A stretch of DNA of 64,000 bases from Ignavibacteriales bacterium (GTDB lineage: Bacteria > Bacteroidota > Ignavibacteria > UBA10030), in the NCBI GenBank assembly GCA_026390575.1, contig JAPLFR010000009.1:1-64000 (forward strand), read 5' to 3'. This document shows, piece after piece, positions 1-64,000 of the stretch. Positions within the stretch are counted from its first letter, which is position 1. Each line of letters opens with the position of its first letter. Made by a program: the position numbers and the translations under genes. The notes beneath the pieces were generated by a model. That model was given only the letters and a program-made list of their open reading frames with translations, searched no databases and had not been told where the DNA came from.

Positions 1-131
1 ATCGTCAATACTTACGTCTCGTGAAAGACTTTCATCCGGAGTTAAAGGTTTATGTCCCGGAGAAAACACCGTCCGTTAAAATGAAAAAAGATAAAAAACA
101 TCAAAATAAAGTAACCGGACAAATGTCCTAA
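1..131 (+). CDS. C-terminal end of an unknown protein (partial)
   Basis: A reading frame open from the window edge (first complete codon at base 3) ends in TAA at 129-131. It encodes about 42 residues that start RQYLRLVKDF and finish in a very basic, lysine-rich tail (KMKKDKKHQNK). The 5' part lies outside the window, so no family can be named. The lysine-rich end is typical of a disordered C-terminus. The next gene on the same strand starts 225 bases later, across an inserted repeat element. Confidence 0.5.
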   Translation, partial: RQYLRLVKDFHPELKVYVPEKTPSVKMKKDKKHQNKVTGQMS

Positions 132-132
132 T

Positions 133-291
133 AGTAAGTAAATAACTGATGTTAAGCAAAGAAGAAAAGAACTACTGTCATTCCCCCACTTTTTTAGAGG
201 GAATCCAAAAAAATGGATGCCCGACTAAAGCATTCGGGCATGACAATTTTATTAGGTGCTGTTCTTAACATCTGTAACGCGAGTAAGTAAA
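133..291. repeat. Small inverted-repeat element (MITE-like), copy 1, with target duplication
   Basis: The core at 143-281 has imperfect terminal inverted repeats (about 13 of 16 match): TAACTGATGTTAAGCA on the left, and the reverse complement of TTCTTAACATCTGTAA on the right. The 10-base sequence AGTAAGTAAA directly flanks both sides (133-142 and 282-291), as expected of a target-site duplication. The interior carries GTCATTCCC...GGGAATCC and GATGCCCGA...TCGGGCATGAC hairpins. No coding capacity is seen. A second copy lies at 16977-17195. Confidence 0.65.
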
Positions 292-356
292 CTTTTGGCA
301 GCTTGTGATGCCGGAATTATGCCCCGGCATTTACTGCCGCCGTGATTTGTGAACGA

Positions 357-2042
357 ATGAATACAAAGAATCGATATAATGTTGTGCTGCAGATGCTTGC
401 TCTCTGTGTGCTGGCAATTGCCGTAATTGTTTTGCACAACGGATGCACAAAACAGTACACCAATCAACCGCATCTCAACACACAACCGCAAACGTTCTTG
501 TGGCTGTATCCTTCGGATACGAGTATCGCTGATGGTGTGAGCAGACAGCAGTTACATTGGTGGGGAGAAGATCGAGATGGATTTGTGAATGGATACTTGC
601 TTTCGGTTGTGCCAGACCTTATCGTCGTTCCTCATCCCGATACACTCGCTTATAGGTTTGTTACCTCCACGGATTCACTCATTGCATTTCCTCTTCGCCA
701 GGCTCGCCAGACATTTCTCGTTGATGTTCATGCCGTGGATAATACATTTACTTATCCATTACCGGCAGGATCTATTATCAGAATAACGCCATTTTCTTAT
801 TGGGATCAAAATGGTAACGGCATTTTTGATGGCACAGATGTTAGGTTGAATACTCTCGCCGATGCAATGGATCCAAATGGAGCTAAGCAGCGGTTTCCAA
901 CAATCAATACACCACCAGCAATCGATTATGTTTTTGATAGTGCGAACGATACAATGTATGCTCAACCACCGTCGCAGACATTTACAGTAGCGGGATTCTC
1001 GTGGGTCGGGCATGATTTTGACGGCGATGAGACCATTGCTTCTTTTAGAATATCTCTGAATGATTCTTTGTTCTCCCATCCGTTCACTATTCCCTCGAGT
1101 GTAACAACGATAACTCTTGCCGTGCCGCGCAGCACGAGTGATGCAGCAACATCCTCCCTAGTGGATGCAGACGTGCTATGGGGAACATCGCCTAACCTTC
1201 ATAAGGCGGGAACTGTTTCGGGGCTGCACATGGACGCGAATAATACTCTCTATGTTCAGTCCGTCGATGTGGCTGGAGCTATGAGTAAGTCTATTGTATT
1301 TCCATCGAAGGGAAACCGTTGGTATGTGAAGAAACCTCGTGGGAACATCCTCATGGTCGTCGATTACGATGGTACCGATTTGGGCTCTGTTCAGTCCTTT
1401 TATGTTGATAGCGTCTTCAAACGGATAAACGGAATCACAACGGACACCTTGAATCTGGCTGACGGTAAAATGATTCCTTCCGGACAGCATGTCAATCCGG
1501 CACTCACCAAGACCCTAAAGTTGTACAATTGCGTGGTGTGGTTCACTGATCCATCACCGAACCTTGACCTGGCGCGAAATGTGCTCTTTGATTATTGGAG
1601 TTCTTCGGATGGAGGCCATCTTATTTATTCAGCTCATTATGCAGATCCGAATGCTGTACCTGATGCTGGCCATGCATACCGGGATATAGCTCCAATAGAC
1701 AGTCTTGGTTCTGCACCTCTGAGTGTGACAAAATTTACTGGCATAGTATCTCCGGATTCATCAGTAAGTGCAGATATTTATCCGGTGATGGGATTCAAAT
1801 CGAGGGTCGCAGGAGCGGGCATTTGCATTTTCCCGCTGTATCCTAATGCAGCAGCGCACACAATCTATTTCCTGCCTGCCACCACAAGCTATCCATTGAC
1901 AAGCGCTGGTGTCATAGATGATACAAAGAGAGTGATCTTCTTTAATATTCCATTGGATAGGATGGCGGCAACGTCTTCGATTGGAAACAGCGGAGTAGTA
2001 GAATTCTTTAAGAAAGCCTTTAGTGAATTCGGATTGCAGTAA
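357..2042 (+). CDS. Large exported lipoprotein, first gene of a surface operon
   Basis: This protein of about 561 residues begins with a hydrophobic export signal (residues 10-30) ending in HNGC, an imperfect lipoprotein box. I chose ATG at 357 over an in-frame GTG at 342 because it puts the signal peptide close to the N-terminus. The body is rich in aspartate turns such as WWGEDRDGF and GHDFDGDE, which suggest calcium-binding or fibronectin-like beta domains. I recognise no enzyme motif. It ends three bases before the TonB receptor gene, so the two are almost certainly co-transcribed and probably act together at the outer membrane. The function is unknown. Confidence 0.8.
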   Translation: MNTKNRYNVVLQMLALCVLAIAVIVLHNGCTKQYTNQPHLNTQPQTFLWLYPSDTSIADGVSRQQLHWWGEDRDGFVNGYLLSVVPDLIVVPHPDTLAYRFVTSTDSLIAFPLRQARQTFLVDVHAVDNTFTYPLPAGSIIRITPFSYWDQNGNGIFDGTDVRLNTLADAMDPNGAKQRFPTINTPPAIDYVFDSANDTMYAQPPSQTFTVAGFSWVGHDFDGDETIASFRISLNDSLFSHPFTIPSSVTTITLAVPRSTSDAATSSLVDADVLWGTSPNLHKAGTVSGLHMDANNTLYVQSVDVAGAMSKSIVFPSKGNRWYVKKPRGNILMVVDYDGTDLGSVQSFYVDSVFKRINGITTDTLNLADGKMIPSGQHVNPALTKTLKLYNCVVWFTDPSPNLDLARNVLFDYWSSSDGGHLIYSAHYADPNAVPDAGHAYRDIAPIDSLGSAPLSVTKFTGIVSPDSSVSADIYPVMGFKSRVAGAGICIFPLYPNAAAHTIYFLPATTSYPLTSAGVIDDTKRVIFFNIPLDRMAATSSIGNSGVVEFFKKAFSEFGLQ

Positions 2043-2045
2043 ACA

Positions 2046-4928
2046 ATGCGTTTATCGAAATTTTACATACTGACATTGTTTCTTTTCGCCGCGTTCGTGA
2101 TGGGTGCTGGAATAACGTATTCACAAACAGGAGAGTTGAAAGGTAGAATAACAGACAAAACGACGAAAGAAGGATTGCCGAGTGTGAACATTGTGGTGAA
2201 GGGAACATACTATGGTGCGTCGACAGATTTTGATGGCAACTATTCAATTTCCAAGATTAATCCTGGCACGTACGTCGTTGAAATAAAATTGATCGGGTAC
2301 AAGGTCGTGCAACTTCCGGTAGTGAAGATTGCAGAAGGTGGTACAACGGTACAAGATATTCAGCTTGAGGAAACATCGCTGTCGTTAGGGCAAGAAGTCG
2401 TCGTTGTGGGTGAAAAACCAATCTTCAACATAGAAGAAACCTCCAGTAAACATGCCATTAAAAGTGAAGATATTGAAGTTGCGGCAGTCAGAAATGTGCA
2501 AGATGTCGTGGCGATGCAGGTGGGTGTTGTAAAGTCGGACGATCAGATTCACATTCGCGGCGGCCGAAGTTATGAAACAGCGTATGTCATTGATGGTGTT
2601 TCTGTTCAGGATCCTCTTGCAGGAACCGGCTTCGGTGCACAGCTGCCTCCCGGTTCGATTGAGGAAGCAGAAGTAATCACAGGCGGATACAACGCTGAGT
2701 ACGGACAGGCGACCTCCGGTGTTATCAATCTGACGACAAAGGACGGCGGAGACAAATACTCAGGGTCGCTGACGCACAAACAAGACCACTTTGGGTTCAA
2801 TGACAATACACGTTCAAATTTCAAAACAGATATTTATGATTTTTCGCTGAGTGGTCCCGAACCGATTACAACAACAATTCTTCCAGTGATTGGTATAACG
2901 ATTCCCGGAACTTTGAGTTTCTTCGTTAACGGTAATGTGAACATTACAGATGGTTATACGCGATGGGTAGAGAAAATCAATTCTGATGGTCTGCCAGTCG
3001 GTTGGGAGGTAGAAGCTCCGGGCGGACTCAAGAGCTCGTTGGTCCCGCAGTCCGATCTTATGCCTCGGCGGAGCAATAACTGGACAGGATTTGGCAAATT
3101 AACATGGAAGATCACGCCAACGATCAAGCTCGCTTATGCAGCATCGTATTCCTTAGCTGTAAATCAAAATACGCAATCCATTCAGACGACACTGGAATAT
3201 CAGGAACCACAACCGGGGTACCAGTACCTGTTTCAGTTTATTCCGGACAGTGCGAACACATTTGCGCAATTGAATATTCAACAATCACTCTCTCTCACGC
3301 ATACGATTAACACGAAAACGTTCTACGAGTTTCGCTTAAGCCGGTACACTGCGCATTTGCGTGCAGATGCAAACGGTAGGTCTTGGAATCAATATATGCA
3401 ACCCAAAGATGTTGTGACGCTGCCTCTGGTGTATCGAAATGTTGGCAGAGATACGGTCATTGTGATTCCTGGAGATGGTTTCTACGATGTCGGCAGCCCT
3501 TCGAATTGGCGCGATCAATATGTGGATGAGTATACGGTGAAGCTTGATGTGACCAGCAACTTTAATGAGAAGAACAAATTCAAATCTGGTTTCGAGATAC
3601 GGTTCCAGGATATGCAGATGATTGACATCTACCAACCGTGGGTTCGTCCGATGGGCTATGATAATGATATCTATGCCGTTAAGCCGGTACTCGGTGCATT
3701 GTATGCGCAGGATAATCTGACATTCGGCGGAATGATATTGAATTTTGGTTTGCGTTTTGATTACTGGTTTCCAGGAAAGTACGTGGACGACGCTATGCAG
3801 AACGATTCGCTCTCGCTCGTCAGCCCGGCTATTCGCAGTAAATACTTCGCTGATACGTATTCCCTCTTCGGACTTCGATGGAAGGGTCGGTTGAGTCCGC
3901 GTATCGCGATTGCCCATCCGATTTCCGACAACCAGACATTCACATTTTCGTACGGACACTATTCGAAATTTCCGCGTCCGCAGTATGTGTACACGAAACT
4001 TCTCAGAACAAATGCACGCTCGACGACTCAGACGATCGGCAATCCGGATTTAAATCCGGAGACAACGGTGGCATACGAAGTAGGGCTCCACAATCAACTT
4101 TCGGAGAACGATGCACTGAATGTCACTGCATACTATAAAGATATTTTCGATTATATCACGCCAAAGACTGTGCAGCTTCCTCAGACAAAATATTCTACTG
4201 GTTCATATACAACGTATATCAATTTAGATTATGCCCGTACTCGCGGAGTGGAGATCGAATACATAAAAAGATATTCTGATTGGTTCCGATGCAATGCCTC
4301 TGTTTCATATTCCATCGGGAAAGGAAAAAGCTCTTCTGCGGAAGAAGCGCTCTATAATATCCAGCAAGGAACCAATGAAAATGTAAAGGAATCTTACCTT
4401 GCATGGGATCGACCGTTTGATGCAACGCTCGCTTTAAATTTTCGGGTGAAAAAAGAGAAAGCACTTTTTGGTTTTGGCAACGGCATTCTGGATGACTACA
4501 ACATCTATACACGATTCTTTTATGAATCGGGCAAGCGATACATGCCGCAGCTTTTCCTCGGCAATGATCCTGCAACGGGAAGGCCAATTTATATTTCTGA
4601 TCCCAATAATCCGTACGGTGCAGTGGGTGAAGACGTTATCACTCTCGATCTGAATATTGAGAAATACTTTACGATTGCAAATGTCAGGTTCGTCCTATCA
4701 CTAGAAATCAGTAATCTCCTGAATCGGGAAAATGCCCAGATTATTAATCCTGTCACGGGCAATGCGTATGAGCCGACGCAATCCAATGGACAATGGACAC
4801 CGACACCGAACTCTTGGAACGATCCACACTATCCGGATTTACAGGCGCCTGTAGATCCTTTCCCGTACAATCCGGCGCGATATCAGGAACCACGTCATTT
4901 TATTTTAGGACTGGGAGTACGGTTCTAA
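2046..4928 (+). CDS. TonB-dependent outer-membrane receptor with carboxypeptidase-regulatory-like domain
   Basis: The 960-residue protein starts with a signal peptide (to about residue 27, ending ITYSQ). An N-terminal CarboxypepD_reg-like beta-sandwich follows (about 30-110, GRITDKTTKEGLPSVNIVVKGT), then a plug domain (about 130-240; IHIRGGRSYE, YVIDGVSVQDP, GGYNAEYGQATSGVINL) and a large beta-barrel ending in an aromatic residue (LGLGVRF). This is the layout of SusC/OAR-type receptors. These take up substrates through the outer membrane or serve as surface adhesins, powered by TonB. The substrate cannot be read from sequence. It lies between a lipoprotein and a PorV-like gene with 0-3 base gaps. 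Confidence 0.93.
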   Translation: MRLSKFYILTLFLFAAFVMGAGITYSQTGELKGRITDKTTKEGLPSVNIVVKGTYYGASTDFDGNYSISKINPGTYVVEIKLIGYKVVQLPVVKIAEGGTTVQDIQLEETSLSLGQEVVVVGEKPIFNIEETSSKHAIKSEDIEVAAVRNVQDVVAMQVGVVKSDDQIHIRGGRSYETAYVIDGVSVQDPLAGTGFGAQLPPGSIEEAEVITGGYNAEYGQATSGVINLTTKDGGDKYSGSLTHKQDHFGFNDNTRSNFKTDIYDFSLSGPEPITTTILPVIGITIPGTLSFFVNGNVNITDGYTRWVEKINSDGLPVGWEVEAPGGLKSSLVPQSDLMPRRSNNWTGFGKLTWKITPTIKLAYAASYSLAVNQNTQSIQTTLEYQEPQPGYQYLFQFIPDSANTFAQLNIQQSLSLTHTINTKTFYEFRLSRYTAHLRADANGRSWNQYMQPKDVVTLPLVYRNVGRDTVIVIPGDGFYDVGSPSNWRDQYVDEYTVKLDVTSNFNEKNKFKSGFEIRFQDMQMIDIYQPWVRPMGYDNDIYAVKPVLGALYAQDNLTFGGMILNFGLRFDYWFPGKYVDDAMQNDSLSLVSPAIRSKYFADTYSLFGLRWKGRLSPRIAIAHPISDNQTFTFSYGHYSKFPRPQYVYTKLLRTNARSTTQTIGNPDLNPETTVAYEVGLHNQLSENDALNVTAYYKDIFDYITPKTVQLPQTKYSTGSYTTYINLDYARTRGVEIEYIKRYSDWFRCNASVSYSIGKGKSSSAEEALYNIQQGTNENVKESYLAWDRPFDATLALNFRVKKEKALFGFGNGILDDYNIYTRFFYESGKRYMPQLFLGNDPATGRPIYISDPNNPYGAVGEDVITLDLNIEKYFTIANVRFVLSLEISNLLNRENAQIINPVTGNAYEPTQSNGQWTPTPNSWNDPHYPDLQAPVDPFPYNPARYQEPRHFILGLGVRF

Positions 4929-5942
4929 ATGAAGCGAATAGTATTCTATATCGCGTGTATAAGTTGCACTGTGAGCTTTGCGTTCAGCCAAAGTTTATTA
5001 CCGAATTTAGGAGGGCAGCGGGCAGGTATTTCAAGTTTTCAATTTCTCAAGATCGGTATAGGTGGACGCGGTTCTGGAATGCAGGAAGCTATGGTGGCAG
5101 CAGTGAACGATGTGTCTGCATTATACTGGAATCCGGCTGGAGCAGTGTTGGATGAACACAATAGCGTCATGGTTGTGCACACTGAATGGTTGGTCGATTT
5201 GAAGCATGATTTTCTCGGAACTATGTACCATCTTTCTCCTGCCGATATTGTCGGACTGTCGTGCATCTCACTTCGTACAGACGACATGCCGGTCACGACA
5301 GAAACACAGCCGATGGGAACAGGTTCGTATTTTCAATACAGCGATCTTGCACTTGGCGTAACGTACGCAAGAAGGATGACAACACAATTCAGTTTCGGTG
5401 TGACACTGCGTTATGTCGAAGAACGTCTTGATGTTGTGAAGATAAAATCGATGCTCGTTGATTTTGGAACACACTATGCAACAGGGTTGGGTTCACTTCG
5501 TATTGGTGTGGCAGTAACGAATTTTGGTTCAGATGTAACACCGAAGGGCGATGTGACATATCTCGATGGCACCGTCAACTCATCGTTTCAAGCATTTTCG
5601 CCTCCAACAGTCTTTAAGCTGGGCGTTGCGTTTGAGCCGTATCAAACTGAGGAGCATCGTATTACAACGTCCATTCAATTGGATCATCCCAATGACAATG
5701 CAGAGGATTTGCGATTTGGCTTTGAATATGGATGGAGTGATTGGCTGAATCTTCGGGCAGGGCTGAAGAGGACGATCGGAGAAAACTGGTTCGGGGTGAG
5801 CCAGAAATCGGCTGACGATTTTTCTCTGGGTTTCGGCCTGATGATTCCACTGCCATTCACAACAGCGTCGTTCGAGTACAGCTACACACATTTTAATGAA
5901 TTAGGAGCAGTGCATCGGATTTCATGCGCATTAACGTATTGA
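4929..5942 (+). CDS. PorV/PorQ-family outer-membrane protein
   Basis: This 337-residue protein has a signal peptide (ending VSFAFSQ) and then the family signature: FLKIGIGGRGSGMQEA followed by AVNDVSALYWNPAG. The rest is alternating beta strands ending in an aromatic C-terminus (RISCALTY), so it is an outer-membrane barrel related to FadL. In Bacteroidota, PorV shuttles type IX secretion cargo to the surface attachment machinery. Many Ignavibacteria paralogues lie beside TonB receptors, as here, and their individual roles are not known. The start codon abuts the receptor stop codon. Confidence 0.85.
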   Translation: MKRIVFYIACISCTVSFAFSQSLLPNLGGQRAGISSFQFLKIGIGGRGSGMQEAMVAAVNDVSALYWNPAGAVLDEHNSVMVVHTEWLVDLKHDFLGTMYHLSPADIVGLSCISLRTDDMPVTTETQPMGTGSYFQYSDLALGVTYARRMTTQFSFGVTLRYVEERLDVVKIKSMLVDFGTHYATGLGSLRIGVAVTNFGSDVTPKGDVTYLDGTVNSSFQAFSPPTVFKLGVAFEPYQTEEHRITTSIQLDHPNDNAEDLRFGFEYGWSDWLNLRAGLKRTIGENWFGVSQKSADDFSLGFGLMIPLPFTTASFEYSYTHFNELGAVHRISCALTY

Positions 5943-7018
5943 TGAAACACTACGCAACCATATCGATAATTTTGATTGCCGTGTTTATTGCGGGAAGCGG
6001 CTGCACGGACCGTGCCTCGATCAATGAATTCACTGCGTTGGAGAATACGTATTACACGGTGGGCGATACCTCGTATGTAGAACTCTATCCGCCGTATCAA
6101 TTGGGCTTCAACGGCCCGACAGCAGTACTCTATGGAAATGATCAACTACTCTATGTTGCAGATACACGAAACAATCGAATTATGATGATGGATGCCGCTG
6201 GCGGAGTTTTAGGTGCATGTCAGATTGACCAACCAATTTCCCTCGCACAAGATTTTCGGTTAGATTTATTAATAGGCGGTACGGTGATGAAGAACGGCAA
6301 TCCGGTCGGCGCTCTATTCCGTCTTCATCTCGTTCAAGCGTTGCATAACTTAGATTCCGTGAAGATAGATACCGTCTGGAAAGAATCGTCTCATCCAAAT
6401 CGGCGTTTTGTAGGACTTACGGCATTGCCGGATAATACCTATCTTGCAGCTCGAACGGGACCGGACAATTCAAGTCCGATTGATCCGGACACTCGCGTGA
6501 TGAAATTCAGCACTTCGGATAAATATATTACACCGATTACCGACCTCTCGACGGGAACTGGATCGGGCATAAGTTTTATTAATCAGATTACAGGAATTAC
6601 TTCAATTCCCAATACACGTGACTTCATCGTATTGCAACGATCGGTTGGGGTTGCTTACGGGGCAATCTATATGAGGTATTCATCATCATCAGATTTTGAA
6701 GGTTGGAAATCAGTGTATGATCCAACGGATCCAAGGACTGCATCGGCAGATTTTATACGACCTAATCAATTTAGTTCGCCGGCAGGTTGTGCGATCGACA
6801 GCAAGCGACTCGATATTTTTATTACTGATGCAATAAAAGATAGCGTGTTCAAGTTTAACAGCAAAGATGGAAAATTCAAAAAAGAATCATTTGGGAAATA
6901 TTGGACGAATGGGCGAATGAAATCACCTATGGGCGCTGCCTTTTTTGATAAGACATTGTACATCGCGGATTCTACAGCAAATTGTATTTTCCGCTTCAAG
7001 CTTTCTACCGATTTCTAA
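5942..7018 (+). CDS. NHL/beta-propeller-like lipoprotein
   Basis: The ATG at 5942 overlaps the TGA of the previous gene, so translation is probably coupled. The 358-residue product starts with a lipoprotein signal ending IAGSGC. It contains propeller-like blades, for example PTAVLYGNDQLLYVADTRNNRIMMMD (in part) near the N-terminus and repeated 'DIFITDAIKDSVFKF' and 'LYIADSTANCIFRF' units near the C-terminus, which fit NHL repeats. Such proteins usually bind partners or sugars at the cell surface. It is the last gene of the 357-7018 operon and converges on the pyruvate dehydrogenase genes. Confidence 0.82.
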   Translation: MKHYATISIILIAVFIAGSGCTDRASINEFTALENTYYTVGDTSYVELYPPYQLGFNGPTAVLYGNDQLLYVADTRNNRIMMMDAAGGVLGACQIDQPISLAQDFRLDLLIGGTVMKNGNPVGALFRLHLVQALHNLDSVKIDTVWKESSHPNRRFVGLTALPDNTYLAARTGPDNSSPIDPDTRVMKFSTSDKYITPITDLSTGTGSGISFINQITGITSIPNTRDFIVLQRSVGVAYGAIYMRYSSSSDFEGWKSVYDPTDPRTASADFIRPNQFSSPAGCAIDSKRLDIFITDAIKDSVFKFNSKDGKFKKESFGKYWTNGRMKSPMGAAFFDKTLYIADSTANCIFRFKLSTDF

Positions 7019-7081
7019 TCTCGTCTGAACGAATAAAATTGTTCGATGTTGATGTTTGTACCGATTTATAATTTATTGTGG

Positions 7082-8311
7082 TTACAACATCAATGCGATC
7101 GGTTTTTCTACCAGAATTTTAAGATCGTGCAAGAACCGCGCAGCGACGGCTCCATCAATGATGCGATGATCAGAGGAAAGCGTTACCTTCATTGTGTGCC
7201 CGACAACAATCTGTCCTTTTTTGACGACGGGCTTTTCAACAATAGAACCGACAGCAAGAATGGCGCCTTCAGGTGGATTGACGATGGCAACAAAATCTTC
7301 AACGCCGAACATTCCAAGGTTGCTTATGGTAAATGTGGCGCCTTGATATTCTTCCGGTTTTAGTTTGCGGCTGCGTGCGCGTTCTGCGAGGTCATGTAAT
7401 TCTGAATTGATCTGAAAAACAGTTTTCTGCTCGCAATTCCTCAGTACAGGAGTTACCAAACCCTCGTCAAGTGCGACAGCCACGGCAATATGCGCTTCGC
7501 CAAACTGGCGCATCGTATTTCCTAAATATGTAGCGTTCATGTTGGGATGCTGCATCAATGTGCTCGCAATAGCTTTTACGAGAATGTCAGTAAAGCTGAT
7601 TTTGGTTTCAGTCGCGGCGTTCAGTTGTTCACGGAAAGACATCGCCGGTTCCATATCGATCTCTACCGTGACGTAGAAGTGCGGTACTGTTTGTTTGCTT
7701 TCCTGCATTCGTTTTGCAATCGTTTTTCTGATGAGCGAAAGTTCTATATCGCGATAACCGCCGGGAATAATCGGAGATGGAACTTTGGCAGATATTGTTT
7801 TCATTCCGCCAACAAGAGGTTCAATATCCCGTTTGACGATACGGCCTTGCGGTCCGCTTCCGGTAAGAGAACGAAGTTCAATTTTGTTTTCTATGGCAAG
7901 CCGTTTTGCGAGCGGGGATGCTTTCAGGTGTCCGTTCGTTACACTGGAAAGCGTGTTTAACTGGGAAGGTGAAGAAGATAGTGTCGTCGGCGCTTCTTTC
8001 TTTGTTGCTTCGAGGTTCGTCGGCTGCTGCGAAATTGAAGGGGTTTCACTCAATAATCCGGTAATATCTTCATTTGCATTGGCGATGATGCCAATAGGAG
8101 CGCCGATACCTGCTTTACCTCCATCAGGAACTAGAATTTTGCGTAACACACCGGAATCATACGCTTCCAATTCCATATCTGCTTTATCAGATTCAATCTC
8201 AACAAGCGTTTCTCCTTGCTTAACTTTTTCGCCTTCCTTCTTAAGCCATTTGAGAATGATTCCTTCATTCATCGTATCGCTTAATTTTGGCATCAAGATT
8301 TTAGTAGCCAT
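7082..8311 (-). CDS. pdhC: Pyruvate dehydrogenase E2, dihydrolipoamide acetyltransferase
   Basis: The 409-residue protein transfers the acetyl group from lipoamide to CoA in the pyruvate dehydrogenase complex. An N-terminal lipoyl domain (about 1-80) carries the lipoylation lysine in EIESDKADMELEA. A peripheral-subunit-binding domain (about 130-165; SPLAKRLAIENKIEL, GRIVKRDI) and the C-terminal catalytic domain follow. The catalytic His and Asp lie in SSDHRIIDGA near residue 380. Only one lipoyl domain is present. A GAGGAA ribosome site precedes the ATG. It is the third gene of the E1 alpha, E1 beta, E2 order, 17 bases after E1 beta. No E3 gene is in view. Confidence 0.95.
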   Translation of the reverse strand: MATKILMPKLSDTMNEGIILKWLKKEGEKVKQGETLVEIESDKADMELEAYDSGVLRKILVPDGGKAGIGAPIGIIANANEDITGLLSETPSISQQPTNLEATKKEAPTTLSSSPSQLNTLSSVTNGHLKASPLAKRLAIENKIELRSLTGSGPQGRIVKRDIEPLVGGMKTISAKVPSPIIPGGYRDIELSLIRKTIAKRMQESKQTVPHFYVTVEIDMEPAMSFREQLNAATETKISFTDILVKAIASTLMQHPNMNATYLGNTMRQFGEAHIAVAVALDEGLVTPVLRNCEQKTVFQINSELHDLAERARSRKLKPEEYQGATFTISNLGMFGVEDFVAIVNPPEGAILAVGSIVEKPVVKKGQIVVGHTMKVTLSSDHRIIDGAVAARFLHDLKILVEKPIALML

Positions 8312-8328
8312 GGATTCCTCACTTGTTG

Positions 8329-9312
8329 TTAATCAAGATACATTACTTTGCGCACTGCACGGATTACTTTCTGAATATTCGGCAGTGAAGCTACTTCAAG
8401 ATTATGTGCATAGGGGAGAGGAACATCTTCCTGCGTAACGCGCTCAATTGGTGCATCGAGATAATCGAAACATTGGTTGCTCACCTCGTGCGATATTTGT
8501 GCACCGACTCCAGCAAACGGCCAGCCTTCTTCTACAATCACTAGCCGATTTGTTTTCTTCACTGAATTGAATATTAATTCCCAATCCATCGGTTTTATTG
8601 TACGAGGATCAATGAGTTCGACACTGATATTTTCTTCAGCCAGCCGGTTGACGGCTTTCGTTGCGATATGCTGGAGGATTTTTGACCAAGAAACGATAGT
8701 CACATCTTTTCCTTCTCGTACAATATCTCCAACTCCAAATGGAATTGTATATTCACCATCCGGAATTTCACCTTTCTCACCGTACATTACTTCGCTCTCG
8801 ATGAAGATGACAGGATTATTGTCTCGAATAGCAGTCTTCAATAATCCCTTTGCATCTCGCGGAGTCGAAGGCATAACAACCTTCAGTCCGGGAAAGTGTG
8901 CATAGAGGGATTCCAGCGCCTGTGAGTGAGTTGCTGCGAGATTATGTGCAGCACCGCCGGGACCACGAAAAACAATCGGTACATTAAAATTTCCGCCGGA
9001 CATGGAAAACATTTTAGCAGCATTATTGACGATTTGATCAAAGGCGATTAGAGAAAAATTCCAGGACATAAACTCAACAATGGGGCGAAGGCCGACCATT
9101 GCAGAACCGATGCCGATGCCGGTAAATCCTGCTTCTGCTATCGGCGTATCTATTATCCGCTTTGGCCCGTACTTCGCAAGCAATCCCTGGCTGACTTTGT
9201 ATGCGCCGTTGTACTGCGCAACTTCTTCACCCATGAGAAACACGCGTTCGTCACGCGCCATTTCTTCATCCATTGCTTGGTTTAATGCTTCACGATAACT
9301 TACAACAGGCAT
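8329..9312 (-). CDS. pdhB: Pyruvate dehydrogenase E1 component, beta subunit
   Basis: The 327-residue protein matches the usual length of E1 beta. Recognisable blocks are REALNQAMDEEMARDERVFLMGEEV at the start, then DTPIAEAGFTGIGIGSAM, a central FRGPGGAAHNLAATHSQ and VVMPSTPRDAKGLL, and a C-terminal transketolase domain with IDPRTIKPMD. With E1 alpha it binds thiamine diphosphate and decarboxylates pyruvate. It lies between the E1 alpha and E2 genes. It is separated from E1 alpha by 144 AT-rich bases, so it may have its own promoter or merely a decayed spacer. Confidence 0.95.
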   Translation of the reverse strand: MPVVSYREALNQAMDEEMARDERVFLMGEEVAQYNGAYKVSQGLLAKYGPKRIIDTPIAEAGFTGIGIGSAMVGLRPIVEFMSWNFSLIAFDQIVNNAAKMFSMSGGNFNVPIVFRGPGGAAHNLAATHSQALESLYAHFPGLKVVMPSTPRDAKGLLKTAIRDNNPVIFIESEVMYGEKGEIPDGEYTIPFGVGDIVREGKDVTIVSWSKILQHIATKAVNRLAEENISVELIDPRTIKPMDWELIFNSVKKTNRLVIVEEGWPFAGVGAQISHEVSNQCFDYLDAPIERVTQEDVPLPYAHNLEVASLPNIQKVIRAVRKVMYLD

Positions 9313-9456
9313 TAATTATTCTCCACATGAAAAAGAAAACTCTCTGTCAATACAACAATCAACACATAAATCACAAATCACAATAAATAAAACACAAACA
9401 AACAAAAAAAGAAAACTCTCAATTCTAAATCAAAAATATTGTATTCTCACATTCGT
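9313..9456. other. AT-rich low-complexity spacer between pdhB and pdhA
   Basis: This 144-base gap within the pdh gene set consists largely of drifting short units based on AATCACAAA, ACACAAACAAAC and TCTAAATCAAAA. It resembles the slipped heptamer-like spacer at 41375-41437. No hairpin terminator or gene is visible. Confidence 0.5.
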
Positions 9457-10506
9457 TTACTCAGCATAGACATCTGTATAAAGCTCTTTAAGCGGCGGTT
9501 CCGGACTATTCTCCGTGAATGCAACGCAGTCATCCACTATTATTTTTATCCGTTCTTCTGCTGAATCGAAATACGCTTCTGAGGCAAGATCGGCATCAGT
9601 GAGAATGTCCATAAACATTGTTATCGGGTCCAATTTCTTCTGGGCTTCGACTTCTTCCTTCGTGCGATAATGGCCATGAATCGGATCTGACATGGAATGA
9701 CCACGGTAACGGAACGTTTGCACTTCAAGCAAACTTGGTTCATACGTCTTACGGGCATGATCAACTGCCGCTTGAACAGATTGATAGACTTTTAGTACGT
9801 TATGGCCTTCTTCAATTACTTGATTGCGCATGTTATATGCAGCCGCTTTCAGATGAAGCTCATCGACAGCGGAGGCACGATCAACGGCAGTTCCCATCCC
9901 GTACTTATTATTTTCGATGATATAGATGACGGGAAGTTTCCAGAGAGCTGCAAGGTTGAGAGCTTCGTGAAACTCGCCAATGTTCGTTGCACCATCTCCC
10001 ATAAAGCACAAGCAAACACGTTTTTCATCACGATACTTACTTGCAAACGCAGCGCCCGCTGCTAACGGAATGTGACCGCCAACGATGGCGTGTCCGCCAA
10101 GAAAATTCTTTTCGCGGCTGAACAAATGCATCGAACCGCCTTTTCCTTTAGTTGTGCCGGTGCTCTTGCCGAGAAGTTCTGCAAGAATGCGACGTGGGTC
10201 GAGCCCCTTGGAAATCGCTAATCCGTGATCGCGATAGGCGGTAATGACGTAATCGTCTGAATTAATCGCACCAATGGAACCTGTTGCAATTGCTTCCTGT
10301 CCATTGTAGAGATGGCAAAAACCGCCAATCTTGCCCATACCATACAATTGAGCGCACTTCTCCTCGAAGCGGCGAATGAGAAGCATCTCGTCGTACCACT
10401 TGAGGAGAATTTCTGTTGAGAGACCGAGAAGGTCATTTTGCCTACGTATTTTCGATTTTATAGGGTTCATTTCAGACTGAAGAATATTCATAGAGTATTC
10501 TGACAT
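9457..10506 (-). CDS. pdhA: Pyruvate dehydrogenase E1 component, alpha subunit
   Basis: The 349-residue protein carries the thiamine-diphosphate motif that starts at GDGATNIGEF and ends at ENNKYGM, and the phosphorylation-loop region YRYRGHSMSDP typical of E1 alpha. With PdhB it forms the E1 heterotetramer. The first ~15 residues are poorly conserved-looking. ATG at 10506 has its purine-rich ribosome site (AAAGGA) immediately adjacent, so ATG at 10491 is an alternative start. It is the first gene of the minus-strand pdh set. Its upstream region contains a 48-base element repeated at 14213. Confidence 0.94.
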   Translation of the reverse strand: MSEYSMNILQSEMNPIKSKIRRQNDLLGLSTEILLKWYDEMLLIRRFEEKCAQLYGMGKIGGFCHLYNGQEAIATGSIGAINSDDYVITAYRDHGLAISKGLDPRRILAELLGKSTGTTKGKGGSMHLFSREKNFLGGHAIVGGHIPLAAGAAFASKYRDEKRVCLCFMGDGATNIGEFHEALNLAALWKLPVIYIIENNKYGMGTAVDRASAVDELHLKAAAYNMRNQVIEEGHNVLKVYQSVQAAVDHARKTYEPSLLEVQTFRYRGHSMSDPIHGHYRTKEEVEAQKKLDPITMFMDILTDADLASEAYFDSAEERIKIIVDDCVAFTENSPEPPLKELYTDVYAE

Positions 10507-10513
10507 TCCTTTG

Positions 10514-10561
10514 TTCTAACACATAAATATAACACAAAGTTGCAGAAAAGGAAGGAGGAGG
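10514..10561 (-). promoter_or_regulatory. 48-base conserved upstream element, copy A
   Basis: This sequence lies just upstream of pdhA on the minus strand. It aligns without gaps to 14213-14260 with 39 of 48 matches, sharing TTCTA, CACAAAGTT and GAAGGAG blocks. On the minus strand it reads CTTTGTG followed by an AT-rich stretch, which could be a promoter. The role is inferred only from position and repetition. Confidence 0.4.
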
Positions 10562-10571
10562 GAATGGTTGG

Positions 10572-10604
10572 AAAAAAAAAGGGACGCTCACCTGAACGTC
10601 CCTT
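10572..10604 (-). terminator. Rho-independent terminator of the type IX cargo gene
   Basis: Read on the minus strand, AAGGGACG...CGTCCC forms a stem around a ten-base loop and is followed by nine T. It lies about 65 bases downstream of the stop of the gene at 10670-14014 and separates it from pdhA. Confidence 0.85.
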
Positions 10605-10669
10605 CTAAAATAACTACCCTTCATTCCCGGCATGCATCATATCGGGAAGAAAGTGCAAGTATAACGGCA

Positions 10670-13600
10670 TCATTTCATTAATGACATCTTCCGTACCTGC
10701 ATGAAGGATGTTTTGTCACCATCGATTGGTTGGGCCGAAATACGCAAGAGATACATTCCACTGGCCATATTCGAAGCGTTCCAGATGGTTTGGTAATGCC
10801 CTGCACTCTGCTCGCCGTTGATCAACGTGGCAATTTCCTGACCTAGAATCGAATAAATCTTTACGGTCACAATGCTGCGATGCGGCAGCGCATATTCAAT
10901 TGTTGTAGACGGGTTGAATGGATTCGGATAGTTCTGACTCAAACTGAACTCTGTCGGAATCACAGCATCCATTCTCTCAACCGACATAGGTGCATCGGTG
11001 CCGTCGTACTTAATCGGGTTGGTTCTCCACGGAGTCATATTATTTGTTGCAATAAATTGTAGTTTATTATCTGCTAAAAACTTGACCGTGCCGAGGTACT
11101 TCGGCGTTTGGTACACTGCATCCGCCATAACTGCAGCCCATTCAATGGTTGCCTCACGACGCGCGTGGCCATCGTTGTCATGAATACAGATCGACATACC
11201 GAAAACACTGTCTTTTGCAACAGAGACCTTTTCAGTGGCGCCAATGGCTGACCATTTCATTGCAAGCTCAAATGCGTAACCACCAGGGATGATTGTTCGA
11301 ACCCATTGCTTTGATGTCGAATCTGTAATAATATTCAAACTATCCGCTTGAATTACGCCAGGAGTTGCCTTGCCTAATGCGGTAAAACGGGCCTGCCAAC
11401 ACGAATTTCTGACACTATCTTTTGCTTGAGGATCGAACGTCATTTCCATTTCATCTTCTTCCCATATGTTTGGGGAATTGCCGGAGAGTGTATCATCTTT
11501 CACTTCTGCATACAGATAGAACCATGTTGTATCCCATGCTGTCCAAACCTTCGCTGATAGATCAGCATCGTTCCTCGGCGCACCGTTTGCATTGTAGGCA
11601 CTTGATCTAATCTGGAGGTACCCGTTAGAAGGACCAGTCAAAGTATTATAGAAATCGTCCTTTATTCCATCTACGACAATAATTGGCGGAGGAGGTGTCT
11701 TTGTAATGTCGTTTGTATCGCGCGGACAGATTTCATAGCCATTGTTCGGTGGTGTGCTTGATGAGTATTGACTCACAAAACCGACAACATTAATCGGGTA
11801 GATTGGCTCTGCCATAGTAATGTTCGCGTCAAGATCAAGGAACATTTGCATAGTGTCCGCTTTACTTGCATTCATAACGTATATACTCACATTCGAAGGT
11901 GCGGCAGGCCATGTACCGCTTGCCTTGGAAAGATCATCAAGTTCAATCAACTGTCCTTCATAATTCTCGGCATTCGTTACAAATTGATGAAGCGACAATC
12001 GTTTCGGAGCAGGGACAATGGCATTATGCTTCAGTATTGTGAAATGAGCATCGTCTAGTACGAGTAGAGAAAGCTCAACCAAGCCCTTGTACTGCTTCAC
12101 TATTCCGATGACTCTGACAGAATCACCAATCGCGTAGGTTGTTGCTGATAATCCATAGGCAAATACATCGATACCTCCTGTCGAATCCTGAATAAAATAG
12201 GAAGTCTGGCCGGCAGAGGCTCCCATATTGGGAGTTGTGATGATGCCTACACACACTAACGTATCGCCGGTGGCAACATGATCGGCAATATAGTCGCCAT
12301 TAAGATCTTTTCTTGCTTCGGCGATTGATACAGAAGAGGTACCAATTCCGACTACCTTCACTGTATCTGCAACTTCAGACACATTGCTGAAAAAAACGAA
12401 GGAAGACGGTATTGATCCGTTCACAGTTGGTTTAAAGGTGATGAAAAATTTCTGCGATGCATTAATATCCAACCTCGCCGTTGTCGGTGTAATGGTATAC
12501 GCCGTGTCTGCCGGGTTTGATAGAGCAACATTTGAAATAATAAGAGAATCATAGCCAATATTCGTAACTACTAAACTATCCGTTTTTGATTGTCCAAGAA
12601 CCAAAAGGCCAAGATTCATTGCCGTCGGTGTAACTGAGAAGAGCGGTTCCTTGAGAATACCATTTCCTTCGACGGTTAAAGTATCTTGTTTTGATGGAGC
12701 ATTATGATAGAAAACAATTTTTCCTGTTTCCGCTCCTTTGGCTATTGGATTAAATGTCACTGCGAATTTCGTTGTGGATGAAGTATCAATATCGGCACTG
12801 GTCGGCGTGATGGTGAAAAGAGTATTGTTTGATCTCACCGAGTCGATGACAAGATGCGCAGTCTCACTGGCATTTGCAATGGCAATAGAATCCGTTTTAG
12901 TGGAGTCTTTAAAAATGTTTCCGAAGTTGAGACTCTTAGGCGTCATTGAAAAACCGGCTTGTGTACCCGAACCAGACACCGCTACCGTATTGGGAGAAGT
13001 TGGGTCATTGCTGACGAACACAATATTTGCAGAACTTGGCACTGCACTCGCCGGTGTATATGTCAACGCAAATTTTTGCGAAGCCTTGGGTAAAATTGTA
13101 GCAGCGGTTGGCGTAATAACAAATACAACATCACTCGAAGAAACCGATGTGATATCAAGTGTACCATAAACACTGTTGTTTTGTACGGTGATTGTATCGG
13201 TTGTGCTTACTCCAACATCCTTTTTTCCGAAATCAATACTCGCTGGAGCAATTACAACTTTTGGTTCCAGAACTCCATTCACACTGTTTGCCCAGGACGT
13301 GCCTATACGAATGCCATCAATGAAGAGTCTCGGAGCGCTTGCCACGCCGCCTTGGCGAAGCGTAATATATCCCAAATTTTTCGTGTCACTTTTTGTTTTA
13401 TCCTGATATGCATTGATTTCTGCAGTCGATGGTTCAGTTGTGATGTCGGTACCGGACGGTAAAATCATAACGCTGATGAAATCAGAATCTGCGGCAACAA
13501 ACGTGTACTTAATCACTGCGAGATAAGTCGTATTGAGCGAAAATACTGTTGTGCCATATGTCGCAGTCTCGTTACTTTTGCTTACGCCTACGACAAATCC

Positions 13601-14014
13601 TGCACCGCTTGACTTTATGAACGTCCTTGCGTAATAGTTCGTCTGTGCTAAAGATGAAGATAATGCTACAAAATAGTCACCTGTCGCCGCCTTCGTAACG
13701 TTAAACATGAATGATAGATAAACTGAACCTATGCTGTCGGGTGAAAAATTCTTGTAGTCATCTTGTCCGGTTGTGTCAATCAAGACTGCATCACCAACCC
13801 CGGAACTCACATAACCTGTGAATGTGACATCAGGGGCTGATACAATCTTCAAAGGTAATGTCGTTGTTGCTCCGCTTTGTGTCCACCCCGCACTTGTCAG
13901 GGCAGTTCCGACTGTTCCGGTAAAATCTTCAATCAATACTTGTGCCGATGCGTGTATAGTGAAAACCACAAACGCGCATATCAGCAAAAAGAAAATAGTG
14001 ATAATACGTCTCAT
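10670..14014 (-). CDS. Large secreted multidomain protein with type IX C-terminal sorting domain
   Basis: The 1114-residue protein has a signal peptide (ending IHASAQ). It continues with a jelly-roll-like region (about 25-260) and then four repeated Ig-like 'choice-of-anchor D' domains (about 260-600; repeating VSPTSIDFG-type units such as APASIDFGKKDVG and LNFGNIFKDS). After these come an OB-fold-like domain (about 605-720; GDTLVCVGIITTPN, GDSVRVIGIVKQ), a CBM9-like domain (about 800-990; WDTTWFYLYAEVKDD) and the NYPNPFNPSTTIEY sorting tail. No catalytic motif is seen, so an adhesive or carbohydrate-binding surface role is the best guess. AAGGAG precedes the ATG, and a strong terminator follows the gene. 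Confidence 0.88.
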   Translation of the reverse strand: MRRIITIFFLLICAFVVFTIHASAQVLIEDFTGTVGTALTSAGWTQSGATTTLPLKIVSAPDVTFTGYVSSGVGDAVLIDTTGQDDYKNFSPDSIGSVYLSFMFNVTKAATGDYFVALSSSLAQTNYYARTFIKSSGAGFVVGVSKSNETATYGTTVFSLNTTYLAVIKYTFVAADSDFISVMILPSGTDITTEPSTAEINAYQDKTKSDTKNLGYITLRQGGVASAPRLFIDGIRIGTSWANSVNGVLEPKVVIAPASIDFGKKDVGVSTTDTITVQNNSVYGTLDITSVSSSDVVFVITPTAATILPKASQKFALTYTPASAVPSSANIVFVSNDPTSPNTVAVSGSGTQAGFSMTPKSLNFGNIFKDSTKTDSIAIANASETAHLVIDSVRSNNTLFTITPTSADIDTSSTTKFAVTFNPIAKGAETGKIVFYHNAPSKQDTLTVEGNGILKEPLFSVTPTAMNLGLLVLGQSKTDSLVVTNIGYDSLIISNVALSNPADTAYTITPTTARLDINASQKFFITFKPTVNGSIPSSFVFFSNVSEVADTVKVVGIGTSSVSIAEARKDLNGDYIADHVATGDTLVCVGIITTPNMGASAGQTSYFIQDSTGGIDVFAYGLSATTYAIGDSVRVIGIVKQYKGLVELSLLVLDDAHFTILKHNAIVPAPKRLSLHQFVTNAENYEGQLIELDDLSKASGTWPAAPSNVSIYVMNASKADTMQMFLDLDANITMAEPIYPINVVGFVSQYSSSTPPNNGYEICPRDTNDITKTPPPPIIVVDGIKDDFYNTLTGPSNGYLQIRSSAYNANGAPRNDADLSAKVWTAWDTTWFYLYAEVKDDTLSGNSPNIWEEDEMEMTFDPQAKDSVRNSCWQARFTALGKATPGVIQADSLNIITDSTSKQWVRTIIPGGYAFELAMKWSAIGATEKVSVAKDSVFGMSICIHDNDGHARREATIEWAAVMADAVYQTPKYLGTVKFLADNKLQFIATNNMTPWRTNPIKYDGTDAPMSVERMDAVIPTEFSLSQNYPNPFNPSTTIEYALPHRSIVTVKIYSILGQEIATLINGEQSAGHYQTIWNASNMASGMYLLRISAQPIDGDKTSFMQVRKMSLMK

Positions 14015-14212
14015 AAAAAATCTCCTTAATAAATTGATGAGATGGTGACTAAAATCTTACGGGTTAAATAAGATAAAAACATCGGTTAAAAGCAAGATAC
14101 TATGAATAATTTTAAAAAAAGATAATATGCAAAAATCCTGTCTATACTATACATTTTCGCGAGATTTATTTCAGGTTGAGGAGTATGAATGGAATATTCT
14201 AACATGACTATC

Positions 14213-14260
14213 TTCTAGCATATAAAGATTGCACAAAGTTAGAGAAAAAGAAGGAGAAGG
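14213..14260 (-). promoter_or_regulatory. 48-base conserved upstream element, copy B
   Basis: This is the second copy of the element found upstream of pdhA (about 81% identical by eye). It sits in the 438-base divergent gap (14015-14452), about 200 bases upstream of the minus-strand type IX cargo gene. The rest of that gap shows only AT-rich sequence and the ribosome sites of the two flanking genes. Confidence 0.4.
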
Positions 14261-14452
14261 AGACGAAAAGAGGAAAGTGAAGGTCAATGCCGATACAGGA
14301 AACGTTGACAGGCAACACATCGGGGGAACGATAAAAGGCACTCCTTTGTTTAATACTTTAAGTTTGCAGCAGTGTTCATTCTATTACGCACTCGGAATGT
14401 ATTGTTAAAGAGAGTGTTGATTCTTTCATTCATATTCTCACAGGAGGTAGTA

Positions 14453-14872
14453 ATGGATAGAAAAGAATTCTTGACAACAGTAGGAATTGGCGCGGTAGCA
14501 GCAATATGCACTTCTTGCCTCGCTGCTTGTAAGCCTCTCGATAATCCTACAAGCCCACCGACAAATCTCGACTTTACTCTGAATCTGGCGGATCCAGCAA
14601 ATAGTGCTTTGAAAACAAATGGCGGATATATTTATAAAGATAATATCATCGTGGCGCGGATTTCAGATGGATCATATGTGGCGCTCAGTTCCGTTTGCAC
14701 ACATCAAGGAGGCACTGTTGCATACGAGATTGGAGCAAATAGATTCCATTGCCCAAATCATGGCTCCAATTTTGCGACAGACGGTTCTGTCATTAATGGA
14801 CCGGCAGGCAGTCCGTTGGTGACTTATAAAACATCTCTTCTTGATGCAACATCATTAAGAGTATTTTCCTAG
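14453..14872 (+). CDS. Rieske [2Fe-2S] lipoprotein
   Basis: The start at 14453 is fixed by a strong AGGAGG at 14442-14447. The 139-residue protein has a lipoprotein signal ending LAAC (Cys26) and a compact Rieske domain. The cluster ligands are Cys82 and His84 in CTHQGG, and Cys100 and His103 in CPNHGS. The signal resembles twin-arginine Rieske leaders but lacks the RR pair (DRKEF). It would carry electrons on the outer face of a membrane. It opens a cluster with a b561-like protein, a YceI protein and a c-type cytochrome, which suggests a shared electron-transfer function. Confidence 0.92.
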   Translation: MDRKEFLTTVGIGAVAAICTSCLAACKPLDNPTSPPTNLDFTLNLADPANSALKTNGGYIYKDNIIVARISDGSYVALSSVCTHQGGTVAYEIGANRFHCPNHGSNFATDGSVINGPAGSPLVTYKTSLLDATSLRVFS

Positions 14873-14950
14873 GTTCATCCGATGGAGAGAATGATTTTCA
14901 TTAGTAAAGTTGCATCAATAATCTGATTTCATCATTTCATTGGGGAAAAA

Positions 14951-15625
14951 ATGAAACACATCGTCCTTTCTATCGTTGTTGCTTTGTTCAGTATCCAGGT
15001 GTTGCAAGCTCAGGAGTACACATACCTGCCTGACTTGAAAGATCAACTGCTCTATGGTGGTCCATTAGAACTACAAACTGATTCTCTCCCGCAAATACCG
15101 AAGCGCAAACTCTTACCGGATAATATGAGCTTTATGGAAAAGGGATTATGGGGCGAGAATGGGTTTTTTCGCAGCGCTGGCCTGGCTGCACCTTTGACGC
15201 CTGAATCGCGAAAAAGCGAACTCGCACTTCGCCGTACAATGCTTGTTGCTCATCAAATCGGTGGATTTGTAACATTGGGATCGATGATCACAGCAGCGTA
15301 TTTTGGACAGAAGCTCATCGATGGAAATTATGGATATCGCAGAAACCATCAGTATGCTGTCACTGCAACAATTATTTCATATTCCGCAACCGGTTTACTC
15401 GCCGTGCTCTCGCCACCTCCCATGATTCGTCGCAACGAAATGAGCACAACCACAATTCATAAAACATTGGCATGGGTACATTTTGCTGGAATGGTGTTAA
15501 CTCCAATTCTTGGAGCTTCTATCGGTAGAAATGCGACAACTTCCCAGAAAGCCCATTTTCATCAGGTATCTGCCTACATCACAACTGCGGCACTTGCCGC
15601 GTCTCTGATCGTTATTACTTTTTAG
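14951..15625 (+). CDS. Cytochrome b561-like four-helix membrane protein
   Basis: This 224-residue protein has a signal peptide (ending LQAQ), a soluble stretch of about 75 residues and four membrane helices. Each helix begins with or contains a histidine: AHQIGG, NHQYAV, IHKTLAWVHF and AHFHQVSAYI. Paired histidines on neighbouring helices are the heme-ligand pattern of b561/ferric-reductase-like proteins, so transmembrane electron transfer is plausible. The family assignment rests on this pattern alone. It lies between the Rieske and YceI genes on the same strand. Confidence 0.65.
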   Translation: MKHIVLSIVVALFSIQVLQAQEYTYLPDLKDQLLYGGPLELQTDSLPQIPKRKLLPDNMSFMEKGLWGENGFFRSAGLAAPLTPESRKSELALRRTMLVAHQIGGFVTLGSMITAAYFGQKLIDGNYGYRRNHQYAVTATIISYSATGLLAVLSPPPMIRRNEMSTTTIHKTLAWVHFAGMVLTPILGASIGRNATTSQKAHFHQVSAYITTAALAASLIVITF

Positions 15626-15637
15626 CGAGGAACACGT

Positions 15638-16183
15638 ATGTCAAAACTTTCTATGATAATATTTTTATCATTTGGAATTTACATTGGTGCACACGCACAA
15701 CCCAAATGGGCGGAGGTTATCAAAGACGAATCTTCGGTCACGTATCATCTCTCTCATCTACTGCATACCATAGAAGCTGTCAGTAAAGATGTGATATATC
15801 GGATTGAAATCGATGCATTGAAGAAAGAAATAAAATCCGTTTCGGCTCAGGTGGATGTCACCACGTTCGATAGTGGTAATTCAAACCGGGATTCACACGC
15901 CATGGAAGTTATCGATGCTATCACGTATCCAAATGCTACATTCTCTAGTACATCGATTATACAGCGAGGTGACAGCCTTACCGTTGCAGGTCAGCTCACA
16001 TTCCATGGTATTACGAAAGATGTTGTCCTCTTGGGAGTAACAAAATGGTCGCAGAATAAACTCGAAGTACAAGGAGGATTTGCAATAAGCCTCACTGCTT
16101 TTCAAGTCGAACGGCCTTCCTTGTTGATGGTTCCGGTCAAGGACGAATTGCAGTTTGCATTGAAAGCATCATTCGTATTGTAA
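15638..16183 (+). CDS. YceI-family lipocalin-like periplasmic protein
   Basis: The 181-residue protein has a signal peptide (ending IGAHAQ) and matches the YceI beta-barrel. It opens with DESSVTYHLSH, has the central FDSGNSNRDSHAM and YPNATFSS, then LTFHGITKDV, and the closing hydrophobic strand. YceI proteins bind isoprenoids or other lipids and often accompany b-type cytochromes, as here. The start lies 12 bases after the b561-like gene, consistent with an operon. Confidence 0.88.
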   Translation: MSKLSMIIFLSFGIYIGAHAQPKWAEVIKDESSVTYHLSHLLHTIEAVSKDVIYRIEIDALKKEIKSVSAQVDVTTFDSGNSNRDSHAMEVIDAITYPNATFSSTSIIQRGDSLTVAGQLTFHGITKDVVLLGVTKWSQNKLEVQGGFAISLTAFQVERPSLLMVPVKDELQFALKASFVL

Positions 16184-16303
16184 CGGTGTTCATGTAGTTG
16201 TTTGGGTATGTGATTGGGATGGAGAGGAATTTGAAGGCATGGAAATTCATTTTTACAATATCACACTAAATATATTCGGAGTCTATCAACAAAGGAGAAA
16301 TAT

Positions 16304-16954
16304 ATGAAAAATTTACTCACCGGTGTTTTCATGCTTCTGTTAGCAGTGCAATATTCGTTGGGACAAACCATTTCGTACACAAGCGACGTAAAACCGTTGT
16401 TCGATAAGTATGGCTGTACAAACTGTCATGGAGGCAATGGAGGACTCTTTGTTAGTCCCTATGCAAGTCTTTTTACGACAGGAACTCACACACCCGTCGT
16501 TGTAGCCGGTGATACGAATAGTGTGCTTGTAAAGAAGATCAAAGGCATCGCCGGTTTTGGCTCACAAATGCCGTTGGGTGGTCCGGTGATGGCGGCAAGT
16601 GATTTACAAACAATTATTCAGTGGATTAAAGACGGAGCACCCGAAGCTACAACATCAGTGGACGAACTGGCTGACCTCATGTCGGTTCATTCATTTAATT
16701 TAAAACAAAATTATCCCAATCCGTTTAACCCGATAACGACGATTGAATTTACACTCGCGGAAGACAGCAAAGTGTCCTTGAAAATATTTGATGTACTCGG
16801 AAAAGAAGCGGCGACGCTGGTGGATGGAGAACTCAAAGCAGGAGTAGTACATCAAGTCACATTCAATGCATCAAACCTTTCATCCGGCATCTATTTCTAT
16901 CGTTTGGATACGGGTAAAAATTATTTAGTAAAGAAGCTGATGCTGATGAAGTGA
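16304..16954 (+). CDS. c-type cytochrome with type IX sorting tail
   Basis: The 216-residue protein has a signal peptide (ending SLGQ) and a single heme-binding CTNCH (residues 38-42). A candidate axial methionine lies in SQMPLGG, in a fold of about 95 residues typical of PSD-type cytochromes. From about residue 130 it carries a type IX sorting domain (NYPNPFNPITTIEF ... KKLMLMK). That combination predicts a heme protein placed on the cell surface rather than in the periplasm. GGAG precedes the ATG. It ends the Rieske/b561/YceI cluster and may be its terminal electron carrier. Confidence 0.9.
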   Translation: MKNLLTGVFMLLLAVQYSLGQTISYTSDVKPLFDKYGCTNCHGGNGGLFVSPYASLFTTGTHTPVVVAGDTNSVLVKKIKGIAGFGSQMPLGGPVMAASDLQTIIQWIKDGAPEATTSVDELADLMSVHSFNLKQNYPNPFNPITTIEFTLAEDSKVSLKIFDVLGKEAATLVDGELKAGVVHQVTFNASNLSSGIYFYRLDTGKNYLVKKLMLMK

Positions 16955-16976
16955 TCGATCCCTACATTTTGTGTTC

Positions 16977-17195
16977 TTATTAATTGGTGTTACGCAACCA
17001 TAAAAAAAAGGATTGTCATTCCCGCGGATTTTAAGTCCGTTTCGATTAGTAAATCGAAACGAGATCTCGACAAAGTCGGACGGGAATCTTACATAAGATG
17101 CCCGACTATCCCGATTGATATAATCAATCGGGACGGGCATGACAATATTACTTTATTAAGTGTCATATCTATTGTGCATAACATCAGTTATTAAT
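16977..17195. repeat. Small inverted-repeat element (MITE-like), copy 2
   Basis: Imperfect terminal inverted repeats (TGGTGTTACGCAA on the left, TTGTGCATAACATCAG on the right) bound about 200 bases. The direct repeat TTATTAAT lies at both edges (16977-16984 and 17188-17195). The ends match copy 1 (143-281) over the ACTGATGTTA core. The interior is again made of hairpins: CATTCCCG...CGGGAATC, then GATGCCCGAC...CGGGCATGAC. No open frame of note is inside. Confidence 0.65.
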
Positions 17196-17226
17196 ATGCT
17201 TATTTCACTCGGCGGAATAAGTGTAA

Positions 17227-17514
17227 CCATTCTCAAAATCTATAACAATCCTCCTCTTTAGACATAAATTCGCTCATCCCTGGTATGTTGCTGATTCTGA
17301 TTCAAGAGTCATTGGTTATGTGTATGCATCGGAATTTGTTGAAAGGTTGGCATATACATTTACAAGCGAAGTGACAATTTTTAATGTTTGGCATGCATGC
17401 GGGTACAAACCTGCTCGAATATTCCGTTCTCTCCATGAAGTTTGTAATTCTCAAGTCACTTTTGTAGATTACAACCAGTTCTCCTATAATCTGCGCACGG
17501 GGAGTAGCGTGTGA
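17227..17514 (+). pseudogene. Decayed phosphinothricin-acetyltransferase-like GNAT
   Basis: A frame open from 17227 to TGA at 17512-17514 contains HPWYVADSDSRVIGYVYAS...YTFTSEVTIF and then jumps to WHACGYKPARIFRSLHEV. In intact bar/pat-type GNAT proteins these blocks are 'HPWLVAE...VAGYAYAS...YRWTVEVSVY' and 'LHEALGF...GTFREVG', separated by about 45 residues that hold the acetyl-CoA loop (R/Q-x-x-G-x-G). That middle part and the N-terminus are missing here, so the enzyme cannot be functional. GNATs are common integron cargo, and this remnant lies just before the cassette array. Confidence 0.5.
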
Positions 17515-17649
17515 AGATTTGCCGTCGTAAGAATTTTCCAAATATAAATGACATGAATGAACTGAAAGGTGGAATCTATGTTTTCTGTTTATCCCGAAGG
17601 GATTGATTCCCATAAGCGCAAAAGATAGACAAAGTCTATCTAATCAGTA

Positions 17650-17656
17650 GTTAGGC
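17650..17656 (+). other. Core recombination site (GTTAGGC) opening the cassette array
   Basis: GTTAGGC matches the R' consensus GTTRRRY. The bases after the first G (TTAGGCGGCAT) are the exact reverse complement of the sequence that begins the attC-like site ending this cassette (ATGCCGCCTAA at 18228-18238). The left half of the attC this R' belonged to is not recognisable. Confidence 0.55.
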
Positions 17657-17700
17657 GGCATTTTATTAATCATTTTAATCTATCACCACAAGAGGTTATC

Positions 17701-18216
17701 ATGAAATTCAAAATCATTATTTCTCAATTATTCTTTGTGCTCGCTGTTATAATTGCTTCGGGATGTTCGCGCAGTAGTGATGATTTTCTCCAAGCTGGCC
17801 GGACTAATGTGATAGACCACAAATACGATCAAGCGCTTAGCAATTTCAATTATGCGATTGAGCTTGATTCTAACAATGCTCAGGCACACCTTGAAAGAGC
17901 CCTTATAGCTAACAAAACATCCAATCCGGTGCCCCTGGAGGCAGATTTATCAAAGTACATAGAATTGACTGCGAAGTCTCTGGCGATTGCACACATAGGC
18001 AGAGCGTTGGACCGAATGTTGCACCGAACTGATCCTAACGCATCATTGGCAGATCTTAACAATGCCATTGCAATTGATCCATCAAACATTCAAGGTTACC
18101 ATTTCAAGAGAGAACTGTTAAGCCAACAAGGTGACACGGTTCAATTGAAGGAGTTTCTTAACAGCATAGATGACTCGACGCGGTTAAAACTCTTTCAGAA
18201 AGAAAAAATCTTTTAG
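17701..18216 (+). CDS. TPR lipoprotein (cassette 1 cargo)
   Basis: The 171-residue protein has a lipoprotein signal ending IASGC. It then has two to three tetratricopeptide-like repeats (AGRTNVIDHKYDQALSNF, AIELDSNNAQAHLERA, ADLNNAIAIDPSNIQGYHF), which bind protein partners. It would sit in the inner or outer membrane facing the periplasm. It is the only gene of the first cassette and starts 44 bases after the GTTAGGC site, close enough for cassette transcription from outside. No specific function can be given. Confidence 0.8.
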   Translation: MKFKIIISQLFFVLAVIIASGCSRSSDDFLQAGRTNVIDHKYDQALSNFNYAIELDSNNAQAHLERALIANKTSNPVPLEADLSKYIELTAKSLAIAHIGRALDRMLHRTDPNASLADLNNAIAIDPSNIQGYHFKRELLSQQGDTVQLKEFLNSIDDSTRLKLFQKEKIF

Positions 18217-18232
18217 AATGGAAATACATGCC

Positions 18233-18464
18233 GCCTAACCAGCGGCTCAAGCTGACCGGATGAGCGTCGCCCGCCGTTAGTTATAGGAAATTGGTCGGCG
18301 GGCTAGTACGTTAAGCATTGCGAGTGGTGGGTTTATGTTTTTATTATTAACATTTTAGTACCTCGTTGGTTGAGTAAATTATATTTGGTCATCAGCATGA
18401 ACTCTTTTCGTTTTGTGGTTAATTAAAGTTGGTCACGCGGCAGCTTAGCCGCAATCCGTTATAC
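18233..18464 (+). other. attC-like recombination site 1
   Basis: R'' is GCCTAAC at 18233-18239 and R' is GTTATAC at 18458-18464. The inner arms GCGGCTCAAGCTGACC (18242-18257) and GGTCA...GCTTAGCCGC (18431-18452) are complementary apart from one extra C on the left arm, the hallmark extrahelical base. At 232 bases it is longer than classical attC sites. It also holds an internal hairpin (CGCCCGCCG with CGGCGGGC, about 18268-18302). Confidence 0.65.
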
Positions 18465-18546
18465 CGCTTGCGCTTTTAGAAGTTGGTGGTAAAAATTATA
18501 TATACAAATTCAAAATAATGTTAATAAAAGCTAAAAAGGTAATTTT

Positions 18547-19587
18547 ATGAAAAAACCATTAATAATAAATCTATTGACTTTTGTTTTCTATTTGACAATT
18601 CACGCACAGGCAGTTTATGTTGATTGTAATATAGGAAATGATAATAACACGGGTACTGAAAAGACTCCGGTTTATTCTATAAATAAAGCTATGGCAATAA
18701 TTAACAGCATGGATAATGATATCTATATTATGAAAATAAATCCGGGCATCTATGTCTTAGATAAACATATAGAAGTTGCTACAAAAAAACCAATGACTAA
18801 TAAGAGGATAGTAATTGAAGCAAACATTCTTCCTGACGTTTCAACATGGACACCTGATAAAATGCCGGTGATCATAAGTAAATCCAAAACAGGAGAGATA
18901 ATGTCAGATGATGCTTTTCTGCAAGATATTTGGATTACCAGTTTTTATGTTAATGAAAGTCATGTTACGATAAGGGGATTAAAATTTCTTGGTTATAGTT
19001 ACAATAAATTCTTTTATCCGATTACCCGGTTTAATAAAGCAAAAACAGATCTGGTAGTTGAGCAATGTATGTTTTTAGGTAATTTACAAATTTCTGTAAT
19101 TCAGGCAAGTATTATTGCACATGGAGATTCAGTTAAAGTTGATCACTGTATCTTTTATAACGCAAATAATTCAGTTGTATATTGGCACGATTCAGGAAAT
19201 GGTATTAAAACCGGGAATAGTATGACAAACTGTATAATATATGGTGCAACTGGAAGCGCTATTTTCACATATTCTCAAGATAAAGATTTTATTTTTAAGA
19301 ATAATATAGCTTCAAATTGTAAGATTTTTTGGTCTAAAGGCATAAATAATTCATTTGTATACTCATTAGATAGTTGTGTAGTAGTAAACAATCAAATATA
19401 TACGTCAGACGGAGAAAATCCGGTAACATTTCCGATGAATGAGAATAATGTTATTAAAGAAGGTAATATATCACTCAGGTTGATCAATAAGATATGGGAA
19501 CCGTTGCCAATTGATCATTTGCATATTATTCCAAATACACTTGGATACAATTTTGGGGCTGGGTTATTTAAACAAAGAAAACAATAA
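18547..19587 (+). CDS. Exported right-handed beta-helix-like protein (cassette 2 cargo)
   Basis: The 346-residue protein has a signal peptide (ending TIHAQ) and opens with VYVDCNIGNDNNTGTEKTPVYSINKA. That is the start seen in DUF1565/pectate-lyase-like beta-helix proteins (YVD..GND.NTGT...P..SI..A). The body repeats short strands ending in asparagine or cysteine (MTNCIIYGA, FKNNIASN, VDHCIFYN), consistent with stacked coils. No catalytic residues were identified. It is much richer in A and T than the flanking genes, which fits recent acquisition as a cassette. Confidence 0.75.
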   Translation: MKKPLIINLLTFVFYLTIHAQAVYVDCNIGNDNNTGTEKTPVYSINKAMAIINSMDNDIYIMKINPGIYVLDKHIEVATKKPMTNKRIVIEANILPDVSTWTPDKMPVIISKSKTGEIMSDDAFLQDIWITSFYVNESHVTIRGLKFLGYSYNKFFYPITRFNKAKTDLVVEQCMFLGNLQISVIQASIIAHGDSVKVDHCIFYNANNSVVYWHDSGNGIKTGNSMTNCIIYGATGSAIFTYSQDKDFIFKNNIASNCKIFWSKGINNSFVYSLDSCVVVNNQIYTSDGENPVTFPMNENNVIKEGNISLRLINKIWEPLPIDHLHIIPNTLGYNFGAGLFKQRKQ

Positions 19588-19668
19588 AATTCTAGTGCCA
19601 ATAATACAGTTCACACGCAATGTAGGATAAGGTGGCAGTCAACTAATAGTTAAAAGTAAATGCAAGCG

Positions 19669-19996
19669 GTATAACCAGCGGCTCAAGCTGACCCCGACTT
19701 CGTCGGGGCAAGCGGAATGAGGGTGAGTACTTTACGCATGGCTGGTAGAGGTTTTGTGTTTAATTGAAAGTGAAGTGAATGAACTTGGTTCGTTTTGTAT
19801 ATTTTGTGCGCCAAAGGCGCATGCGCCTCTGGCGCAAAAGTCATCACCTGCCTGCCGGCTTGTCCGCTGAAACGAAGTGCAAGCGGAAGTGCCTACGGCA
19901 CGCAGGTAGGGTGCCGCAGTCCGATCCCGCCAAGCGGGATCGCGATCGCGTCCCGATATGTAATATCGGGTCGGACTTAGCCGCCATCCGTTAGGC
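19669..19996 (+). other. attC-like recombination site 2, enlarged by hairpins
   Basis: R'' is GTATAAC (19669-19675) and R' is GTTAGGC (19990-19996). The left arm GCGGCTCAAGCTGACC at 19678-19693 is identical to that of site 1, and the right arm is CTTAGCCGCC at 19977-19986. The 14 bases before and including R'' mirror the cassette start at 18458. Between the arms lie several further hairpins (CCCCGACTTCGTCGGGG; GCGCCAAAGGCGC/GCGCCTCTGGCGC; GATCCCGCCAAGCGGGATC; CCCGATAT/ATATCGGG), making the site about 330 bases long. Confidence 0.65.
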
Positions 19997-20068
19997 GGTT
20001 GCAGGAAATATTGATTGGCTGTCATAATACAGAAATCATCGAATTTAATCTAACATAGGTAGCATAAC

Positions 20069-21199
20069 ATGAGTCAAAAGGTAATTGTTTTTCTTATAGC
20101 TATTATTATTTCTTTTCGACTAATCGCACAAGACTCTATTAAATTTGTTCTGGCTCAAACCATTCCTAATACTGCAGGTAATGATATTGTTTTAGTGGAT
20201 TTCAATAATGATGGAAATGTCGACGTGTTTATCGCCAACGGGAAATCGAATAAGCCCTTACCATCCAAATTATGGATCAATGATGGAACCGGTCATTATG
20301 CTGATTCGAAACAGGATTTTGGAGAAGCAAAATCATGGAGTGTGGCATACGGAGATGTTACTGGAAGCGGATTTATTGACTTGTTTATTGCCAACGGCGA
20401 TTGGAACAATGGGGATTCAAGCCGTCTATGGATCAATAATGGTTATGGCCAATTTACTTGTTCTGCAAACAAATTTGGCAAAGCCAATAGTAGCTGCGCT
20501 GTTTTGGGAGATTTGAATGGCGATGGAGCTCTGGATATTTTTTTTGCAAATCATCCTTATAGTAACGGTAAGGGTGGTGAAGATGAAGTATGGTTTAATG
20601 ACGGGAAAGGTAACTTTACCAATAGCGGTCAAAAGTTAGGCAGATCGGATGCTGCAAGACGTGTAAAGTTAGCAGATGTGAATGGCGATAGTTTCTTAGA
20701 TGCTATCGTTCTCAACGGCGATACAAATAGAATATGGCTTAATAACGGAAGAGGTCATTTTTTAGAGAGCAGACAAAACATTGGTGTTGGAGAGAATATT
20801 GATTTAGCAGTTTGTGATATTGATAATGATGGAGATAAGGACATTATTATTGTAAAAGGAGCTTGGGGTAAGAAACCGAAAGGTAACGAAGTATGGATAA
20901 ACGACGGAAAAGGTAATTTCTCCAAATCACAAAGTATTGGCGACTATGACGGTTATGGTGTTGCAGTCGGTGATTTTAACAAGGATCAATACCTTGATCT
21001 CGTTGTGGTAAATGGTCCAAACCAACCAAATCAGATTTTTCTGAACGATAAAGGCGGACATTTCTACAATTCCAAAATAGACATCGGCAGCGGAGGAAAT
21101 AAAGTTGCTGTTAGTAATTTAAATCATGATAATCTTTTAGACTTAATAATTGTAGGAGATGAAAATACTAAAGTATATTTACAAATCAATAATAAATAG
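20069..21199 (+). CDS. Exported FG-GAP/VCBS-repeat beta-propeller protein (cassette 3 cargo)
   Basis: The 376-residue protein has a signal peptide (ending RLIAQ) and about seven FG-GAP/VCBS blades. Each carries a calcium-loop motif of the DxNxDGxxD type: DFNNDGNVDVF, DLNGDGALDIF, DVNGDSFLDAI, DIDNDGDKDII, DFNKDQYLDLV. They alternate with LWINDGTGHY or FNDGKGNF units. This is a secreted or surface beta-propeller for binding proteins or carbohydrates, without an enzyme domain. It fills cassette 3 between the site at 19990 and the one at 21203. Confidence 0.9.
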   Translation: MSQKVIVFLIAIIISFRLIAQDSIKFVLAQTIPNTAGNDIVLVDFNNDGNVDVFIANGKSNKPLPSKLWINDGTGHYADSKQDFGEAKSWSVAYGDVTGSGFIDLFIANGDWNNGDSSRLWINNGYGQFTCSANKFGKANSSCAVLGDLNGDGALDIFFANHPYSNGKGGEDEVWFNDGKGNFTNSGQKLGRSDAARRVKLADVNGDSFLDAIVLNGDTNRIWLNNGRGHFLESRQNIGVGENIDLAVCDIDNDGDKDIIIVKGAWGKKPKGNEVWINDGKGNFSKSQSIGDYDGYGVAVGDFNKDQYLDLVVVNGPNQPNQIFLNDKGGHFYNSKIDIGSGGNKVAVSNLNHDNLLDLIIVGDENTKVYLQINNK

Positions 21200-21202
21200 G
21201 CA

Positions 21203-21440
21203 ACCGCCTAACCAGGCATTCCCAGCAAAAAGAGCGCGGGATTTCTAAAATGCGCTCACTGACAGCCGGAGGCCTGAGAATGATTCACGCGAAGCGTGAA
21301 ACAACTTCTTATATAGAGATACAATATTTATCAATCAGGCTCACTGCAAAATTCATGCCTGTCCGCCGCACGCTAGCAGAAGGCGGGCACGAAGGCAGGG
21401 TGCCGCATTCCGATTTATCGAGAGCCCATCGGTTTGGTCG
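21203..21440 (+). other. attC-like recombination site 3, right half degraded
   Basis: R'' is GCCTAAC at 21203-21209. The 13 bases GCAACCGCCTAAC (21197-21209) are the perfect reverse complement of the cassette start at 19990-20002. No matching GTTRRRY is found on the right. The site ends in sequence resembling the interior of site 2 (GGCAGGGTGCCGCATTCCGAT at 21393-21413 against GGTAGGGTGCCGCAGTCCGAT), then fades near CATATTAGAAC. It also contains the AGCCGGAGGCCTGAGA module (21264-21279). Confidence 0.5.
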
Positions 21441-21480
21441 CATATTAGAACATAGACTTGATTTTTAACTTCTTGCCAAC

Positions 21481-22152
21481 ATGAAAAAAGTTTTTCCATT
21501 TTTCATATTCGTAATATTGATTTTTTCCAGCACTTCACTTGCTCGCCAAGAGAACAAAAATCATCTTGTTATTGGACTTACATTCTTCACTCCATATACA
21601 ACAGGCACAACCGAAGGCCCGAAAACGGTTATAAACTTTGTAATGCCAGAATCGAGTCCAAATGTCTTCAACGATGCGTTTCAATCAAATGCTCTTTTTC
21701 GATTATCACTTGGAATTCGAATGGATCAACTACGGACATCCTTTTTCGTCAGCCTCCATGGCTCCCAAATTAGAGAACCTGTAGCTGCGTCAGGTAGTGA
21801 CCTTGAATTCTCCTGTCGCTACCTGTTCTGGGAGCACGGTTCGGCAAAACTTTCCGGAATCATAAGCTTGAAAAGAAGTTCTTACATTAATGATAGCTCG
21901 TTGCGGCATAGATACACATTTGACAGAAGCTTTTGGTTGCCGGGTATTGGGCTCAGTACGAACTTCAGCGTCATTCACAGCGAAGTGCAATTGCATGGAT
22001 GGCCTGGTGGTACGGTGATCGGGTATGCTGCCGAGCCGAATGGAATATCTCCTCGTCCATTCACTAAAGCATGGTATGACAAGAAATCCATATATCTAAA
22101 CTACACCATTAGTGTTGCGATTGGAATAGAGTTCGACATATTCAGCTTTTAA
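21481..22152 (+). CDS. Exported protein of unknown function (cassette 4 cargo)
   Basis: The 223-residue protein has a signal peptide (ending TSLARQ) and a beta-rich body with alternating hydrophobic strands (FRLSLGIRMDQL, LEFSCRYLFWE, SIYLNYTISVAIGIEFDIFSF). It ends in an aromatic residue, so it could be a small outer-membrane barrel. I recognise no family. It is the sole gene between sites 3 and 4 and lies on the plus strand, like the other cassette genes. Confidence 0.65.
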   Translation: MKKVFPFFIFVILIFSSTSLARQENKNHLVIGLTFFTPYTTGTTEGPKTVINFVMPESSPNVFNDAFQSNALFRLSLGIRMDQLRTSFFVSLHGSQIREPVAASGSDLEFSCRYLFWEHGSAKLSGIISLKRSSYINDSSLRHRYTFDRSFWLPGIGLSTNFSVIHSEVQLHGWPGGTVIGYAAEPNGISPRPFTKAWYDKKSIYLNYTISVAIGIEFDIFSF

Positions 22153-22163
22153 GAGGGCACAAG

Positions 22164-22286
22164 ATCTAACTTTGTTCACGTGTCGCCATATCCAAGCGCT
22201 CCCCGTTCACCTTTGTTGCGGTCTCGTTCTGAGAAAGCCATTATGTTCACAGCGAGATTATAGTATGAGCCCGTCGGCTGTTAGGC
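22164..22286 (+). other. Possible attC-like recombination site 4
   Basis: R''-like ATCTAAC (22164-22170) and R'-like GTTAGGC (22280-22286) are 123 bases apart, a normal attC length. However, the inner arms pair poorly, and no start matching this R'' was found for cassette 4. The right core (CTGTTAGGCGGTTGATAAC) resembles the cassette 3 start, which supports it as a genuine insertion point. Confidence 0.4.
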
Positions 22287-22315
22287 GGTTGATAACCAAT
22301 TAGGAATCCGTACAC

Positions 22316-23098
22316 TTGCAGAAGACATCTCAGCCATACTCAATTCATACATATTGTTATGGATCGCAGGATAGCCAAGAGGGCGATTTGTACTTACCCC
22401 AAGTATCGCGACCTCCAGTTCTGTGCCTGATTCACGGTGGTTTTTGGAGGATGCCGTACGGACGCGATGAGTTCTCTGCCATAGCGAAAGACCTTGCAGC
22501 CCGGGGATATGCGGTATGGAATATTGAATATCAAAGATCGGGCGCCCCCGGAGGCGGTTGGCCTGGTACTCTTCACGACATTGCATCAGCGATAGATCAC
22601 CTTGCAACACTTGTGACTGATGGGATCGAACTTGATTTGAACCGTGTTATCGTTGCTGGCCATTCTGCAGGTGGTCACCTCGCATTATGGGTCGCAGCAC
22701 GAAATAAACCTTCAAATATCCCATCATTGGTTCGCGTCCAGCCTATTGCTGCAGTTGGTCTGGCAGCGATTACCGATCTTGCACGCACGTTCGAGCTCAA
22801 CGCAGGAAAAGGTGCAGTCAATGAATTTCTAGGCGGATCGCCTCGTCAGTATCCAGATCGCTATGCCGCCGCGTCTCCAATTGAATTGCTGCCCCTTGGT
22901 GTAAGACAGCTGATCATTCACGGCGTTAAAGACGAAGCACTGCCAATTGACCTATCCCGAAGTTACGCTGCTGCTGCGCAAGCGTTCGGTGACTGTGTCG
23001 AGTTTGTTGAGTTGCCTGATGCAGGACACATGGATTTTTTAGATCCAAGCAGCAAGGCGCATTTGGTCCTTTGCGAATGGCTTGCCGCTCAAGTCTAA
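22316..23098 (+). CDS. Alpha/beta hydrolase (cassette 5 cargo)
   Basis: The 260-residue enzyme has the oxyanion-hole motif HGG (residues 40-42, in LIHGGFWR), the nucleophile Ser117 in GHSAGG, an acid in GVKDEALP (near 207) and a catalytic His in DAGHMDF. HGGFWR with EYQRSG...GGGWPGTL marks the BD-FAE/kynurenine-formamidase-like esterase group. There is no signal peptide, so it is cytoplasmic, unlike the other cassette proteins. The likely start is TTG at 22316, only 30 bases after the GTTAGGC site. It probably hydrolyses a small ester or amide, and the substrate is unknown. Confidence 0.88.
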   Translation: MQKTSQPYSIHTYCYGSQDSQEGDLYLPQVSRPPVLCLIHGGFWRMPYGRDEFSAIAKDLAARGYAVWNIEYQRSGAPGGGWPGTLHDIASAIDHLATLVTDGIELDLNRVIVAGHSAGGHLALWVAARNKPSNIPSLVRVQPIAAVGLAAITDLARTFELNAGKGAVNEFLGGSPRQYPDRYAAASPIELLPLGVRQLIIHGVKDEALPIDLSRSYAAAAQAFGDCVEFVELPDAGHMDFLDPSSKAHLVLCEWLAAQV

Positions 23099-23133
23099 AC
23101 AGTATGAGCACATCATCTTGCAACTTTAAAAAG

Positions 23134-23221
23134 AGCCGGAGGCCTGAGATTGAAACACACGAAGTGTGTTACTATTTCATTCGTGCAAGCGTTCCCGCCC
23201 GACTTTGTCGCGGTCTCGAGT
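23134..23221. repeat. Cassette-boundary repeat modules (likely remnant of the last site)
   Basis: AGCCGGAGGCCTGAGA at 23134-23149 recurs at 21264-21279, inside site 3. In both copies it is followed by a short CACGCGAAGCGTG- or ACACACGAAGTGTGT-type hairpin. The next block (CAAGCGTTCCC...CTTTGTCGCGGTCTCG, about 23188-23221) resembles 22192-22226 inside site 4. These modules mark this stretch as the decayed end of the cassette array. Confidence 0.5.
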
Positions 23222-23230
23222 TTGACCAAA

Positions 23231-23351
23231 AAGTCCGGAGTTGTCATGCTGAACTCGTTTCAGCATCTGTTTTTGTAAAAAATTAGACCCCGAAACACTT
23301 GCCTGCGTGCCGATGCACTTCGGCAGGCAGGAGTTCGGGGTGACATTTTCT
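23231..23351. repeat. Dispersed hairpin repeat
   Basis: GTTGTCATGCTGAACTCG and, about 100 bases later, GAGTTCGGGGTGACATT bracket a long hairpin region (CCCCGAAAC...; CTGCCTGCGTGCCGATGCA/TGCACTTCGGCAGGCAG). It belongs to the 'GTCAT...ATGAC' family of genomic hairpin repeats also seen in the two MITE-like elements. The rest of the 23099-23561 gap contains no gene that I can support. Confidence 0.5.
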
Positions 23352-23561
23352 TTCTTTTTGGTCAGCCACGGACAAAGCGGGATTTCGCAAGCTCAACAAG
23401 TATATAAATTACTCACGAGGTAGTATGCAGTTTATGATGCTGTCAATGCCCTTTTGTGCTAGATGTGCATCCGTAATTCTTTTTCTTTCTTGATTCTGCT
23501 TTAAAAGCTGAGTACACTAATTTTAATTTTCCTTATCTAAAAGAATATGTAAATTCTTATC

Positions 23562-24737
23562 ATGGCTCTTGACCTGATAGATTTTATTTCTCTCTTTACG
23601 CTCATCCAATTGCTGTTTTTAACAGTCGTCATCCTTAATTACAAAAAAGGGAAGAGGTTGAGCAACCTGCTCTTAGCCGGCTTCATGGCTTCCAATGCAC
23701 TCCTGATCGCTCACTTCCTTTTTTCCCGCTTCGGCTGGATTTCCCCGGAAAAGTGTATAGGCTTATTTAGCATCGGAAATTCTTCGTACCTCCTTCTCAT
23801 GCCTTTTTTGTACCTCTACATTCTCTCTCTTTGCTATAAAGATTTTCGACTGAAAGTTATTCACCTTCTCCATACAATACCATTCTGCATCTTCGTTATA
23901 TATTCGCTGTTTATATATTTTTTAGATAAAAATATTCTGCGAATCGGCACGTTCCAATTTCTTCAGCAGCCCGTTAAAAATGTCGAGTTCTGGAGCCATC
24001 ATATCGTTCTGCACATCCAGATATTTTCATATCTTATCGCTTCGGCAGTCGTGCTTACAAAATATCGAAGACGTCTAAAGGATTTATTTTCATCCATCGA
24101 GAAAATCGACCTCCTCTGGTGCAATCTTCTGCTTGTAGGATTTGGTACCATGTGGTTTATGGACCTTTTAAATTGGATTCTCCGCATTTCTCAAGCATCC
24201 TCTCAGTCTATTTCAAACGGGCTCTTGATCTCTTCTCTCCTCATCAATCTAATATTTACTTTAATTGTAACGTATAAAGGGCTTGCACAATCGATATGCT
24301 TTTCCGGAATACAGGTATTTCCAAAATATGCCGCTTCACGATTGAAACCATCCGATTGCAACAGCATCGTGACGAAACTATCTGCATTTATTCAAAGTGA
24401 AAAACCATATCTTGATCCCGCGCTTTCTGTAGAAGATCTCTCTAAGAAATTGGATGTTCCTGTTAAAAACCTTTCGCAAGCAATACATTCTTCTCTACAT
24501 CAGAATTTCTACGATTTTATCAATATTCATCGAATAGAAGAAATAAAGAAACGGATGCTCGACACTGGCTCTCAGAATCTGACATTACTCGCCTTAGCAT
24601 ATGATGCGGGATTCAATTCCAAATCAGTTTTTAATGCCGCGTTTAAGAAGCACACCGGTATGACTCCAAAAGAATATAAACGTCACTATTCAGCTTCATC
24701 GAACAACCCTACCAACGAACCATCCAATTATTCGTAG
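23562..24737 (+). CDS. Membrane-bound AraC-family transcriptional regulator
   Basis: The 391-residue protein has about six or seven membrane helices in its first 250 residues (for example LIQLLFLTVVILNY, FLYLYILSLCY, IFVIYSLFIYFL). A linker and a C-terminal AraC DNA-binding domain follow (about 290-380), with the two helix-turn-helix units LSVEDLSKKLDVPVKNLSQAI and LTLLALAYDAGFNSKSVFNAAF, and GMTPKEYKRH closing the domain. It likely senses an envelope signal and regulates neighbouring genes, perhaps the type IX cargo and ABC genes directly downstream. Confidence 0.9.
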   Translation: MALDLIDFISLFTLIQLLFLTVVILNYKKGKRLSNLLLAGFMASNALLIAHFLFSRFGWISPEKCIGLFSIGNSSYLLLMPFLYLYILSLCYKDFRLKVIHLLHTIPFCIFVIYSLFIYFLDKNILRIGTFQFLQQPVKNVEFWSHHIVLHIQIFSYLIASAVVLTKYRRRLKDLFSSIEKIDLLWCNLLLVGFGTMWFMDLLNWILRISQASSQSISNGLLISSLLINLIFTLIVTYKGLAQSICFSGIQVFPKYAASRLKPSDCNSIVTKLSAFIQSEKPYLDPALSVEDLSKKLDVPVKNLSQAIHSSLHQNFYDFINIHRIEEIKKRMLDTGSQNLTLLALAYDAGFNSKSVFNAAFKKHTGMTPKEYKRHYSASSNNPTNEPSNYS

Positions 24738-24749
24738 TGCATCCAATAT

Positions 24750-24771
24750 GTCCGAAATCCGGATTTCGGAC
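24750..24771. promoter_or_regulatory. Perfect 22-base palindrome, operator candidate
   Basis: GTCCGAAATCC is followed directly by its exact reverse complement, GGATTTCGGAC. It lies between the AraC-type regulator and the operon beginning at 24919, and no T-tract follows, so it does not look like a terminator. It may be a regulator binding site. Confidence 0.4.
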
Positions 24772-24918
24772 GATAGATAGTTCCTTCTAGATTATCTTGC
24801 ATTTGCAAATTAAATCGTGAAAAACATTGAGTGACTATTTTCAATAGCATTATTATCAATGGTTTCAGGATGTTCCTTCAAAGCAAAGAGTCTTTTTCAA
24901 TTACAAGGAGAAGTCAAT

Positions 24919-25830
24919 ATGAAAAACAAGAGTCTTATTGTTGCTGGAATTATTATGTTTATAGCTTGGATAGCTTGTTTCAGTTTTGCGCATGCCCAAA
25001 ACTTACAGACAGTTACGTTGCAACCGGGACCGGAGGGGAAAGATACCTACATCTGCGATTGTCTGCCAAACGTCAATAATCCAAATGGTCCAATAACCAA
25101 TCTTTATCAAGGACAATATGGGGCATGTTACGATCGTATTTTGATTCAGTGGGATCTTTCGTCGCTTCCAAAAAATATATCAGTTTCCAATGCAATTATG
25201 GAGTTAAAATGTAACACTATTTATGGTTCAATCAGCGGTAAAATGGCATACTACCGTATATCCGGAGAATGGGAAGAGACTAAGGTTACATGTACTACAA
25301 TACCCAATCATTCAGGCGAAGATTCTGTGATAACGAATTGGCCTTCTTCAGGTCAATGGCATGCTGTGGATATAACAAAATTCGTACAAAAGTGGATGAA
25401 GGACACTACAACAAATCACGGTGTATATGGGCATTGTATTGGTACAACAGGAGAATGCGATTGTGAATTCAGCTCATCCGATGTGTCAACCAGCGCCAAT
25501 CGGCCAAAGTTAACGATAATCTACACAACGACGAGTAAGGTTGAACATTTGGGCGCATCTCGGCCTTTAGATTTCCATTTAGGTCAAAACTATCCTAATC
25601 CCTTCAATCCGATCTCAAAGATTCAATATTCAATTCCTCACAACGAATTTGTCTCATTGAAAGTGTTTGATCTATTAGGAAAAGAAGTCGTTACCCTTGT
25701 CGCCCAGAGACAGGATGCAGGAATGTACGAGGCACTTTTTGACGGGAGTCATTTGACGAGCGAAATTTATATATACCAATTACGAGCAGGTAATTTTAAC
25801 GATACAAAAAAAATGATACTCATAAAATAA
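24919..25830 (+). CDS. Secreted DNRLRE-domain protein with type IX sorting tail
   Basis: The start at 24919 follows AAGGAG. The 303-residue product has a signal peptide (ending FAHAQ) and a DNRLRE-type beta domain (about 25-205; ILIQWDLSSLP, VDITKFVQKWM, RPKLTIIYTT) often found in cell-wall and surface proteins. It then carries the type IX tail NYPNPFNPISKIQY...KKMILIK. It has an unusual number of cysteines (CDC, CY, CNT, CTT, CDCEF). It would be exported and displayed or released. It is followed after 13 bases by an ABC permease. Confidence 0.87.
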   Translation: MKNKSLIVAGIIMFIAWIACFSFAHAQNLQTVTLQPGPEGKDTYICDCLPNVNNPNGPITNLYQGQYGACYDRILIQWDLSSLPKNISVSNAIMELKCNTIYGSISGKMAYYRISGEWEETKVTCTTIPNHSGEDSVITNWPSSGQWHAVDITKFVQKWMKDTTTNHGVYGHCIGTTGECDCEFSSSDVSTSANRPKLTIIYTTTSKVEHLGASRPLDFHLGQNYPNPFNPISKIQYSIPHNEFVSLKVFDLLGKEVVTLVAQRQDAGMYEALFDGSHLTSEIYIYQLRAGNFNDTKKMILIK

Positions 25831-25843
25831 ATCAAATAAAATT

Positions 25844-27070
25844 ATGAATGATATATTTACGTGCGCTTGGCGTGAATTGAGACGTAGAAAGACACGCACG
25901 TTAACGAATATCTTCGGATACACACTGGCAGTGGCGATGATGATCGTTCTGGGCAGCAATCTTTTCAATTCGAAAGAGAAAGCAGGTCATTTATTAAATA
26001 ATACCGGGACACATTTTATTGCATTTTTGCCGGATTGCATCACAGGGTGCGCACCGTATAAAAAAGATACATCACTCAAAGAAAACGAAGGTTTTATTGC
26101 AAGCGGAATATCTACGAATCTCATTCCCATAAGCTTCATTAATGAAGTTAAAAACCTTCCTTCTGTGAAAGATGCTGCACCATTCTTGCTTTTTCAATTG
26201 AGAAGTCCAAAAGACAATCAGCTATTTACCATAGGAGGTTTCAATCCAAACGATACAATAGCAGTTGGCTCAACGAGTTGTGCACCAAGTGATATCGTTG
26301 CCGGGCGTTTTCTGACCGTAAAGGATTCCAACATCGTTATAGTTGAAGAATCTTATGCACTTCTAAAAAATATTAAAGTCAACGATCGAATCGAAATCGC
26401 AGGTGCTTTGTATCCAGTAAAAGGGATTGTTAATGCCGGTATCCGTCCTGCAAAAGCAAACATCTATTTGATATATGCCGACGCTGAAAAAATAATCAAT
26501 AAACGTTTACACAAATTCCCAATTCATAATCAAACGAATGTTTTACTCGTAGAAGCAAAAAACGCCCAAGTACAGGATTCAGCATCAAAATCCATTAAAA
26601 CATTATTCCCTTCCCTTACATTCTCCAGTTATAGTTGTTATAAACCGGCTGCGGAAGTCATGGGACTGAATGAAACATCTGTATGGTCATTCATAATTAT
26701 CATCGGAGCGGCTACATTGATTCTGTCGATGAAATCTCAACTAACTTCCATTATTGAAAGAAGACGCGAGATCGGTATTTTGAAGTCAATTGGCTGGAGC
26801 AATCGAAATGTAATTTCCCAACTTTTAGTAGAGTCGTTCTTACAGGCTGCATTGGGTGGATTATTCGGATGTCTCACTGCACTTATGTACATGCTATTTG
26901 TTCCTGTTATAATATCAGGGGAAGAAATGATTTCATTCCATGATTCAATTCTCATTTGGATATCGATTGCCAGCTTTATTCTTTCACTCGTTGGAGGGAT
27001 TATAGCAGGAAGTCTTCCCGCTTTCCTGGTTGCCCGTCAGCAGCCTGCAGATGCACTGAGAAGTCTATGA
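25844..27070 (+). CDS. FtsX/MacB-type ABC transporter permease
   Basis: The 408-residue protein has an N-terminal membrane helix (about 18-40) and a large extracytoplasmic domain to about residue 275. Three C-terminal helices follow (about 280-300, 325-355, 370-400), with the family motif RRREIGILKSIGWSNRNVISQLLVES (in part) between them. This is the mechanotransmission fold of MacB/LolE. Several cysteines in the external domain (FLPDCITGCAP, STSCAPSD) are unusual for the family and might bind metal or heme or form disulfides. It pairs with the ATPase that follows. Confidence 0.9.
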   Translation: MNDIFTCAWRELRRRKTRTLTNIFGYTLAVAMMIVLGSNLFNSKEKAGHLLNNTGTHFIAFLPDCITGCAPYKKDTSLKENEGFIASGISTNLIPISFINEVKNLPSVKDAAPFLLFQLRSPKDNQLFTIGGFNPNDTIAVGSTSCAPSDIVAGRFLTVKDSNIVIVEESYALLKNIKVNDRIEIAGALYPVKGIVNAGIRPAKANIYLIYADAEKIINKRLHKFPIHNQTNVLLVEAKNAQVQDSASKSIKTLFPSLTFSSYSCYKPAAEVMGLNETSVWSFIIIIGAATLILSMKSQLTSIIERRREIGILKSIGWSNRNVISQLLVESFLQAALGGLFGCLTALMYMLFVPVIISGEEMISFHDSILIWISIASFILSLVGGIIAGSLPAFLVARQQPADALRSL

Positions 27071-27100
27071 TCAAGAACCGTTCACAGGATAATTTATAAC

Positions 27101-27796
27101 ATGAACATCGATCAATCTAATATTGTTTTGACGTGCCATCATCTGACAAAAAGTTATACAATCAACAACCGTTCAACGCCTGTTTTGAAAGGAGTTGATT
27201 TAATCGTCCATCAAGGTGAAATTGCGGTCATTCAAGGCAAAAACGGTGCGGGTAAAACCACTTTAATAGAAATCTTGGGTGGGCTCTCTCGTCCAAATTC
27301 TGGCAGTATTTTATTTACCAGGCGCCTTATAGAAAGCCAAACGAATGAGCAATTAGCGTTCATACGGCGTGAGAAGATAGGCATCATTTTTCAAAGTTTT
27401 AATTTGATTCCGACATGGACGGCATTTGAAAATATTGAAGCCGCTCTCCTGCATACAGGATTATCCAAATCATATCGGTGTAAGAAAGTGAAAATGTTAC
27501 TTGAAGATATTGGATTGGAAAACGAGAAAGATCATCTGCCTTCAGAGCTCAGCATTGGGCAGCAGCAGCGAGTCGCCATCGCAAGGGCTTTAGCCCATGA
27601 ACCGATCCTCATACTTGCCGACGAGCCCACCGGTGAAATCGATAAAGAGACATCAAAGCAAATAATAGATTATCTAATGACTCCAATAAAGAAAAAAGGA
27701 GTCACTCTCATAGTCACCACACATGGTAACTTTCCATTGAATGTTGCCGATAGGACATATTATTTAAAAGATGGAAGACTTCAGAATACAAATTGA
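27101..27796 (+). CDS. MacB/LolD-type ABC transporter ATP-binding protein
   Basis: The 231-residue ATPase has Walker A GKNGAGKT, signature LSIGQQQRVAIARAL (the usual LSGGQ is LSIGQ), Walker B ILILADEPTGEID and the switch histidine in TTHGN. It energises the preceding permease. The pair probably exports a lipoprotein, lipid or peptide, or drives work on the periplasmic side without transport. It is the last gene of the 24919-27796 group. Confidence 0.93.
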   Translation: MNIDQSNIVLTCHHLTKSYTINNRSTPVLKGVDLIVHQGEIAVIQGKNGAGKTTLIEILGGLSRPNSGSILFTRRLIESQTNEQLAFIRREKIGIIFQSFNLIPTWTAFENIEAALLHTGLSKSYRCKKVKMLLEDIGLENEKDHLPSELSIGQQQRVAIARALAHEPILILADEPTGEIDKETSKQIIDYLMTPIKKKGVTLIVTTHGNFPLNVADRTYYLKDGRLQNTN

Positions 27797-27825
27797 TTTA
27801 TACGGAACAGGATGGGTAGATTTAG

Positions 27826-28016
27826 CATTCTTCAATCCTCAATAAATAATTCTTTTATTCTTCCAGTATGACCTTTTGCCTTATTGAAAGTATCTAATTT
27901 TTTGAGACAAGAAACAACAACCATCGTTTCTGCAGAATTATCAGCCGGTACTTACACACACAGCAATGGAACGCAGCGAGTATACCGAGACGAAAAAACT
28001 CATGCTACTCAAGTGA
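27826..28016 (+). pseudogene. Relic of a type IX C-terminal sorting domain
   Basis: Three frames together spell a broken sorting tail. Near 27840 there is 'FILPV'. Then LKVSNFLRQETTTIVSAELSAGTY is read from about 27884, which corresponds to intact tails of the form LKVFNFLGQEVTTIVSAELSAGTY. Finally EYTETKKLMLLK and a stop are read in another frame (27979-28016), like the KKLMLMK ends elsewhere in the window. The upstream body of the gene is gone. It lies directly after the ABC ATPase gene, so it is a dead remnant of a former cargo gene. Confidence 0.6.
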
Positions 28017-28098
28017 GGCATGAGCTTTTACATGGATTCGTAGCCCTAACAGGGGCGAGGTGATCTCACCCTTAACGTATTTTGGGCAGTGCGTTATT

Positions 28099-28146
28099 TT
28101 GGATTCCCACGTATCCCGAATGTTTTCGGTAGTCGGGACGGGATGA
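28099..28146. repeat. Fragment of the dispersed hairpin repeat
   Basis: GGATTCCCACGTATCCCGA and TCGGGACGGGATGAC resemble the interior of the MITE-like copies at 143-281 and 16985-17187. No terminal inverted repeats are recognisable. The remainder of the 28017-28336 gap shows only a short GGTGATCTCACC palindrome (about 28060) and no gene. Confidence 0.4.
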
Positions 28147-28336
28147 CAAAGAAGAAATTATCCTTCCGAAACGTTGTTTTTAACTGGAATCTATCTTCTG
28201 ATCAATGCATAAGGTATGCCGTCTCCCCGACGGTACAGGATTGTTGTGAAGATTGAATATAACACATGCGCATAGATACCTTGCCTTTCAAGGGAGCATT
28301 TGTTAATTTCATTCATACAATCATTCATCATACTTG

Positions 28337-28876
28337 ATGCCTCGATTTACAAAAGACGAAATACGCAGCAAATTTACAAACGGTAAAGATTTCAATGAGA
28401 TCTTCGATGCTTTTGAAGATGCGTTGACGCAAGGTATTCAAGATGTAGAACTTTACCGGCTTCTTTTCTGGAATTCTGCACTCTGTCCCGATGAATTGTG
28501 CCTCTTCGGCGAAAAACTTGCGAAGGAATTTCCAAATCTTGCTTATGAAACATATATGTGGTTAGCAAGTGTGTTCGAGGCAACATATTCCTTGTCTGAT
28601 AACTTTGAGTTAGCAATGCAGTACTATCGCAAGGCCGCGGTGGCGAAGCCGGAAGAAGTTCAGCCGTACCTTGATGCTGCCGATTGTCATGATCCGGAAC
28701 TCAATATTCCGCCGCTTTATTGGCTTGTGGAATTTTTAAAATTAGGTATCAATCTTGTAAAAGACAAAAAAACGCTTCTGCATAGATTATCGTATCTCTA
28801 CCAAATGCATGGAGATCAGAAGCAGGCAGATTTTTACAGAACCCTTGCTGATGACCTCGGACGCAGCCAAAACTAA
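28337..28876 (+). CDS. Small TPR-like protein
   Basis: The 179-residue protein has no signal peptide. Its helical repeats resemble tetratricopeptide units (ELAMQYYRKAAVAKPEEVQPYLDAADC, LHRLSYLYQMHGDQKQADFYRTLADDL in part), giving a cytoplasmic scaffold-type protein. ATG at 28337 is preferred over the TTG one codon earlier. Its 3' end overlaps the start of the next gene by 26 bases, implying co-expression. No specific role can be assigned. Confidence 0.72.
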   Translation: MPRFTKDEIRSKFTNGKDFNEIFDAFEDALTQGIQDVELYRLLFWNSALCPDELCLFGEKLAKEFPNLAYETYMWLASVFEATYSLSDNFELAMQYYRKAAVAKPEEVQPYLDAADCHDPELNIPPLYWLVEFLKLGINLVKDKKTLLHRLSYLYQMHGDQKQADFYRTLADDLGRSQN

Positions 28877-29816
28877 AACAGCCATTTACCGCTCACACAC
28901 ACTCCGCGGATTTATTCTCTTGATGATTGCCGTGCTTTTCTGGGGAAGTTCGGCACCGATCGGAAAATATCTCATTGTAACGCGCTTTGATACACTGATC
29001 ATGGCACAGACGCGTACGTCGCTGACCTTCATACTTTTACTTTTCTATTTTCTTCTCAAGGATCGAAGTGTATTCAAAATTGATCTTACAGACTTATGGA
29101 AACTTGGAATTTTAGGTGTCGTAGGTATTTCATTGACAAATTATACTTACTATTTCACCGCGAAGGAATCATCGGTCGCGACGGCAATCCTTGTCCAATA
29201 CACTGCGCCGGTTTGGATTGTGCTGTATTCAGTATTTGTCATTAAGGAAGATACGCTTGATCGCATTACATTCATCTCACTCGTCCTTGGGCTGATCGGC
29301 TGTTACTTTGCGGTAACTGCCGGCTCGATGCAAAGTATAAACCTGAAAGGCTGGGCGATCATCACCGGACCGGTGTCGGCATTCACGTTTGCATATCAGG
29401 TAGTGGCGACGAAGCAGCTGCTGAAGCGTTATTCCGTCTGGACGATGCTCATGTATATGTTCGGCTTCTCTGCAATTTTTTGGTTGTGCATCAATCCGCC
29501 CTGGGATATTATTGCGAAGAATTATACATACAGTGACTGGGGAATGTTCTGGATATTTGCCATTATATCAATTCTTATTCCACAAATATCATTCGCATCG
29601 GGTTTGAAGTTATTAGATGCATCTACCGCTGGAATAGTCAGTATTCTAGAACCCGTCATTGCAATTATTGCTGCGTTTCTTATTCTTGGCGAATCGCTGA
29701 GTATGATACAACTATTTGGTGCAGTGCTGGTAGTAGCGGCGGTTGGATTATTACAAGCACATCCAATGTTGATGAAAAATATGATGTGGAAATCCAACTC
29801 TGAGATAAAAAAATAA
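28851..29816 (+). CDS. EamA/DMT-family membrane transporter
   Basis: The 321-residue protein shows ten predicted membrane helices in two EamA halves. Typical motifs are FWGSSAPIGKYLI near the start, AILVQYTAPVWIVLYSV at the end of the first half, and GIVSILEPVIAIIAAFLILGESLS near the end of the second. Members export amino acids, nucleotides or drugs, and the substrate is unknown here. ATG at 28851 lies inside the end of the preceding TPR gene. The stop overlaps the start of the methyltransferase gene. Confidence 0.9.
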   Translation: MTSDAAKTKTAIYRSHTLRGFILLMIAVLFWGSSAPIGKYLIVTRFDTLIMAQTRTSLTFILLLFYFLLKDRSVFKIDLTDLWKLGILGVVGISLTNYTYYFTAKESSVATAILVQYTAPVWIVLYSVFVIKEDTLDRITFISLVLGLIGCYFAVTAGSMQSINLKGWAIITGPVSAFTFAYQVVATKQLLKRYSVWTMLMYMFGFSAIFWLCINPPWDIIAKNYTYSDWGMFWIFAIISILIPQISFASGLKLLDASTAGIVSILEPVIAIIAAFLILGESLSMIQLFGAVLVVAAVGLLQAHPMLMKNMMWKSNSEIKK

Positions 29817-30400
29817 TGAGAACAGAACGTCGTCTGAATCGTTTAGAACAAGTACTGCGGCATCGTCAGCCGGATATGACGGTCGTGATGGAAAATATTC
29901 ACGACCCGCACAATGTCAGCGCTGTACTTCGTTCATGCGATGCAGCTGGAGTTATGGAAGTACAGTTGATCTATACAGATACAGATTTTCCAGGCATCGG
30001 CAAAAAAAGCTCGGCGAGCGCTAAAAAATGGGTTGAACTGCGCCGATTCAAAAATGTGAAAGATTGTTACAAACAGTTACACGAAGAAGGATTTACGATT
30101 TATGCAACGCATCTTGAAGAAAAGGCACAGTCATTGTTCGAAATCAATATGACAAAGAAAATAGCGATTGTTGTGGGGAATGAACACAAAGGAGTGTCGT
30201 CGGAAGCGGCTCAGTTAGCAGATGGTATTCTCCAGATTCCCATGTTCGGAATGATTCAGAGTTTAAATGTTTCTGTTGCTACGGCAGTCATTCTCTTTGA
30301 AATCGTCCGCCAAAGAATTGCCTCGGGACAGTACGATGAATCAAAATATTCTATTACAGAATTAACAAAGCTTCTCAAGATTTGGGCGATGAAACAATGA
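29816..30400 (+). CDS. trmH: tRNA (guanosine-2'-O-)-methyltransferase of the SpoU/TrmH family
   Basis: The 194-residue enzyme has the three SpoU motifs: motif 1 with N and R in NIHDPHNVSAVLRSCDA, motif 2 IAIVVGNEHKGV, and motif 3 IPMFGMIQSLNVSVATAV. These form the knotted SAM-binding site. The short N-terminal extension RTERRLNRLEQVLRHRQPDM is characteristic of TrmH, which methylates G18 in the tRNA D-loop. The start overlaps the previous stop codon (TAATG). Confidence 0.92.
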   Translation: MRTERRLNRLEQVLRHRQPDMTVVMENIHDPHNVSAVLRSCDAAGVMEVQLIYTDTDFPGIGKKSSASAKKWVELRRFKNVKDCYKQLHEEGFTIYATHLEEKAQSLFEINMTKKIAIVVGNEHKGVSSEAAQLADGILQIPMFGMIQSLNVSVATAVILFEIVRQRIASGQYDESKYSITELTKLLKIWAMKQ

Positions 30401-30425
30401 TCAACGAATTATGAATGACAAATAA

Positions 30426-31112
30426 ATGACTATTCGTCCCGATATTGCAGAATTTGTAGCCGACCTTGAGGTGTTCAGTAAAAGAAAGTTGAACTATCCT
30501 TCAGAAGTCGGTGAAATACTTCAAATTACTATTCAGACTGGATTGACAAACGAGTTTGAAGAATTGATCTTTCAAACAAAGTTTTTGGTACGCACGCAAG
30601 ACGTGATGAATCAAATCGGTTATGAAGCGCAGGGATTCGAAAAGCTTTCGATAGAATTTCAATCTGCGGTAAAAAAGTCGATGGATTTGCTGAAGATGCT
30701 TGTTGGAAGAACTGCCGCAGATGTCATGCAGAAATATTCAGATACGTTCTTTGCCATGGACGCCGAAAGCTTTGCTCGTTTGATGAAGTTCTATTCTGAT
30801 CTGAGCTGGATAAAAAACTGGCAGATTGACGGTAAGCCACTGCCGTATGAAACAAAATCATCAAAAATAACTGCCGCCCGAGAATATGTGAATCAGCAAA
30901 CGAGGGGGAAAAAACAGAACAGCCAATCGACTAAATCACTTGCTCGAATTCAAAGAAGTGCGATGCTTGCTGCGCTCCTGTTCGTACTCTTTCTTCTTAT
31001 CGATCCACCGGTAACAGTTCTCGGCTGGATACTTTCGTTAGGGATTGCAGCATTGCTTGTCTATATTGTTATCCAAATAGTGTTCCTAACAAAAAATCCA
31101 AACTCTCATTGA
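30426..31112 (+). CDS. Unknown protein with two C-terminal membrane helices
   Basis: The 228-residue protein has a helical soluble N-terminal part of about 165 residues (PDIAEFVADLEVFSKRKLNYPSEVGEIL at the start, abridged). A basic, glutamine-rich linker (RGKKQNSQSTK) and two closely spaced membrane helices follow (about 178-195 and 198-220). I recognise no family. It lies between trmH and the namZ-like gene with short gaps on both sides, so it probably belongs to the same transcription unit. Confidence 0.7.
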   Translation: MTIRPDIAEFVADLEVFSKRKLNYPSEVGEILQITIQTGLTNEFEELIFQTKFLVRTQDVMNQIGYEAQGFEKLSIEFQSAVKKSMDLLKMLVGRTAADVMQKYSDTFFAMDAESFARLMKFYSDLSWIKNWQIDGKPLPYETKSSKITAAREYVNQQTRGKKQNSQSTKSLARIQRSAMLAALLFVLFLLIDPPVTVLGWILSLGIAALLVYIVIQIVFLTKNPNSH

Positions 31113-31124
31113 ATAGATTTTAAA

Positions 31125-32387
31125 ATGAAATATAATTATTCTTCAATACCATTTCTCGTTTTGTTATTCACGTTACAACTATTTTCTGCGGAACCAAAAG
31201 TAAAGCCGGGAATTGACGTTCTGCGTGAACGCGGCTTTGACATCCTGAAAGGTAAACAGGTTGGTCTTATTACCAATGCTACAGGTGTTACGTCAGATTT
31301 GAAAAGCACGATTGATGTGCTGTTCAACTCTCCCGGAGTGAAGCTCGTTGCGCTCTACAGTCCAGAGCACGGTGTACGAGGTGATGCTGACGCGGGAAAA
31401 GAAATCAACGGTTTCATTGATTCAAGAACTGGATTACCGGTGTACTCGCTTTATGGAAAAACGCGCAGGCCGACAAAGGAAATGCTGCAAGGCATAGATG
31501 TGCTTGTATATGATATTCAGGATATTGGTGTACGTTCGTATACGTACATATCAACGATGGGATTAGCGATGGAAGCCGCTGCGGAAAATGGAATTAAGTT
31601 TGTTGTTCTGGATCGACCGAATCCATTAACAGGCGAACGAGTAGAAGGACCGATGTTAGAACCAAAATTTAAATCATTTATCGGCGAGTATCCAATTCCG
31701 TATGTCTATGGAATGACCACTGGCGAATTAGCACAGATGATAAACGGAGAACAATGGCTCAACAACGGCGGCTCGTCTGGTGCGGCGAGTAAATGTGATC
31801 TCACGGTTGTAACGATGAAAGGATGGAAGCGCTCTCTGTGGTGGGATGAAACCGGCTTAACGTGGGTTCCGACATCCCCGCATATTCCTCATTCTTTTAC
31901 GACTATCTTTGCTGTGCTTACCGGCCTTTTGGGGGAACTTGGCACAGCAAATCAAGGGATCGGGTACACGCTGCCGTTTGAATTGGTTGGTGCTCCTTGG
32001 ATTGACGGTTATGCTCTTGCCCGTTATTTGAACAGCTTTAATTTACCTGGTGTCCAGTTCCGTCCAATTTCCTATATCCCATTCTACAAAGACACGACAG
32101 GACTTCGGTACAAAGGCGTGCAGATACACGTTATCGACCGGTCGATATTGAACATGACTCAAGTGCAGATTACCATACTTGAAGCGCTGCTTCATCTTTT
32201 TCCAGATAATAATATTTTTGATCGTGCAAAGCCGGAGAGAATCAATTCGTTTGATAAAGCTGTTGGAACAGATGATATTCGGCGTGCGCTTCAGAATGGA
32301 ACTTCGGTTGAAGAAATTCTTCATAGAATCGACCAAATGCGAGCGCAGTTTATGGTGAAGCGGGAGAAATATCTTTTATACAAATAG
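31125..32387 (+). CDS. namZ: Exo-beta-N-acetylmuramidase NamZ-like protein (DUF1343)
   Basis: The 420-residue protein has a signal peptide (ending LFSAEP) and the full DUF1343 pattern: GIDVLRERGFDILKGKQVGLITN, LYSPEHGVRG, VYDIQDIGVRSYTYI, VLDRPNPL, and TGLTWVPTSPHIP in the middle. Characterised members cleave terminal N-acetylmuramic acid from peptidoglycan fragments in the periplasm, so a cell-wall recycling role is likely. The length is normal for the family. Confidence 0.93.
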   Translation: MKYNYSSIPFLVLLFTLQLFSAEPKVKPGIDVLRERGFDILKGKQVGLITNATGVTSDLKSTIDVLFNSPGVKLVALYSPEHGVRGDADAGKEINGFIDSRTGLPVYSLYGKTRRPTKEMLQGIDVLVYDIQDIGVRSYTYISTMGLAMEAAAENGIKFVVLDRPNPLTGERVEGPMLEPKFKSFIGEYPIPYVYGMTTGELAQMINGEQWLNNGGSSGAASKCDLTVVTMKGWKRSLWWDETGLTWVPTSPHIPHSFTTIFAVLTGLLGELGTANQGIGYTLPFELVGAPWIDGYALARYLNSFNLPGVQFRPISYIPFYKDTTGLRYKGVQIHVIDRSILNMTQVQITILEALLHLFPDNNIFDRAKPERINSFDKAVGTDDIRRALQNGTSVEEILHRIDQMRAQFMVKREKYLLYK

Positions 32388-32404
32388 TGCCGTGAACAGC
32401 TTTT

Positions 32405-32665
32405 TCAGTGTGCTAATGTTGGTTGTCTGATTTCTGTCTCGGCTTGGAAAATCCGTATACAGCCGTTGCATTTCATGCAAGGCTTTCCTATTTTAGTAAT
32501 GAATTCATTATGAATACCCAGATAAACATGAGTCCATGGAGCGAATCGAAACAGGTTCTTCAGACCTGAAAGTCCAAGTTTATTTTCTCCCCCCGCGTTC
32601 CACGGAATACGAGTCCCCTGCACCATCTCCAAAATTAATTTGTCGCCGGCATCGGCGTAAAGCAT
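32405..32665 (-). CDS. Possible small cysteine-rich protein
   Basis: A minus-strand frame from ATG at 32665 to TGA at 32405 encodes 86 residues. They have a convincing protein-like composition: GDKLILEMVQGTRIPWNAGG, a central FRFAPWTHVYLGIHNE, and a C-x2-C-x2-C motif in KPCMKCNGC. The frame stays open for 58 further codons upstream into plsC, but that part looks like a shadow. I recognise no family. The C-x2-C-x2-C might bind metal. It would converge on the namZ-like gene (17-base gap). It could also be a chance frame. Confidence 0.35.
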   Translation of the reverse strand: MLYADAGDKLILEMVQGTRIPWNAGGENKLGLSGLKNLFRFAPWTHVYLGIHNEFITKIGKPCMKCNGCIRIFQAETEIRQPTLAH

Positions 32666-32699
32666 ATGCTTTCTTGGATATTGTTCAAGAAAGGAGCCT

Positions 32700-33413
32700 G
32701 TGTTGTTTTTAACAATTGCGAAATTAATTTTTCTATTTCCCGTTTCATTACTGCTTTCATTATTGGCATTTGGTTCTATTCCATTTGACAGGAAAGGAGA
32801 TTTTTTTCGCTGGTGTCCCTGGACATGGTCAAAATGCATTCTGTGGACTTTTGGTATTAAAGTACATCTGAAGGGACTTGAAAATATTGATCTCCATCAG
32901 CCGTACATTTTCGTATCGAACCATGCAAGTATGGCTGATATTCCAACAGTCTTGGTGGCTTTGAATGGCAAAGCGAATATTGTTTTTAAAAAAGAATTGA
33001 CGTGGGTACCTATCTGGGGATGGGCGTTACGCTATGGGCCTTTTATTATGATTGATCGATCGAATCCACGGGATGCAATGGCAAGTATCGAACGGGCAGT
33101 GAAAACTATTCGCAGCGGTCAATCGGTCATCTTGTTTCCAGAAGGAACCCGGACACGTGACGGCAAACTACAGCCGTTCAAGCGCGGGGCGTTCACACTG
33201 GCTGCGAAATCTGGAGTTTCAGTTGTACCGATGACCATAAATAATACATTCGGAATTATGCCGAAAGGATCTTTCATCGTCAAGCAGGCAGATATTTCAG
33301 TGGTACTAGAAAAACCAATTCTCACAGACGGACTTCAAAGCAAAACCGATGAATTGGAATTGATGGACCAAGTACATAAAGCAATCGAAAAACATTATGT
33401 TGATCAATCGTGA
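32700..33413 (+). CDS. plsC: 1-acyl-sn-glycerol-3-phosphate acyltransferase
   Basis: The 237-residue enzyme has an N-terminal membrane helix and the PlsC motifs: block I NHASMAD (the usual HxxxxD, here H-A-S-M-A-D), block II region GPFIMIDRSNPRDA, block III FPEGTRTRDG and block IV VVPMTINNT. It makes phosphatidic acid by acylating lysophosphatidic acid at the inner membrane. AAGGAG at 32691-32696 supports the GTG at 32700, or possibly the TTG at 32703. It is followed closely by gatC, kdsB and pyrG. Confidence 0.93.
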   Translation: MLFLTIAKLIFLFPVSLLLSLLAFGSIPFDRKGDFFRWCPWTWSKCILWTFGIKVHLKGLENIDLHQPYIFVSNHASMADIPTVLVALNGKANIVFKKELTWVPIWGWALRYGPFIMIDRSNPRDAMASIERAVKTIRSGQSVILFPEGTRTRDGKLQPFKRGAFTLAAKSGVSVVPMTINNTFGIMPKGSFIVKQADISVVLEKPILTDGLQSKTDELELMDQVHKAIEKHYVDQS

Positions 33414-33421
33414 GATGATGT

Positions 33422-33717
33422 ATGGCAGTAACGATAAAAGATGTTGAACATATAGCCACGCTGGCGAAGTTAGAATTCTCGGATGCAGAAAAAGAAAAAT
33501 TCACGCACCAGATGAACCAAATTTTAGAGTACATGGAACAATTAAACTCGCTGGATACGAGCAATGTTGAACCGCTTTCGCATGTTATAGAACTCAGCAA
33601 CGTATTCCGTGTGGATGAAGTGAAGCCAGGTGTATCGACTGAGGACGCGTTGAAGAACGCCCCGGAAAAGAATGAACAGTTTTTCAAAGTGCCAAAAGTA
33701 ATTGGTGAGAAATCCTG

Positions 33718-33718
<1 letters not shown>
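33422..33718 (+). CDS. gatC: Asp-tRNA(Asn)/Glu-tRNA(Gln) amidotransferase subunit C
   Basis: The 98-residue protein has the GatC pattern: VKDVEHIATLAKLEFSDAEKEKF (abridged), then the helix MNQILEYMEQLNSLDTSNVEPLSHV, and an RVDEVKPG region. It stabilises the GatA/GatB amidotransferase, which converts Asp-tRNA(Asn) and Glu-tRNA(Gln). GatA and GatB are not in this window. The stop overlaps the start of kdsB (TGATG). Confidence 0.94.
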
Positions 33719-36134
<2,416 letters not shown>

Positions 36135-36185
36135 TGGAGACGGATTTCGTTATCGCAAGGTAATACGTATTGAGGGGTGATCCAC

Positions 36186-37085
36186 ATGAAACAATTTACT
36201 ATTCTTCTCCGGTTGTTGCTGGCGGTTATTATGGCAACTGTATTCGTTGCATGTTCGTTAACATTAGAAGAAGCCCAAAAGGATGATTATTATTTTAAAC
36301 CGGTGAGTCAGATCGCATATCAGAAGCCGGACTCAGGAGCTCCTGTCATGGTTCTTGAACGCTTTGTTACACGAACTGATCATGGCTTAACGGATTCACT
36401 TATGGAGATGCTTCGACAGCAGAATAAACGATTAGATGATGTAGTTCAGAAACTGAATCTATTGACCGATAAAGAAATTGCCGACAATTCAAAGAGTTCA
36501 AACAATCTTGGTGATCTTCTTGCAACTCGCGATCGCATTTCAAATGAAATGCTGGTGGAAATGATGAGAGATCAGAACCAACGGCTTAACGATGTTATTG
36601 AACAGTTGAAACTTCTTTCCCAGGATCAAAGTGCATATCGTTCAAATCTTGCCGATCATTCCGATGCGGCTCATGTTCAGCAGGTTCCAGTGCGTCAACC
36701 TGTGTCTCAGCATCTCAGTGCCTCATTAAATTACGGGAAAGCGATCCGACTCTATCAGAACAAACAGTATGGAAAAGCGATAACTGCCTTCAGGAAATTA
36801 TTGGATCGGAAAATTGAACCAAATCTAGCAGACCGCTATCATTTTTGGATGGGCGTATGTTATTTCAACTTGAAGAGAAGCAATCAAGCATTCAGTGAGT
36901 TCACAAAAGTACTTGGATATGCTCATTCCGAAAAAGCAGAAGGCGCATACTTTATGGTTGGTCAGTGCTATGAACGCAAGGGAGCAAAACGAGATGCGAA
37001 AATGGCCTTCGAAAAAATGCTGCGGATATATCCTCAAGGAAGTCTTAAACAGATGGCTGAGAAAAAACTTGCGCTCCTGAAGTAA
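36186..37085 (+). CDS. YbgF/CpoB-like coiled-coil and TPR lipoprotein
   Basis: The ATG at 36186 follows GAGGGG. The 299-residue protein has a signal ending VFVACS (lipobox Cys) and two homologous coiled-coil repeats (LMEMLRQQNKRLDDVVQKLNLL and LVEMMRDQNQRLNDVIEQLKLL, each abridged in use). A C-terminal TPR domain follows (about 185-299; YGKAIRLYQNKQYGKAITAF). The layout resembles YbgF/CpoB, which links the Tol-Pal system to cell-wall synthesis, but no tol or pal genes are nearby, so the role is inferred from architecture only. Confidence 0.8.
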   Translation: MKQFTILLRLLLAVIMATVFVACSLTLEEAQKDDYYFKPVSQIAYQKPDSGAPVMVLERFVTRTDHGLTDSLMEMLRQQNKRLDDVVQKLNLLTDKEIADNSKSSNNLGDLLATRDRISNEMLVEMMRDQNQRLNDVIEQLKLLSQDQSAYRSNLADHSDAAHVQQVPVRQPVSQHLSASLNYGKAIRLYQNKQYGKAITAFRKLLDRKIEPNLADRYHFWMGVCYFNLKRSNQAFSEFTKVLGYAHSEKAEGAYFMVGQCYERKGAKRDAKMAFEKMLRIYPQGSLKQMAEKKLALLK

Positions 37086-37104
37086 GGGGAAACCTCAGGA
37101 GCGC
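37071..37104 (-). terminator. Rho-independent terminator for the convergent minus-strand gene
   Basis: GCGCTCCTGA (37071-37080) and TCAGGAGCGC (37095-37104) form a perfect ten-base stem. Read on the minus strand it is followed by AAGTTTTTTC, a T-tract, so it stops transcription of the gene at 37167-37922. It overlaps the last codons of the plus-strand TPR lipoprotein gene, which has no T-tract on its own side. Confidence 0.75.
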
Positions 37105-37166
37105 CATTGATGTCTCAATAGATCACGTTTCCACCAAACGCGATCGCGTAGAGACGTACGTTAAAA

Positions 37167-37922
37167 TTATTTTGTCATAATCATCTTACGTGTTGCACTT
37201 TCGTTGTCTGCAATGAGTCGGGCGAAATAGACGCCTGATGACAATTTCTGTCCGCTTGTTGCATTGCTGCTCCATTCTACACTATAATCACCAACTGGTT
37301 GATATTGATCAACAAGGCGATTCACTTCGCGGCCTGTAATGTCATATACACTTAATTGCACTTGTGCTGCCTTAAGTAATTGATAGGCAATTCGTGTAGA
37401 TGGGTTGAATGGATTAGGATAATTTTGACCGAGCAGAGTCGATTTCGAATCGTTGTTTGATGCGAGAGTAGAGTTGTTACTCCATTCCAAGTTGTTAATC
37501 GCTACACCAAGACTATCAGCTTGACTATTCGTGACCATAACATTAGCTAAGGATGCATTACTCTTATCTAACGGATTGATCAAAGAAATAGGAAATCTTA
37601 CCAGTGCGCCTTGACCAATCGGAAAAGCTTTTTGTTCTAAACTTAAGATTACGACATTGACAGTAGAATCGTTCGGTTTATAAGAAGCAACAATCCAGTG
37701 CGATTCAGCAGTACGAGTGCCATGTTCGAGTTCACCTAACACAACATCGGACGAAGTGTGCATACTGAACTGCACACCAGCAACCGCGTCAGAATTGGCG
37801 AGCTGGACTTCGAGAGCATTCGTTGCAGTCCGCACTACTGTTAGTTTGTTACCAGAGTATGCTATGGAGACTGAGATTAACAGGCCTATTAGAATTTGAT
37901 AGTATCTTTTGCTCATCTTCAT
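37167..37922 (-). CDS. Secreted cohesin-like-domain protein with type IX sorting tail
   Basis: The 251-residue protein has a signal peptide (ending SIAYSG). A beta-sandwich of about 130 residues follows that resembles cohesin or dockerin-partner modules (ANSDAVAGVQFSMHTSSDVVLGEL, abridged; ALVRFPISLINP). It ends in a type IX sorting domain (NYPNPFNPSTRIAYQL ... ESATRKMIMTK). It is expected at the cell surface. No enzyme motif is present. It converges on the plus-strand lipoprotein gene and has its own terminator. Confidence 0.82.
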   Translation of the reverse strand: MKMSKRYYQILIGLLISVSIAYSGNKLTVVRTATNALEVQLANSDAVAGVQFSMHTSSDVVLGELEHGTRTAESHWIVASYKPNDSTVNVVILSLEQKAFPIGQGALVRFPISLINPLDKSNASLANVMVTNSQADSLGVAINNLEWSNNSTLASNNDSKSTLLGQNYPNPFNPSTRIAYQLLKAAQVQLSVYDITGREVNRLVDQYQPVGDYSVEWSSNATSGQKLSSGVYFARLIADNESATRKMIMTK

Positions 37923-38283
37923 TTTAGTTACCTTTCGTTGAACTTCTACTAAAGAAGTTCACTCAACGTGCCAGTCGAAGAAAGCTTACTTTTTAAAATG
38001 AAAAAGTGAGGAAATGCCTGATAAATAAGGGGAAAACGAGATAGGTTTGAACTTCGTAGTGTGAATATTATAGCCTTAACTTTGTAAGTTCTACAAATGC
38101 ATTGTATTCCTGAAATGGGGACTTGAACTTTTTAGAAGTTTTTAGCGCATGTTTTCGCTTGGATTATTTTGTCTGATTCTCTTCAAGTCTTTTCATACCG
38201 ATGCCCTTTACCCAACAATACTGGGAAAAAGCAATCAATTCCTCGATAATCAGATATTGCTAAATGGCAGGGTTTTTACAACA
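37923..38283. other. Intergenic region without a supported gene
   Basis: This stretch between two minus-strand genes is AT-rich. A plus-strand frame of 72 codons at 38149 has no ribosome site and no recognisable protein pattern, and it runs into the next gene antisense. It presumably holds the promoter of the 37167-37922 gene near its left edge. Confidence 0.4.
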
Positions 38284-38319
38284 AAACGGCGAATTTTAGG
38301 GTGCTATAATTCGCCGTTT
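38284..38319 (-). terminator. Inverted repeat, probable terminator
   Basis: AAACGGCGAATT (38284-38295) and AATTCGCCGTTT (38308-38319) form a perfect 12-base stem with a 12-base loop. It lies 31 bases downstream of the stop of the minus-strand gene at 38351-38890. On that strand the stem ends in TTTTGTTGT, a weak T-tract. Confidence 0.65.
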
Positions 38320-38350
38320 CGGTTACGTCTAAAAAATACGGGTTTAAAAC

Positions 38351-38890
38351 CTATTTCTTTTTTTTGATGCGCGGTTTCGCTGTCCGCGGTTTACGAATTC
38401 GCGCTGGTGCCAGCAGTTTCGTCGGCTCTTGTTTGAACGACGTTTCTAGAAGTTTAGGGGTTGGCTGTGACATTGCAGAAGCTTCAGCTGTTAAAAGCAT
38501 TTTTTGGTGTTCAAAACGCTTCAATTGTGCTACTTCTTTTTTAATGCGAGATGCTGAAAAAAGAAGAACGATGTTCATAATACCAAGCAGTGCCACGAGT
38601 GTATAAAGCCAAATGAAATGAACAGTACTTTCTGCAGATGATTTCTGAACATGTTGTTGAAGCGTATCTAATTTCTTGAGAGTACTGATATTTGATGAGT
38701 TAATGCCCTTTATAGATTCTTCATACGCGGCACTGAGACTGTCTTCGTGATAAGGAGAGATGACATAGACAGGAACGGGTGGCTCTTTGACAGTGGAATT
38801 ATCTTGAGCTTGGATTTTGGTGAGTTGAATGCAGCTCAAAAGAATGAAACAGAATATTGCTGGCACACTGGGCTTGAAATTTAGCTTCAT
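38351..38890 (-). CDS. Unknown exported, membrane-anchored protein with a basic tail
   Basis: The 179-residue protein has a signal peptide (to about residue 28, ending KIQAQ). A helical region of about 60 residues and one membrane helix follow (about 95-115, FIWLYTLVALLGIMNIVLLF). The cytoplasmic C-terminus is very basic and ends RIRKPRTAKPRIKKKK. AAAGGGG precedes the ATG. No family is recognised. The topology suggests a membrane anchor whose cationic tail could bind nucleic acid or acidic lipids. Confidence 0.7.
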   Translation of the reverse strand: MKLNFKPSVPAIFCFILLSCIQLTKIQAQDNSTVKEPPVPVYVISPYHEDSLSAAYEESIKGINSSNISTLKKLDTLQQHVQKSSAESTVHFIWLYTLVALLGIMNIVLLFSASRIKKEVAQLKRFEHQKMLLTAEASAMSQPTPKLLETSFKQEPTKLLAPARIRKPRTAKPRIKKKK

Positions 38891-39086
38891 AGCAAATCCC
38901 CTTTAATAGAGTGAAAAACTAGGATTAAGTTAGGAAGACACTTTGCCAAATGCAAACAGAAAGTAATGCGTACTATTGTCCATTTTATATGTTGTTAAAT
39001 TTGAATCTCATTCGCTCTTTGGCTATCTTCATTCAGTATGTTAAACAAATGCAGTAGAGGAATGCTCTGGGGAGACAATTGTTACT

Positions 39087-41267
39087 ATGACTATAAATTC
39101 ACAGCTGCCTCTTCAATATATTAAAGGTGTTGGACCGAAACGCGCAGAGGCGTTGGCGAATCTCGGTATCCATAGCATCAAAGATATTTTCTTGTATTTC
39201 CCGCGTGGTTATTTAGATCGTAGTCAAATTGTGCGTATAGCTGATTTGAAACGCTATGTCGAACATGGCGAAGCTGTAACTATCTTCGCCGAAGTGTATC
39301 GACAAGAAGCAAGGCGCACGAGGCGCAGCAACAAATTGATATTTATGCTTACAGTGAAAGACGAAAGCGGATTTCTTACGTGTGTTTGGTTTGAAGGATT
39401 CTATTGGTTGAAAGATGCGTTTGAGGTCGGTGAGGTACTTGCACTTTCCTCTCTTCCTACGCTTGATAAACTTGGGCGTCCACAATTCATTCATCCGCAA
39501 TTTGATAGATTGAAACGTGTTGAAGATGACGAGCCCGATTGGGGCAAATTATTCAACACCGGTGGTATCATTCCAAAGTATCGTTCCAGCGCTGAACTTG
39601 AAAAAGTAGGACTCGACAGCCGCGGCTTTCGGCGTATTATTCGGAATGCAGTGGATCACCATGGTGCTGCAATTGAGGAAACGATTTCGCCTGACATTTT
39701 ACTTCGTCAATCTCTCTGCGATAGACAATCAGCAATACGTTCCATTCATTTTCCAGACAATTTTCAAGAATTAGAAAAAGCACAGCGACGGCTCAAGTTT
39801 GAGGAACTGTTCTTTCTCCAATTGATGTTAGCTTTACGCAAACGCGGGGCACAGCAGCAATTACGCGGATTGACATATAATGTAGAAAGTACACTTGCAC
39901 GACAGCTCGTAGAGTCTCTTCAGTTTGAATTAACACGTGCACAGAAGCGAGTACTGCGAGAAATTGTTGATGATTTAAAATCTCCATGCCCAATGAATCG
40001 GCTTATGCAGGGCGATGTTGGAAGCGGTAAAACAATAGTAGCGATTTGCACTGCACTCATCGCTGTTGAGAATGGTTTGCAGGTTGCATTTATGGCGCCG
40101 ACAGAAATTCTTGCCGAACAGCATTATCAGACTCTTAAATCGTTTCTCACCAATTTACCAGTCAATGTCCGCATACTTATTGGCGGGCAGCGAAAAATAT
40201 TACGAGACGATGTTCTGGAAGATATCAGGAATGGTAGAGCAAATATTGTGGTTGGTACACATGCGTTAGTTGAGGAAAAAGTCGAATTTGCAAAGCTTGG
40301 TTTCGTTATCGTAGATGAACAGCATCGATTCGGTGTCATGCAGCGTGCAACATTACGCGGGAAGGGCCTCAATCCTGATGTTCTGGTGATGACAGCGACA
40401 CCCATTCCACGCACACTTGCAATGACATTATATGGCGATCTTGAAATATCTCAAATTGACGAACTGCCTTCAAACCGCAAACCTATTCGCACCGCAATTC
40501 GGACTGAATCTCAAAAAAATAAAGTTTATCAATTCGTCAAGGAGGAAATTGATCGCGGCAGGCAGGCATATATTGTTTTTCCACTTATCGAGGAATCGGA
40601 AAAAATAGATCTTAAAGCCGCTACGAAAGAGTGTGAACTTCTACAAAATACTATTTTTCCGAACTATCGGCTCGGGCTCTTACATGGTAGAATGAAACCG
40701 GAAATAAAAGATGAAGTGATGCAAAAGTTCAAAGCAGGTGAAATTCAAATTCTTGTTTCAACAACGGTCATCGAAGTCGGTATTGATGTTGCGAATGCAA
40801 CCGTCATGATTATTGAAAACGCAGAAAGGTTTGGACTGGCACAATTGCATCAACTCCGCGGTCGTGTAGGCCGCGGAGCCGATCAATCCTACTGTATCCT
40901 TATAGCAAACTACAGTTGGTTCGATGCACACGCAAGAGGAATGGAGGCGCTGGAATTGCATGAGGAAAAGGAACACGCCCGCATACGTTTAGAGACGATG
41001 GTGCAGACAACTGATGGATTCAAAATAGCGGAGGTGGATTTAAAATTACGAGGGCCTGGGGAATTCTTTGGTACACTGCAAAGTGGATTGCCGGCGCTTC
41101 GCATTGCAAATCTTATTGATGATGCAGACTTGCTCATCAAGGCACGAAAAGAAGCATTCGATCTTATTAAGAATGATCCGCATCTTCGAAAGAAATCGAA
41201 CGAATGTATTCGAAAACATTTTGAAGATGAGTTCAGAGATATTCTTGCGTTGGGAAAAATAGGATAA
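39087..41267 (+). CDS. recG: ATP-dependent DNA helicase RecG
   Basis: The 726-residue helicase remodels stalled replication forks and branched DNA. The N-terminal wedge/OB region starts PLQYIKGVGPKRAEAL. The helicase core contains Walker A GDVGSGKT, FMAPTEILAEQH, the DEQH box in VIVDEQHRFGVMQR, VMTATPIPRTLAMT and, in the second domain, HQLRGRVGRG. The C-terminal FGTLQSGLP block is also typical. Full length, alone between a minus-strand gene and a repeat-rich spacer. Confidence 0.97.
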   Translation: MTINSQLPLQYIKGVGPKRAEALANLGIHSIKDIFLYFPRGYLDRSQIVRIADLKRYVEHGEAVTIFAEVYRQEARRTRRSNKLIFMLTVKDESGFLTCVWFEGFYWLKDAFEVGEVLALSSLPTLDKLGRPQFIHPQFDRLKRVEDDEPDWGKLFNTGGIIPKYRSSAELEKVGLDSRGFRRIIRNAVDHHGAAIEETISPDILLRQSLCDRQSAIRSIHFPDNFQELEKAQRRLKFEELFFLQLMLALRKRGAQQQLRGLTYNVESTLARQLVESLQFELTRAQKRVLREIVDDLKSPCPMNRLMQGDVGSGKTIVAICTALIAVENGLQVAFMAPTEILAEQHYQTLKSFLTNLPVNVRILIGGQRKILRDDVLEDIRNGRANIVVGTHALVEEKVEFAKLGFVIVDEQHRFGVMQRATLRGKGLNPDVLVMTATPIPRTLAMTLYGDLEISQIDELPSNRKPIRTAIRTESQKNKVYQFVKEEIDRGRQAYIVFPLIEESEKIDLKAATKECELLQNTIFPNYRLGLLHGRMKPEIKDEVMQKFKAGEIQILVSTTVIEVGIDVANATVMIIENAERFGLAQLHQLRGRVGRGADQSYCILIANYSWFDAHARGMEALELHEEKEHARIRLETMVQTTDGFKIAEVDLKLRGPGEFFGTLQSGLPALRIANLIDDADLLIKARKEAFDLIKNDPHLRKKSNECIRKHFEDEFRDILALGKIG

Positions 41268-41268
41268 G

Positions 41269-41341
41269 ACAGAAACAGAAAAGCAGAAAGCAGAAAAGCA
41301 GAAAGCAGAAAAGCAGAAAACAGAAAGCAGAAAGCAGAAAC
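41269..41341. repeat. Tandem AGCAGAAA microsatellite
   Basis: About nine imperfect copies of a 7-9 base unit (GCAGAAA with one or two extra A) directly follow the recG stop codon. Slippage could change the copy number. It codes for nothing recognisable. Confidence 0.85.
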
Positions 41342-41374
41342 AACTATCGACAAGATATTATTTTAAATCTTCTA

Positions 41375-41437
41375 TTCGTATATCTCATATCTAAAATCCT
41401 AAATCCAAAATCTAGAATCATAAATCTTAAAAATTCT
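41375..41437. repeat. Degenerate ATCTAAAATCC-type low-complexity spacer
   Basis: Drifting units such as ATCTCATATCTAAAATCC, AAATCCAAAATCT and AATCATAAATCT fill the spacer between recG and the ATP-grasp cluster. They resemble the spacer at 9355-9440. The rest of 41268-41593 holds the microsatellite and a promoter candidate, and no gene. Confidence 0.6.
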
Positions 41438-41493
41438 CTTCTCGTCATGCTCATGCGCTGCAAAGATTTTATCAGTAAAACGAGTGAAAAAAC

Positions 41494-41521
41494 TTGACAA
41501 CAAGATAGAAAGGATTATATT
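41494..41521 (+). promoter_or_regulatory. Sigma-70-type promoter candidate for the ATP-grasp/KamA cluster
   Basis: TTGACA at 41494-41499 and TATATT at 41516-41521 are separated by 16 bases. They lie about 75 bases upstream of the first gene of the cluster. The same TTGACA/TATATT pair occurs before the tetR-type gene at 47580. Confidence 0.55.
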
Positions 41522-41593
41522 AGTATCAACATTTGTTGTTCATTGAAACAGCAAAGTTGATTAGTTCAACAAGTGAAAGGTTGATCTTACCGC

Positions 41594-42691
41594 TTGCTAC
41601 AGCGACTGAACGTAGCTCTCGTCTACAATGTGAAGAAGGAAAGTGTAGATGAAGTTTCGAAAGACGATGGTGATCCGGATAGATACACCGGAAGAAAAGA
41701 ATCCGTCGCAGTAAAAACAGAACTTCATCAGACGAAAGCTGACACATACGCAGAATGGGACACGGAAGAAACTATTCTCGCCGTGAAGACAGCACTCGAA
41801 TTGCATCATGATATTACTCTCATCGAAGCAAACGAGGAATCCTACCTGGCACTTCTTCAAAAGAAACCTGACATAGTTTTCAATATTGCTGAAGGATTGC
41901 GGGGGCCATCGCGTGAAGCACAAATTCCAGCGATTCTCGAGATGCTGGGCATTCCCTATACTGGTTCTGATTCGCTCACTCTTGGAATTTGTCTCGATAA
42001 GTCGAGAGCAAAGGAAATTCTCTCCTATTACAAAATTCTAACTCCACCATTCGTTGTCGTTAATACTCTTCATCAATTATCGGAATTCAATATCTCTCTG
42101 CCTTGCATAGTGAAACCTTTACATGAGGGATCGAGTAAAGGAATTTACAATGCATCCGTTGTTCGCACCACTGAAGAACTCCATCGTCAGATCAAGAGAG
42201 TCATTGAGGAGTATGAAGAACCTGCGTTGGTAGAAAAATTCTTAACAGGACGCGAGTTCACAGTGGCAATTCTTGGTAACGACTCCGACATTCGAGTATT
42301 GCCAATTGTAGAGATTCGCTTCGATTCGCTTCCTGAAGATGTCAATCCTATTTATTCGTATGAGGCGAAATGGATTTGGGATACAATAGAGAATCCCATC
42401 GATGTACATGAATGTCCGGCTAAGGTTTCTTTGAAACTTCAGAAAGAAATTGAGAATATATGCCGTGATACTTATCGAGTATTACGATGTCGAGACTGGT
42501 GTCGAATTGACATAAGATTGGATGATCAGGGTTGTCCAAATGTGCTGGAATTGAATCCTTTACCTGGAATATTGCCAAATCCTGAAGAACATTCGTGCTT
42601 CCCACAAGCTGCCAGAGCGGCAGGCATGGATTACAACACGATGATTAACGCCGTGTTAAATGCAGGGATTAAACGATATAACTTATGTTAA
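41594..42691 (+). CDS. D-alanine-D-alanine-ligase-like ATP-grasp enzyme, first of two
   Basis: The 365-residue protein has the Ddl layout. An N-terminal domain contains DIVFNIAEGLRGPSREAQIPA, with IPYTGSDSLTLGICLDK at its end. The ATP-grasp fold has the glycine loop KPLHEGSSKGI, the acid EKFLTGREFTVAIL, and the metal-binding block CRIDIRLDDQG...VLELNPLPG. Ddl enzymes usually have a GEDGxxQ motif where this has GPSREAQ, so the substrate may differ from D-alanine. It forms a peptide-like bond with ATP. The likely start is TTG at 41594, but this is uncertain. It is nine bases from a paralogue. Confidence 0.85.
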   Translation: MLQRLNVALVYNVKKESVDEVSKDDGDPDRYTGRKESVAVKTELHQTKADTYAEWDTEETILAVKTALELHHDITLIEANEESYLALLQKKPDIVFNIAEGLRGPSREAQIPAILEMLGIPYTGSDSLTLGICLDKSRAKEILSYYKILTPPFVVVNTLHQLSEFNISLPCIVKPLHEGSSKGIYNASVVRTTEELHRQIKRVIEEYEEPALVEKFLTGREFTVAILGNDSDIRVLPIVEIRFDSLPEDVNPIYSYEAKWIWDTIENPIDVHECPAKVSLKLQKEIENICRDTYRVLRCRDWCRIDIRLDDQGCPNVLELNPLPGILPNPEEHSCFPQAARAAGMDYNTMINAVLNAGIKRYNLC

Positions 42692-42699
42692 TTGAATAA

Positions 42700-43800
42700 A
42701 TGATGATCAAAATGGCACATATTGCAGTTGTTTTTAATGAGCCGACTATTGCGACAGAGAAAGGGCGGATGTTCATATCTGCAGAAGGACAGGTGGGTGC
42801 CCTTGCGACTCATTCGGAAATAGTTAGCACGATGCCAAGTTATTTAGTTGATATGTCGGAAGTTGGCGTAATCGAAGAGCGTGAGCAAGTTGAAAAAGCG
42901 CTTCAACATAAAGGATATCGTACTTCTCTCTTTAATATTGATGGCAACATCAAACGTCTTATTAATTTTATAGAAGTGCAAAAACCTGATATTATATTCA
43001 ATTTATGCGAATCACTGATGGGAGAATCGCTTCACGAGATGCACGTTGCCGGCATTTATGAATTGATGAATATTCCCTACACAGGAGCCGCAACGCTTGC
43101 ACTAGGGACATGTTTGAATAAGGTCCGCACGAAAGAAATTCTTCAGGCACATGGAATACCGACCGCACGGCACCTCATTTCCGCGAAGGTTGAAGCCTGC
43201 CATATCGATGACGCACGTTTACACTTTCCATTTATTGTCAAGCCAATTCACGAAGATGCGAGCATTGGTATTGTGAATTCATCTGTAGTGTATGATATTC
43301 AATCGCTTCAGAAGCAGATTGCCTATATTTTAAAAACCTTCAACGAACCGGCGCTTGTGGAGGAATATATTGAAGGAAGAGAATTGAATGTTGCCATCAT
43401 CGGTAACGAGCAGCCGACATTGCTGCCGATTTCTGAAATTGATTTTTCAAAATTACCGTCTGGCTATCCTAAGATTGTCACCTATAATGCTAAATGGGTT
43501 GAGGGTTCGCCGGAATATGATGGTACTGTTGGAACATGCCCGGCACAGCTTGAGCCAAGTGTAGAACAACGCGTGCGGGAAGTTGCATTGCGTGCGTATC
43601 AATTAATGGAAATTCGAGATTATGCACGCGTAGATATCCGGCTTGATGCTGCGAATACACCGTACGTTTTAGAAGTGAATCCCAATCCGGATATTTCATG
43701 TGATGCTGGTTTTGCCCGTTCAGCCCGCACGGCTGGAATGACTTTTGACGATATGATTGTGAAAATAGTAGAAACCGCACTTGAGCGGTCGCGGCGTTAA
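42700..43800 (+). CDS. D-alanine-D-alanine-ligase-like ATP-grasp enzyme, second of two
   Basis: This 366-residue paralogue of the preceding enzyme has IIFNLCESLMGESLHEMHVAG (abridged), IPYTGAATLALGTCLNK, the glycine loop KPIHEDASIGI, EYIEGRELNVAIIG and ARVDIRLDAAN...VLEVNPNPDI. The glycine loop differs from the first copy (EDAS against EGSS), so the two may act on different acceptors, perhaps adding residues in sequence. The start could also be ATG at 42712. The acetyltransferase gene starts four bases after its stop codon. Confidence 0.86.
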   Translation: MMIKMAHIAVVFNEPTIATEKGRMFISAEGQVGALATHSEIVSTMPSYLVDMSEVGVIEEREQVEKALQHKGYRTSLFNIDGNIKRLINFIEVQKPDIIFNLCESLMGESLHEMHVAGIYELMNIPYTGAATLALGTCLNKVRTKEILQAHGIPTARHLISAKVEACHIDDARLHFPFIVKPIHEDASIGIVNSSVVYDIQSLQKQIAYILKTFNEPALVEEYIEGRELNVAIIGNEQPTLLPISEIDFSKLPSGYPKIVTYNAKWVEGSPEYDGTVGTCPAQLEPSVEQRVREVALRAYQLMEIRDYARVDIRLDAANTPYVLEVNPNPDISCDAGFARSARTAGMTFDDMIVKIVETALERSRR

Positions 43801-43804
43801 CGGT

Positions 43805-44278
43805 ATGCCGATTCGAAAGTTTGAAAAAGAAGATATCAAACCACTCGCAGAAATTGTGCGGGCAACCGGTGTGTTTCGTGAAGAAGAAGTTACTGTCGCA
43901 GTGGAACTGATGGATATTGCTGCAAACGACAAAGAGCAAAATGATTATTTTCTTTTTTCCTATGTGGATGAAATCGGTACAATCCAGGGATATTATTGCG
44001 CAGGGCCTACACCGATGACGCAAAGAACGTATGACTTGTATTGGATCGCCGTACATCCAAGTATGCATAAAAAGCGAATTGGCCATGAATTACTTGAACA
44101 TTGTGAAGAGCACGTGAAAACGATGGGCGGAAAATTGCTCGTTGTTGAAACGTCATCACAACCGAAGTACGAACCAACTCGACGATTCTATCTTCGGCAT
44201 CAATATAAAGAAGCGGCGCGGATCAAAGATTATTATGCACAGGATGACGACCTCGTCATCTATTCTAAATACTTCTAA
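43805..44278 (+). CDS. GNAT-family N-acetyltransferase
   Basis: The 157-residue protein has the GNAT core: DLYWIAVHPSMHKKRIGHELLEHCEEHV, whose HKKRIGHEL takes the place of the acetyl-CoA-binding R/Q-x-x-G-x-G/A loop, then LLVVETSSQPKYEPTRRFYLRHQYKEAARIKDYY (abridged). It is much shorter than AblB, the beta-lysine acetyltransferase, so it is not simply that enzyme. By position it probably acetylates an amine made by the aminomutase gene downstream or by the ligases upstream. Confidence 0.87.
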   Translation: MPIRKFEKEDIKPLAEIVRATGVFREEEVTVAVELMDIAANDKEQNDYFLFSYVDEIGTIQGYYCAGPTPMTQRTYDLYWIAVHPSMHKKRIGHELLEHCEEHVKTMGGKLLVVETSSQPKYEPTRRFYLRHQYKEAARIKDYYAQDDDLVIYSKYF

Positions 44279-44296
44279 GGAGCAAGAGCATTATTT

Positions 44297-45472
44297 ATGG
44301 AACTTTGGCAAGAAATGCTGAGACAAAGCGTTGACAGCGCAAAAGATTTAGTTGAACGCTTTGGATTTGATAAAGAGGCAGCGGAGAAACTCGATAAATT
44401 CTTTCATATACGAATCAATCCGTACTACCTGAGTTTGATTCGTTATCCGAACGATCCTATCTGGCGGCAATGTATCCCAGATGCAATCGAGCTTCAGGAC
44501 GAGAAAGCTCCTGAAGATCCGCTGAATGAAGATGCCGATAGTCCGGTTCCGAGTATTACGCATCGATATCCTGATAGAGCATTATTTCTTATCACCAGCC
44601 AGTGTTCTATGTACTGTCGATTCTGCACACGTAAAAGAAAAGTGAGCGATTCGACGAAGATCAACGCAAAATATATTCAGTGGGGATTGGATTATATTGG
44701 CGCTCATCCAGAGATACGGGACGTGATTATCTCTGGCGGCGATCCATTGATGGTGACAGACTATGCGTTAGAACGAGTGCTGGCGGGTTTGCGGGAAATT
44801 CCCCATGTCGAGATTATCCGCCTTGGCACAAAAATGCCGTGTGTACTGCCGCAGCGCATTACTCCAAAACTGTGCAAAATGTTAAAGAAGTATCATCCGC
44901 TGTATGTTAATACGCATTTTAATCATCCTTGGGAATGCACACCGGAGGCTGAACGTGCATGCAATATGCTGGCTGATGTTGGAATCCCTGTCGGCAATCA
45001 ATCTGTGCTGATGAAAGGCGTAAATGACGATCCAGACGTCATGTTGGAATTGCACCGCAAACTGCTCAAAATGCGCGTACGTCCATATTATATTTACCAA
45101 GCCGATCTGACAAAAGGCACGAATCACTTCAGAACACCTGTGCGTGTCGGTCTAGAGATTATGGATAAACTGCGCGGCCACACCTCGGGTCTTGCGATTC
45201 CATATTATGTTATTGATGCACCGGGCGGCGGTGGTAAAATACCCCTGCTTCCACAATACGTGCTGGGAAGAAATGGGAAGGATATTATTCTCCGTAATTA
45301 TAAATATGAAATCTATACATATCCGGATGTGGAAGAAGCACCGATTGAACAGCATCCGGTGGAACATAAGTACTTGAGGAAACGTCAGAATGGAAGACGA
45401 AAACCCGTGACAGTTGCCGAAGCACCTACAGGGACGGAGGAACAAGTTCCAGTGGGACAAGTTGGAAAGTGA
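44297..45472 (+). CDS. kamA: Lysine 2,3-aminomutase-family radical SAM enzyme (KamA family)
   Basis: The 391-residue enzyme has the radical SAM cluster motif C103-x3-C107-x2-C110 (QCSMYCRFC) and GGDP. The PLP-binding lysine is Lys314 in APGGGGK. Two aspartates known to hold the substrate lysine in characterised lysine 2,3-aminomutase are conserved as Asp270 (YQADL) and Asp307 (VIDAP). Glutamate 2,3-aminomutases replace both. So L-beta-lysine from L-lysine is the best prediction. The EpmB type, acting on elongation factor P, is shorter and less likely. It ends the ATP-grasp/GNAT cluster. Confidence 0.88.
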   Translation: MELWQEMLRQSVDSAKDLVERFGFDKEAAEKLDKFFHIRINPYYLSLIRYPNDPIWRQCIPDAIELQDEKAPEDPLNEDADSPVPSITHRYPDRALFLITSQCSMYCRFCTRKRKVSDSTKINAKYIQWGLDYIGAHPEIRDVIISGGDPLMVTDYALERVLAGLREIPHVEIIRLGTKMPCVLPQRITPKLCKMLKKYHPLYVNTHFNHPWECTPEAERACNMLADVGIPVGNQSVLMKGVNDDPDVMLELHRKLLKMRVRPYYIYQADLTKGTNHFRTPVRVGLEIMDKLRGHTSGLAIPYYVIDAPGGGGKIPLLPQYVLGRNGKDIILRNYKYEIYTYPDVEEAPIEQHPVEHKYLRKRQNGRRKPVTVAEAPTGTEEQVPVGQVGK

Positions 45473-45490
45473 CCGACTGAATTGTACATT

Positions 45491-45524
45491 AATCCCGTCC
45501 CGACGTATCGGGGCGGGATTTTTT
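45491..45524 (+). terminator. Rho-independent terminator after kamA
   Basis: ATCCCGTCCCGA and TCGGGGCGGGAT form a 12-base stem around CGTA, followed directly by TTTTTTATTT. It closes the 41594-45472 cluster and separates it from the M24 peptidase gene. Confidence 0.92.
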
Positions 45525-45579
45525 ATTTATAGCATTCCTGCTGATTGAAATAAATATTCTTAGTTGAAAGGAACATTCA

Positions 45580-46788
45580 ATGATACCATCGAAGGATTAT
45601 TCCGAGTTGATTCGCGAAATTCAACACGCTTTGCAGGCAGAACGTATAGACGGCTGGCTTCTTTACAATTTTCGCGATTCCAATATATTTGCGACTCGCC
45701 TTCTTGCGCTTCCCAAACATATTATGTTCACGCGAAGGTATTTCTATTATATTCCAGCGCACGGTGCACCTAAAAAATTAGTTCATCGGATAGAAGAATG
45801 GAATCTGGATGCGCTCCCCGGCGGTAAGAGCATCTATCTCAGCTGGCGTTCGCTGGAAGGAGGACTGAAGGAACTTCTTTCAGGTGCGAAACAAATTGCG
45901 ATGGAATATTCACCTCGATGCGCGATTCCGTACGTCTCAACTGTTGATGCAGGTACTGTTGAACTTGTCCGAGGTACGGGAGTTGAGATTGTATCCTCGG
46001 CGAATCTTATCCAGTACTTTGAAGCCCGGTGGGACGATGAGCAATTGAAGGACAACATGGAGAGTGCAGCGCATCTATATCAGATCGTTGAAGAAACATT
46101 TGGATTTATTCGTAAGAATATAAAATCGAATACTGCGATGACAGAATATGATGTTCAGCAGTTTATGTCATCGGAGTTCAAGAAACGCGGGTTAGTAACA
46201 TCGAGCGATCCGAATTGTTCTGTGAATGCAAATAGCGCAAATCCGCATTACGAACCGACGAAGGAAATTCATTCTCCATTACATAAAGGCGATTATGTGC
46301 TATTGGATCTCTGGGCGAAGAAAGATAAGCAGCGGTCGGTGTACGCGGATATCACGTGGATGGGATTTCTTGGAGATACAGTTCCAGATGAATTTGAAAA
46401 GATATTCCAAATCGTGAAGGGCGGACGTAATGCAGCGTTGGATTTCGTTCGTTCATCTCTAAAAGCAGGAACGATTATTCATGGGTATGAAGTAGACGAT
46501 GCTGCGCGCAATTATATCACACAGCATGGGTATGGCGAATATTTTGTACATCGCACAGGACATTCCATAGGAGAGGAAGTGCATGGCAATGGTGCCAACA
46601 TGGACAATCTTGAAACTCGCGATGAACGCACCATTATCCCTCAGACGTCATTCTCTCTTGAACCTGGAATTTATCTGCGCGACAAGTATGGTATCCGTAG
46701 TGAGATTGATGTCTATATCTCGAAAGATCTGGAAGTGATTGTTACCGGCTTATCGATGCAGGAAAAAGTAGTTCCAATTTTACAATAA
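45580..46788 (+). CDS. M24-family metallopeptidase (Xaa-Pro aminopeptidase-like)
   Basis: The 402-residue protein has a creatinase-like N-terminal domain (1-165) and a pita-bread catalytic domain. Expected metal ligands are Asp in YVLLDLWAKK and YADITWMG, His in HRTGHSIGEEVHGNG, Glu in FSLEPGIYL and Glu in IRSEIDVYI. There is no signal peptide, so it is a cytoplasmic peptidase, probably removing N-terminal residues before proline. GAAAGGA precedes the ATG. It has its own transcript after the terminator. Confidence 0.9.
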   Translation: MIPSKDYSELIREIQHALQAERIDGWLLYNFRDSNIFATRLLALPKHIMFTRRYFYYIPAHGAPKKLVHRIEEWNLDALPGGKSIYLSWRSLEGGLKELLSGAKQIAMEYSPRCAIPYVSTVDAGTVELVRGTGVEIVSSANLIQYFEARWDDEQLKDNMESAAHLYQIVEETFGFIRKNIKSNTAMTEYDVQQFMSSEFKKRGLVTSSDPNCSVNANSANPHYEPTKEIHSPLHKGDYVLLDLWAKKDKQRSVYADITWMGFLGDTVPDEFEKIFQIVKGGRNAALDFVRSSLKAGTIIHGYEVDDAARNYITQHGYGEYFVHRTGHSIGEEVHGNGANMDNLETRDERTIIPQTSFSLEPGIYLRDKYGIRSEIDVYISKDLEVIVTGLSMQEKVVPILQ

Positions 46789-46869
46789 TAAGATCAGTGC
46801 ACATTAAGACACTATTTAAAAAGTAATTTGAGCTATAGTCGCATTATAAGATACATTTCAAGGAATTTT

Positions 46870-47533
46870 ATGATGCACTTGCTTTCCATAGTAGAAATTC
46901 TCATTTTCATCTCAATCTCGGTCTATAGTCAATCATCATCCATAACGATAAAAAATCTGGAACGGCGAAGATGTGAAAGGTTGGGAACTCGTAACCAATT
47001 CTGCTGCCAATATAGACTCTGTTTATAAAATTGAATCCGATAGTGTACTTGTTGTCGCTGGCAATCCCATTGGTTATCTTGCAACTATCGATTCATATAA
47101 TAACTATAAACTCCACTTAGAGTACCGATGGCCGCTTGACGCTGTTAAAAATAGCAACAGCGGTGTGTTTATCCACATTGCGTCCGGGCCGATTGATCGA
47201 AATACATGGCCTTTGTGCTTTCAGATTCAGACGAAGATCACGCGTGCTGGCGACTTGCTTCTGATGGCTGGTGCGAAATTCGACGAACCACTATCCACCG
47301 TTCCTGAAACCAAGACGATTCTGCTTGAATGCCAGAAACCTGACAGCGAAAGGCCCGTCGGCGAATGGAACATCGTCGGTATCATTTGTTGTGACAGCAC
47401 CATTGAGTGTTTGATGAACGGCATTGGTCAAAATCATATAACCAATTGCCGGCCGCATGCCGAAAAGATAGGCATCCAGCTCAAAGGAGTTCCATTCGAA
47501 TTACGCAATATTTGGTTGACACAACTTAACTAA
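46870..47533 (+). pseudogene. DUF1080 (3-keto-disaccharide hydrolase-like) protein, frameshifted
   Basis: A signal peptide (ATG 46870; LLSIVEILIFISISVYSQ) is read in one frame. The DUF1080 domain is read in the next: IWNGEDVKGWELV, then KLHLEYRWPL, NSGVFIHIAS, FQIQTKITRAGDLL and GIQLKGVPFELRNIWL. The switch falls in a run of six A at 46950-46955, and removing one A restores a continuous protein of about 220 residues. DUF1080 domains bind or cleave glycosides outside the cytoplasm. This could be a real mutation, a slippage-controlled gene or a sequencing error. Without the upstream part the domain has only a GTG start and no signal peptide. Confidence 0.75.
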
Positions 47534-47579
47534 AACGCTCTCGATTCATACTCCCCTTCTCAAAATTCCATAAAAAATC

Positions 47580-47608
47580 TTGACAAATGGGAATCAATAA
47601 TGTATATT
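47580..47608 (+). promoter_or_regulatory. Promoter of the tetR-exporter operon
   Basis: TTGACA at 47580-47585 and TATATT at 47603-47608 are separated by exactly 17 bases. The start of transcription would fall near 47615, about 125 bases before the TetR-type gene. Confidence 0.7.
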
Positions 47609-47618
47609 GGAAACGAAA

Positions 47619-47635
47619 GAAACGATAATAGTTTC
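47619..47635. promoter_or_regulatory. Palindromic operator candidate for the TetR-type regulator
   Basis: GAAAC-GATAATA-GTTTC is a 17-base interrupted palindrome lying just downstream of the predicted transcription start, where a repressor would block initiation. A looser version (GAAAC...GTTTC with a longer spacer) follows at about 47694-47719. Confidence 0.5.
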
Positions 47636-47738
47636 CTTCTGAGATGGACGAAATGCTTGATATTATTATAACATACCAATATATAAATGTTAGGAAACCT
47701 GAAATACCTTTATAGTTTCATTTGAGGATATACGACTT

Positions 47739-48380
47739 ATGATAGAGAACAGTGATGAAACAAGAATTATGGAGGCAGCTACCGACAGATTCATGGACGC
47801 AGGTCTCTATAAAGTCACGATGGATGAAATTGCATCCGACCTTCGAATGAGCAAAAAAACTGTGTACAAGTTCTTTCCCAGCAAAGAAGTTCTGTTGAAA
47901 GCTATTGTTCATTCGATGATGAAGAAGGTTGAGGGGGAAGTACAGGGAATCATTGCATCCGATAAACCTCTTGAAGAAAAACTCACGACACTTATAACGT
48001 TTGTAGGGAAGGTGATGCGGAGGTTCTCCCGTCCATTCATGACAGATATTCAACGGTTTGCACCAATGCTGTGGAAAGAGATTGAACTATTCCGTCGCGA
48101 ACGAGTATTGAGTAAACTACAACAGATGTTTAGACAGGCAAAGAAGGAGGGGGCCTTTCGTGAAGATTTGGATCCGGATCTTTTTTTTCTCGTTTTAAAT
48201 TCGACAATTCAAGGCATCATGAATCCGCAGGTACTCTCTCAACAGCCATTTTCTGCAGAGGAAGCTTTCAAGGGAATTTTTAGAATTCTTTATGAGGGTG
48301 CTCTCACAGATGAGGCACGTAAAAGATTTCAATTGAATAATATTAGTCTATCATCAAATGAATCACCGAGGAACGTATGA
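47739..48380 (+). CDS. TetR/AcrR-family transcriptional repressor
   Basis: The 213-residue protein has an N-terminal TetR helix-turn-helix: RIMEAATDRFMDAGLYKVTMDEIA (abridged), then LRMSKKTVYKFFPSKEVLL. The helical C-terminal ligand domain is less conserved. It is the first gene of the exporter operon, and its stop overlaps the start of the next gene (ATGA). It likely represses its own operon through the palindrome at 47619 and releases it when the transported compound binds. Confidence 0.92.
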   Translation: MIENSDETRIMEAATDRFMDAGLYKVTMDEIASDLRMSKKTVYKFFPSKEVLLKAIVHSMMKKVEGEVQGIIASDKPLEEKLTTLITFVGKVMRRFSRPFMTDIQRFAPMLWKEIELFRRERVLSKLQQMFRQAKKEGAFREDLDPDLFFLVLNSTIQGIMNPQVLSQQPFSAEEAFKGIFRILYEGALTDEARKRFQLNNISLSSNESPRNV

Positions 48381-49300
48381 AAAATATTATAGCCGTTATA
48401 TTATGTGCCGGTTTTCTTCTCGGATGCAGTTCGCACGATGGAGAAACCATCTCCGCAACCGGGACGATCGAAGCAACAGAAGTGACTCTGAGCGCGCAGG
48501 CGGGTGGCCAGGTCAAACGTATTATTGCAGATGAAGGAGATGTTGTTCGAAGTGGCGACACGCTCCTCATTATTGATAATACAGATTGGGTATATCAACT
48601 GGAACAAGCGCGAGGCGGATATGAGATGGCGGAAGCACAATTTCGGCTTGCTATAAAAGGCGCGCGAGAAGAAGATGTCATCCAATCCGAAGCAAACTAC
48701 AAAAACGCGGAAACTGACCTGAAGCGAATGGAAGAACTTTATCGTGCGAAGAGTGTCTCGGAGAAACAATTAGATGATGCACGGACACGGTTCACCGTAA
48801 GTCAGCAGATGTGGGAAAAAATGAAAAATGGTTCTCGACAGGAAGAGATCGATGCAGCTCGTGCCCGCCGCGATCAAACGAAGGCGCAAATGGCATCTCT
48901 TCAGAAAAAAGTAAATGATTGCGTCGTTACTGCACAGGTTGGTGGAACTGTAACAAAACGGTTTGTGGAACAAGGAGAACTTGCCAGTACTGGCATGGCG
49001 CTTTATCGTGTTTCGGATCTTTCAACGATGGATATTACAATCTATGTGTCAGAATCGAATCTTCCCAAAGTCAAATTGAATCAGAAAGCGATTGTCAATA
49101 TCGATGCATTTCAAAATAAGGATTATGAAGGCAAGGTAACGTTCATTTCCTCAACAGCGGAATTCACTCCAAAGAATATTCAAACAAAAGAAGAACGAAC
49201 AAAGTTAGTGTTCAGCGTAAAAGTGAAAGTTCCTAATCCCGATGGCACACTTAAAGCTGGAATTCCGGCAGATGTTACACTGCAAGTAGCACATGAGTAA
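48377..49300 (+). CDS. HlyD-type membrane fusion lipoprotein of an ABC exporter
   Basis: The 307-residue protein has a lipoprotein signal ending LLGCS. The first half of a barrel-sandwich domain (VTLSAQAGGQVKRIIADEGDVVRSGDTLLIID in part) is followed by a long coiled coil (about 70-170, many E/A/R), the second half of the sandwich (GGTVTKRFVEQGEL) and a beta-barrel. It bridges the inner-membrane ABC transporter and the TolC channel across the periplasm. GAGGAA precedes the ATG. The arrangement matches the YbhG/YhiI group. Confidence 0.92.
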   Translation: MKNIIAVILCAGFLLGCSSHDGETISATGTIEATEVTLSAQAGGQVKRIIADEGDVVRSGDTLLIIDNTDWVYQLEQARGGYEMAEAQFRLAIKGAREEDVIQSEANYKNAETDLKRMEELYRAKSVSEKQLDDARTRFTVSQQMWEKMKNGSRQEEIDAARARRDQTKAQMASLQKKVNDCVVTAQVGGTVTKRFVEQGELASTGMALYRVSDLSTMDITIYVSESNLPKVKLNQKAIVNIDAFQNKDYEGKVTFISSTAEFTPKNIQTKEERTKLVFSVKVKVPNPDGTLKAGIPADVTLQVAHE

Positions 49301-49311
49301 GGCAAAAAGAC

Positions 49312-50238
49312 ATGGCTGATGCCATTATCCTCGATCATGTTGGAAAGATCTTTGGTGCAGGACGTGAAGAACGCGTCGTCGCCGTTGATCATCTCTCACT
49401 CAAAATTGAACGGGGGGAAATCTTCAGTTTGGTTGGACCTGATGGTGCAGGGAAGACGACAACAATCCGGATGATGTGCGGTGTGCTTGCGCCAACAGAG
49501 GGAACAATTTCGCTGCTAGGATTTGATATCAGAACGCAAAAGGATGAAATTAAAAAACGCATTGGATATCTTTCGCAACGCTTCAGTTTGTATCAGGATT
49601 TAACCATTGATGAAAACATCGACTTCTTCGCTGAAATTCATAAAGTAAGAGAGTATAAAGAGAGAAAAGAAGAACTTCTGCAATTCACACGGCTCACCGC
49701 GTTCCGGGACCGTCTTGCAGGTCAGCTTTCCGGCGGAATGAAGCAAAAACTTGCGCTCTCATGTACACTGATACACACACCAGAAATTATTTTCTTAGAT
49801 GAACCAACCACAGGCGTTGATCCGGTTTCGCGTCGCGATTTTTGGAAAATTCTGTCAAGTCTTCTTAAGTCAGGGATTACGATAGTTGTGAGTACGCCGT
49901 ATCTTGATGAAGCGGAGCGAAGCACACGCGTAGCGTTGATGAATCAAGGCAAGCTTTTAAATTGCGATACACCTGAGGCTGTGAAGTCATCATTCCATTC
50001 CGAAGTAGTTGAATTAGTATGTGATAATGTTCGGGTTGCTTCCGATATATTACTGCGATCTTTTTCACGAAAAGATATCCAGTTGTTTGGCGATCGTTTG
50101 CACGTTCTGGTTCAAGACGCGAAAAAGAAAGAAAAAGAAATTCTTAAAACATTGAAGAAGGAACATATTGAAGTGCGCAGTTATCGAATTGTTCCGGCAT
50201 CGTTGGAAGATGTTTTTATTGCAAGTTTACATACTTGA
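49312..50238 (+). CDS. ABC-2 exporter ATP-binding protein, first of two
   Basis: The 308-residue ATPase has Walker A GPDGAGKTT, signature LSGGMKQKLALSCTL, Walker B IIFLDEPTTGVDP, and STPYLDEAER in place of the usual TTHY switch (Pro-Tyr rather than His). A C-terminal regulatory part of about 80 residues follows. If the switch histidine is really absent, this site may hydrolyse ATP poorly and the second ATPase (51590) may drive transport. It lies between the fusion protein and TolC genes. Confidence 0.92.
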   Translation: MADAIILDHVGKIFGAGREERVVAVDHLSLKIERGEIFSLVGPDGAGKTTTIRMMCGVLAPTEGTISLLGFDIRTQKDEIKKRIGYLSQRFSLYQDLTIDENIDFFAEIHKVREYKERKEELLQFTRLTAFRDRLAGQLSGGMKQKLALSCTLIHTPEIIFLDEPTTGVDPVSRRDFWKILSSLLKSGITIVVSTPYLDEAERSTRVALMNQGKLLNCDTPEAVKSSFHSEVVELVCDNVRVASDILLRSFSRKDIQLFGDRLHVLVQDAKKKEKEILKTLKKEHIEVRSYRIVPASLEDVFIASLHT

Positions 50239-50255
50239 TCATGAATGAGGGTGCT

Positions 50256-51593
50256 ATGAAAATGAAATTCTTGATAATATCGTTTGTGTTGATACATCAA
50301 GTGTATGCACAGCAGAATGTCCAGCCCATCCGCTTAGCTGATTGTATTGCTCTGGCATTAGGAAAGAATCCATCTCTCCAAATAAGCGGAGCAAAAGTAC
50401 AGGCGGCGGAAGCACGTTCTTCTGAGGCGGCAACAGCGTTATTGCCGCAGCTTAAACTCAGCGGAAGAGTCGCCGAACTGAGTACAATCGACGCATTCGG
50501 ATTGACACTTGGGCCGCCGATCAATATGTCCATGGTCCTATTTCCGTCTATCACTGAAAACTATTCTTTGAAGCTTTCGCTACAACAACCGTTGTTCACC
50601 GGATTTAAGCTTCAAAAGAATCGTGAGATGGCAGAGCTCAATGCCAGTGCTGTACGCGAAGAATGGACAAAGGATCAAGCAGAGTTAGTTCTGAATGTTA
50701 TTACAGCATATTGGAATTTCTACCGTGCAATTAAAGTTGAAGAGGTGATCCGACAATCTGTTGAACAAATGTCGGAACATCTGAAAGATGTGACGAACAT
50801 GTCGCAGCAAGGAATGGCGACCGATGCTGATGTGATGAAAGTGCAGGTACAACTTTCTGATGTGAAGGTGAAACAGCTCGAAGCACGGAATGCGATGAGA
50901 CTTACCTCGATGGCACTCAATAGTCTGATGAGAAATACTCTTGAGACCGAGATAACGCCAAGTGATACACCTGCAATTTCACAAAATCCAGGCACAACAC
51001 TACTGAGTGAAAATCTATCTACGCTTCAAACTCTTGCACTTAAACGCCGTCCGGAACTGAAGTCAATGCAATTACGGCGGGATATGAGCAGTGCTGGAGT
51101 AACCGCCGCAAAAGGCGGCTGGTATCCGCAAATATTTCTTGCCGCGAACTATGACTATGCCCGGCCGAATCAACGCATCATTCCCCCAAAAGACCAATGG
51201 GATGGAACGTGGGATATCGGTGTCAACTTTCAATGGAACATTTGGGATTGGTATGCTACTGGCCATCAGACAGCACAAGCAGAAGCAGTTTTGCGTCAAA
51301 GCGAAGCAAGTGTGGTGCAGCTCAACGATGCAGTATCGTTGGATGTCGCTCAGCAATATTTTAATGCGCAGACAGCAAAGGAAAAAGTCGGTGTTGCTTC
51401 CGGCGGTATGGAGCAAGCACAGGAATCATTTCGTATGACATCAGAAAAGTATAAACATGGCTTGAGTTCCAATACAGACATGCTTGATGCTGAGACTGCT
51501 CTCTTGCAGTCAAGGCTGACGCACACTCAAGCCGTCGTTGATTGCATGCTTGCATTGGCTCGATTGAAAAAAGCGGTAGGAGAAAATCAGTGA
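50256..51593 (+). CDS. TolC-like outer-membrane efflux protein
   Basis: The 445-residue protein has a signal peptide (ending QVYAQQ) and two outer-membrane-efflux repeats. Each begins with IRLADCIALALGKNPSLQIS-like or ALKRRPELKSM motifs and contains long helices; QPLFTGFKLQKN marks the beta-barrel strand. It forms the trimeric channel for the exporter. I place the start at ATG 50256, behind GAGGGT, rather than at upstream in-frame codons. It is unusual in lying between the two ATPase genes. Confidence 0.92.
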   Translation: MKMKFLIISFVLIHQVYAQQNVQPIRLADCIALALGKNPSLQISGAKVQAAEARSSEAATALLPQLKLSGRVAELSTIDAFGLTLGPPINMSMVLFPSITENYSLKLSLQQPLFTGFKLQKNREMAELNASAVREEWTKDQAELVLNVITAYWNFYRAIKVEEVIRQSVEQMSEHLKDVTNMSQQGMATDADVMKVQVQLSDVKVKQLEARNAMRLTSMALNSLMRNTLETEITPSDTPAISQNPGTTLLSENLSTLQTLALKRRPELKSMQLRRDMSSAGVTAAKGGWYPQIFLAANYDYARPNQRIIPPKDQWDGTWDIGVNFQWNIWDWYATGHQTAQAEAVLRQSEASVVQLNDAVSLDVAQQYFNAQTAKEKVGVASGGMEQAQESFRMTSEKYKHGLSSNTDMLDAETALLQSRLTHTQAVVDCMLALARLKKAVGENQ

Positions 51594-52594
51594 AGCTGTG
51601 GGTTGGTCACAAAGAACGACTTATTGCAAAAGTACCGTGTGATAGTGATTGTGCTGTCGTTGCCGAAGGGCTGACGAAGAAGTTCGGCAAGTTTGTTGCA
51701 GTTGATCATGTGAGCTTCAAAGTGAAGCGGGGAGAGGTATTCGGATTTCTGGGACCGAATGGAGCGGGCAAGTCAACAACAATCCGAATGCTCTGCGGAC
51801 TATTTTCACCCACAGAAGGATCGGCCAGTGTTGGAGGATTTGATATTGCAACTCAGCCTGACGAAGTGAAATCACGCATTGGATATATGTCGCAGCGATT
51901 TTCTTTGTATGAAGATCTCACGGTCGAGCAGAACATTAACTTTTACGGCGGTATCTATGGTCTTGACGGCATGCGGTTAGAAGAACGCAAGCGTTGGGCT
52001 ATCGAGATGGCTGGATTGAGCGGTAAGGAAACAATGCTGGCGCATGCACTTTCAGGCGGATGGCGGCAGAGATTGGCATTAGGATGTTCCATCCTTCACG
52101 AGCCGCCTATTTTATTTCTTGATGAACCAACGGGCGGTGTTGATCCGGTTTCTCGCCGCAATTTTTGGGATTTGATTTACGACTTGTCACACAGCGGCGT
52201 CACAGTCTTTGTTACCACGCATTATATGGATGAAGCGGAACATTGCAATACGATAGGTTTGATTTACAACGGAAAACTCATTTCCATCGGATCTCCAACG
52301 GAGTTAAAGCACGGCCTTGATCGCTACGCTATTTTTGAAGTTCAGAGCAGTAATCCGGTGGATGCGATGGAACTGTTGCGCAGTCAAACGTGGGTTGCTG
52401 AAACATCGATATTTGGCTCAGCATTTCATGTGAGCACGTTGGACGAACCGGACGCGCAGAAAAAGATACGCCGGCTGCTTACAAAAGAACACATGACAGC
52501 AGATCGTATCGACCAAATTATCCCGTCTCTCGAAGACGTATTTATCAATAGGATTGCCGAAGAAGATGCACGCAAGTACGGAGCCCTCAATTGA
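51590..52594 (+). CDS. ABC-2 exporter ATP-binding protein, second of two
   Basis: The likely start is GTG at 51590, overlapping the tolC stop and placed six bases behind TAGGAG. The 334-residue ATPase has Walker A GPNGAGKST, signature LSGGWRQRLALGCSI, Walker B ILFLDEPTGGVDP and a normal switch region TTHYMDEAEH. With the first ATPase it mirrors the two fused ATPase halves of YbhF. The permease gene overlaps its stop codon. Confidence 0.92.
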   Translation: MKLWVGHKERLIAKVPCDSDCAVVAEGLTKKFGKFVAVDHVSFKVKRGEVFGFLGPNGAGKSTTIRMLCGLFSPTEGSASVGGFDIATQPDEVKSRIGYMSQRFSLYEDLTVEQNINFYGGIYGLDGMRLEERKRWAIEMAGLSGKETMLAHALSGGWRQRLALGCSILHEPPILFLDEPTGGVDPVSRRNFWDLIYDLSHSGVTVFVTTHYMDEAEHCNTIGLIYNGKLISIGSPTELKHGLDRYAIFEVQSSNPVDAMELLRSQTWVAETSIFGSAFHVSTLDEPDAQKKIRRLLTKEHMTADRIDQIIPSLEDVFINRIAEEDARKYGALN

Positions 52595-52596
52595 AG

Positions 52597-53736
52597 ATGC
52601 CACTTGTATCGCTGAACATTCTTCCAATTGTGCGAAAAGAATTTCGTCAGATCAAACGCGATAAACGCATACTGAGTGTGCTGTTGTTTATTCCGGCATT
52701 GATGCTGTTGATGTTTGGTTACGCGCTGAACTTTGATGTTAAACACACTTCGATGGCAGTGTACGACGAAGATCGAACCAGTGTCAGCAGGGAATTTATT
52801 GAGCAATTTTTTATTTCAGAATATTTTACCAAAGTTCAAACTCTGGAAAGCAAAGCAGAGATCAACAACCTGCTCGATGGAGAACAGGTTCGTGTTGTGC
52901 TGGTCGTTCCTTCCACGTTCACAAAAGATATACAGCGCGGACGCGCTGCCTCTGTGCAGGTGATCGTCGATGGCACAAACTCGAATGCAGCAGCGACTGT
53001 CCTCGGATATATCAGTGCCATTATACAACAATACTCTGTGAAAGTGATGACGGAATCTTTCGTCAGAATGGGACGCCAAAATATTACGATGCCAATCGAT
53101 TTCGAGCCGCGTGTTTGGTACAACCCTGAATTAAAGAGTGCAAAATTCTTAGTGCCGGGATTCATTGCTTTTATCCTCATGGTGACAGCAGTCATTTCAA
53201 CTGCTTTGGCGATTGTGCGCGAACGCGAGCTCGGAACAATGGAGCAGCTCATGGTTTCGCCTATTAAACCTATTGAATTAATATTGGGCAAGACAATTCC
53301 CTACACGATCATTTCCTCGTTTGCCACCATCGCAATTTTGTTTCTTGGTTACATTCTGTTTGATGTCAGTATTAAGGGCAGTATTCTCTTGCTATCGCTC
53401 GTGACATTTATATTTCTTGTGGGCAGTTTGGGAATGGGAATATTGATCTCCACACTCGTCGAGACACAGCAGCTTGCGTTTATGATTGCGGTCATTGTTT
53501 CTATGCTGCCAACGTTTATTCTTTCCGGATTTGTTTTTCCTATCCGCAACATGCCGATCATTATTCAAGCCATAACATATATATTGCCCGCACGATATTT
53601 CTTGGTTGCTCTCCGTGCCATCATCTTGAAAGGCGCCGGCTTAAGCGCTTTCTGGGATCAAGCATTCATGCTCATCATCTATGCTGTTATTATGATCAGC
53701 GTCAGTTCGCTGCGCATGCGGAAGATCCTTGCTTAG
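52597..53736 (+). CDS. ABC-2-type transporter permease, first of two
   Basis: The 379-residue protein has the YhhJ/YbhS layout. One N-terminal helix (VLLFIPALMLLMFGYAL) is followed by a periplasmic domain of about 150 residues. Then come five helices including FLVPGFIAFILMVTAVISTALAIVRERELGTMEQL (in part) and the ABC-2 signature FPIRNMPIIIQAITYILPARYF. ATG at 52597 or TTG at 52591 may be the start. It forms a heterodimer with the next gene product. Confidence 0.92.
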   Translation: MPLVSLNILPIVRKEFRQIKRDKRILSVLLFIPALMLLMFGYALNFDVKHTSMAVYDEDRTSVSREFIEQFFISEYFTKVQTLESKAEINNLLDGEQVRVVLVVPSTFTKDIQRGRAASVQVIVDGTNSNAAATVLGYISAIIQQYSVKVMTESFVRMGRQNITMPIDFEPRVWYNPELKSAKFLVPGFIAFILMVTAVISTALAIVRERELGTMEQLMVSPIKPIELILGKTIPYTIISSFATIAILFLGYILFDVSIKGSILLLSLVTFIFLVGSLGMGILISTLVETQQLAFMIAVIVSMLPTFILSGFVFPIRNMPIIIQAITYILPARYFLVALRAIILKGAGLSAFWDQAFMLIIYAVIMISVSSLRMRKILA

Positions 53737-53745
53737 TTATAAACG

Positions 53746-54873
53746 ATGAAAAATATTCTCCATATCATACGAAAAGAATTTCTTCAATTGCGGCAAGACC
53801 GGAAAATGTTTGGCATGAGCTTTGTTGCGCCTGTATTTCAATTAATTATCCTTGGCTATGCCGCGACCTTTGATGTCACTCATATTCCAACGGTTGTCTG
53901 TGACTTTGATAACTCGCCGTCCAGCAGAGAGCTTGTACGAAACTTCACCAGCACGGAATATTTCAGAGTAGACGGATATTTTGACAAAACCTCAGAGATT
54001 GACAATCAATTAGATGATGGGCATGCATCGATCGCGATCATCATTCCTCGAGGCTTTGAAAAAAAGATTGGTGCCGGTCAATCTGCGCCGCTACAAATTA
54101 TTGCAGATGGAACAGAGACGAGTACAGCTGGAATTGGTTTGAGTTATGCTTCCATCATTGTGTCACGATACTCGCAAAATATTTTGCTGGAATCGCTGGT
54201 CAAGCGAGGTTCGGTGACTATGCCTGCCCGCGTTTCGGCAGAGTTTCGCGTATGGTACAATCCAGAACTTAAGAGCCGTAACTTTATGGTTCCCGGAGTG
54301 CTTGGTTTGCTTCTGATGGTGATGACAATGCTCCTCACTTCACTGGCAATCGTCAAAGAAAAAGAGCTTGGCACATTGGAACAGCTTGTTGTTACGCCCA
54401 TCAAACCCTATCAGCTTATTATTGGCAAGCTTGCACCATTTTTTCTTATTGGAGTCATCGATGTCGTTCTTGTCGTGTTCTTCGCATCGTTGGTTTTTAG
54501 TCTGCCCGTAAAAGGCGGAGTACTGCTGCTTCTCTTTCTTAGTCTTATCTTCCTTATGACAACGCTTGGATTGGGATTATTTATTTCGACAATCTCACGC
54601 ACACAGCAACAGGCAATGATGACCGCAATCTTTTTCTTCATGTTGCCTATGATGTTTTTCTCCGGTTTTGTTTTCCCAATCGAAAACATGCCGTTAATCA
54701 TCCAATATGTTTCTTACGTTATTCCGCTTCGCTATTATTTTGTTATTGTGCGTGGTTTGTTCTTAAAGGGAGTCGGCATGCGCATCCTGTGGCCGCAAGC
54801 ACTGGCTCTCTTAGTGTTTGGCAGTGTCATATTAAGCATGAGCGTCATGCGGTTCCAAAAGAAATTGGGATGA
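53746..54873 (+). CDS. ABC-2-type transporter permease, second of two
   Basis: This 375-residue paralogue of the preceding permease has the same layout: N-terminal helix (PVFQLIILGYAATFDVT), external domain to about 175, then FMVPGVLGLLLMVMTMLLTSLAIVKEKELGTLEQL (in part) and FPIENMPLIIQYVSYVIPLRYY. It completes the tripartite exporter of TetR, fusion protein, ATPase, TolC, ATPase and two permeases. Related E. coli systems (YbhFSR) export drugs. The substrate here is unknown. Confidence 0.93.
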   Translation: MKNILHIIRKEFLQLRQDRKMFGMSFVAPVFQLIILGYAATFDVTHIPTVVCDFDNSPSSRELVRNFTSTEYFRVDGYFDKTSEIDNQLDDGHASIAIIIPRGFEKKIGAGQSAPLQIIADGTETSTAGIGLSYASIIVSRYSQNILLESLVKRGSVTMPARVSAEFRVWYNPELKSRNFMVPGVLGLLLMVMTMLLTSLAIVKEKELGTLEQLVVTPIKPYQLIIGKLAPFFLIGVIDVVLVVFFASLVFSLPVKGGVLLLLFLSLIFLMTTLGLGLFISTISRTQQQAMMTAIFFFMLPMMFFSGFVFPIENMPLIIQYVSYVIPLRYYFVIVRGLFLKGVGMRILWPQALALLVFGSVILSMSVMRFQKKLG

Positions 54874-55058
54874 TGCCATATTCTTGATGAGGTATCTGAT
54901 TTCAAAACGGTGAGCTTTCCGCTTCGCATCAGAGAAATTATTATGTTCTTTCATCCGATATTGACTACAGTGCGAGAGTTTCGTATTTTTTAGTACACAA
55001 AAATAATTGAAGAATTTGGCGGGTACGATTATTGTCAAATATAGTAAGTAAAGAAGAT

Positions 55059-55448
55059 ATGACGAAGCTGCGAATTCTCATTGTTGACGATATGCCATCT
55101 ATGCGCTTATTGATGCAGCAATATCTTCGCAGTTATAAAGCAGTCATCGTTGTCGGGGAGGCAAGCAACGGTGAGGAAGCATTGACGAAAGCTCAAGAAT
55201 TTCAACCTGATGTTGTAATCTTGGATATGAGTATGCCAGGATTAAGCGGTGTAGAAGTAGCGCGAAGAATTAAATCTTTATCGCTTCATATCTATGTCTA
55301 TTTATGTTCGGCATATGAATTGAAAGAATTTAGGGAGTTGAATATTGATTCTCCGGCAGATGGGTATATTCAAAAATCAAGTATGAAGCCAGAATTGCAG
55401 GCGATGATTCGAAAAGAATTAGAACGAAAAAATATCGTGAAGCCGTAA
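55059..55448 (+). CDS. Single-domain response regulator (CheY-like)
   Basis: The 129-residue protein is a receiver domain with acidic pair DD in ILIVDDMPSM, phosphorylation Asp in VVILDMSMPG, a conserved Ser in YLCSAYE and Lys in YIQKSS. It has no output domain, so it would act by protein contact. ATG at 55059 gives the canonical start, and a TTG at 55032 could add nine residues. No histidine kinase is nearby. Confidence 0.9.
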   Translation: MTKLRILIVDDMPSMRLLMQQYLRSYKAVIVVGEASNGEEALTKAQEFQPDVVILDMSMPGLSGVEVARRIKSLSLHIYVYLCSAYELKEFRELNIDSPADGYIQKSSMKPELQAMIRKELERKNIVKP

Positions 55449-55450
55449 TG

Positions 55451-55681
55451 CTAATTCAAACCGCAAGCCCCGCCGCAGCATGATGTATCTATACCGCAAG
55501 CCCCTCTATCACACTGTGCTGTAGATGTCCCCTTTGTAATAATGCCAGGCAGTGAAATTAACTTTGTAGAGTGAAACGAACCGCAAGCCGGACATTGTAT
55601 GTCTTCGGTGATCTCTTTTCCTTTATGGTAGACATCGTACAGCGTCCTGCATTCTTTACAGCGATAATCGTAAATTGGCAT
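55451..55681 (-). CDS. FmdB-family zinc-ribbon protein
   Basis: The 76-residue protein starts MPIYDYRCKECRTLYD and has two CxxC knuckles (CKEC, CPAC) for one zinc ion. The C-terminus is rich in Cys and Gly (CDRGACGIDTSCCGGACGLN in part). This is the usual FmdB/putative regulatory protein pattern. The function of the family is not established. It converges with the response regulator gene two bases away. Confidence 0.92.
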   Translation of the reverse strand: MPIYDYRCKECRTLYDVYHKGKEITEDIQCPACGSFHSTKLISLPGIITKGTSTAQCDRGACGIDTSCCGGACGLN

Positions 55682-55709
55682 TATGAGTTGTGCTCTCTCT
55701 TGTTATGTC

Positions 55710-58700
55710 TTAGAAAAAGTTCGAGGTACTATCAGTTGTTTTCGTTGTGTGATCCGTACTGTTACTAAATTGACTTGTCGGAACTAAATCATCTTTATCA
55801 AACCGTATGTCCAGCACATCGCGATACAGTCGCATCGAGGCAGTTTTGCACAATTCTTCAAAATTAGTGAATAGTGCAGACACAGGCTTGTCGGATTGGA
55901 ATATATCTTTCGAAGCTATCTTCTTTCCATGGTCAATACGTTCTTGATCAGACGGATAAATAGTACGTATGGCTGTCTTCCCTTGCGGTGAGTTTAGATT
56001 CGGCTTCAAATTACCTTGATCAGATACTTGTCGGTTGATGGAAGATAGAAGAAGTACAAAATCATCCGGCAGGGAATTATCATTTGGATCTCTCTGCGTC
56101 TTTAATTGAGAGAACGCCTCAAATGATGCATTCATAAGTGTATGCAGTTTCGTCAAAGACGATTTAAATGATTCGAAACCGGTAAGTGAGATCGCGGATT
56201 CATCAGCATCGAATTCAATTTGGCGTACAAAGATTTTACTGATCATATGACCCGCAATCATGAACACAATAAGAATCTTTCGTGATAGCCAAATAAAGAA
56301 TTTCGCTATACTCAGAGGAATCTGAGCGAGAAATCCGCTTGCAGTCAATGACAGCAAGGTTAGTTTATCATCGATAACATCTTGTTCATAGATCACACGT
56401 GCAAACCAGAGATTGATGCCTGTGATAATAGATGAAAGACGCGTTTCTGTTTTTTTTGTGTATTGGCTCAATTCATGCGCTAATACATTAGCAAATTCTG
56501 TCATCGTCATTTCCGAAATTATCGGCAGACCGATCGTGAGAGTAAGATCGTCCTCTAAAAAACTAATAATTCCGCGCCGGTAATTTGCCGAAGCATGAAT
56601 CGAACAATCCACGTCAATGGTATCTGGAATTTTGGATCCGACAGCATGACAAACTTTCTCAATAAAAGCTTGGAATGCTGGCTCATTTTTTCGTGAAAGG
56701 GAAATAAAGATCTTTTTTGCACTAGGGCGCGCGATGAGCGGTTTCGCCATAGCCGTGACAAGGAAGATTCCAATAAAGCCTGGAATGAAATATAAAAGAA
56801 ATCCAACGATGAACGAATAATTATTGATCAAAGAAAAATTGTCTTCAATATGATTGAGTGTGATGTTCAATACGAAAAGGATAAGTACACAATACAGTAT
56901 GGGAAGGAGAATCATACACGACGCTGCTAACATCTTTCCGATAAGATATAATTTGGAATGTAAGGAAGCCGGTCTGATTGCTTTTTTTGAGCCGCTAATT
57001 TTAGAAGAACTCATGTTCAGTGTTGAAGCACGGTCGGTTTTTGAGACAGAAGGGGGTGGTGGTGGTTCTGTGTTAGTACTCATGGGAACCGAAGGTGTTT
57101 TCAACATCGGTTCGATGATGCAGAGCGCGCCAGCATTCTTTAACTCGTCGCTATATTCCTGCGCTTTGGCATGATCGATGTTGTGATTCAGCGTAACCAT
57201 TTTGCCTGTGAAGAGTTTTTCAATTCGCTCGGGTGAAGTTTTGAAAAGCTTTGTGAAGCGCTCTTTCACTTTATCAAGTTCTTGCCCTTCGTCTATCTCA
57301 CCTTTGAAAAGAACCCGATATTTTTGGCTTTTTTTTTCACCGGCGGGTTTTGTTTGTTCTTCAACACTTGGCGGGTTTTGTTTCAAGAGCGACCGCAAAA
57401 CATATTGAAGAATGCCGTCATGTTTGTAGTAATCGACTTCGTTGGGTGTGTCAATTCTGCATATCGCGGTGAAATTTTTCTTTGTGCCGTCGTTCGATAC
57501 TGCCGTCACAGTTATTTTTTTTCGAGGTGTAAGGTCGTCTGCGATTCCTTCGATATCGAACACCTCAAGTCCAGAAAGGCCAAGTGTCTGATAATTCTGT
57601 CCTTCTTCGAACTGCAAAGGGAGAACTCCCATCCCGATAAGGTTGCTGCGATGAATGCGCTCAAAGCTCTCTGCGATAACGGCACGAACACCAAGCAATG
57701 CGGGACCTTTTGCAGCCCAATCGCGCGACGATCCGGAGCCGTATTCTTTGCCTGCAAGAATGATGAGCGGAGTTCCATCCTTTTTGTATTTCATCGCCGC
57801 ATCGAAAATCGAAATCGGCTCTTTGGAGGATGGATGAAGTGTAACGCTTCCTTCAACCCCCGGAAGTAGCAAGTTCTTCAAACGGATATTAGCGAATGTT
57901 CCACGCATCATAATTTCATGATTGCCTCTGCGCGCCCCGTACTGGTTAAAATCTTTTTTATGTACACCGAGAGACATGAGGAATTCACCTGCAGAACTTT
58001 TTTCACTGAACGAACCGGCAGGCGATATATGATCTGTCGTAACGGAATCGCCAAGCACGGCAAGTACGTGTGCATGGTGAATATTCTGCAGTGGTTTTGG
58101 CTCGCGCGGAAGATTTTCAAAATATGGCGGCGCTTTGATGTATGTAGAATTTGGTTCCCATGCGTATTGCACACCGAGAGGTACCGGCAAATTCTTCCAT
58201 TCCGCTTCACCTTCAAATACGTTCGTATATTCCTGCTTGAACATTTCCGATTTCACACTCTCGTGCATGGTTTGTTCAATTTCCAGCGAGGTAGGCCAGA
58301 TGTCTCTGAGAAAGATCGGCTCGTTATGTTTTCCTACTCCAATTGGATCTATGAGGAAGTCGATATCCATTGTACCGGCAAGTGCATACGCCACAACGAG
58401 CGGCGGAGATGCGAGATAATTTGAACGCGTGTTTGGATTCACACGCCCTTCAAAGTTCCTGTTGCCGGAAAGAACTGCCGCTGCCACAAGATCGTTTTCC
58501 TGAATTGCTTTCGAAATAGTTTCCGGTAATGGACCGCTGTTGCCAATGCATGTGGTACAACCATACCCTACGATGTGGAATCCAAGAGATTCAAGTGGTT
58601 GCATCAAGTTTGCTTCACGCAAATATTCAGTGACGACTTTAGAACCGGGTGCGAAACTTGTTTTTACCCAAGGTTTTGTTTGCAATCCTTTTTCAGTTGC

Positions 58701-60128
58701 ATTCTTTGCAAGAAGTCCGGCAGCGATGAGCACGGATGGATTCGACGTGTTCGTGCAGCTTGTAATTGCTGCGATGACGATAGAACCATGATGTAAGTCG
58801 AACTGAGATTCTCCTATTTGAACGGGAACACTTTTAAGAAAATCAGGCTTTACTGAATCATCCGAATAATATGCCCAATTAGCCGCAGTCATCTTGTTGA
58901 TGGACGTGCCTTTACTTTCTAGTGCTTCAACAAGTGATGAGCGGAATGAAGTCTTCGATTTCGATAACGGAATTCGGTCTTGCGGCCGCTTTGGTCCAGC
59001 GATGCTTGGTTCAACAGCAGCGAGATCAAGATCGATGATCTCAGAAAACTCCGGATCCGGAGTTTCTGCCGTGTGGATGAGTTCTTGTTCTTTGAGATAC
59101 GCTTCTGCGAGAGCGATTTGTTCTTCACTTCGTCCTGTGAAGCGAAGAAAGTTTATTGTTTCAGCATCAACAGGGAAGAAACCCATCGTTGCACCGTACT
59201 CAGGAGCCATATTCGCAATCGTCGCCCGATCTGCAAGCGCGAGTGAAGCAAGTCCAGGGCCAAAGAACTCTACAAATTTTCCTACGACGCCTTTCTTTCG
59301 CAGCAATTGTGTTACTGTCAGCACAAGATCGGTCGCGGTTGCGCCGGGCTTCAGTTTTCCGCGCAGCTTGAAACCAACGACTTGCGGAATAAGCATAGAA
59401 ATCGGTTGACCGAGCATTGCAGCTTCTGCTTCGATGCCGCCGACGCCCCAGCCAAGAACGCCAAGCCCATTGATCATTGTCGTGTGAGAATCGGTACCGA
59501 CAACGGTGTCAGGATATGCAAAGGTTTCGTTGTCGTTCAGTGAAGTAAAGACGACCTGTGCAAGATATTCAAGATTAATTTGATGAACGATGCCGGTATC
59601 CGGCGGAACGACACGGAAATTTTTGAATGCTTGTTGCCCCCAGCGAAGGAAGGCATACCGTTCTCGGTTTCGTTCAAACTCTAATGTTGCATTATTTCTG
59701 AAGGCGGTCGAAGTTCCGTACTCATCTACCTGTACCGAATGGTCGATGACGAGATCCACCGGTTGCATCGGATTGATTTTGTTTGGATCGCCGCCCATCT
59801 TGATCATTGCATCTCTCATGACGGCAAGGTCAACGATGCAAGGTACGCCGGTAAAATCCTGCAGAAGAACGCGTGCAGGCATGAAAGCAATTTCTGTATT
59901 TGGCTTTGCAGCTGCATTCCAACGAACCAGTCCTTCAATATCTTCTTTTCGGACAACTCTTCCATCTTCGCGGCGCAGCAGATTTTCTAGTAAAATTCGC
60001 AGGGAAAATGGCAGGTGCGAAAGTTGTACATCCATGGAGTCTTGCAATGCAGAAAGGGAATAGATGGTTATTTCTTTCCCGCCAACTTGGAGAATTCTTT
60101 TTGTTTGGAATGAATCAATACTCTTCAT
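55710..60128 (-). CDS. acnA: Aconitate hydratase fused to a membrane M48-like pseudo-peptidase
   Basis: One frame of 1472 codons. Residues 1 to about 915 are a complete AcnA-type aconitase interconverting citrate and isocitrate. The Fe-S cysteines lie in [14 protein letters not shown] and [11 protein letters not shown], and swivel-domain residues in [12 protein letters not shown]. After a linker, about 936-1010 is a small domain ([18 protein letters not shown]). A proline-rich stretch, two membrane helices (about 1065-1130) and an M48-type domain follow. In that domain the zinc motif reads HELSQ (about 1218-1222) instead of HExxH, while the downstream EFDADE ligand is kept. The junction contains nine A in a row, so a frameshift joining two genes must be excluded. 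Confidence 0.85.
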
Positions 60129-60237
60129 CAAAGGTGTATATCCAGATGTAATACGGTTTCTATGTTCCTCTAATATAAAAAAAATAACCGGAAATGGCTC
60201 TGTTTTTTAAATTTTTACTTGTACATTCATTTCAATA

Positions 60238-61452
60238 ATGAAAAGATTACTACCTTCAATTCTCATAATTATTAACATTTTCATCCAGCAAATAATTGCA
60301 CAAACAAAGCTGGATTCCGTAATATCTTTGCGCCAGCGTGGAATTCAGTTGTATGTGCAAGGTGATTATCGTGGTGCGGCGTTGACATTCAAGACCTGCC
60401 TCTCTGATTCGACAAAGGATACACTTGCGAATTATTATTCGGGTTTATGTGCATACCAACTGGGAGATTATCCGCTCGCGCAGGCAAACTTTTCTATTAC
60501 GATTCATAACGACAGCCTGTCGAAATCTTCCTATTTCCAGCGCGGTCGTGTTCATGCGAGCATGGGATTATTTCCTGCAGCCATCAACGATTATGAAAAT
60601 GCAATTTGCAGGGATTCTACATTTCGACCGGCTCGCATCGAGCTCCTAAAAACATTGTGTCTCCTTCAACGATATGATACTGCTGTTGCTCTTGCAGATA
60701 CAAATTCAATTGATGAATTGGTCACAGTTGGGCGCGGACTCGTGGCAGCAATGAAACATCAAGCGGCGGTGCTAATAGCACACAGGGCAACCAAGCTTGA
60801 TTATAATAGCTATGCTGCGCAAATGCTCCTTGGCGATACTTATTTCGGAATGGATGATTTCAAAGACGCTCTTGGTGTGTATGCGGGATTGTTGTATTAT
60901 TATAAGGATGCTGTTTCGGCAGTTCGGAAACTCGCAATTTGCTTCAGTCAGCGCAAAACAAAGGAAGATTATTCTATCGCTATCCGTTTCATGCAAAAAT
61001 ATTTTGATCTCTCAAGTGATTATAATGCATCGGATTTAGGACGTATCGGTAGCTGGTTTTATGCGAGAAACGAATATGACTCGGCACTTGCTTATTTCGA
61101 TCATGCTGTACGGCTTGACTCTTTAAATCCTGTACCTCATTACAATTTAGGTTCAACGCTTCTCAAAAAAGATAGTTTGGATGCAGCAAGAAACGAGTTG
61201 AATACGGCGTATATCCTTTCAAAAAGTTCTTTAGACCTGAGTGCTTCAGTATTGACATCTCTTGGCGGCATCTATTATAAACAGCGATCGTTGTTTAGTG
61301 CTATCAATGCATATAAACAGGCGATTGATTTGTCATCGGCAAATGCTCAGGCGATGTACGGATTAGCACTGTGTTATGATTTATCACCGGGATGGCAGGA
61401 AAATGCATTACAGTGGTACAATAAAATTTCTGCAGAATACATCCGGGAATGA
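60238..61452 (+). CDS. Exported TPR protein, probably frameshifted near its end
   Basis: The 404-residue protein has a signal peptide (ending IIAQ) and about nine tetratricopeptide repeats (for example GIQLYVQGDYRGAALTFKTCL, NEYDSALAYFDHAVRLDSLNPVPHYNLG in part). The frame stops at 61450-61452. In the next frame the sequence continues as SGNDEQLVIYAKKRVQELTK and ends in a lysine-rich tail at 61531, exactly the kind of C-terminus such proteins have. Loss of one base near 61438 would restore it. The intact gene would span 60238-61531. The TlpA-like gene follows. Confidence 0.85.
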   Translation: MKRLLPSILIIINIFIQQIIAQTKLDSVISLRQRGIQLYVQGDYRGAALTFKTCLSDSTKDTLANYYSGLCAYQLGDYPLAQANFSITIHNDSLSKSSYFQRGRVHASMGLFPAAINDYENAICRDSTFRPARIELLKTLCLLQRYDTAVALADTNSIDELVTVGRGLVAAMKHQAAVLIAHRATKLDYNSYAAQMLLGDTYFGMDDFKDALGVYAGLLYYYKDAVSAVRKLAICFSQRKTKEDYSIAIRFMQKYFDLSSDYNASDLGRIGSWFYARNEYDSALAYFDHAVRLDSLNPVPHYNLGSTLLKKDSLDAARNELNTAYILSKSSLDLSASVLTSLGGIYYKQRSLFSAINAYKQAIDLSSANAQAMYGLALCYDLSPGWQENALQWYNKISAEYIRE

Positions 61453-61577
61453 TGAGCAACTTGTGATTTATGCAAAGAAACGAGTTCAAGAATTAACAAA
61501 ACAGATCAAAGATGAAAAACAGAAAAAATGATAAAGCAATAATTATTTCATCACTCATCTTTTAGGAAGGAATCATT

Positions 61578-63212
61578 ATGAAACATGTACTCTTTGTTGT
61601 TGCCTTACTAAGTATTATGAGTTGTACATTGTTCTGCCAGACTATAATTTCAGGAAGAGTGACCGGCTATGATGGCAAGCCGATGATCAAAGCGAATGTT
61701 CAAATTAAAAAACCACTTACGAGAAATTCTATTGCGGAAACAACAGTAGCAAATGATGGTAACTACAGCTTGACGACGCTTGACTCTGGAATCGTGCTCG
61801 TTACGTATACTGGCGTAAATCATAAGTTATACGATGTTGCACTCTATATAGAGAAGCCTTCCTCGATTAAGCTCGATGTCCAATTAAGTACATACGATTA
61901 TTTCGATACTATTTCTTCGGTGAACATTATTGGAGATTTCAATAATTTCAACTTCGGAACCGCTCAATTAATGACGAAACAAGACGATGGTACTTTTATA
62001 TCTGAGTTTGAAACTAAAGCCGATACGTTCAAATATCAAATTCTGGGGGTCGAGACGACTGGTAAAAGCATCAATGGCACTCAATCAGATGGATTTAAAC
62101 GTGATCCCGATGGTGATTATCGTTCCTTAGTGTATCCAAAAGATGGAAAAGTGAAAATAATTTTTAAACCAGCCAAACTTGTGCGTTCGAATACAAATGC
62201 GCAGGCACAATTTCTTGGAGATGATTCACTCAACAGTAGATTCTCATCTATCTATGATGAGATGATGAAAAGGGAATACGCATATAGAAATGCTGCCCGC
62301 GCATTCGAGAAAACGGGTAGAGATCGGAAAGATTTTCAATTTGATTGGTCGGCAGATAAATCTTATCTCACATCAAATGTCATGCAGGAGAAAGTGCCGA
62401 TTCTAAAACAACTCTATATTTTGAGTTATCTGAATTTAAGCATGTTTCGTGTTCCTGATTTGGATTCTAACATTACCAACCTCGTTTTTTCAAATATCTT
62501 GCCAACCTCTCCGCTATGGTCTTTGAGTCCATTTTCCATTTACGCGACTTCTCCATCTGGACATGCAACGAGAACGGATAATTACATTCAAGAAATGGAG
62601 GAAAAGAATCCCGATATCAATGTAAGAGCTAATTTTGTCATGAACCGAATGATGATGGCGCAATACAGTCACAAAACCGAAGAATATTTCAAACTCTATG
62701 ATAAGATGGTCACAGAATTTAAAGATACAGATGTTGGTAAAATGACAAAGGAACGATTTTCTCGCGAACTGAAATTGAAAACAGGAACGCCTGTTCCAGA
62801 CTTCTCATTCGTTTCTATGGACGATCCAAAGATTGTACACACAAATAAAACCCTTTTAGGGCGAGTGTACTTACTTGACTTTTGGTCGACTTGGTGCGGA
62901 GGATGTGTGGCAGAAATGGAGAATCTTCATAAAACATATGAAAAATTTAAACCGGTGGGATTTGAAATACTTAGTCTCTCTTTTGATGGAAAGCTGGAAG
63001 ATGTTATTAAATTCCGGAAGAACAAATGGAAAATGCCTTGGTTCAATTCGCTAATAGAAAAAGGGTTTGATAACGATATAGTAAAACAGTTTGATATCAT
63101 AGGCGTTCCAACACCCGTTTTAGTTGATAAGACCGGAAAAATTCTTGCGCTTAACGAGGATTTGCGCGGCGAGAAATTAGAAAAAATGTTGGATAAGGTT
63201 TTTGCTCAGTAG
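61578..63212 (+). CDS. TlpA-like thioredoxin lipoprotein or exported protein with added beta domains
   Basis: The 544-residue protein has a signal peptide (ending LFCQ) and a carboxypeptidase-regulatory-like domain (about 22-105; IISGRVTGYDGKPMIKANVQI in part). An AMPK/CBM48-like beta domain follows (about 110-190; VNIIGDFNNFNF, KADTFKYQIL), then a helical region, and a C-terminal thioredoxin fold (about 395-540) with the active site WCGGC in LLDFWSTWCGGC. The cis-proline region is GVPTPVLVDK. It reduces or makes disulfides in the periplasm. AGGAAGGA precedes the ATG. Confidence 0.9.
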   Translation: MKHVLFVVALLSIMSCTLFCQTIISGRVTGYDGKPMIKANVQIKKPLTRNSIAETTVANDGNYSLTTLDSGIVLVTYTGVNHKLYDVALYIEKPSSIKLDVQLSTYDYFDTISSVNIIGDFNNFNFGTAQLMTKQDDGTFISEFETKADTFKYQILGVETTGKSINGTQSDGFKRDPDGDYRSLVYPKDGKVKIIFKPAKLVRSNTNAQAQFLGDDSLNSRFSSIYDEMMKREYAYRNAARAFEKTGRDRKDFQFDWSADKSYLTSNVMQEKVPILKQLYILSYLNLSMFRVPDLDSNITNLVFSNILPTSPLWSLSPFSIYATSPSGHATRTDNYIQEMEEKNPDINVRANFVMNRMMMAQYSHKTEEYFKLYDKMVTEFKDTDVGKMTKERFSRELKLKTGTPVPDFSFVSMDDPKIVHTNKTLLGRVYLLDFWSTWCGGCVAEMENLHKTYEKFKPVGFEILSLSFDGKLEDVIKFRKNKWKMPWFNSLIEKGFDNDIVKQFDIIGVPTPVLVDKTGKILALNEDLRGEKLEKMLDKVFAQ

Positions 63213-63315
63213 TGTTCGTATAAAGAATATTTCTCTATTCCATATCAGTTGAATAACAGGTCACTTCTCACTATATTTTCTAAGAGATCTTTAGAAAAGG
63301 AGAATCTACAAGGAA

Positions 63316-64000
63316 TTGCCCAAACGGACTGATATTCATTCCATCCTCATTATTGGTTCCGGACCTATTGTAATCGGACAGGCGTGCGAGTTCGATTATT
63401 CCGGAACCCAAGCCTGTCGTGTTCTTCGCCAAGAAGGGTATCGTGTTATTCTCGTCAACAGTAATCCTGCAACGATTATGACTGACCCTGAATTTGCCGA
63501 TGCCACGTATATTGAACCCATTACACCGGAATTTGTTGAAAAAATAATTGAACGTGAAAGACCGGATGTTATCCTGCCGACCATGGGCGGACAAACAGCC
63601 CTCAACACTGCAGTGTCGCTTGCAGAAAACGGAGTGTTGAAAAAATACAACGTCGAATTAATTGGTGCGAAACTTGAAGCCATTAAAATGGCAGAAGACC
63701 GTGAATTATTTCGCGCTGCAATGGATCGAGCTGGACTTCAAAGTGCGCGCGGTGGATTCGTACATTCATTTGAAGAAGCGCTCATAATAGCAAACCAAAT
63801 TGGTTTTCCACTTATCATACGTCCTTCATTCACGTTGGGAGGTACGGGCGGCGGCACAGCATACAATATCGAAGAATTCCAGACCAAAGTTGTCCACGGT
63901 CTGACCAGCAGTCCTATCCATCAGGTTCTCATTGAAGAATCGGTGATTGGCTGGAAAGAATATGAATTAGAAGTGATGCGTGACCTGAAGGATAACGTTG
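63316..64000 (+). CDS. carB: Carbamoyl-phosphate synthase large subunit, 5' part
   Basis: The frame runs off the right edge of the window. The first 228 residues are clearly Car[53 protein letters not shown] and the first ATP-grasp [12 protein letters not shown]. The start is taken as TTG at 63316, because it gives the canonical 'MPKRTDI' N-terminus and there is no nearby ATG in frame. The enzyme makes carbamoyl phosphate for arginine and pyrimidine synthesis. CarA is not in view. Confidence 0.95.

Follow-up and report, generated by a model that had tools for sequence, protein, structure and literature searches.

The nearest known system to the genes described here is the LcoA-BcnA pair of Burkholderia, a defence against lipid peroxides (PMC9113575). 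In the sections of that paper drawn on here, LcoA (a cytochrome b561) and BcnA (a YceI protein) form an operon in Proteobacteria, the linkage of their genes extends across many genomes, and mutants have more lipid peroxidation. In the authors' suggestion, LcoA may return the BcnA-bound quinone to its reduced state. No word beginning with "Bacteroid" occurs in the main text of the paper. Rules for cytochrome b561 proteins are given in PMC10691727, again as far as the sections drawn on go: histidines H1 and H3 bind the non-cytoplasmic haem and H2 and H4 the cytoplasmic one, CYBDOM-type proteins carry H1-H4 in TM1-TM4, small or polar residues stand at H3-2, H3+14, H3+18 and H4+4, and the function of the Reeler and DOMON domains of eukaryotic cytochrome b561 is unclear.

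The window (the whole 64,000-nucleotide stretch of DNA analysed) lies on contig 9 of a 3.82 Mb genome. An earlier note on this DNA had described a cluster of four redox genes in order on one strand, and all four open reading frames are found there on the plus strand, in the order Rieske, four-helix protein, YceI and cytochrome (Table 1). They are separated by 78, 12 and 120 nt, the last gap preceding the cytochrome gene. The note had read the set as a route for electrons from the membrane to the cell surface. We find that the interest of the locus lies in the first three genes, hereafter the trio, and in their b561-like membrane protein rather than in a four-gene route.

Table 1. Features of the redox gene cluster in the window and the evidence for each.
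Feature	Position	Strand	Evidence
Rieske [2Fe-2S] lipoprotein gene	14453..14872	+	PF00355, 51.7 bits (cut-off 20.3)
Four-helix membrane protein gene, very probably cytochrome b561-like	14951..15625	+	conservation, model, helix depths, PF03188 matches of distant members
YceI-family lipocalin gene	15638..16183	+	PF04264, 71.5 bits (cut-off 23.7); linkage
Gene, adjoining the trio in this lineage only, for a type IX-tailed (C-terminal) monohaem c-type cytochrome domain	16304..16954	+	CTNCH, Por_Secre_tail
CTNCH haem c attachment motif	16415..16429	+	read from sequence
Type IX secretion C-terminal sorting domain	16712..16942	+	PF18962, whole-genome search

A promoter scan of the locus gave fewer sites than scans of shuffled sequence and is thus uninformative on the 120-nt gap. 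A search for a suspected inverted repeat at 17000-17140 found none. Downstream of the cluster, a 20-base element at 17060-17079 recurs at 23199-23218 on the other strand with two mismatches (0.02 chance matches expected) and is possibly a dispersed intergenic repeat. On the other side lies a divergent gene (10670-14014, minus strand) for another type IX-tailed protein, in which Pfam recognises ASH-type Ig repeats and a CBM9 domain.

The Rieske, four-helix and YceI trio is a conserved module

Matches to the four-helix protein were found in 20 of the 98 genomes of the order, a number that includes the genome of the window and a single fragment. Among 18 full-length relatives in this set, the YceI gene follows in 17 and BLAST places a Rieske gene nearby in 10. 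Contigs of named genomes yielded 43 module loci in Ignavibacteria, Fibrobacterota, Flavobacteriia and Chitinophaga, partly from the same genomes as the order set, and a draw of 395 genomes across the phylum contained the four-helix protein in 31. Keeping one row for each identical last 120 residues left 75 distinct relatives, two of them a tandem pair on a single contig, and in 71 of these the YceI gene lies directly downstream (median gap 13 nt). A Rieske gene on the same strand within 1.5 kb accompanies 41 of the 75 loci, lying upstream at 31 and downstream at the other 10, and is thus linked in two arrangements; the other 34 have none nearby, some on short contigs, and the count is 38 of 67 where 1.5 kb is available on both sides. 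Because the linkage is kept across the order, named-contig and phylum sets, the trio is a real conserved module. It is widespread in the Bacteroidota/Ignavibacteria/Fibrobacterota group and apparently undescribed. The open-licence PMC literature held nothing joining Rieske, YceI and b561, nor YceI, Bacteroidetes and b561, and no description of an LcoA-BcnA-type peroxide defence for these bacteria; among papers joining Rieske and YceI, none concerns this module as judged by titles and the starts of abstracts. The portion of the Melioribacter genome paper available mentions a Por sorting domain and does not mention YceI, Rieske or b561.

The redox nature that the earlier note assigned to the Rieske and YceI proteins is borne out, both being over their Pfam cut-offs. 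The Rieske protein has a Tat-like signal (DRKEFL), a cysteine-containing signal region and the cluster motifs CTHQGG and CPNHGS, and lacks the pair of disulphide cysteines found in Rieske proteins of the bc1 type. Its PDB relatives are the Rieske chains of b6f, bc1, arsenite oxidase and dioxygenases. In a survey of 42 Rieske rows, 39 fit the spacing pattern of the motifs and the other 3 have the same residues at shorter spacing; CPHEGN and C(V or I)HHGWTF motifs occur in three of the 42, which may be dioxygenase-type. The YceI protein belongs to the lipocalin family, has a signal peptide and is proposed to be an isoprenoid quinone carrier.

Individual loci vary. On a Candidatus Thermokryptus contig (L109:2563-3717), the pair is followed by a gene for a di-haem cytochrome c peroxidase (CCP_MauG, 222.6 bits) and no Rieske gene was seen, while another locus (L117) has a two-CxxCH lipoprotein-like frame as an alternative third gene. 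Since these alternative third genes also encode redox proteins, we count them for an envelope redox module. The trio also occurs on a Fibrella plasmid, with Dps, catalase and a CusA-type pump close by, and the nearness of Dps and catalase is counted for a role in envelope protection. On a Fibrobacterota contig (L111:5731-7309), two tandem b561-like genes precede one YceI gene.

The four-helix protein and its histidines

An AlphaFold2 model of the four-helix protein, built on 42 sequences (pLDDT 80.6), has four long helices at residues 84-123, 127-153, 166-190 and 197-223. H101, H133, H170 and H204 fall one on each consecutive helix. Measured from the inner turns, H101 and H170 lie at about 33 and 30 Å and H133 and H204 at about 9 and 10.5 Å, depths obtained by helix arithmetic and not from model coordinates. 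We propose H101/H170 as the ligand pair of an outer haem and H133/H204 as that of an inner haem. These depths match the H1/H3 and H2/H4 rule as set out in the sections of PMC10691727 drawn on, and T168, T184, G188 and A208 are residues of the like kind at H3-2, H3+14, H3+18 and H4+4 of that scheme; at H3-2, Lys stands in 26 of the 95 rows of relatives before removal of duplicates. Conservation is high: H101, H170 and H177 are present in all 75 distinct relatives, H204 in 74 and H133 in 64. Ten relatives have Lys and one has Gln in place of H133, and some lineages may therefore lack the inner haem. A paralogue that forms a second copy in one genome (G334; L177:5831-6502) has Gln at the places of both H133 and H204, and neither a YceI nor a Rieske gene was found nearby. 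The paired histidines emphasised in the earlier note are therefore upheld as a haem-b arrangement, by the model, the helix depths and conservation in relatives.

The family of the protein was approached in several ways. The protein of the window itself has no significant match in Pfam, PF03188 and PF01292 included, and none in NCBIfam. All 9 distant members of its family that were scanned reach the PF03188 cut-off (23.0), and a tenth protein in the same scan, from L167, has no match. A PF03188 search of 247 genomes found only five places, all of them inside members of the four-helix family. The match spans the first two helices only, and its register need not hold residue by residue. PF01292 stays below its cut-off in relatives (best 27.9 against 30.1), and a profile-profile comparison (hhalign) of the protein with a Ni_hydr_CYTB alignment of 29 phylum proteins gave no match of weight; the DoxX control gave none either, and Ni_hydr_CYTB did little better than the control.

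Sequence-profile searches of the PDB found no b561 chain: the four-helix family profile A2 retrieved nothing, and profile A3 retrieved only designed dihaem bundles (E 0.004-0.24), which we do not treat as homology, and one further chain (0.66). With the model as query, the best Foldseek match (E 0.96) falls where unrelated helix bundles also score, and the VIA-align Z scores are in the range of common helix bundles, below the level that the tool itself counts as meaningful for helical bundles. Haem bundles, both designed and natural (4D2, STEAP1, cytochrome bd), appear in the VIA-align list together with many bundles that are unrelated, and natural b561 structures are absent from the matches listed by either program. 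On the conserved histidines, the model, the depths and the PF03188 matches of distant members, we conclude that the protein is very probably a dihaem protein resembling cytochrome b561, and that its family is an unnamed one; its membership in PF03188 or PF01292 is not proven.

The tailed cytochrome and its exported counterparts

The fourth gene had been described as a CTNCH cytochrome bearing a type IX sorting tail. The tail and the motif both hold: the tail scores 47.7 bits with PF18962 (cut-off 27) and 42.8 bits with TIGR04183 (cut-off 23), and the genome encodes a PorU sortase (NF033707, 963.7 bits, cut-off 420). The cytochrome domain itself, however, remains under the Pfam cut-off (PF13442 Cytochrome_CBB3, 20.1 bits against 27), and the protein has no match in the PDB. 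Judged from its tail, it is probably exported to the cell surface. The domain family is common, with matches in 84 of the 98 genomes of the order, and GCxxCHGG-type motifs were read in relatives. The relatives at L048-L070 are mostly lipoprotein-like; some are tandem and some have a longer N-terminal part resembling an IPT domain.

The note had suggested a homology search for the same four genes together, and here the result went against a conserved four-gene set. Full-length four-helix proteins occur in 18 relatives of the same order, and none of these has a tailed cytochrome gene next to it. A CxxCH frame near the module in L031, on the opposite strand, was considered as a counterpart and set aside as a 144-residue frame without cytochrome features. 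Among the best matches read, cytochrome orthologues with the same tail occur in six genomes (G070, G088, G091, G094, G095 and G097), and a search of these found the four-helix protein in none. In the five other than G091, the surroundings were also read: none of the orthologues lies by a trio, three adjoin a pyrophosphatase-like gene and four a DUF2520-type-reductase-like gene, names given by eye. Since tailed orthologues lie elsewhere, in genomes that gave no match to the four-helix protein, the pairing of cytochrome and trio in the window is, on this comparison of genomes, a lineage-specific event.

An alternative reading is that the cytochrome is a mere neighbour, a type IX cargo gene inserted in this lineage with no functional tie to the trio, and we regard this as possible without being inclined to expect it. 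Type IX tails are common in the genome (97 matches), and the tailed gene at 10670-14014 flanks the trio on its other side. In G027, the closest relative, E1 dehydrogenase genes resembling those of the window stand directly before the trio with no counterpart of the 10670-14014 gene between them, and the cytochrome gene is missing beside the trio as well. Against this stands the frequency of comparable genes beside the module: at 74 loci, 10 of 146 same-strand genes within two of the module are both tailed and redox-type, versus 0 of 514 other genes, an enrichment that is biased because the tail and DOMON profiles were seeded partly from the counted neighbours and the loci are related, the 10 positives representing about four lineages.

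These tailed redox-type neighbours belong to three further lineages beyond that of the window. Choice-of-anchor V/CxxCH (Reeler-like) proteins with type IX tails stand beside the module in L164, L167 and L168, where the proteins were scanned directly, and in L169, where the genome search found them. DOMON proteins with type IX tails do so in L114, L115, L116, L118 and L122, and all five have Met and His at corresponding places, the kinds of residue said in the consulted part of PMC10691727 to bind haem in DOMON-type domains. An ankyrin-repeat protein is encoded between the DOMON and b561-like genes at L114:5365-5883, with counterparts in L116 and L118 (Flavobacteriia; Pfam-scanned in L114 only). 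Across genomes the association is looser. Of the 31 genomes that encode the four-helix protein, 14 have choice-of-anchor V genes, as do 89 of the 364 that lack it, two draws of 395 being taken as the same sample. The genes adjoin the module in 4 of the 14, and these 4 represent two families. The gene is single-copy and module-adjacent in G435, G109, G129 and G222, lies elsewhere in G447 (single copy) and G173 (both copies), and is absent from G000, G027 and G401. In the 395-genome draw, the 11 genomes with DOMON proteins and the 31 with the four-helix protein have no genome in common, which means that DOMON is usually found where the four-helix protein is not. A functional tie of exported redox partners to the module is therefore lineage-bound and suggestive, and their presence in three further lineages makes recruitment of such a partner plausible.

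The membrane-to-surface idea survives through these neighbours in a weaker form. As first drawn, with electrons passing from the membrane protein to the Rieske and YceI proteins, on to the type IX-exported cytochrome and so outside, it has redox parts, four genes in order on one strand, a solid tail with its sortase, and tailed CxxCH or DOMON proteins adjoining the module in three other lineages. However, the cytochrome is missing from the trio site in all 18 same-order relatives, its six tailed orthologues come from genomes in which a search for the four-helix protein gave no match, the exported protein has one haem, no outer-membrane conduit was seen, and a 120-nt gap precedes the cytochrome gene. 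Nothing among the genes seen at the locus accounts for a passage of electrons over the outer membrane, and we consider a continuous route from membrane to surface quite improbable.

A proposed role for the trio and the known systems compared

Together, the three proteins look like a small set for handling electrons in the cell envelope. From the anatomy of the module and the precedent of LcoA-BcnA, we think it fairly probable that the trio is an envelope redox module for quinone- or Rieske-mediated protection against oxidants, with the tailed cytochrome c as an optional extra. Electrons would come from the quinone pool or from a donor in the cytoplasm and would cross the inner membrane over two b haems, each placed near one of its faces; on the periplasmic side they would reduce a quinone held by YceI, the Rieske lipoprotein or both. 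These in turn may guard the envelope against oxidants, lipid peroxyl radicals among them, a role of the kind proposed for LcoA-BcnA. The type IX-tailed cytochrome would be an addition of this lineage that the module does not need, and at the surface it may exchange electrons with small carriers. We hold it quite improbable that the trio is instead a minimal respiratory quinol-oxidising module of bc1-like logic with no antioxidant role. A haem b pair with a Rieske protein does resemble the quinol-oxidising core and bc1/b6f subunits are among the PDB relatives of the Rieske protein, but the cluster has no cytochrome b or cytochrome c1 partner, many loci keep YceI without Rieske, and YceI is a lipocalin and no known respiratory subunit.

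Of the known systems, LcoA-BcnA, whose E. coli counterpart is YceJ-YceI, comes closest to the trio. As far as the source sections go, both systems have a membrane gene of the four-helix haem-b type followed by a YceI gene, an extracytoplasmic lipocalin and linkage across genomes. They differ in that the membrane protein of the trio is of another family, with no PF01292 match over cut-off, and in that the trio adds a Rieske lipoprotein (41 of 75 loci) and variable type IX-exported redox-type neighbours. The family identified here is unnamed, widespread and b561-like, and is linked with YceI and in many loci with a Rieske lipoprotein.

Two further systems bear on the cytochrome. Like other type IX cargo, it has a tail over both cut-offs and PorU in its genome; distinctive here is that the cargo is a monohaem c-type cytochrome domain. 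Porin-cytochrome systems of extracellular electron transfer differ: the four window genes encode one CxxCH, and no multihaem protein or outer-membrane conduit was found among them and the scanned neighbours. The locus nevertheless gives a concrete reason to ask whether type IX secretion puts surface redox proteins in partnership with an inner-membrane cytochrome.

The last comparison is with the eukaryotic b561/CYBDOM proteins (PF03188), to which the b561-like family of the trio provides a link. In both, four histidines lie in TM1-TM4 at paired depths; distant members of the module family reach the PF03188 cut-off, and some lineages have DOMON or Reeler-like neighbours. The window protein differs in having no Pfam match and in being paired with YceI. 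Where SDR2-type CYBDOM proteins combine Reeler and DOMON domains, here these are separate exported genes, at a minority of loci. An unlikely extension is that the trio is a split-gene bacterial counterpart of the eukaryotic Reeler-DOMON-b561 reductases, repeatedly coupled to type IX-exported haem partners. The b561-like protein would then be the conduit, YceI and the Rieske lipoprotein the periplasmic relays, and the surface partner a cytochrome c here and Reeler-like CxxCH or DOMON proteins elsewhere. If so, the exported partners would act at the cell surface, for example by reducing metals or oxidants outside the cell.

Follow-up and report, generated by a model that had tools for sequence, protein, structure and literature searches.

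The attC sites of published integrons are 57–141 nt long, those of sedentary integrons mostly 120–129 nt (PMC5371416). In Vibrio cholerae, low pfold was accompanied by low or undetected excision, with none detected for cassettes lying between two low-pfold sites (PMC5371416), and replacement of a 65-nt terminal structure changed integration little in a conjugation assay (PMC2727003). Complete integrons have previously been reported in Ignavibacteriae (PMC9024848). The window considered here (the whole 64,000-nt stretch of DNA that was analyzed) carries two attC sites, of 232 and 328 nt, lengths that agree with those given in a preliminary description made from the sequence alone.

Sites 1 and 2 are real attC sites flanking genuine cassettes, in an outpost without an integrase (Table 1). 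Their L boxes are intact (GCGGCT C AAG / CTT AGCCGC, with the extrahelical base), and their R boxes fit RYYYAAC / GTTRRRY, each site departing from the consensus by one core base. The ends of cassette 2, GTTATACCGCTTGC (18458) and GCAAGCGGTATAAC (19662), are complementary at 14/14 positions, and those of cassette 3, GTTAGGCGGTTGC (19990) and GCAACCGCCTAAC (21200), are complementary by reading of the sequence. No Pfam family was matched by the 346-aa protein of cassette 2. For the decayed site 3, neither attC scanner detected a right-end partner; its right part is similar to GTGCCGCATCCCGATATATCGGGAGCC of the related genome G004. Ahead of cassette 1, positions 17410–17655 are 77–82% conserved in G004 (C3 and C43) and end in a GTTAGGC core, possibly another attC of a different build. 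At 23223–23364 the window also holds one of the many copies of a repeat, about 150 nt long (TTTGACCAAAAAGTCCGGAGTTGTCATGCTGAACTC...), that is dispersed through the genome; the copy at C16:226.8 kb contains module E.

Table 1. Features of the window in and around the attC sites (positions are those of contig C9)
Feature	Position	Strand	Remarks
Window	C9:1-64000		part of a 3.82-Mb genome (G000) in 16 contigs
Cassette 1	17650..18239	+	ends GTTAGGCGGC...GCCGCCTAAC, complementary by reading of the sequence
ORF of cassette 1 (TPR protein)	17701-18216	+	Pfam TPR_11
attC site 1	18233..18464	+	232 nt, GCCTAAC...GTTATAC
Hairpin module B, site 1	18270..18305	+	36 nt, CCCGCCG...CGGCGGG, z -3.9; inserted at base position 37
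Block C, apical loop of site 1	18345..18391	+	non-hairpin, z about 0; boundaries approximate
Cassette 2	18458..19675	+	346-aa ORF 18547-19587
attC site 2	19669..19996	+	328 nt, GTATAAC...GTTAGGC
L'' box GCGGCT and C opposite extrahelical G, site 2	19678..19684	+	complements 19979-19984, AGCCGC
Hairpin module A, site 2	19692..19708	+	CCCCGACTTCGTCGGGG
Hairpin module F, site 2	19807..19836	+	TGCGCCAAAGGCGCATGCGCCTCTGGCGCA, z -5.4
Hairpin module E, site 2	19847..19910	+	z -2.4; nested E2 at 19858-19888
Hairpin module D, site 2	19920..19975	+	TCCG-hairpin-GCGATCGC-hairpin-CGGA at GCAG^CTTAG, z -6.2
Cassette 3	19990..21212	+	FG-GAP repeat ORF 20069-21199
Site 3, decayed attC, right end lost	21206..21436	+	left core GCCTAAC; right boundary approximate
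Lone GTTAGGC core	22280..22286	+	precedes abhydrolase ORF 22316-23098
Tail of A-type insert	23379..23400	+	GGGATTTCGCAAGCTCAACAAG; likely remnant of another attC

The sole full IntI of the genome is encoded on another contig (C7:21893-22834). It matches TIGR02249 with 442 bits in a profile search, carries the Pfam domains Phage_integrase and SAM-like domain, and its translation visibly contains the tyrosine-recombinase motifs and the extra segment typical of IntI. The sites of the window (C9:18–20 kb) have no IntI adjacent to them and are thus a CALIN (at least two attC sites with no adjoining intI). Two remnants of IntI also lie near attC arrays, one with a single stop (C15:5084-5314), the other consisting of the N-terminal part only (C8:65686-65883); with two decayed copies besides the intact one, the genome seems once to have held three integrons. 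Contig ends fall at or near attC sites on C1, C7, C15, and C16, as is expected of an assembly broken at repeats. When this genome and its relatives (80 genomes in all) were searched, a covariance model of the 158-nt class of attC (see below) found matches in 39 and IntI exceeded the cut-off in 20.

What is an ordinary attC size in this lineage? A strict scanner, demanding paired L boxes with an extra base, was run over about 384 kb of this genome and found 46 sites, sites 1 and 2 among them, as compared with 1 in the reversed control. A looser catalogue holds about 64 sites, 30/64 of them in the 150–159 nt bin and 13/64 in the 190–199 nt bin, and the lengths of 61 sites collected from relatives peak in the same two places. 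What sets the 196-nt class apart from the 158-nt class is mostly a block of the terminal loop that forms no hairpin. RNAalifold recovered only the R/L stem (19 pairs) for the 158-nt class, and no conserved terminal fold. Sites of this lineage thus run somewhat long as a rule (about 158 nt, with a second class at about 196 nt) but not as long as 232–328 nt, so the enlarged sites are exceptions. The longest reach 378 nt in this genome and 414 nt in one relative.

Nested hairpins had been proposed to account for the enlargement of both sites. They do so for site 2: aligned with a 158-nt site, its excess consists mainly of four hairpins (A, F, E, and D) lying, as had been described, between intact outer arms. 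Site 1 is built otherwise, containing one hairpin (B) and a non-hairpin enlargement of its terminal loop (block C), the same block that gives the 196-nt class of this genus its extra length.

Two of the cassettes can be compared with copies that have shorter sites. A copy of the TPR cassette, 93% identical to it, lies in the array next to IntI (C7:3304-3914); the attC site of this copy (C7:3183-3338) has a length of 156 nt, lacks both B and block C, and has the L box GCGCAT in place of the GCGGCT of site 1. A second copy (78%, C1:8633-9192) has a site of 158 nt. Orthologues of the FG-GAP cassette are found in G005 (91%) and G004 (84%). The site in G004 is 195 nt and free of hairpins, and that in G005 is 211 nt with a hairpin at position 15 (see below); immediately upstream of the latter is a site of 332 nt with hairpins at both of the hot spots described below. 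Near the FG-GAP cassette of G004 (C11), another cassette encodes a product (YDAFISHASEDK) that looks TIR-domain-like by eye. Homologues of the 346-aa protein were considered as comparisons for site 2 and set aside: the one in G003 (68%) has neighbors that look like ordinary chromosomal genes, and the one in G002 (69%) sits among a different type of repeat. In G002 (C219), the repeat lying between cassette-like units is of another kind (CCTGAGTAACAAACTCAGG...AATATAGAAATCGTTAGGCGGC) and may be a further attC-like type.

The preliminary description had allowed either that hairpin repeats inserted into recombination sites or that the lineage uses very long folded sites. The first is supported by the size norm of about 158 and 196 nt, by shorter sites at copies of these cassettes, and by the dispersed occurrence of E and F; the second, taken as a rule, is not supported. 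Short sites at the same cassettes, with hairpins found elsewhere, had been named as the contrary evidence to look for, and this pattern was largely found; it weighs against very long sites. That alternative retains some force nonetheless, because A and D turned up only in attC or its remnants, base-exactly and in several species, and because relatives have sites of 250–414 nt.

The modules differ in where they occur. Exact or one-mismatch matches to the D core pattern in this genome all lie in right halves of attC, at about 20 sites. The full D pattern was matched by one record among 84,980 species genomes, a single copy in the same-genus relative fen_1299 (G001), and of 60 relatives this genome alone matched it. 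The tail pattern of the commonest left hairpin at position 15 gave 13 matches, and all places checked were attC sites or remnants of cassette arrays. By contrast, F-like repeats are found at about 8 places outside attC, and E2 has nine copies genome-wide, of which at least two (C9:101769 and C16:226867) are remote from any attC and one (C3:83171) lies within an attC-like remnant. No match to the D or E2 pattern was found in viral contigs.

Two points within the sites carry hairpins with single-base precision. Left hairpins are found at GCT^CAAG (position 15) in this genome, G001, G003, and G005; this is their place in most sites other than site 2, whose module A lies at 19692–19708. The hairpins at position 15 are clearly unlike one another (CCCCGC...GCGGGG, TCCCGAAGGGATCCCTTTGGGA, CTCCAAAGGAGTCCTTCGGA, CCCCTCT...AGAGGGG, and others). 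On the right, at GCAG^CTTAG (position -21), D is found in this genome and in G001; a different element, of 45 nt and two hairpins, is shared by G001 and G005, and G003 has a third. In the folded bottom strand the extrahelical base and its three adjoining pairs lie between the two hot spots. That unlike hairpins should recur base-exactly beside the extrahelical base is unexpected and calls for an enzyme. Their presence at the same points may reflect repeated insertion, or perhaps a single insertion followed by turnover of sequence. The D stems are changed on both sides in 6/24 pairs, mostly through swaps of whole hairpins, and a 334-nt site of fen_1299 has a left hairpin together with F and D, as site 2 does. 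In D-bearing sites of this genome, the left and right halves often differ in the family of their L box (GCGGCT or GGCGCT), as if halves had been exchanged at D.

How the inserts might affect recombination was approached by folding the bottom strand under a constraint on the R and L boxes modelled on PMC5371416, with one energy model. In the minimum free energy structure of site 1, the L boxes pair with each other and leave the extrahelical base unpaired, and pfold is 0.33. In that of site 2 they do not pair, and pfold is 0.00095 despite matched boxes. The whole bottom strand of site 2 folds far better than shuffled versions (z -6.5; 0/100). Removing D in silico brings its pfold to 0.055, removing all four hairpins to 0.108. 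On this model, cassettes 2 and 3 are predicted to be nearly immobile, and site 1 could still work.

The same tendency is seen when sites carrying A or D are taken together. They are absent from the IntI array (0/23) and make up 17/41 of the sites elsewhere (Fisher p 2e-4); 11/17 have mismatched L boxes as against 8/47 of the others (p 5e-4); and their median pfold is 1.6e-4 as against 0.55 (p 7e-4), p-values that are all optimistic because many sites are related by descent and their independence is thus overstated. Several of them (e.g., C8:68953 and C8:72818) are truncated. Six have matched L boxes, and pfold is 0.39–0.87 for five of these. The A and D hairpins therefore, as far as folding models can tell, probably lower the excision of cassettes. 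The notion that sites tolerate hairpins owing to the folding of each hairpin on itself found no support by this measure: over 26 base sites, median pfold was 0.33–0.34 with real A or D inserts, 0.34–0.35 with shuffled inserts, and 0.51 with no insert. Since shuffled inserts did no worse than real ones, the nature of the inserting elements accounts for the hairpin form better than any requirement of the site does.

We think it likely that sites 1 and 2 derive from 158-nt attC sites of a lineage-specific chromosomal integron that gained palindromes stepwise, and that their cassettes are rarely excised. Site 1 would have gained one short palindrome, B, and site 2 four: A, F, D, and E, the last with a further hairpin nested in it. 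As dispersed repeats, E and F would have entered the variable terminal part or its vicinity, and D and the commonest hairpin of position 15 would have docked at exact points adjoining the conserved extrahelical base, the accumulation taking place mostly in sites away from the integrase. The outer R and L arms were kept, so a recombinogenic fold is still possible, but the L arms of many sites of this kind have drifted or become chimeric, and long self-folding inserts may compete with that fold. A cassette that is seldom excised would be the likely outcome. The commonness of short sites gives the process its direction, suggesting that elements were gained rather than lost from long ancestors, and we infer that they moved as mobile palindromes.

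One might instead regard the sites with A or D as a maintained, functional subfamily, with side hairpins serving in strand choice, in binding a host protein, or in damping excision. The confinement of A and D to attC at base-exact positions would make sense on such terms, as would the A-F-D layout in fen_1299 that resembles that of site 2, the retention of D as a fold through changes on both sides of its stems, and the five sites with matched boxes and ample pfold. The paired changes in D, however, are mostly swaps of whole hairpins, and a maintained subfamily is hard to reconcile with its absence from the array of the intact IntI, the frequent mismatches in its L boxes, and the truncation of several members; we consider it unlikely. 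Less likely still is that the hairpins are, for the most part, transcription terminators or general intergenic palindromes, attC being merely the intergenic DNA of the arrays. Copies of F and E outside attC (one beside a tRNA gene, one inside a dispersed repeat) are what this would predict, but base-exact positions within the L box are not, nor is the absence of D and of the A tail from ordinary intergenic DNA.

An origin of D and A as remnants or miniature derivatives of an IS1111-attC insertion sequence or a group IIC-attC intron has the attraction that such elements target folded attC at a fixed point (PMC11187229, PMC7923331). The inserts considered here are 20–94 nt, with neither transposase nor intron, and group IIC-attC introns insert at TTGT/T in R'' rather than in the L box, so this origin is very improbable. 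A narrower form of the stepwise gain that we favor would have a family of miniature palindromes specific to attC inserted base-exactly into folded single-stranded sites, at the two points beside the extrahelical base, by IntI or by a single-strand (Y1/HUH) transposase, shutting cassettes down. We put it forward tentatively, as a doubtful proposition. The genome has 13 matches to Y1_Tnp (PF01797, IS200-like), one of them about 1 kb from intI, but these proteins are at most candidates for moving the palindromes. A Y1_Tnp gene adjoining intI (L001 2869-3399) is flanked by repeated palindromes (GTCCAACTGCGAGCTGGACTC).

The occurrence of matched short and long sites at the same cassette in one genome makes the control of excision by side hairpins and by the length of the terminal structure directly testable. 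It also bears on surveys: attC finders have by default an upper size limit of about 200 nt, so sites of 200–414 nt could be missed and the cassette arrays of this clade undercounted. Searches of the literature by text turned up no publication that deals with palindromic elements within attC, in a coverage that takes in few subscription journals.

The stepwise enlargement that we favor shares features with several known systems. Like the attC sites of sedentary chromosomal integrons (e.g., the VCR of Vibrio cholerae), those described here have R and L boxes, an extrahelical base, a lineage-specific sequence, a long and variable terminal structure, and complementary cassette ends; unlike them, they have norms of 158 and 196 nt rather than about 120–129 nt, and extra hairpins docked in the L box. 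The cassettes of the window lack an adjoining IntI, as in CALINs, which have been proposed to be degraded integrons (PMC9024848), but enlarged sites bearing hairpins fall outside that description. Insertion into attC is site-specific, as with IS1111-attC elements and group IIC-attC introns, yet what is inserted here are hairpins of 20–94 nt without genes, and the intron enters at another point of the site. Finally, short dispersed palindromes in a genome with Y1_Tnp genes recall REP and BIME elements and their Y1 transposases (TnpA-REP, RAYT), from which D and A differ in being confined to attC.
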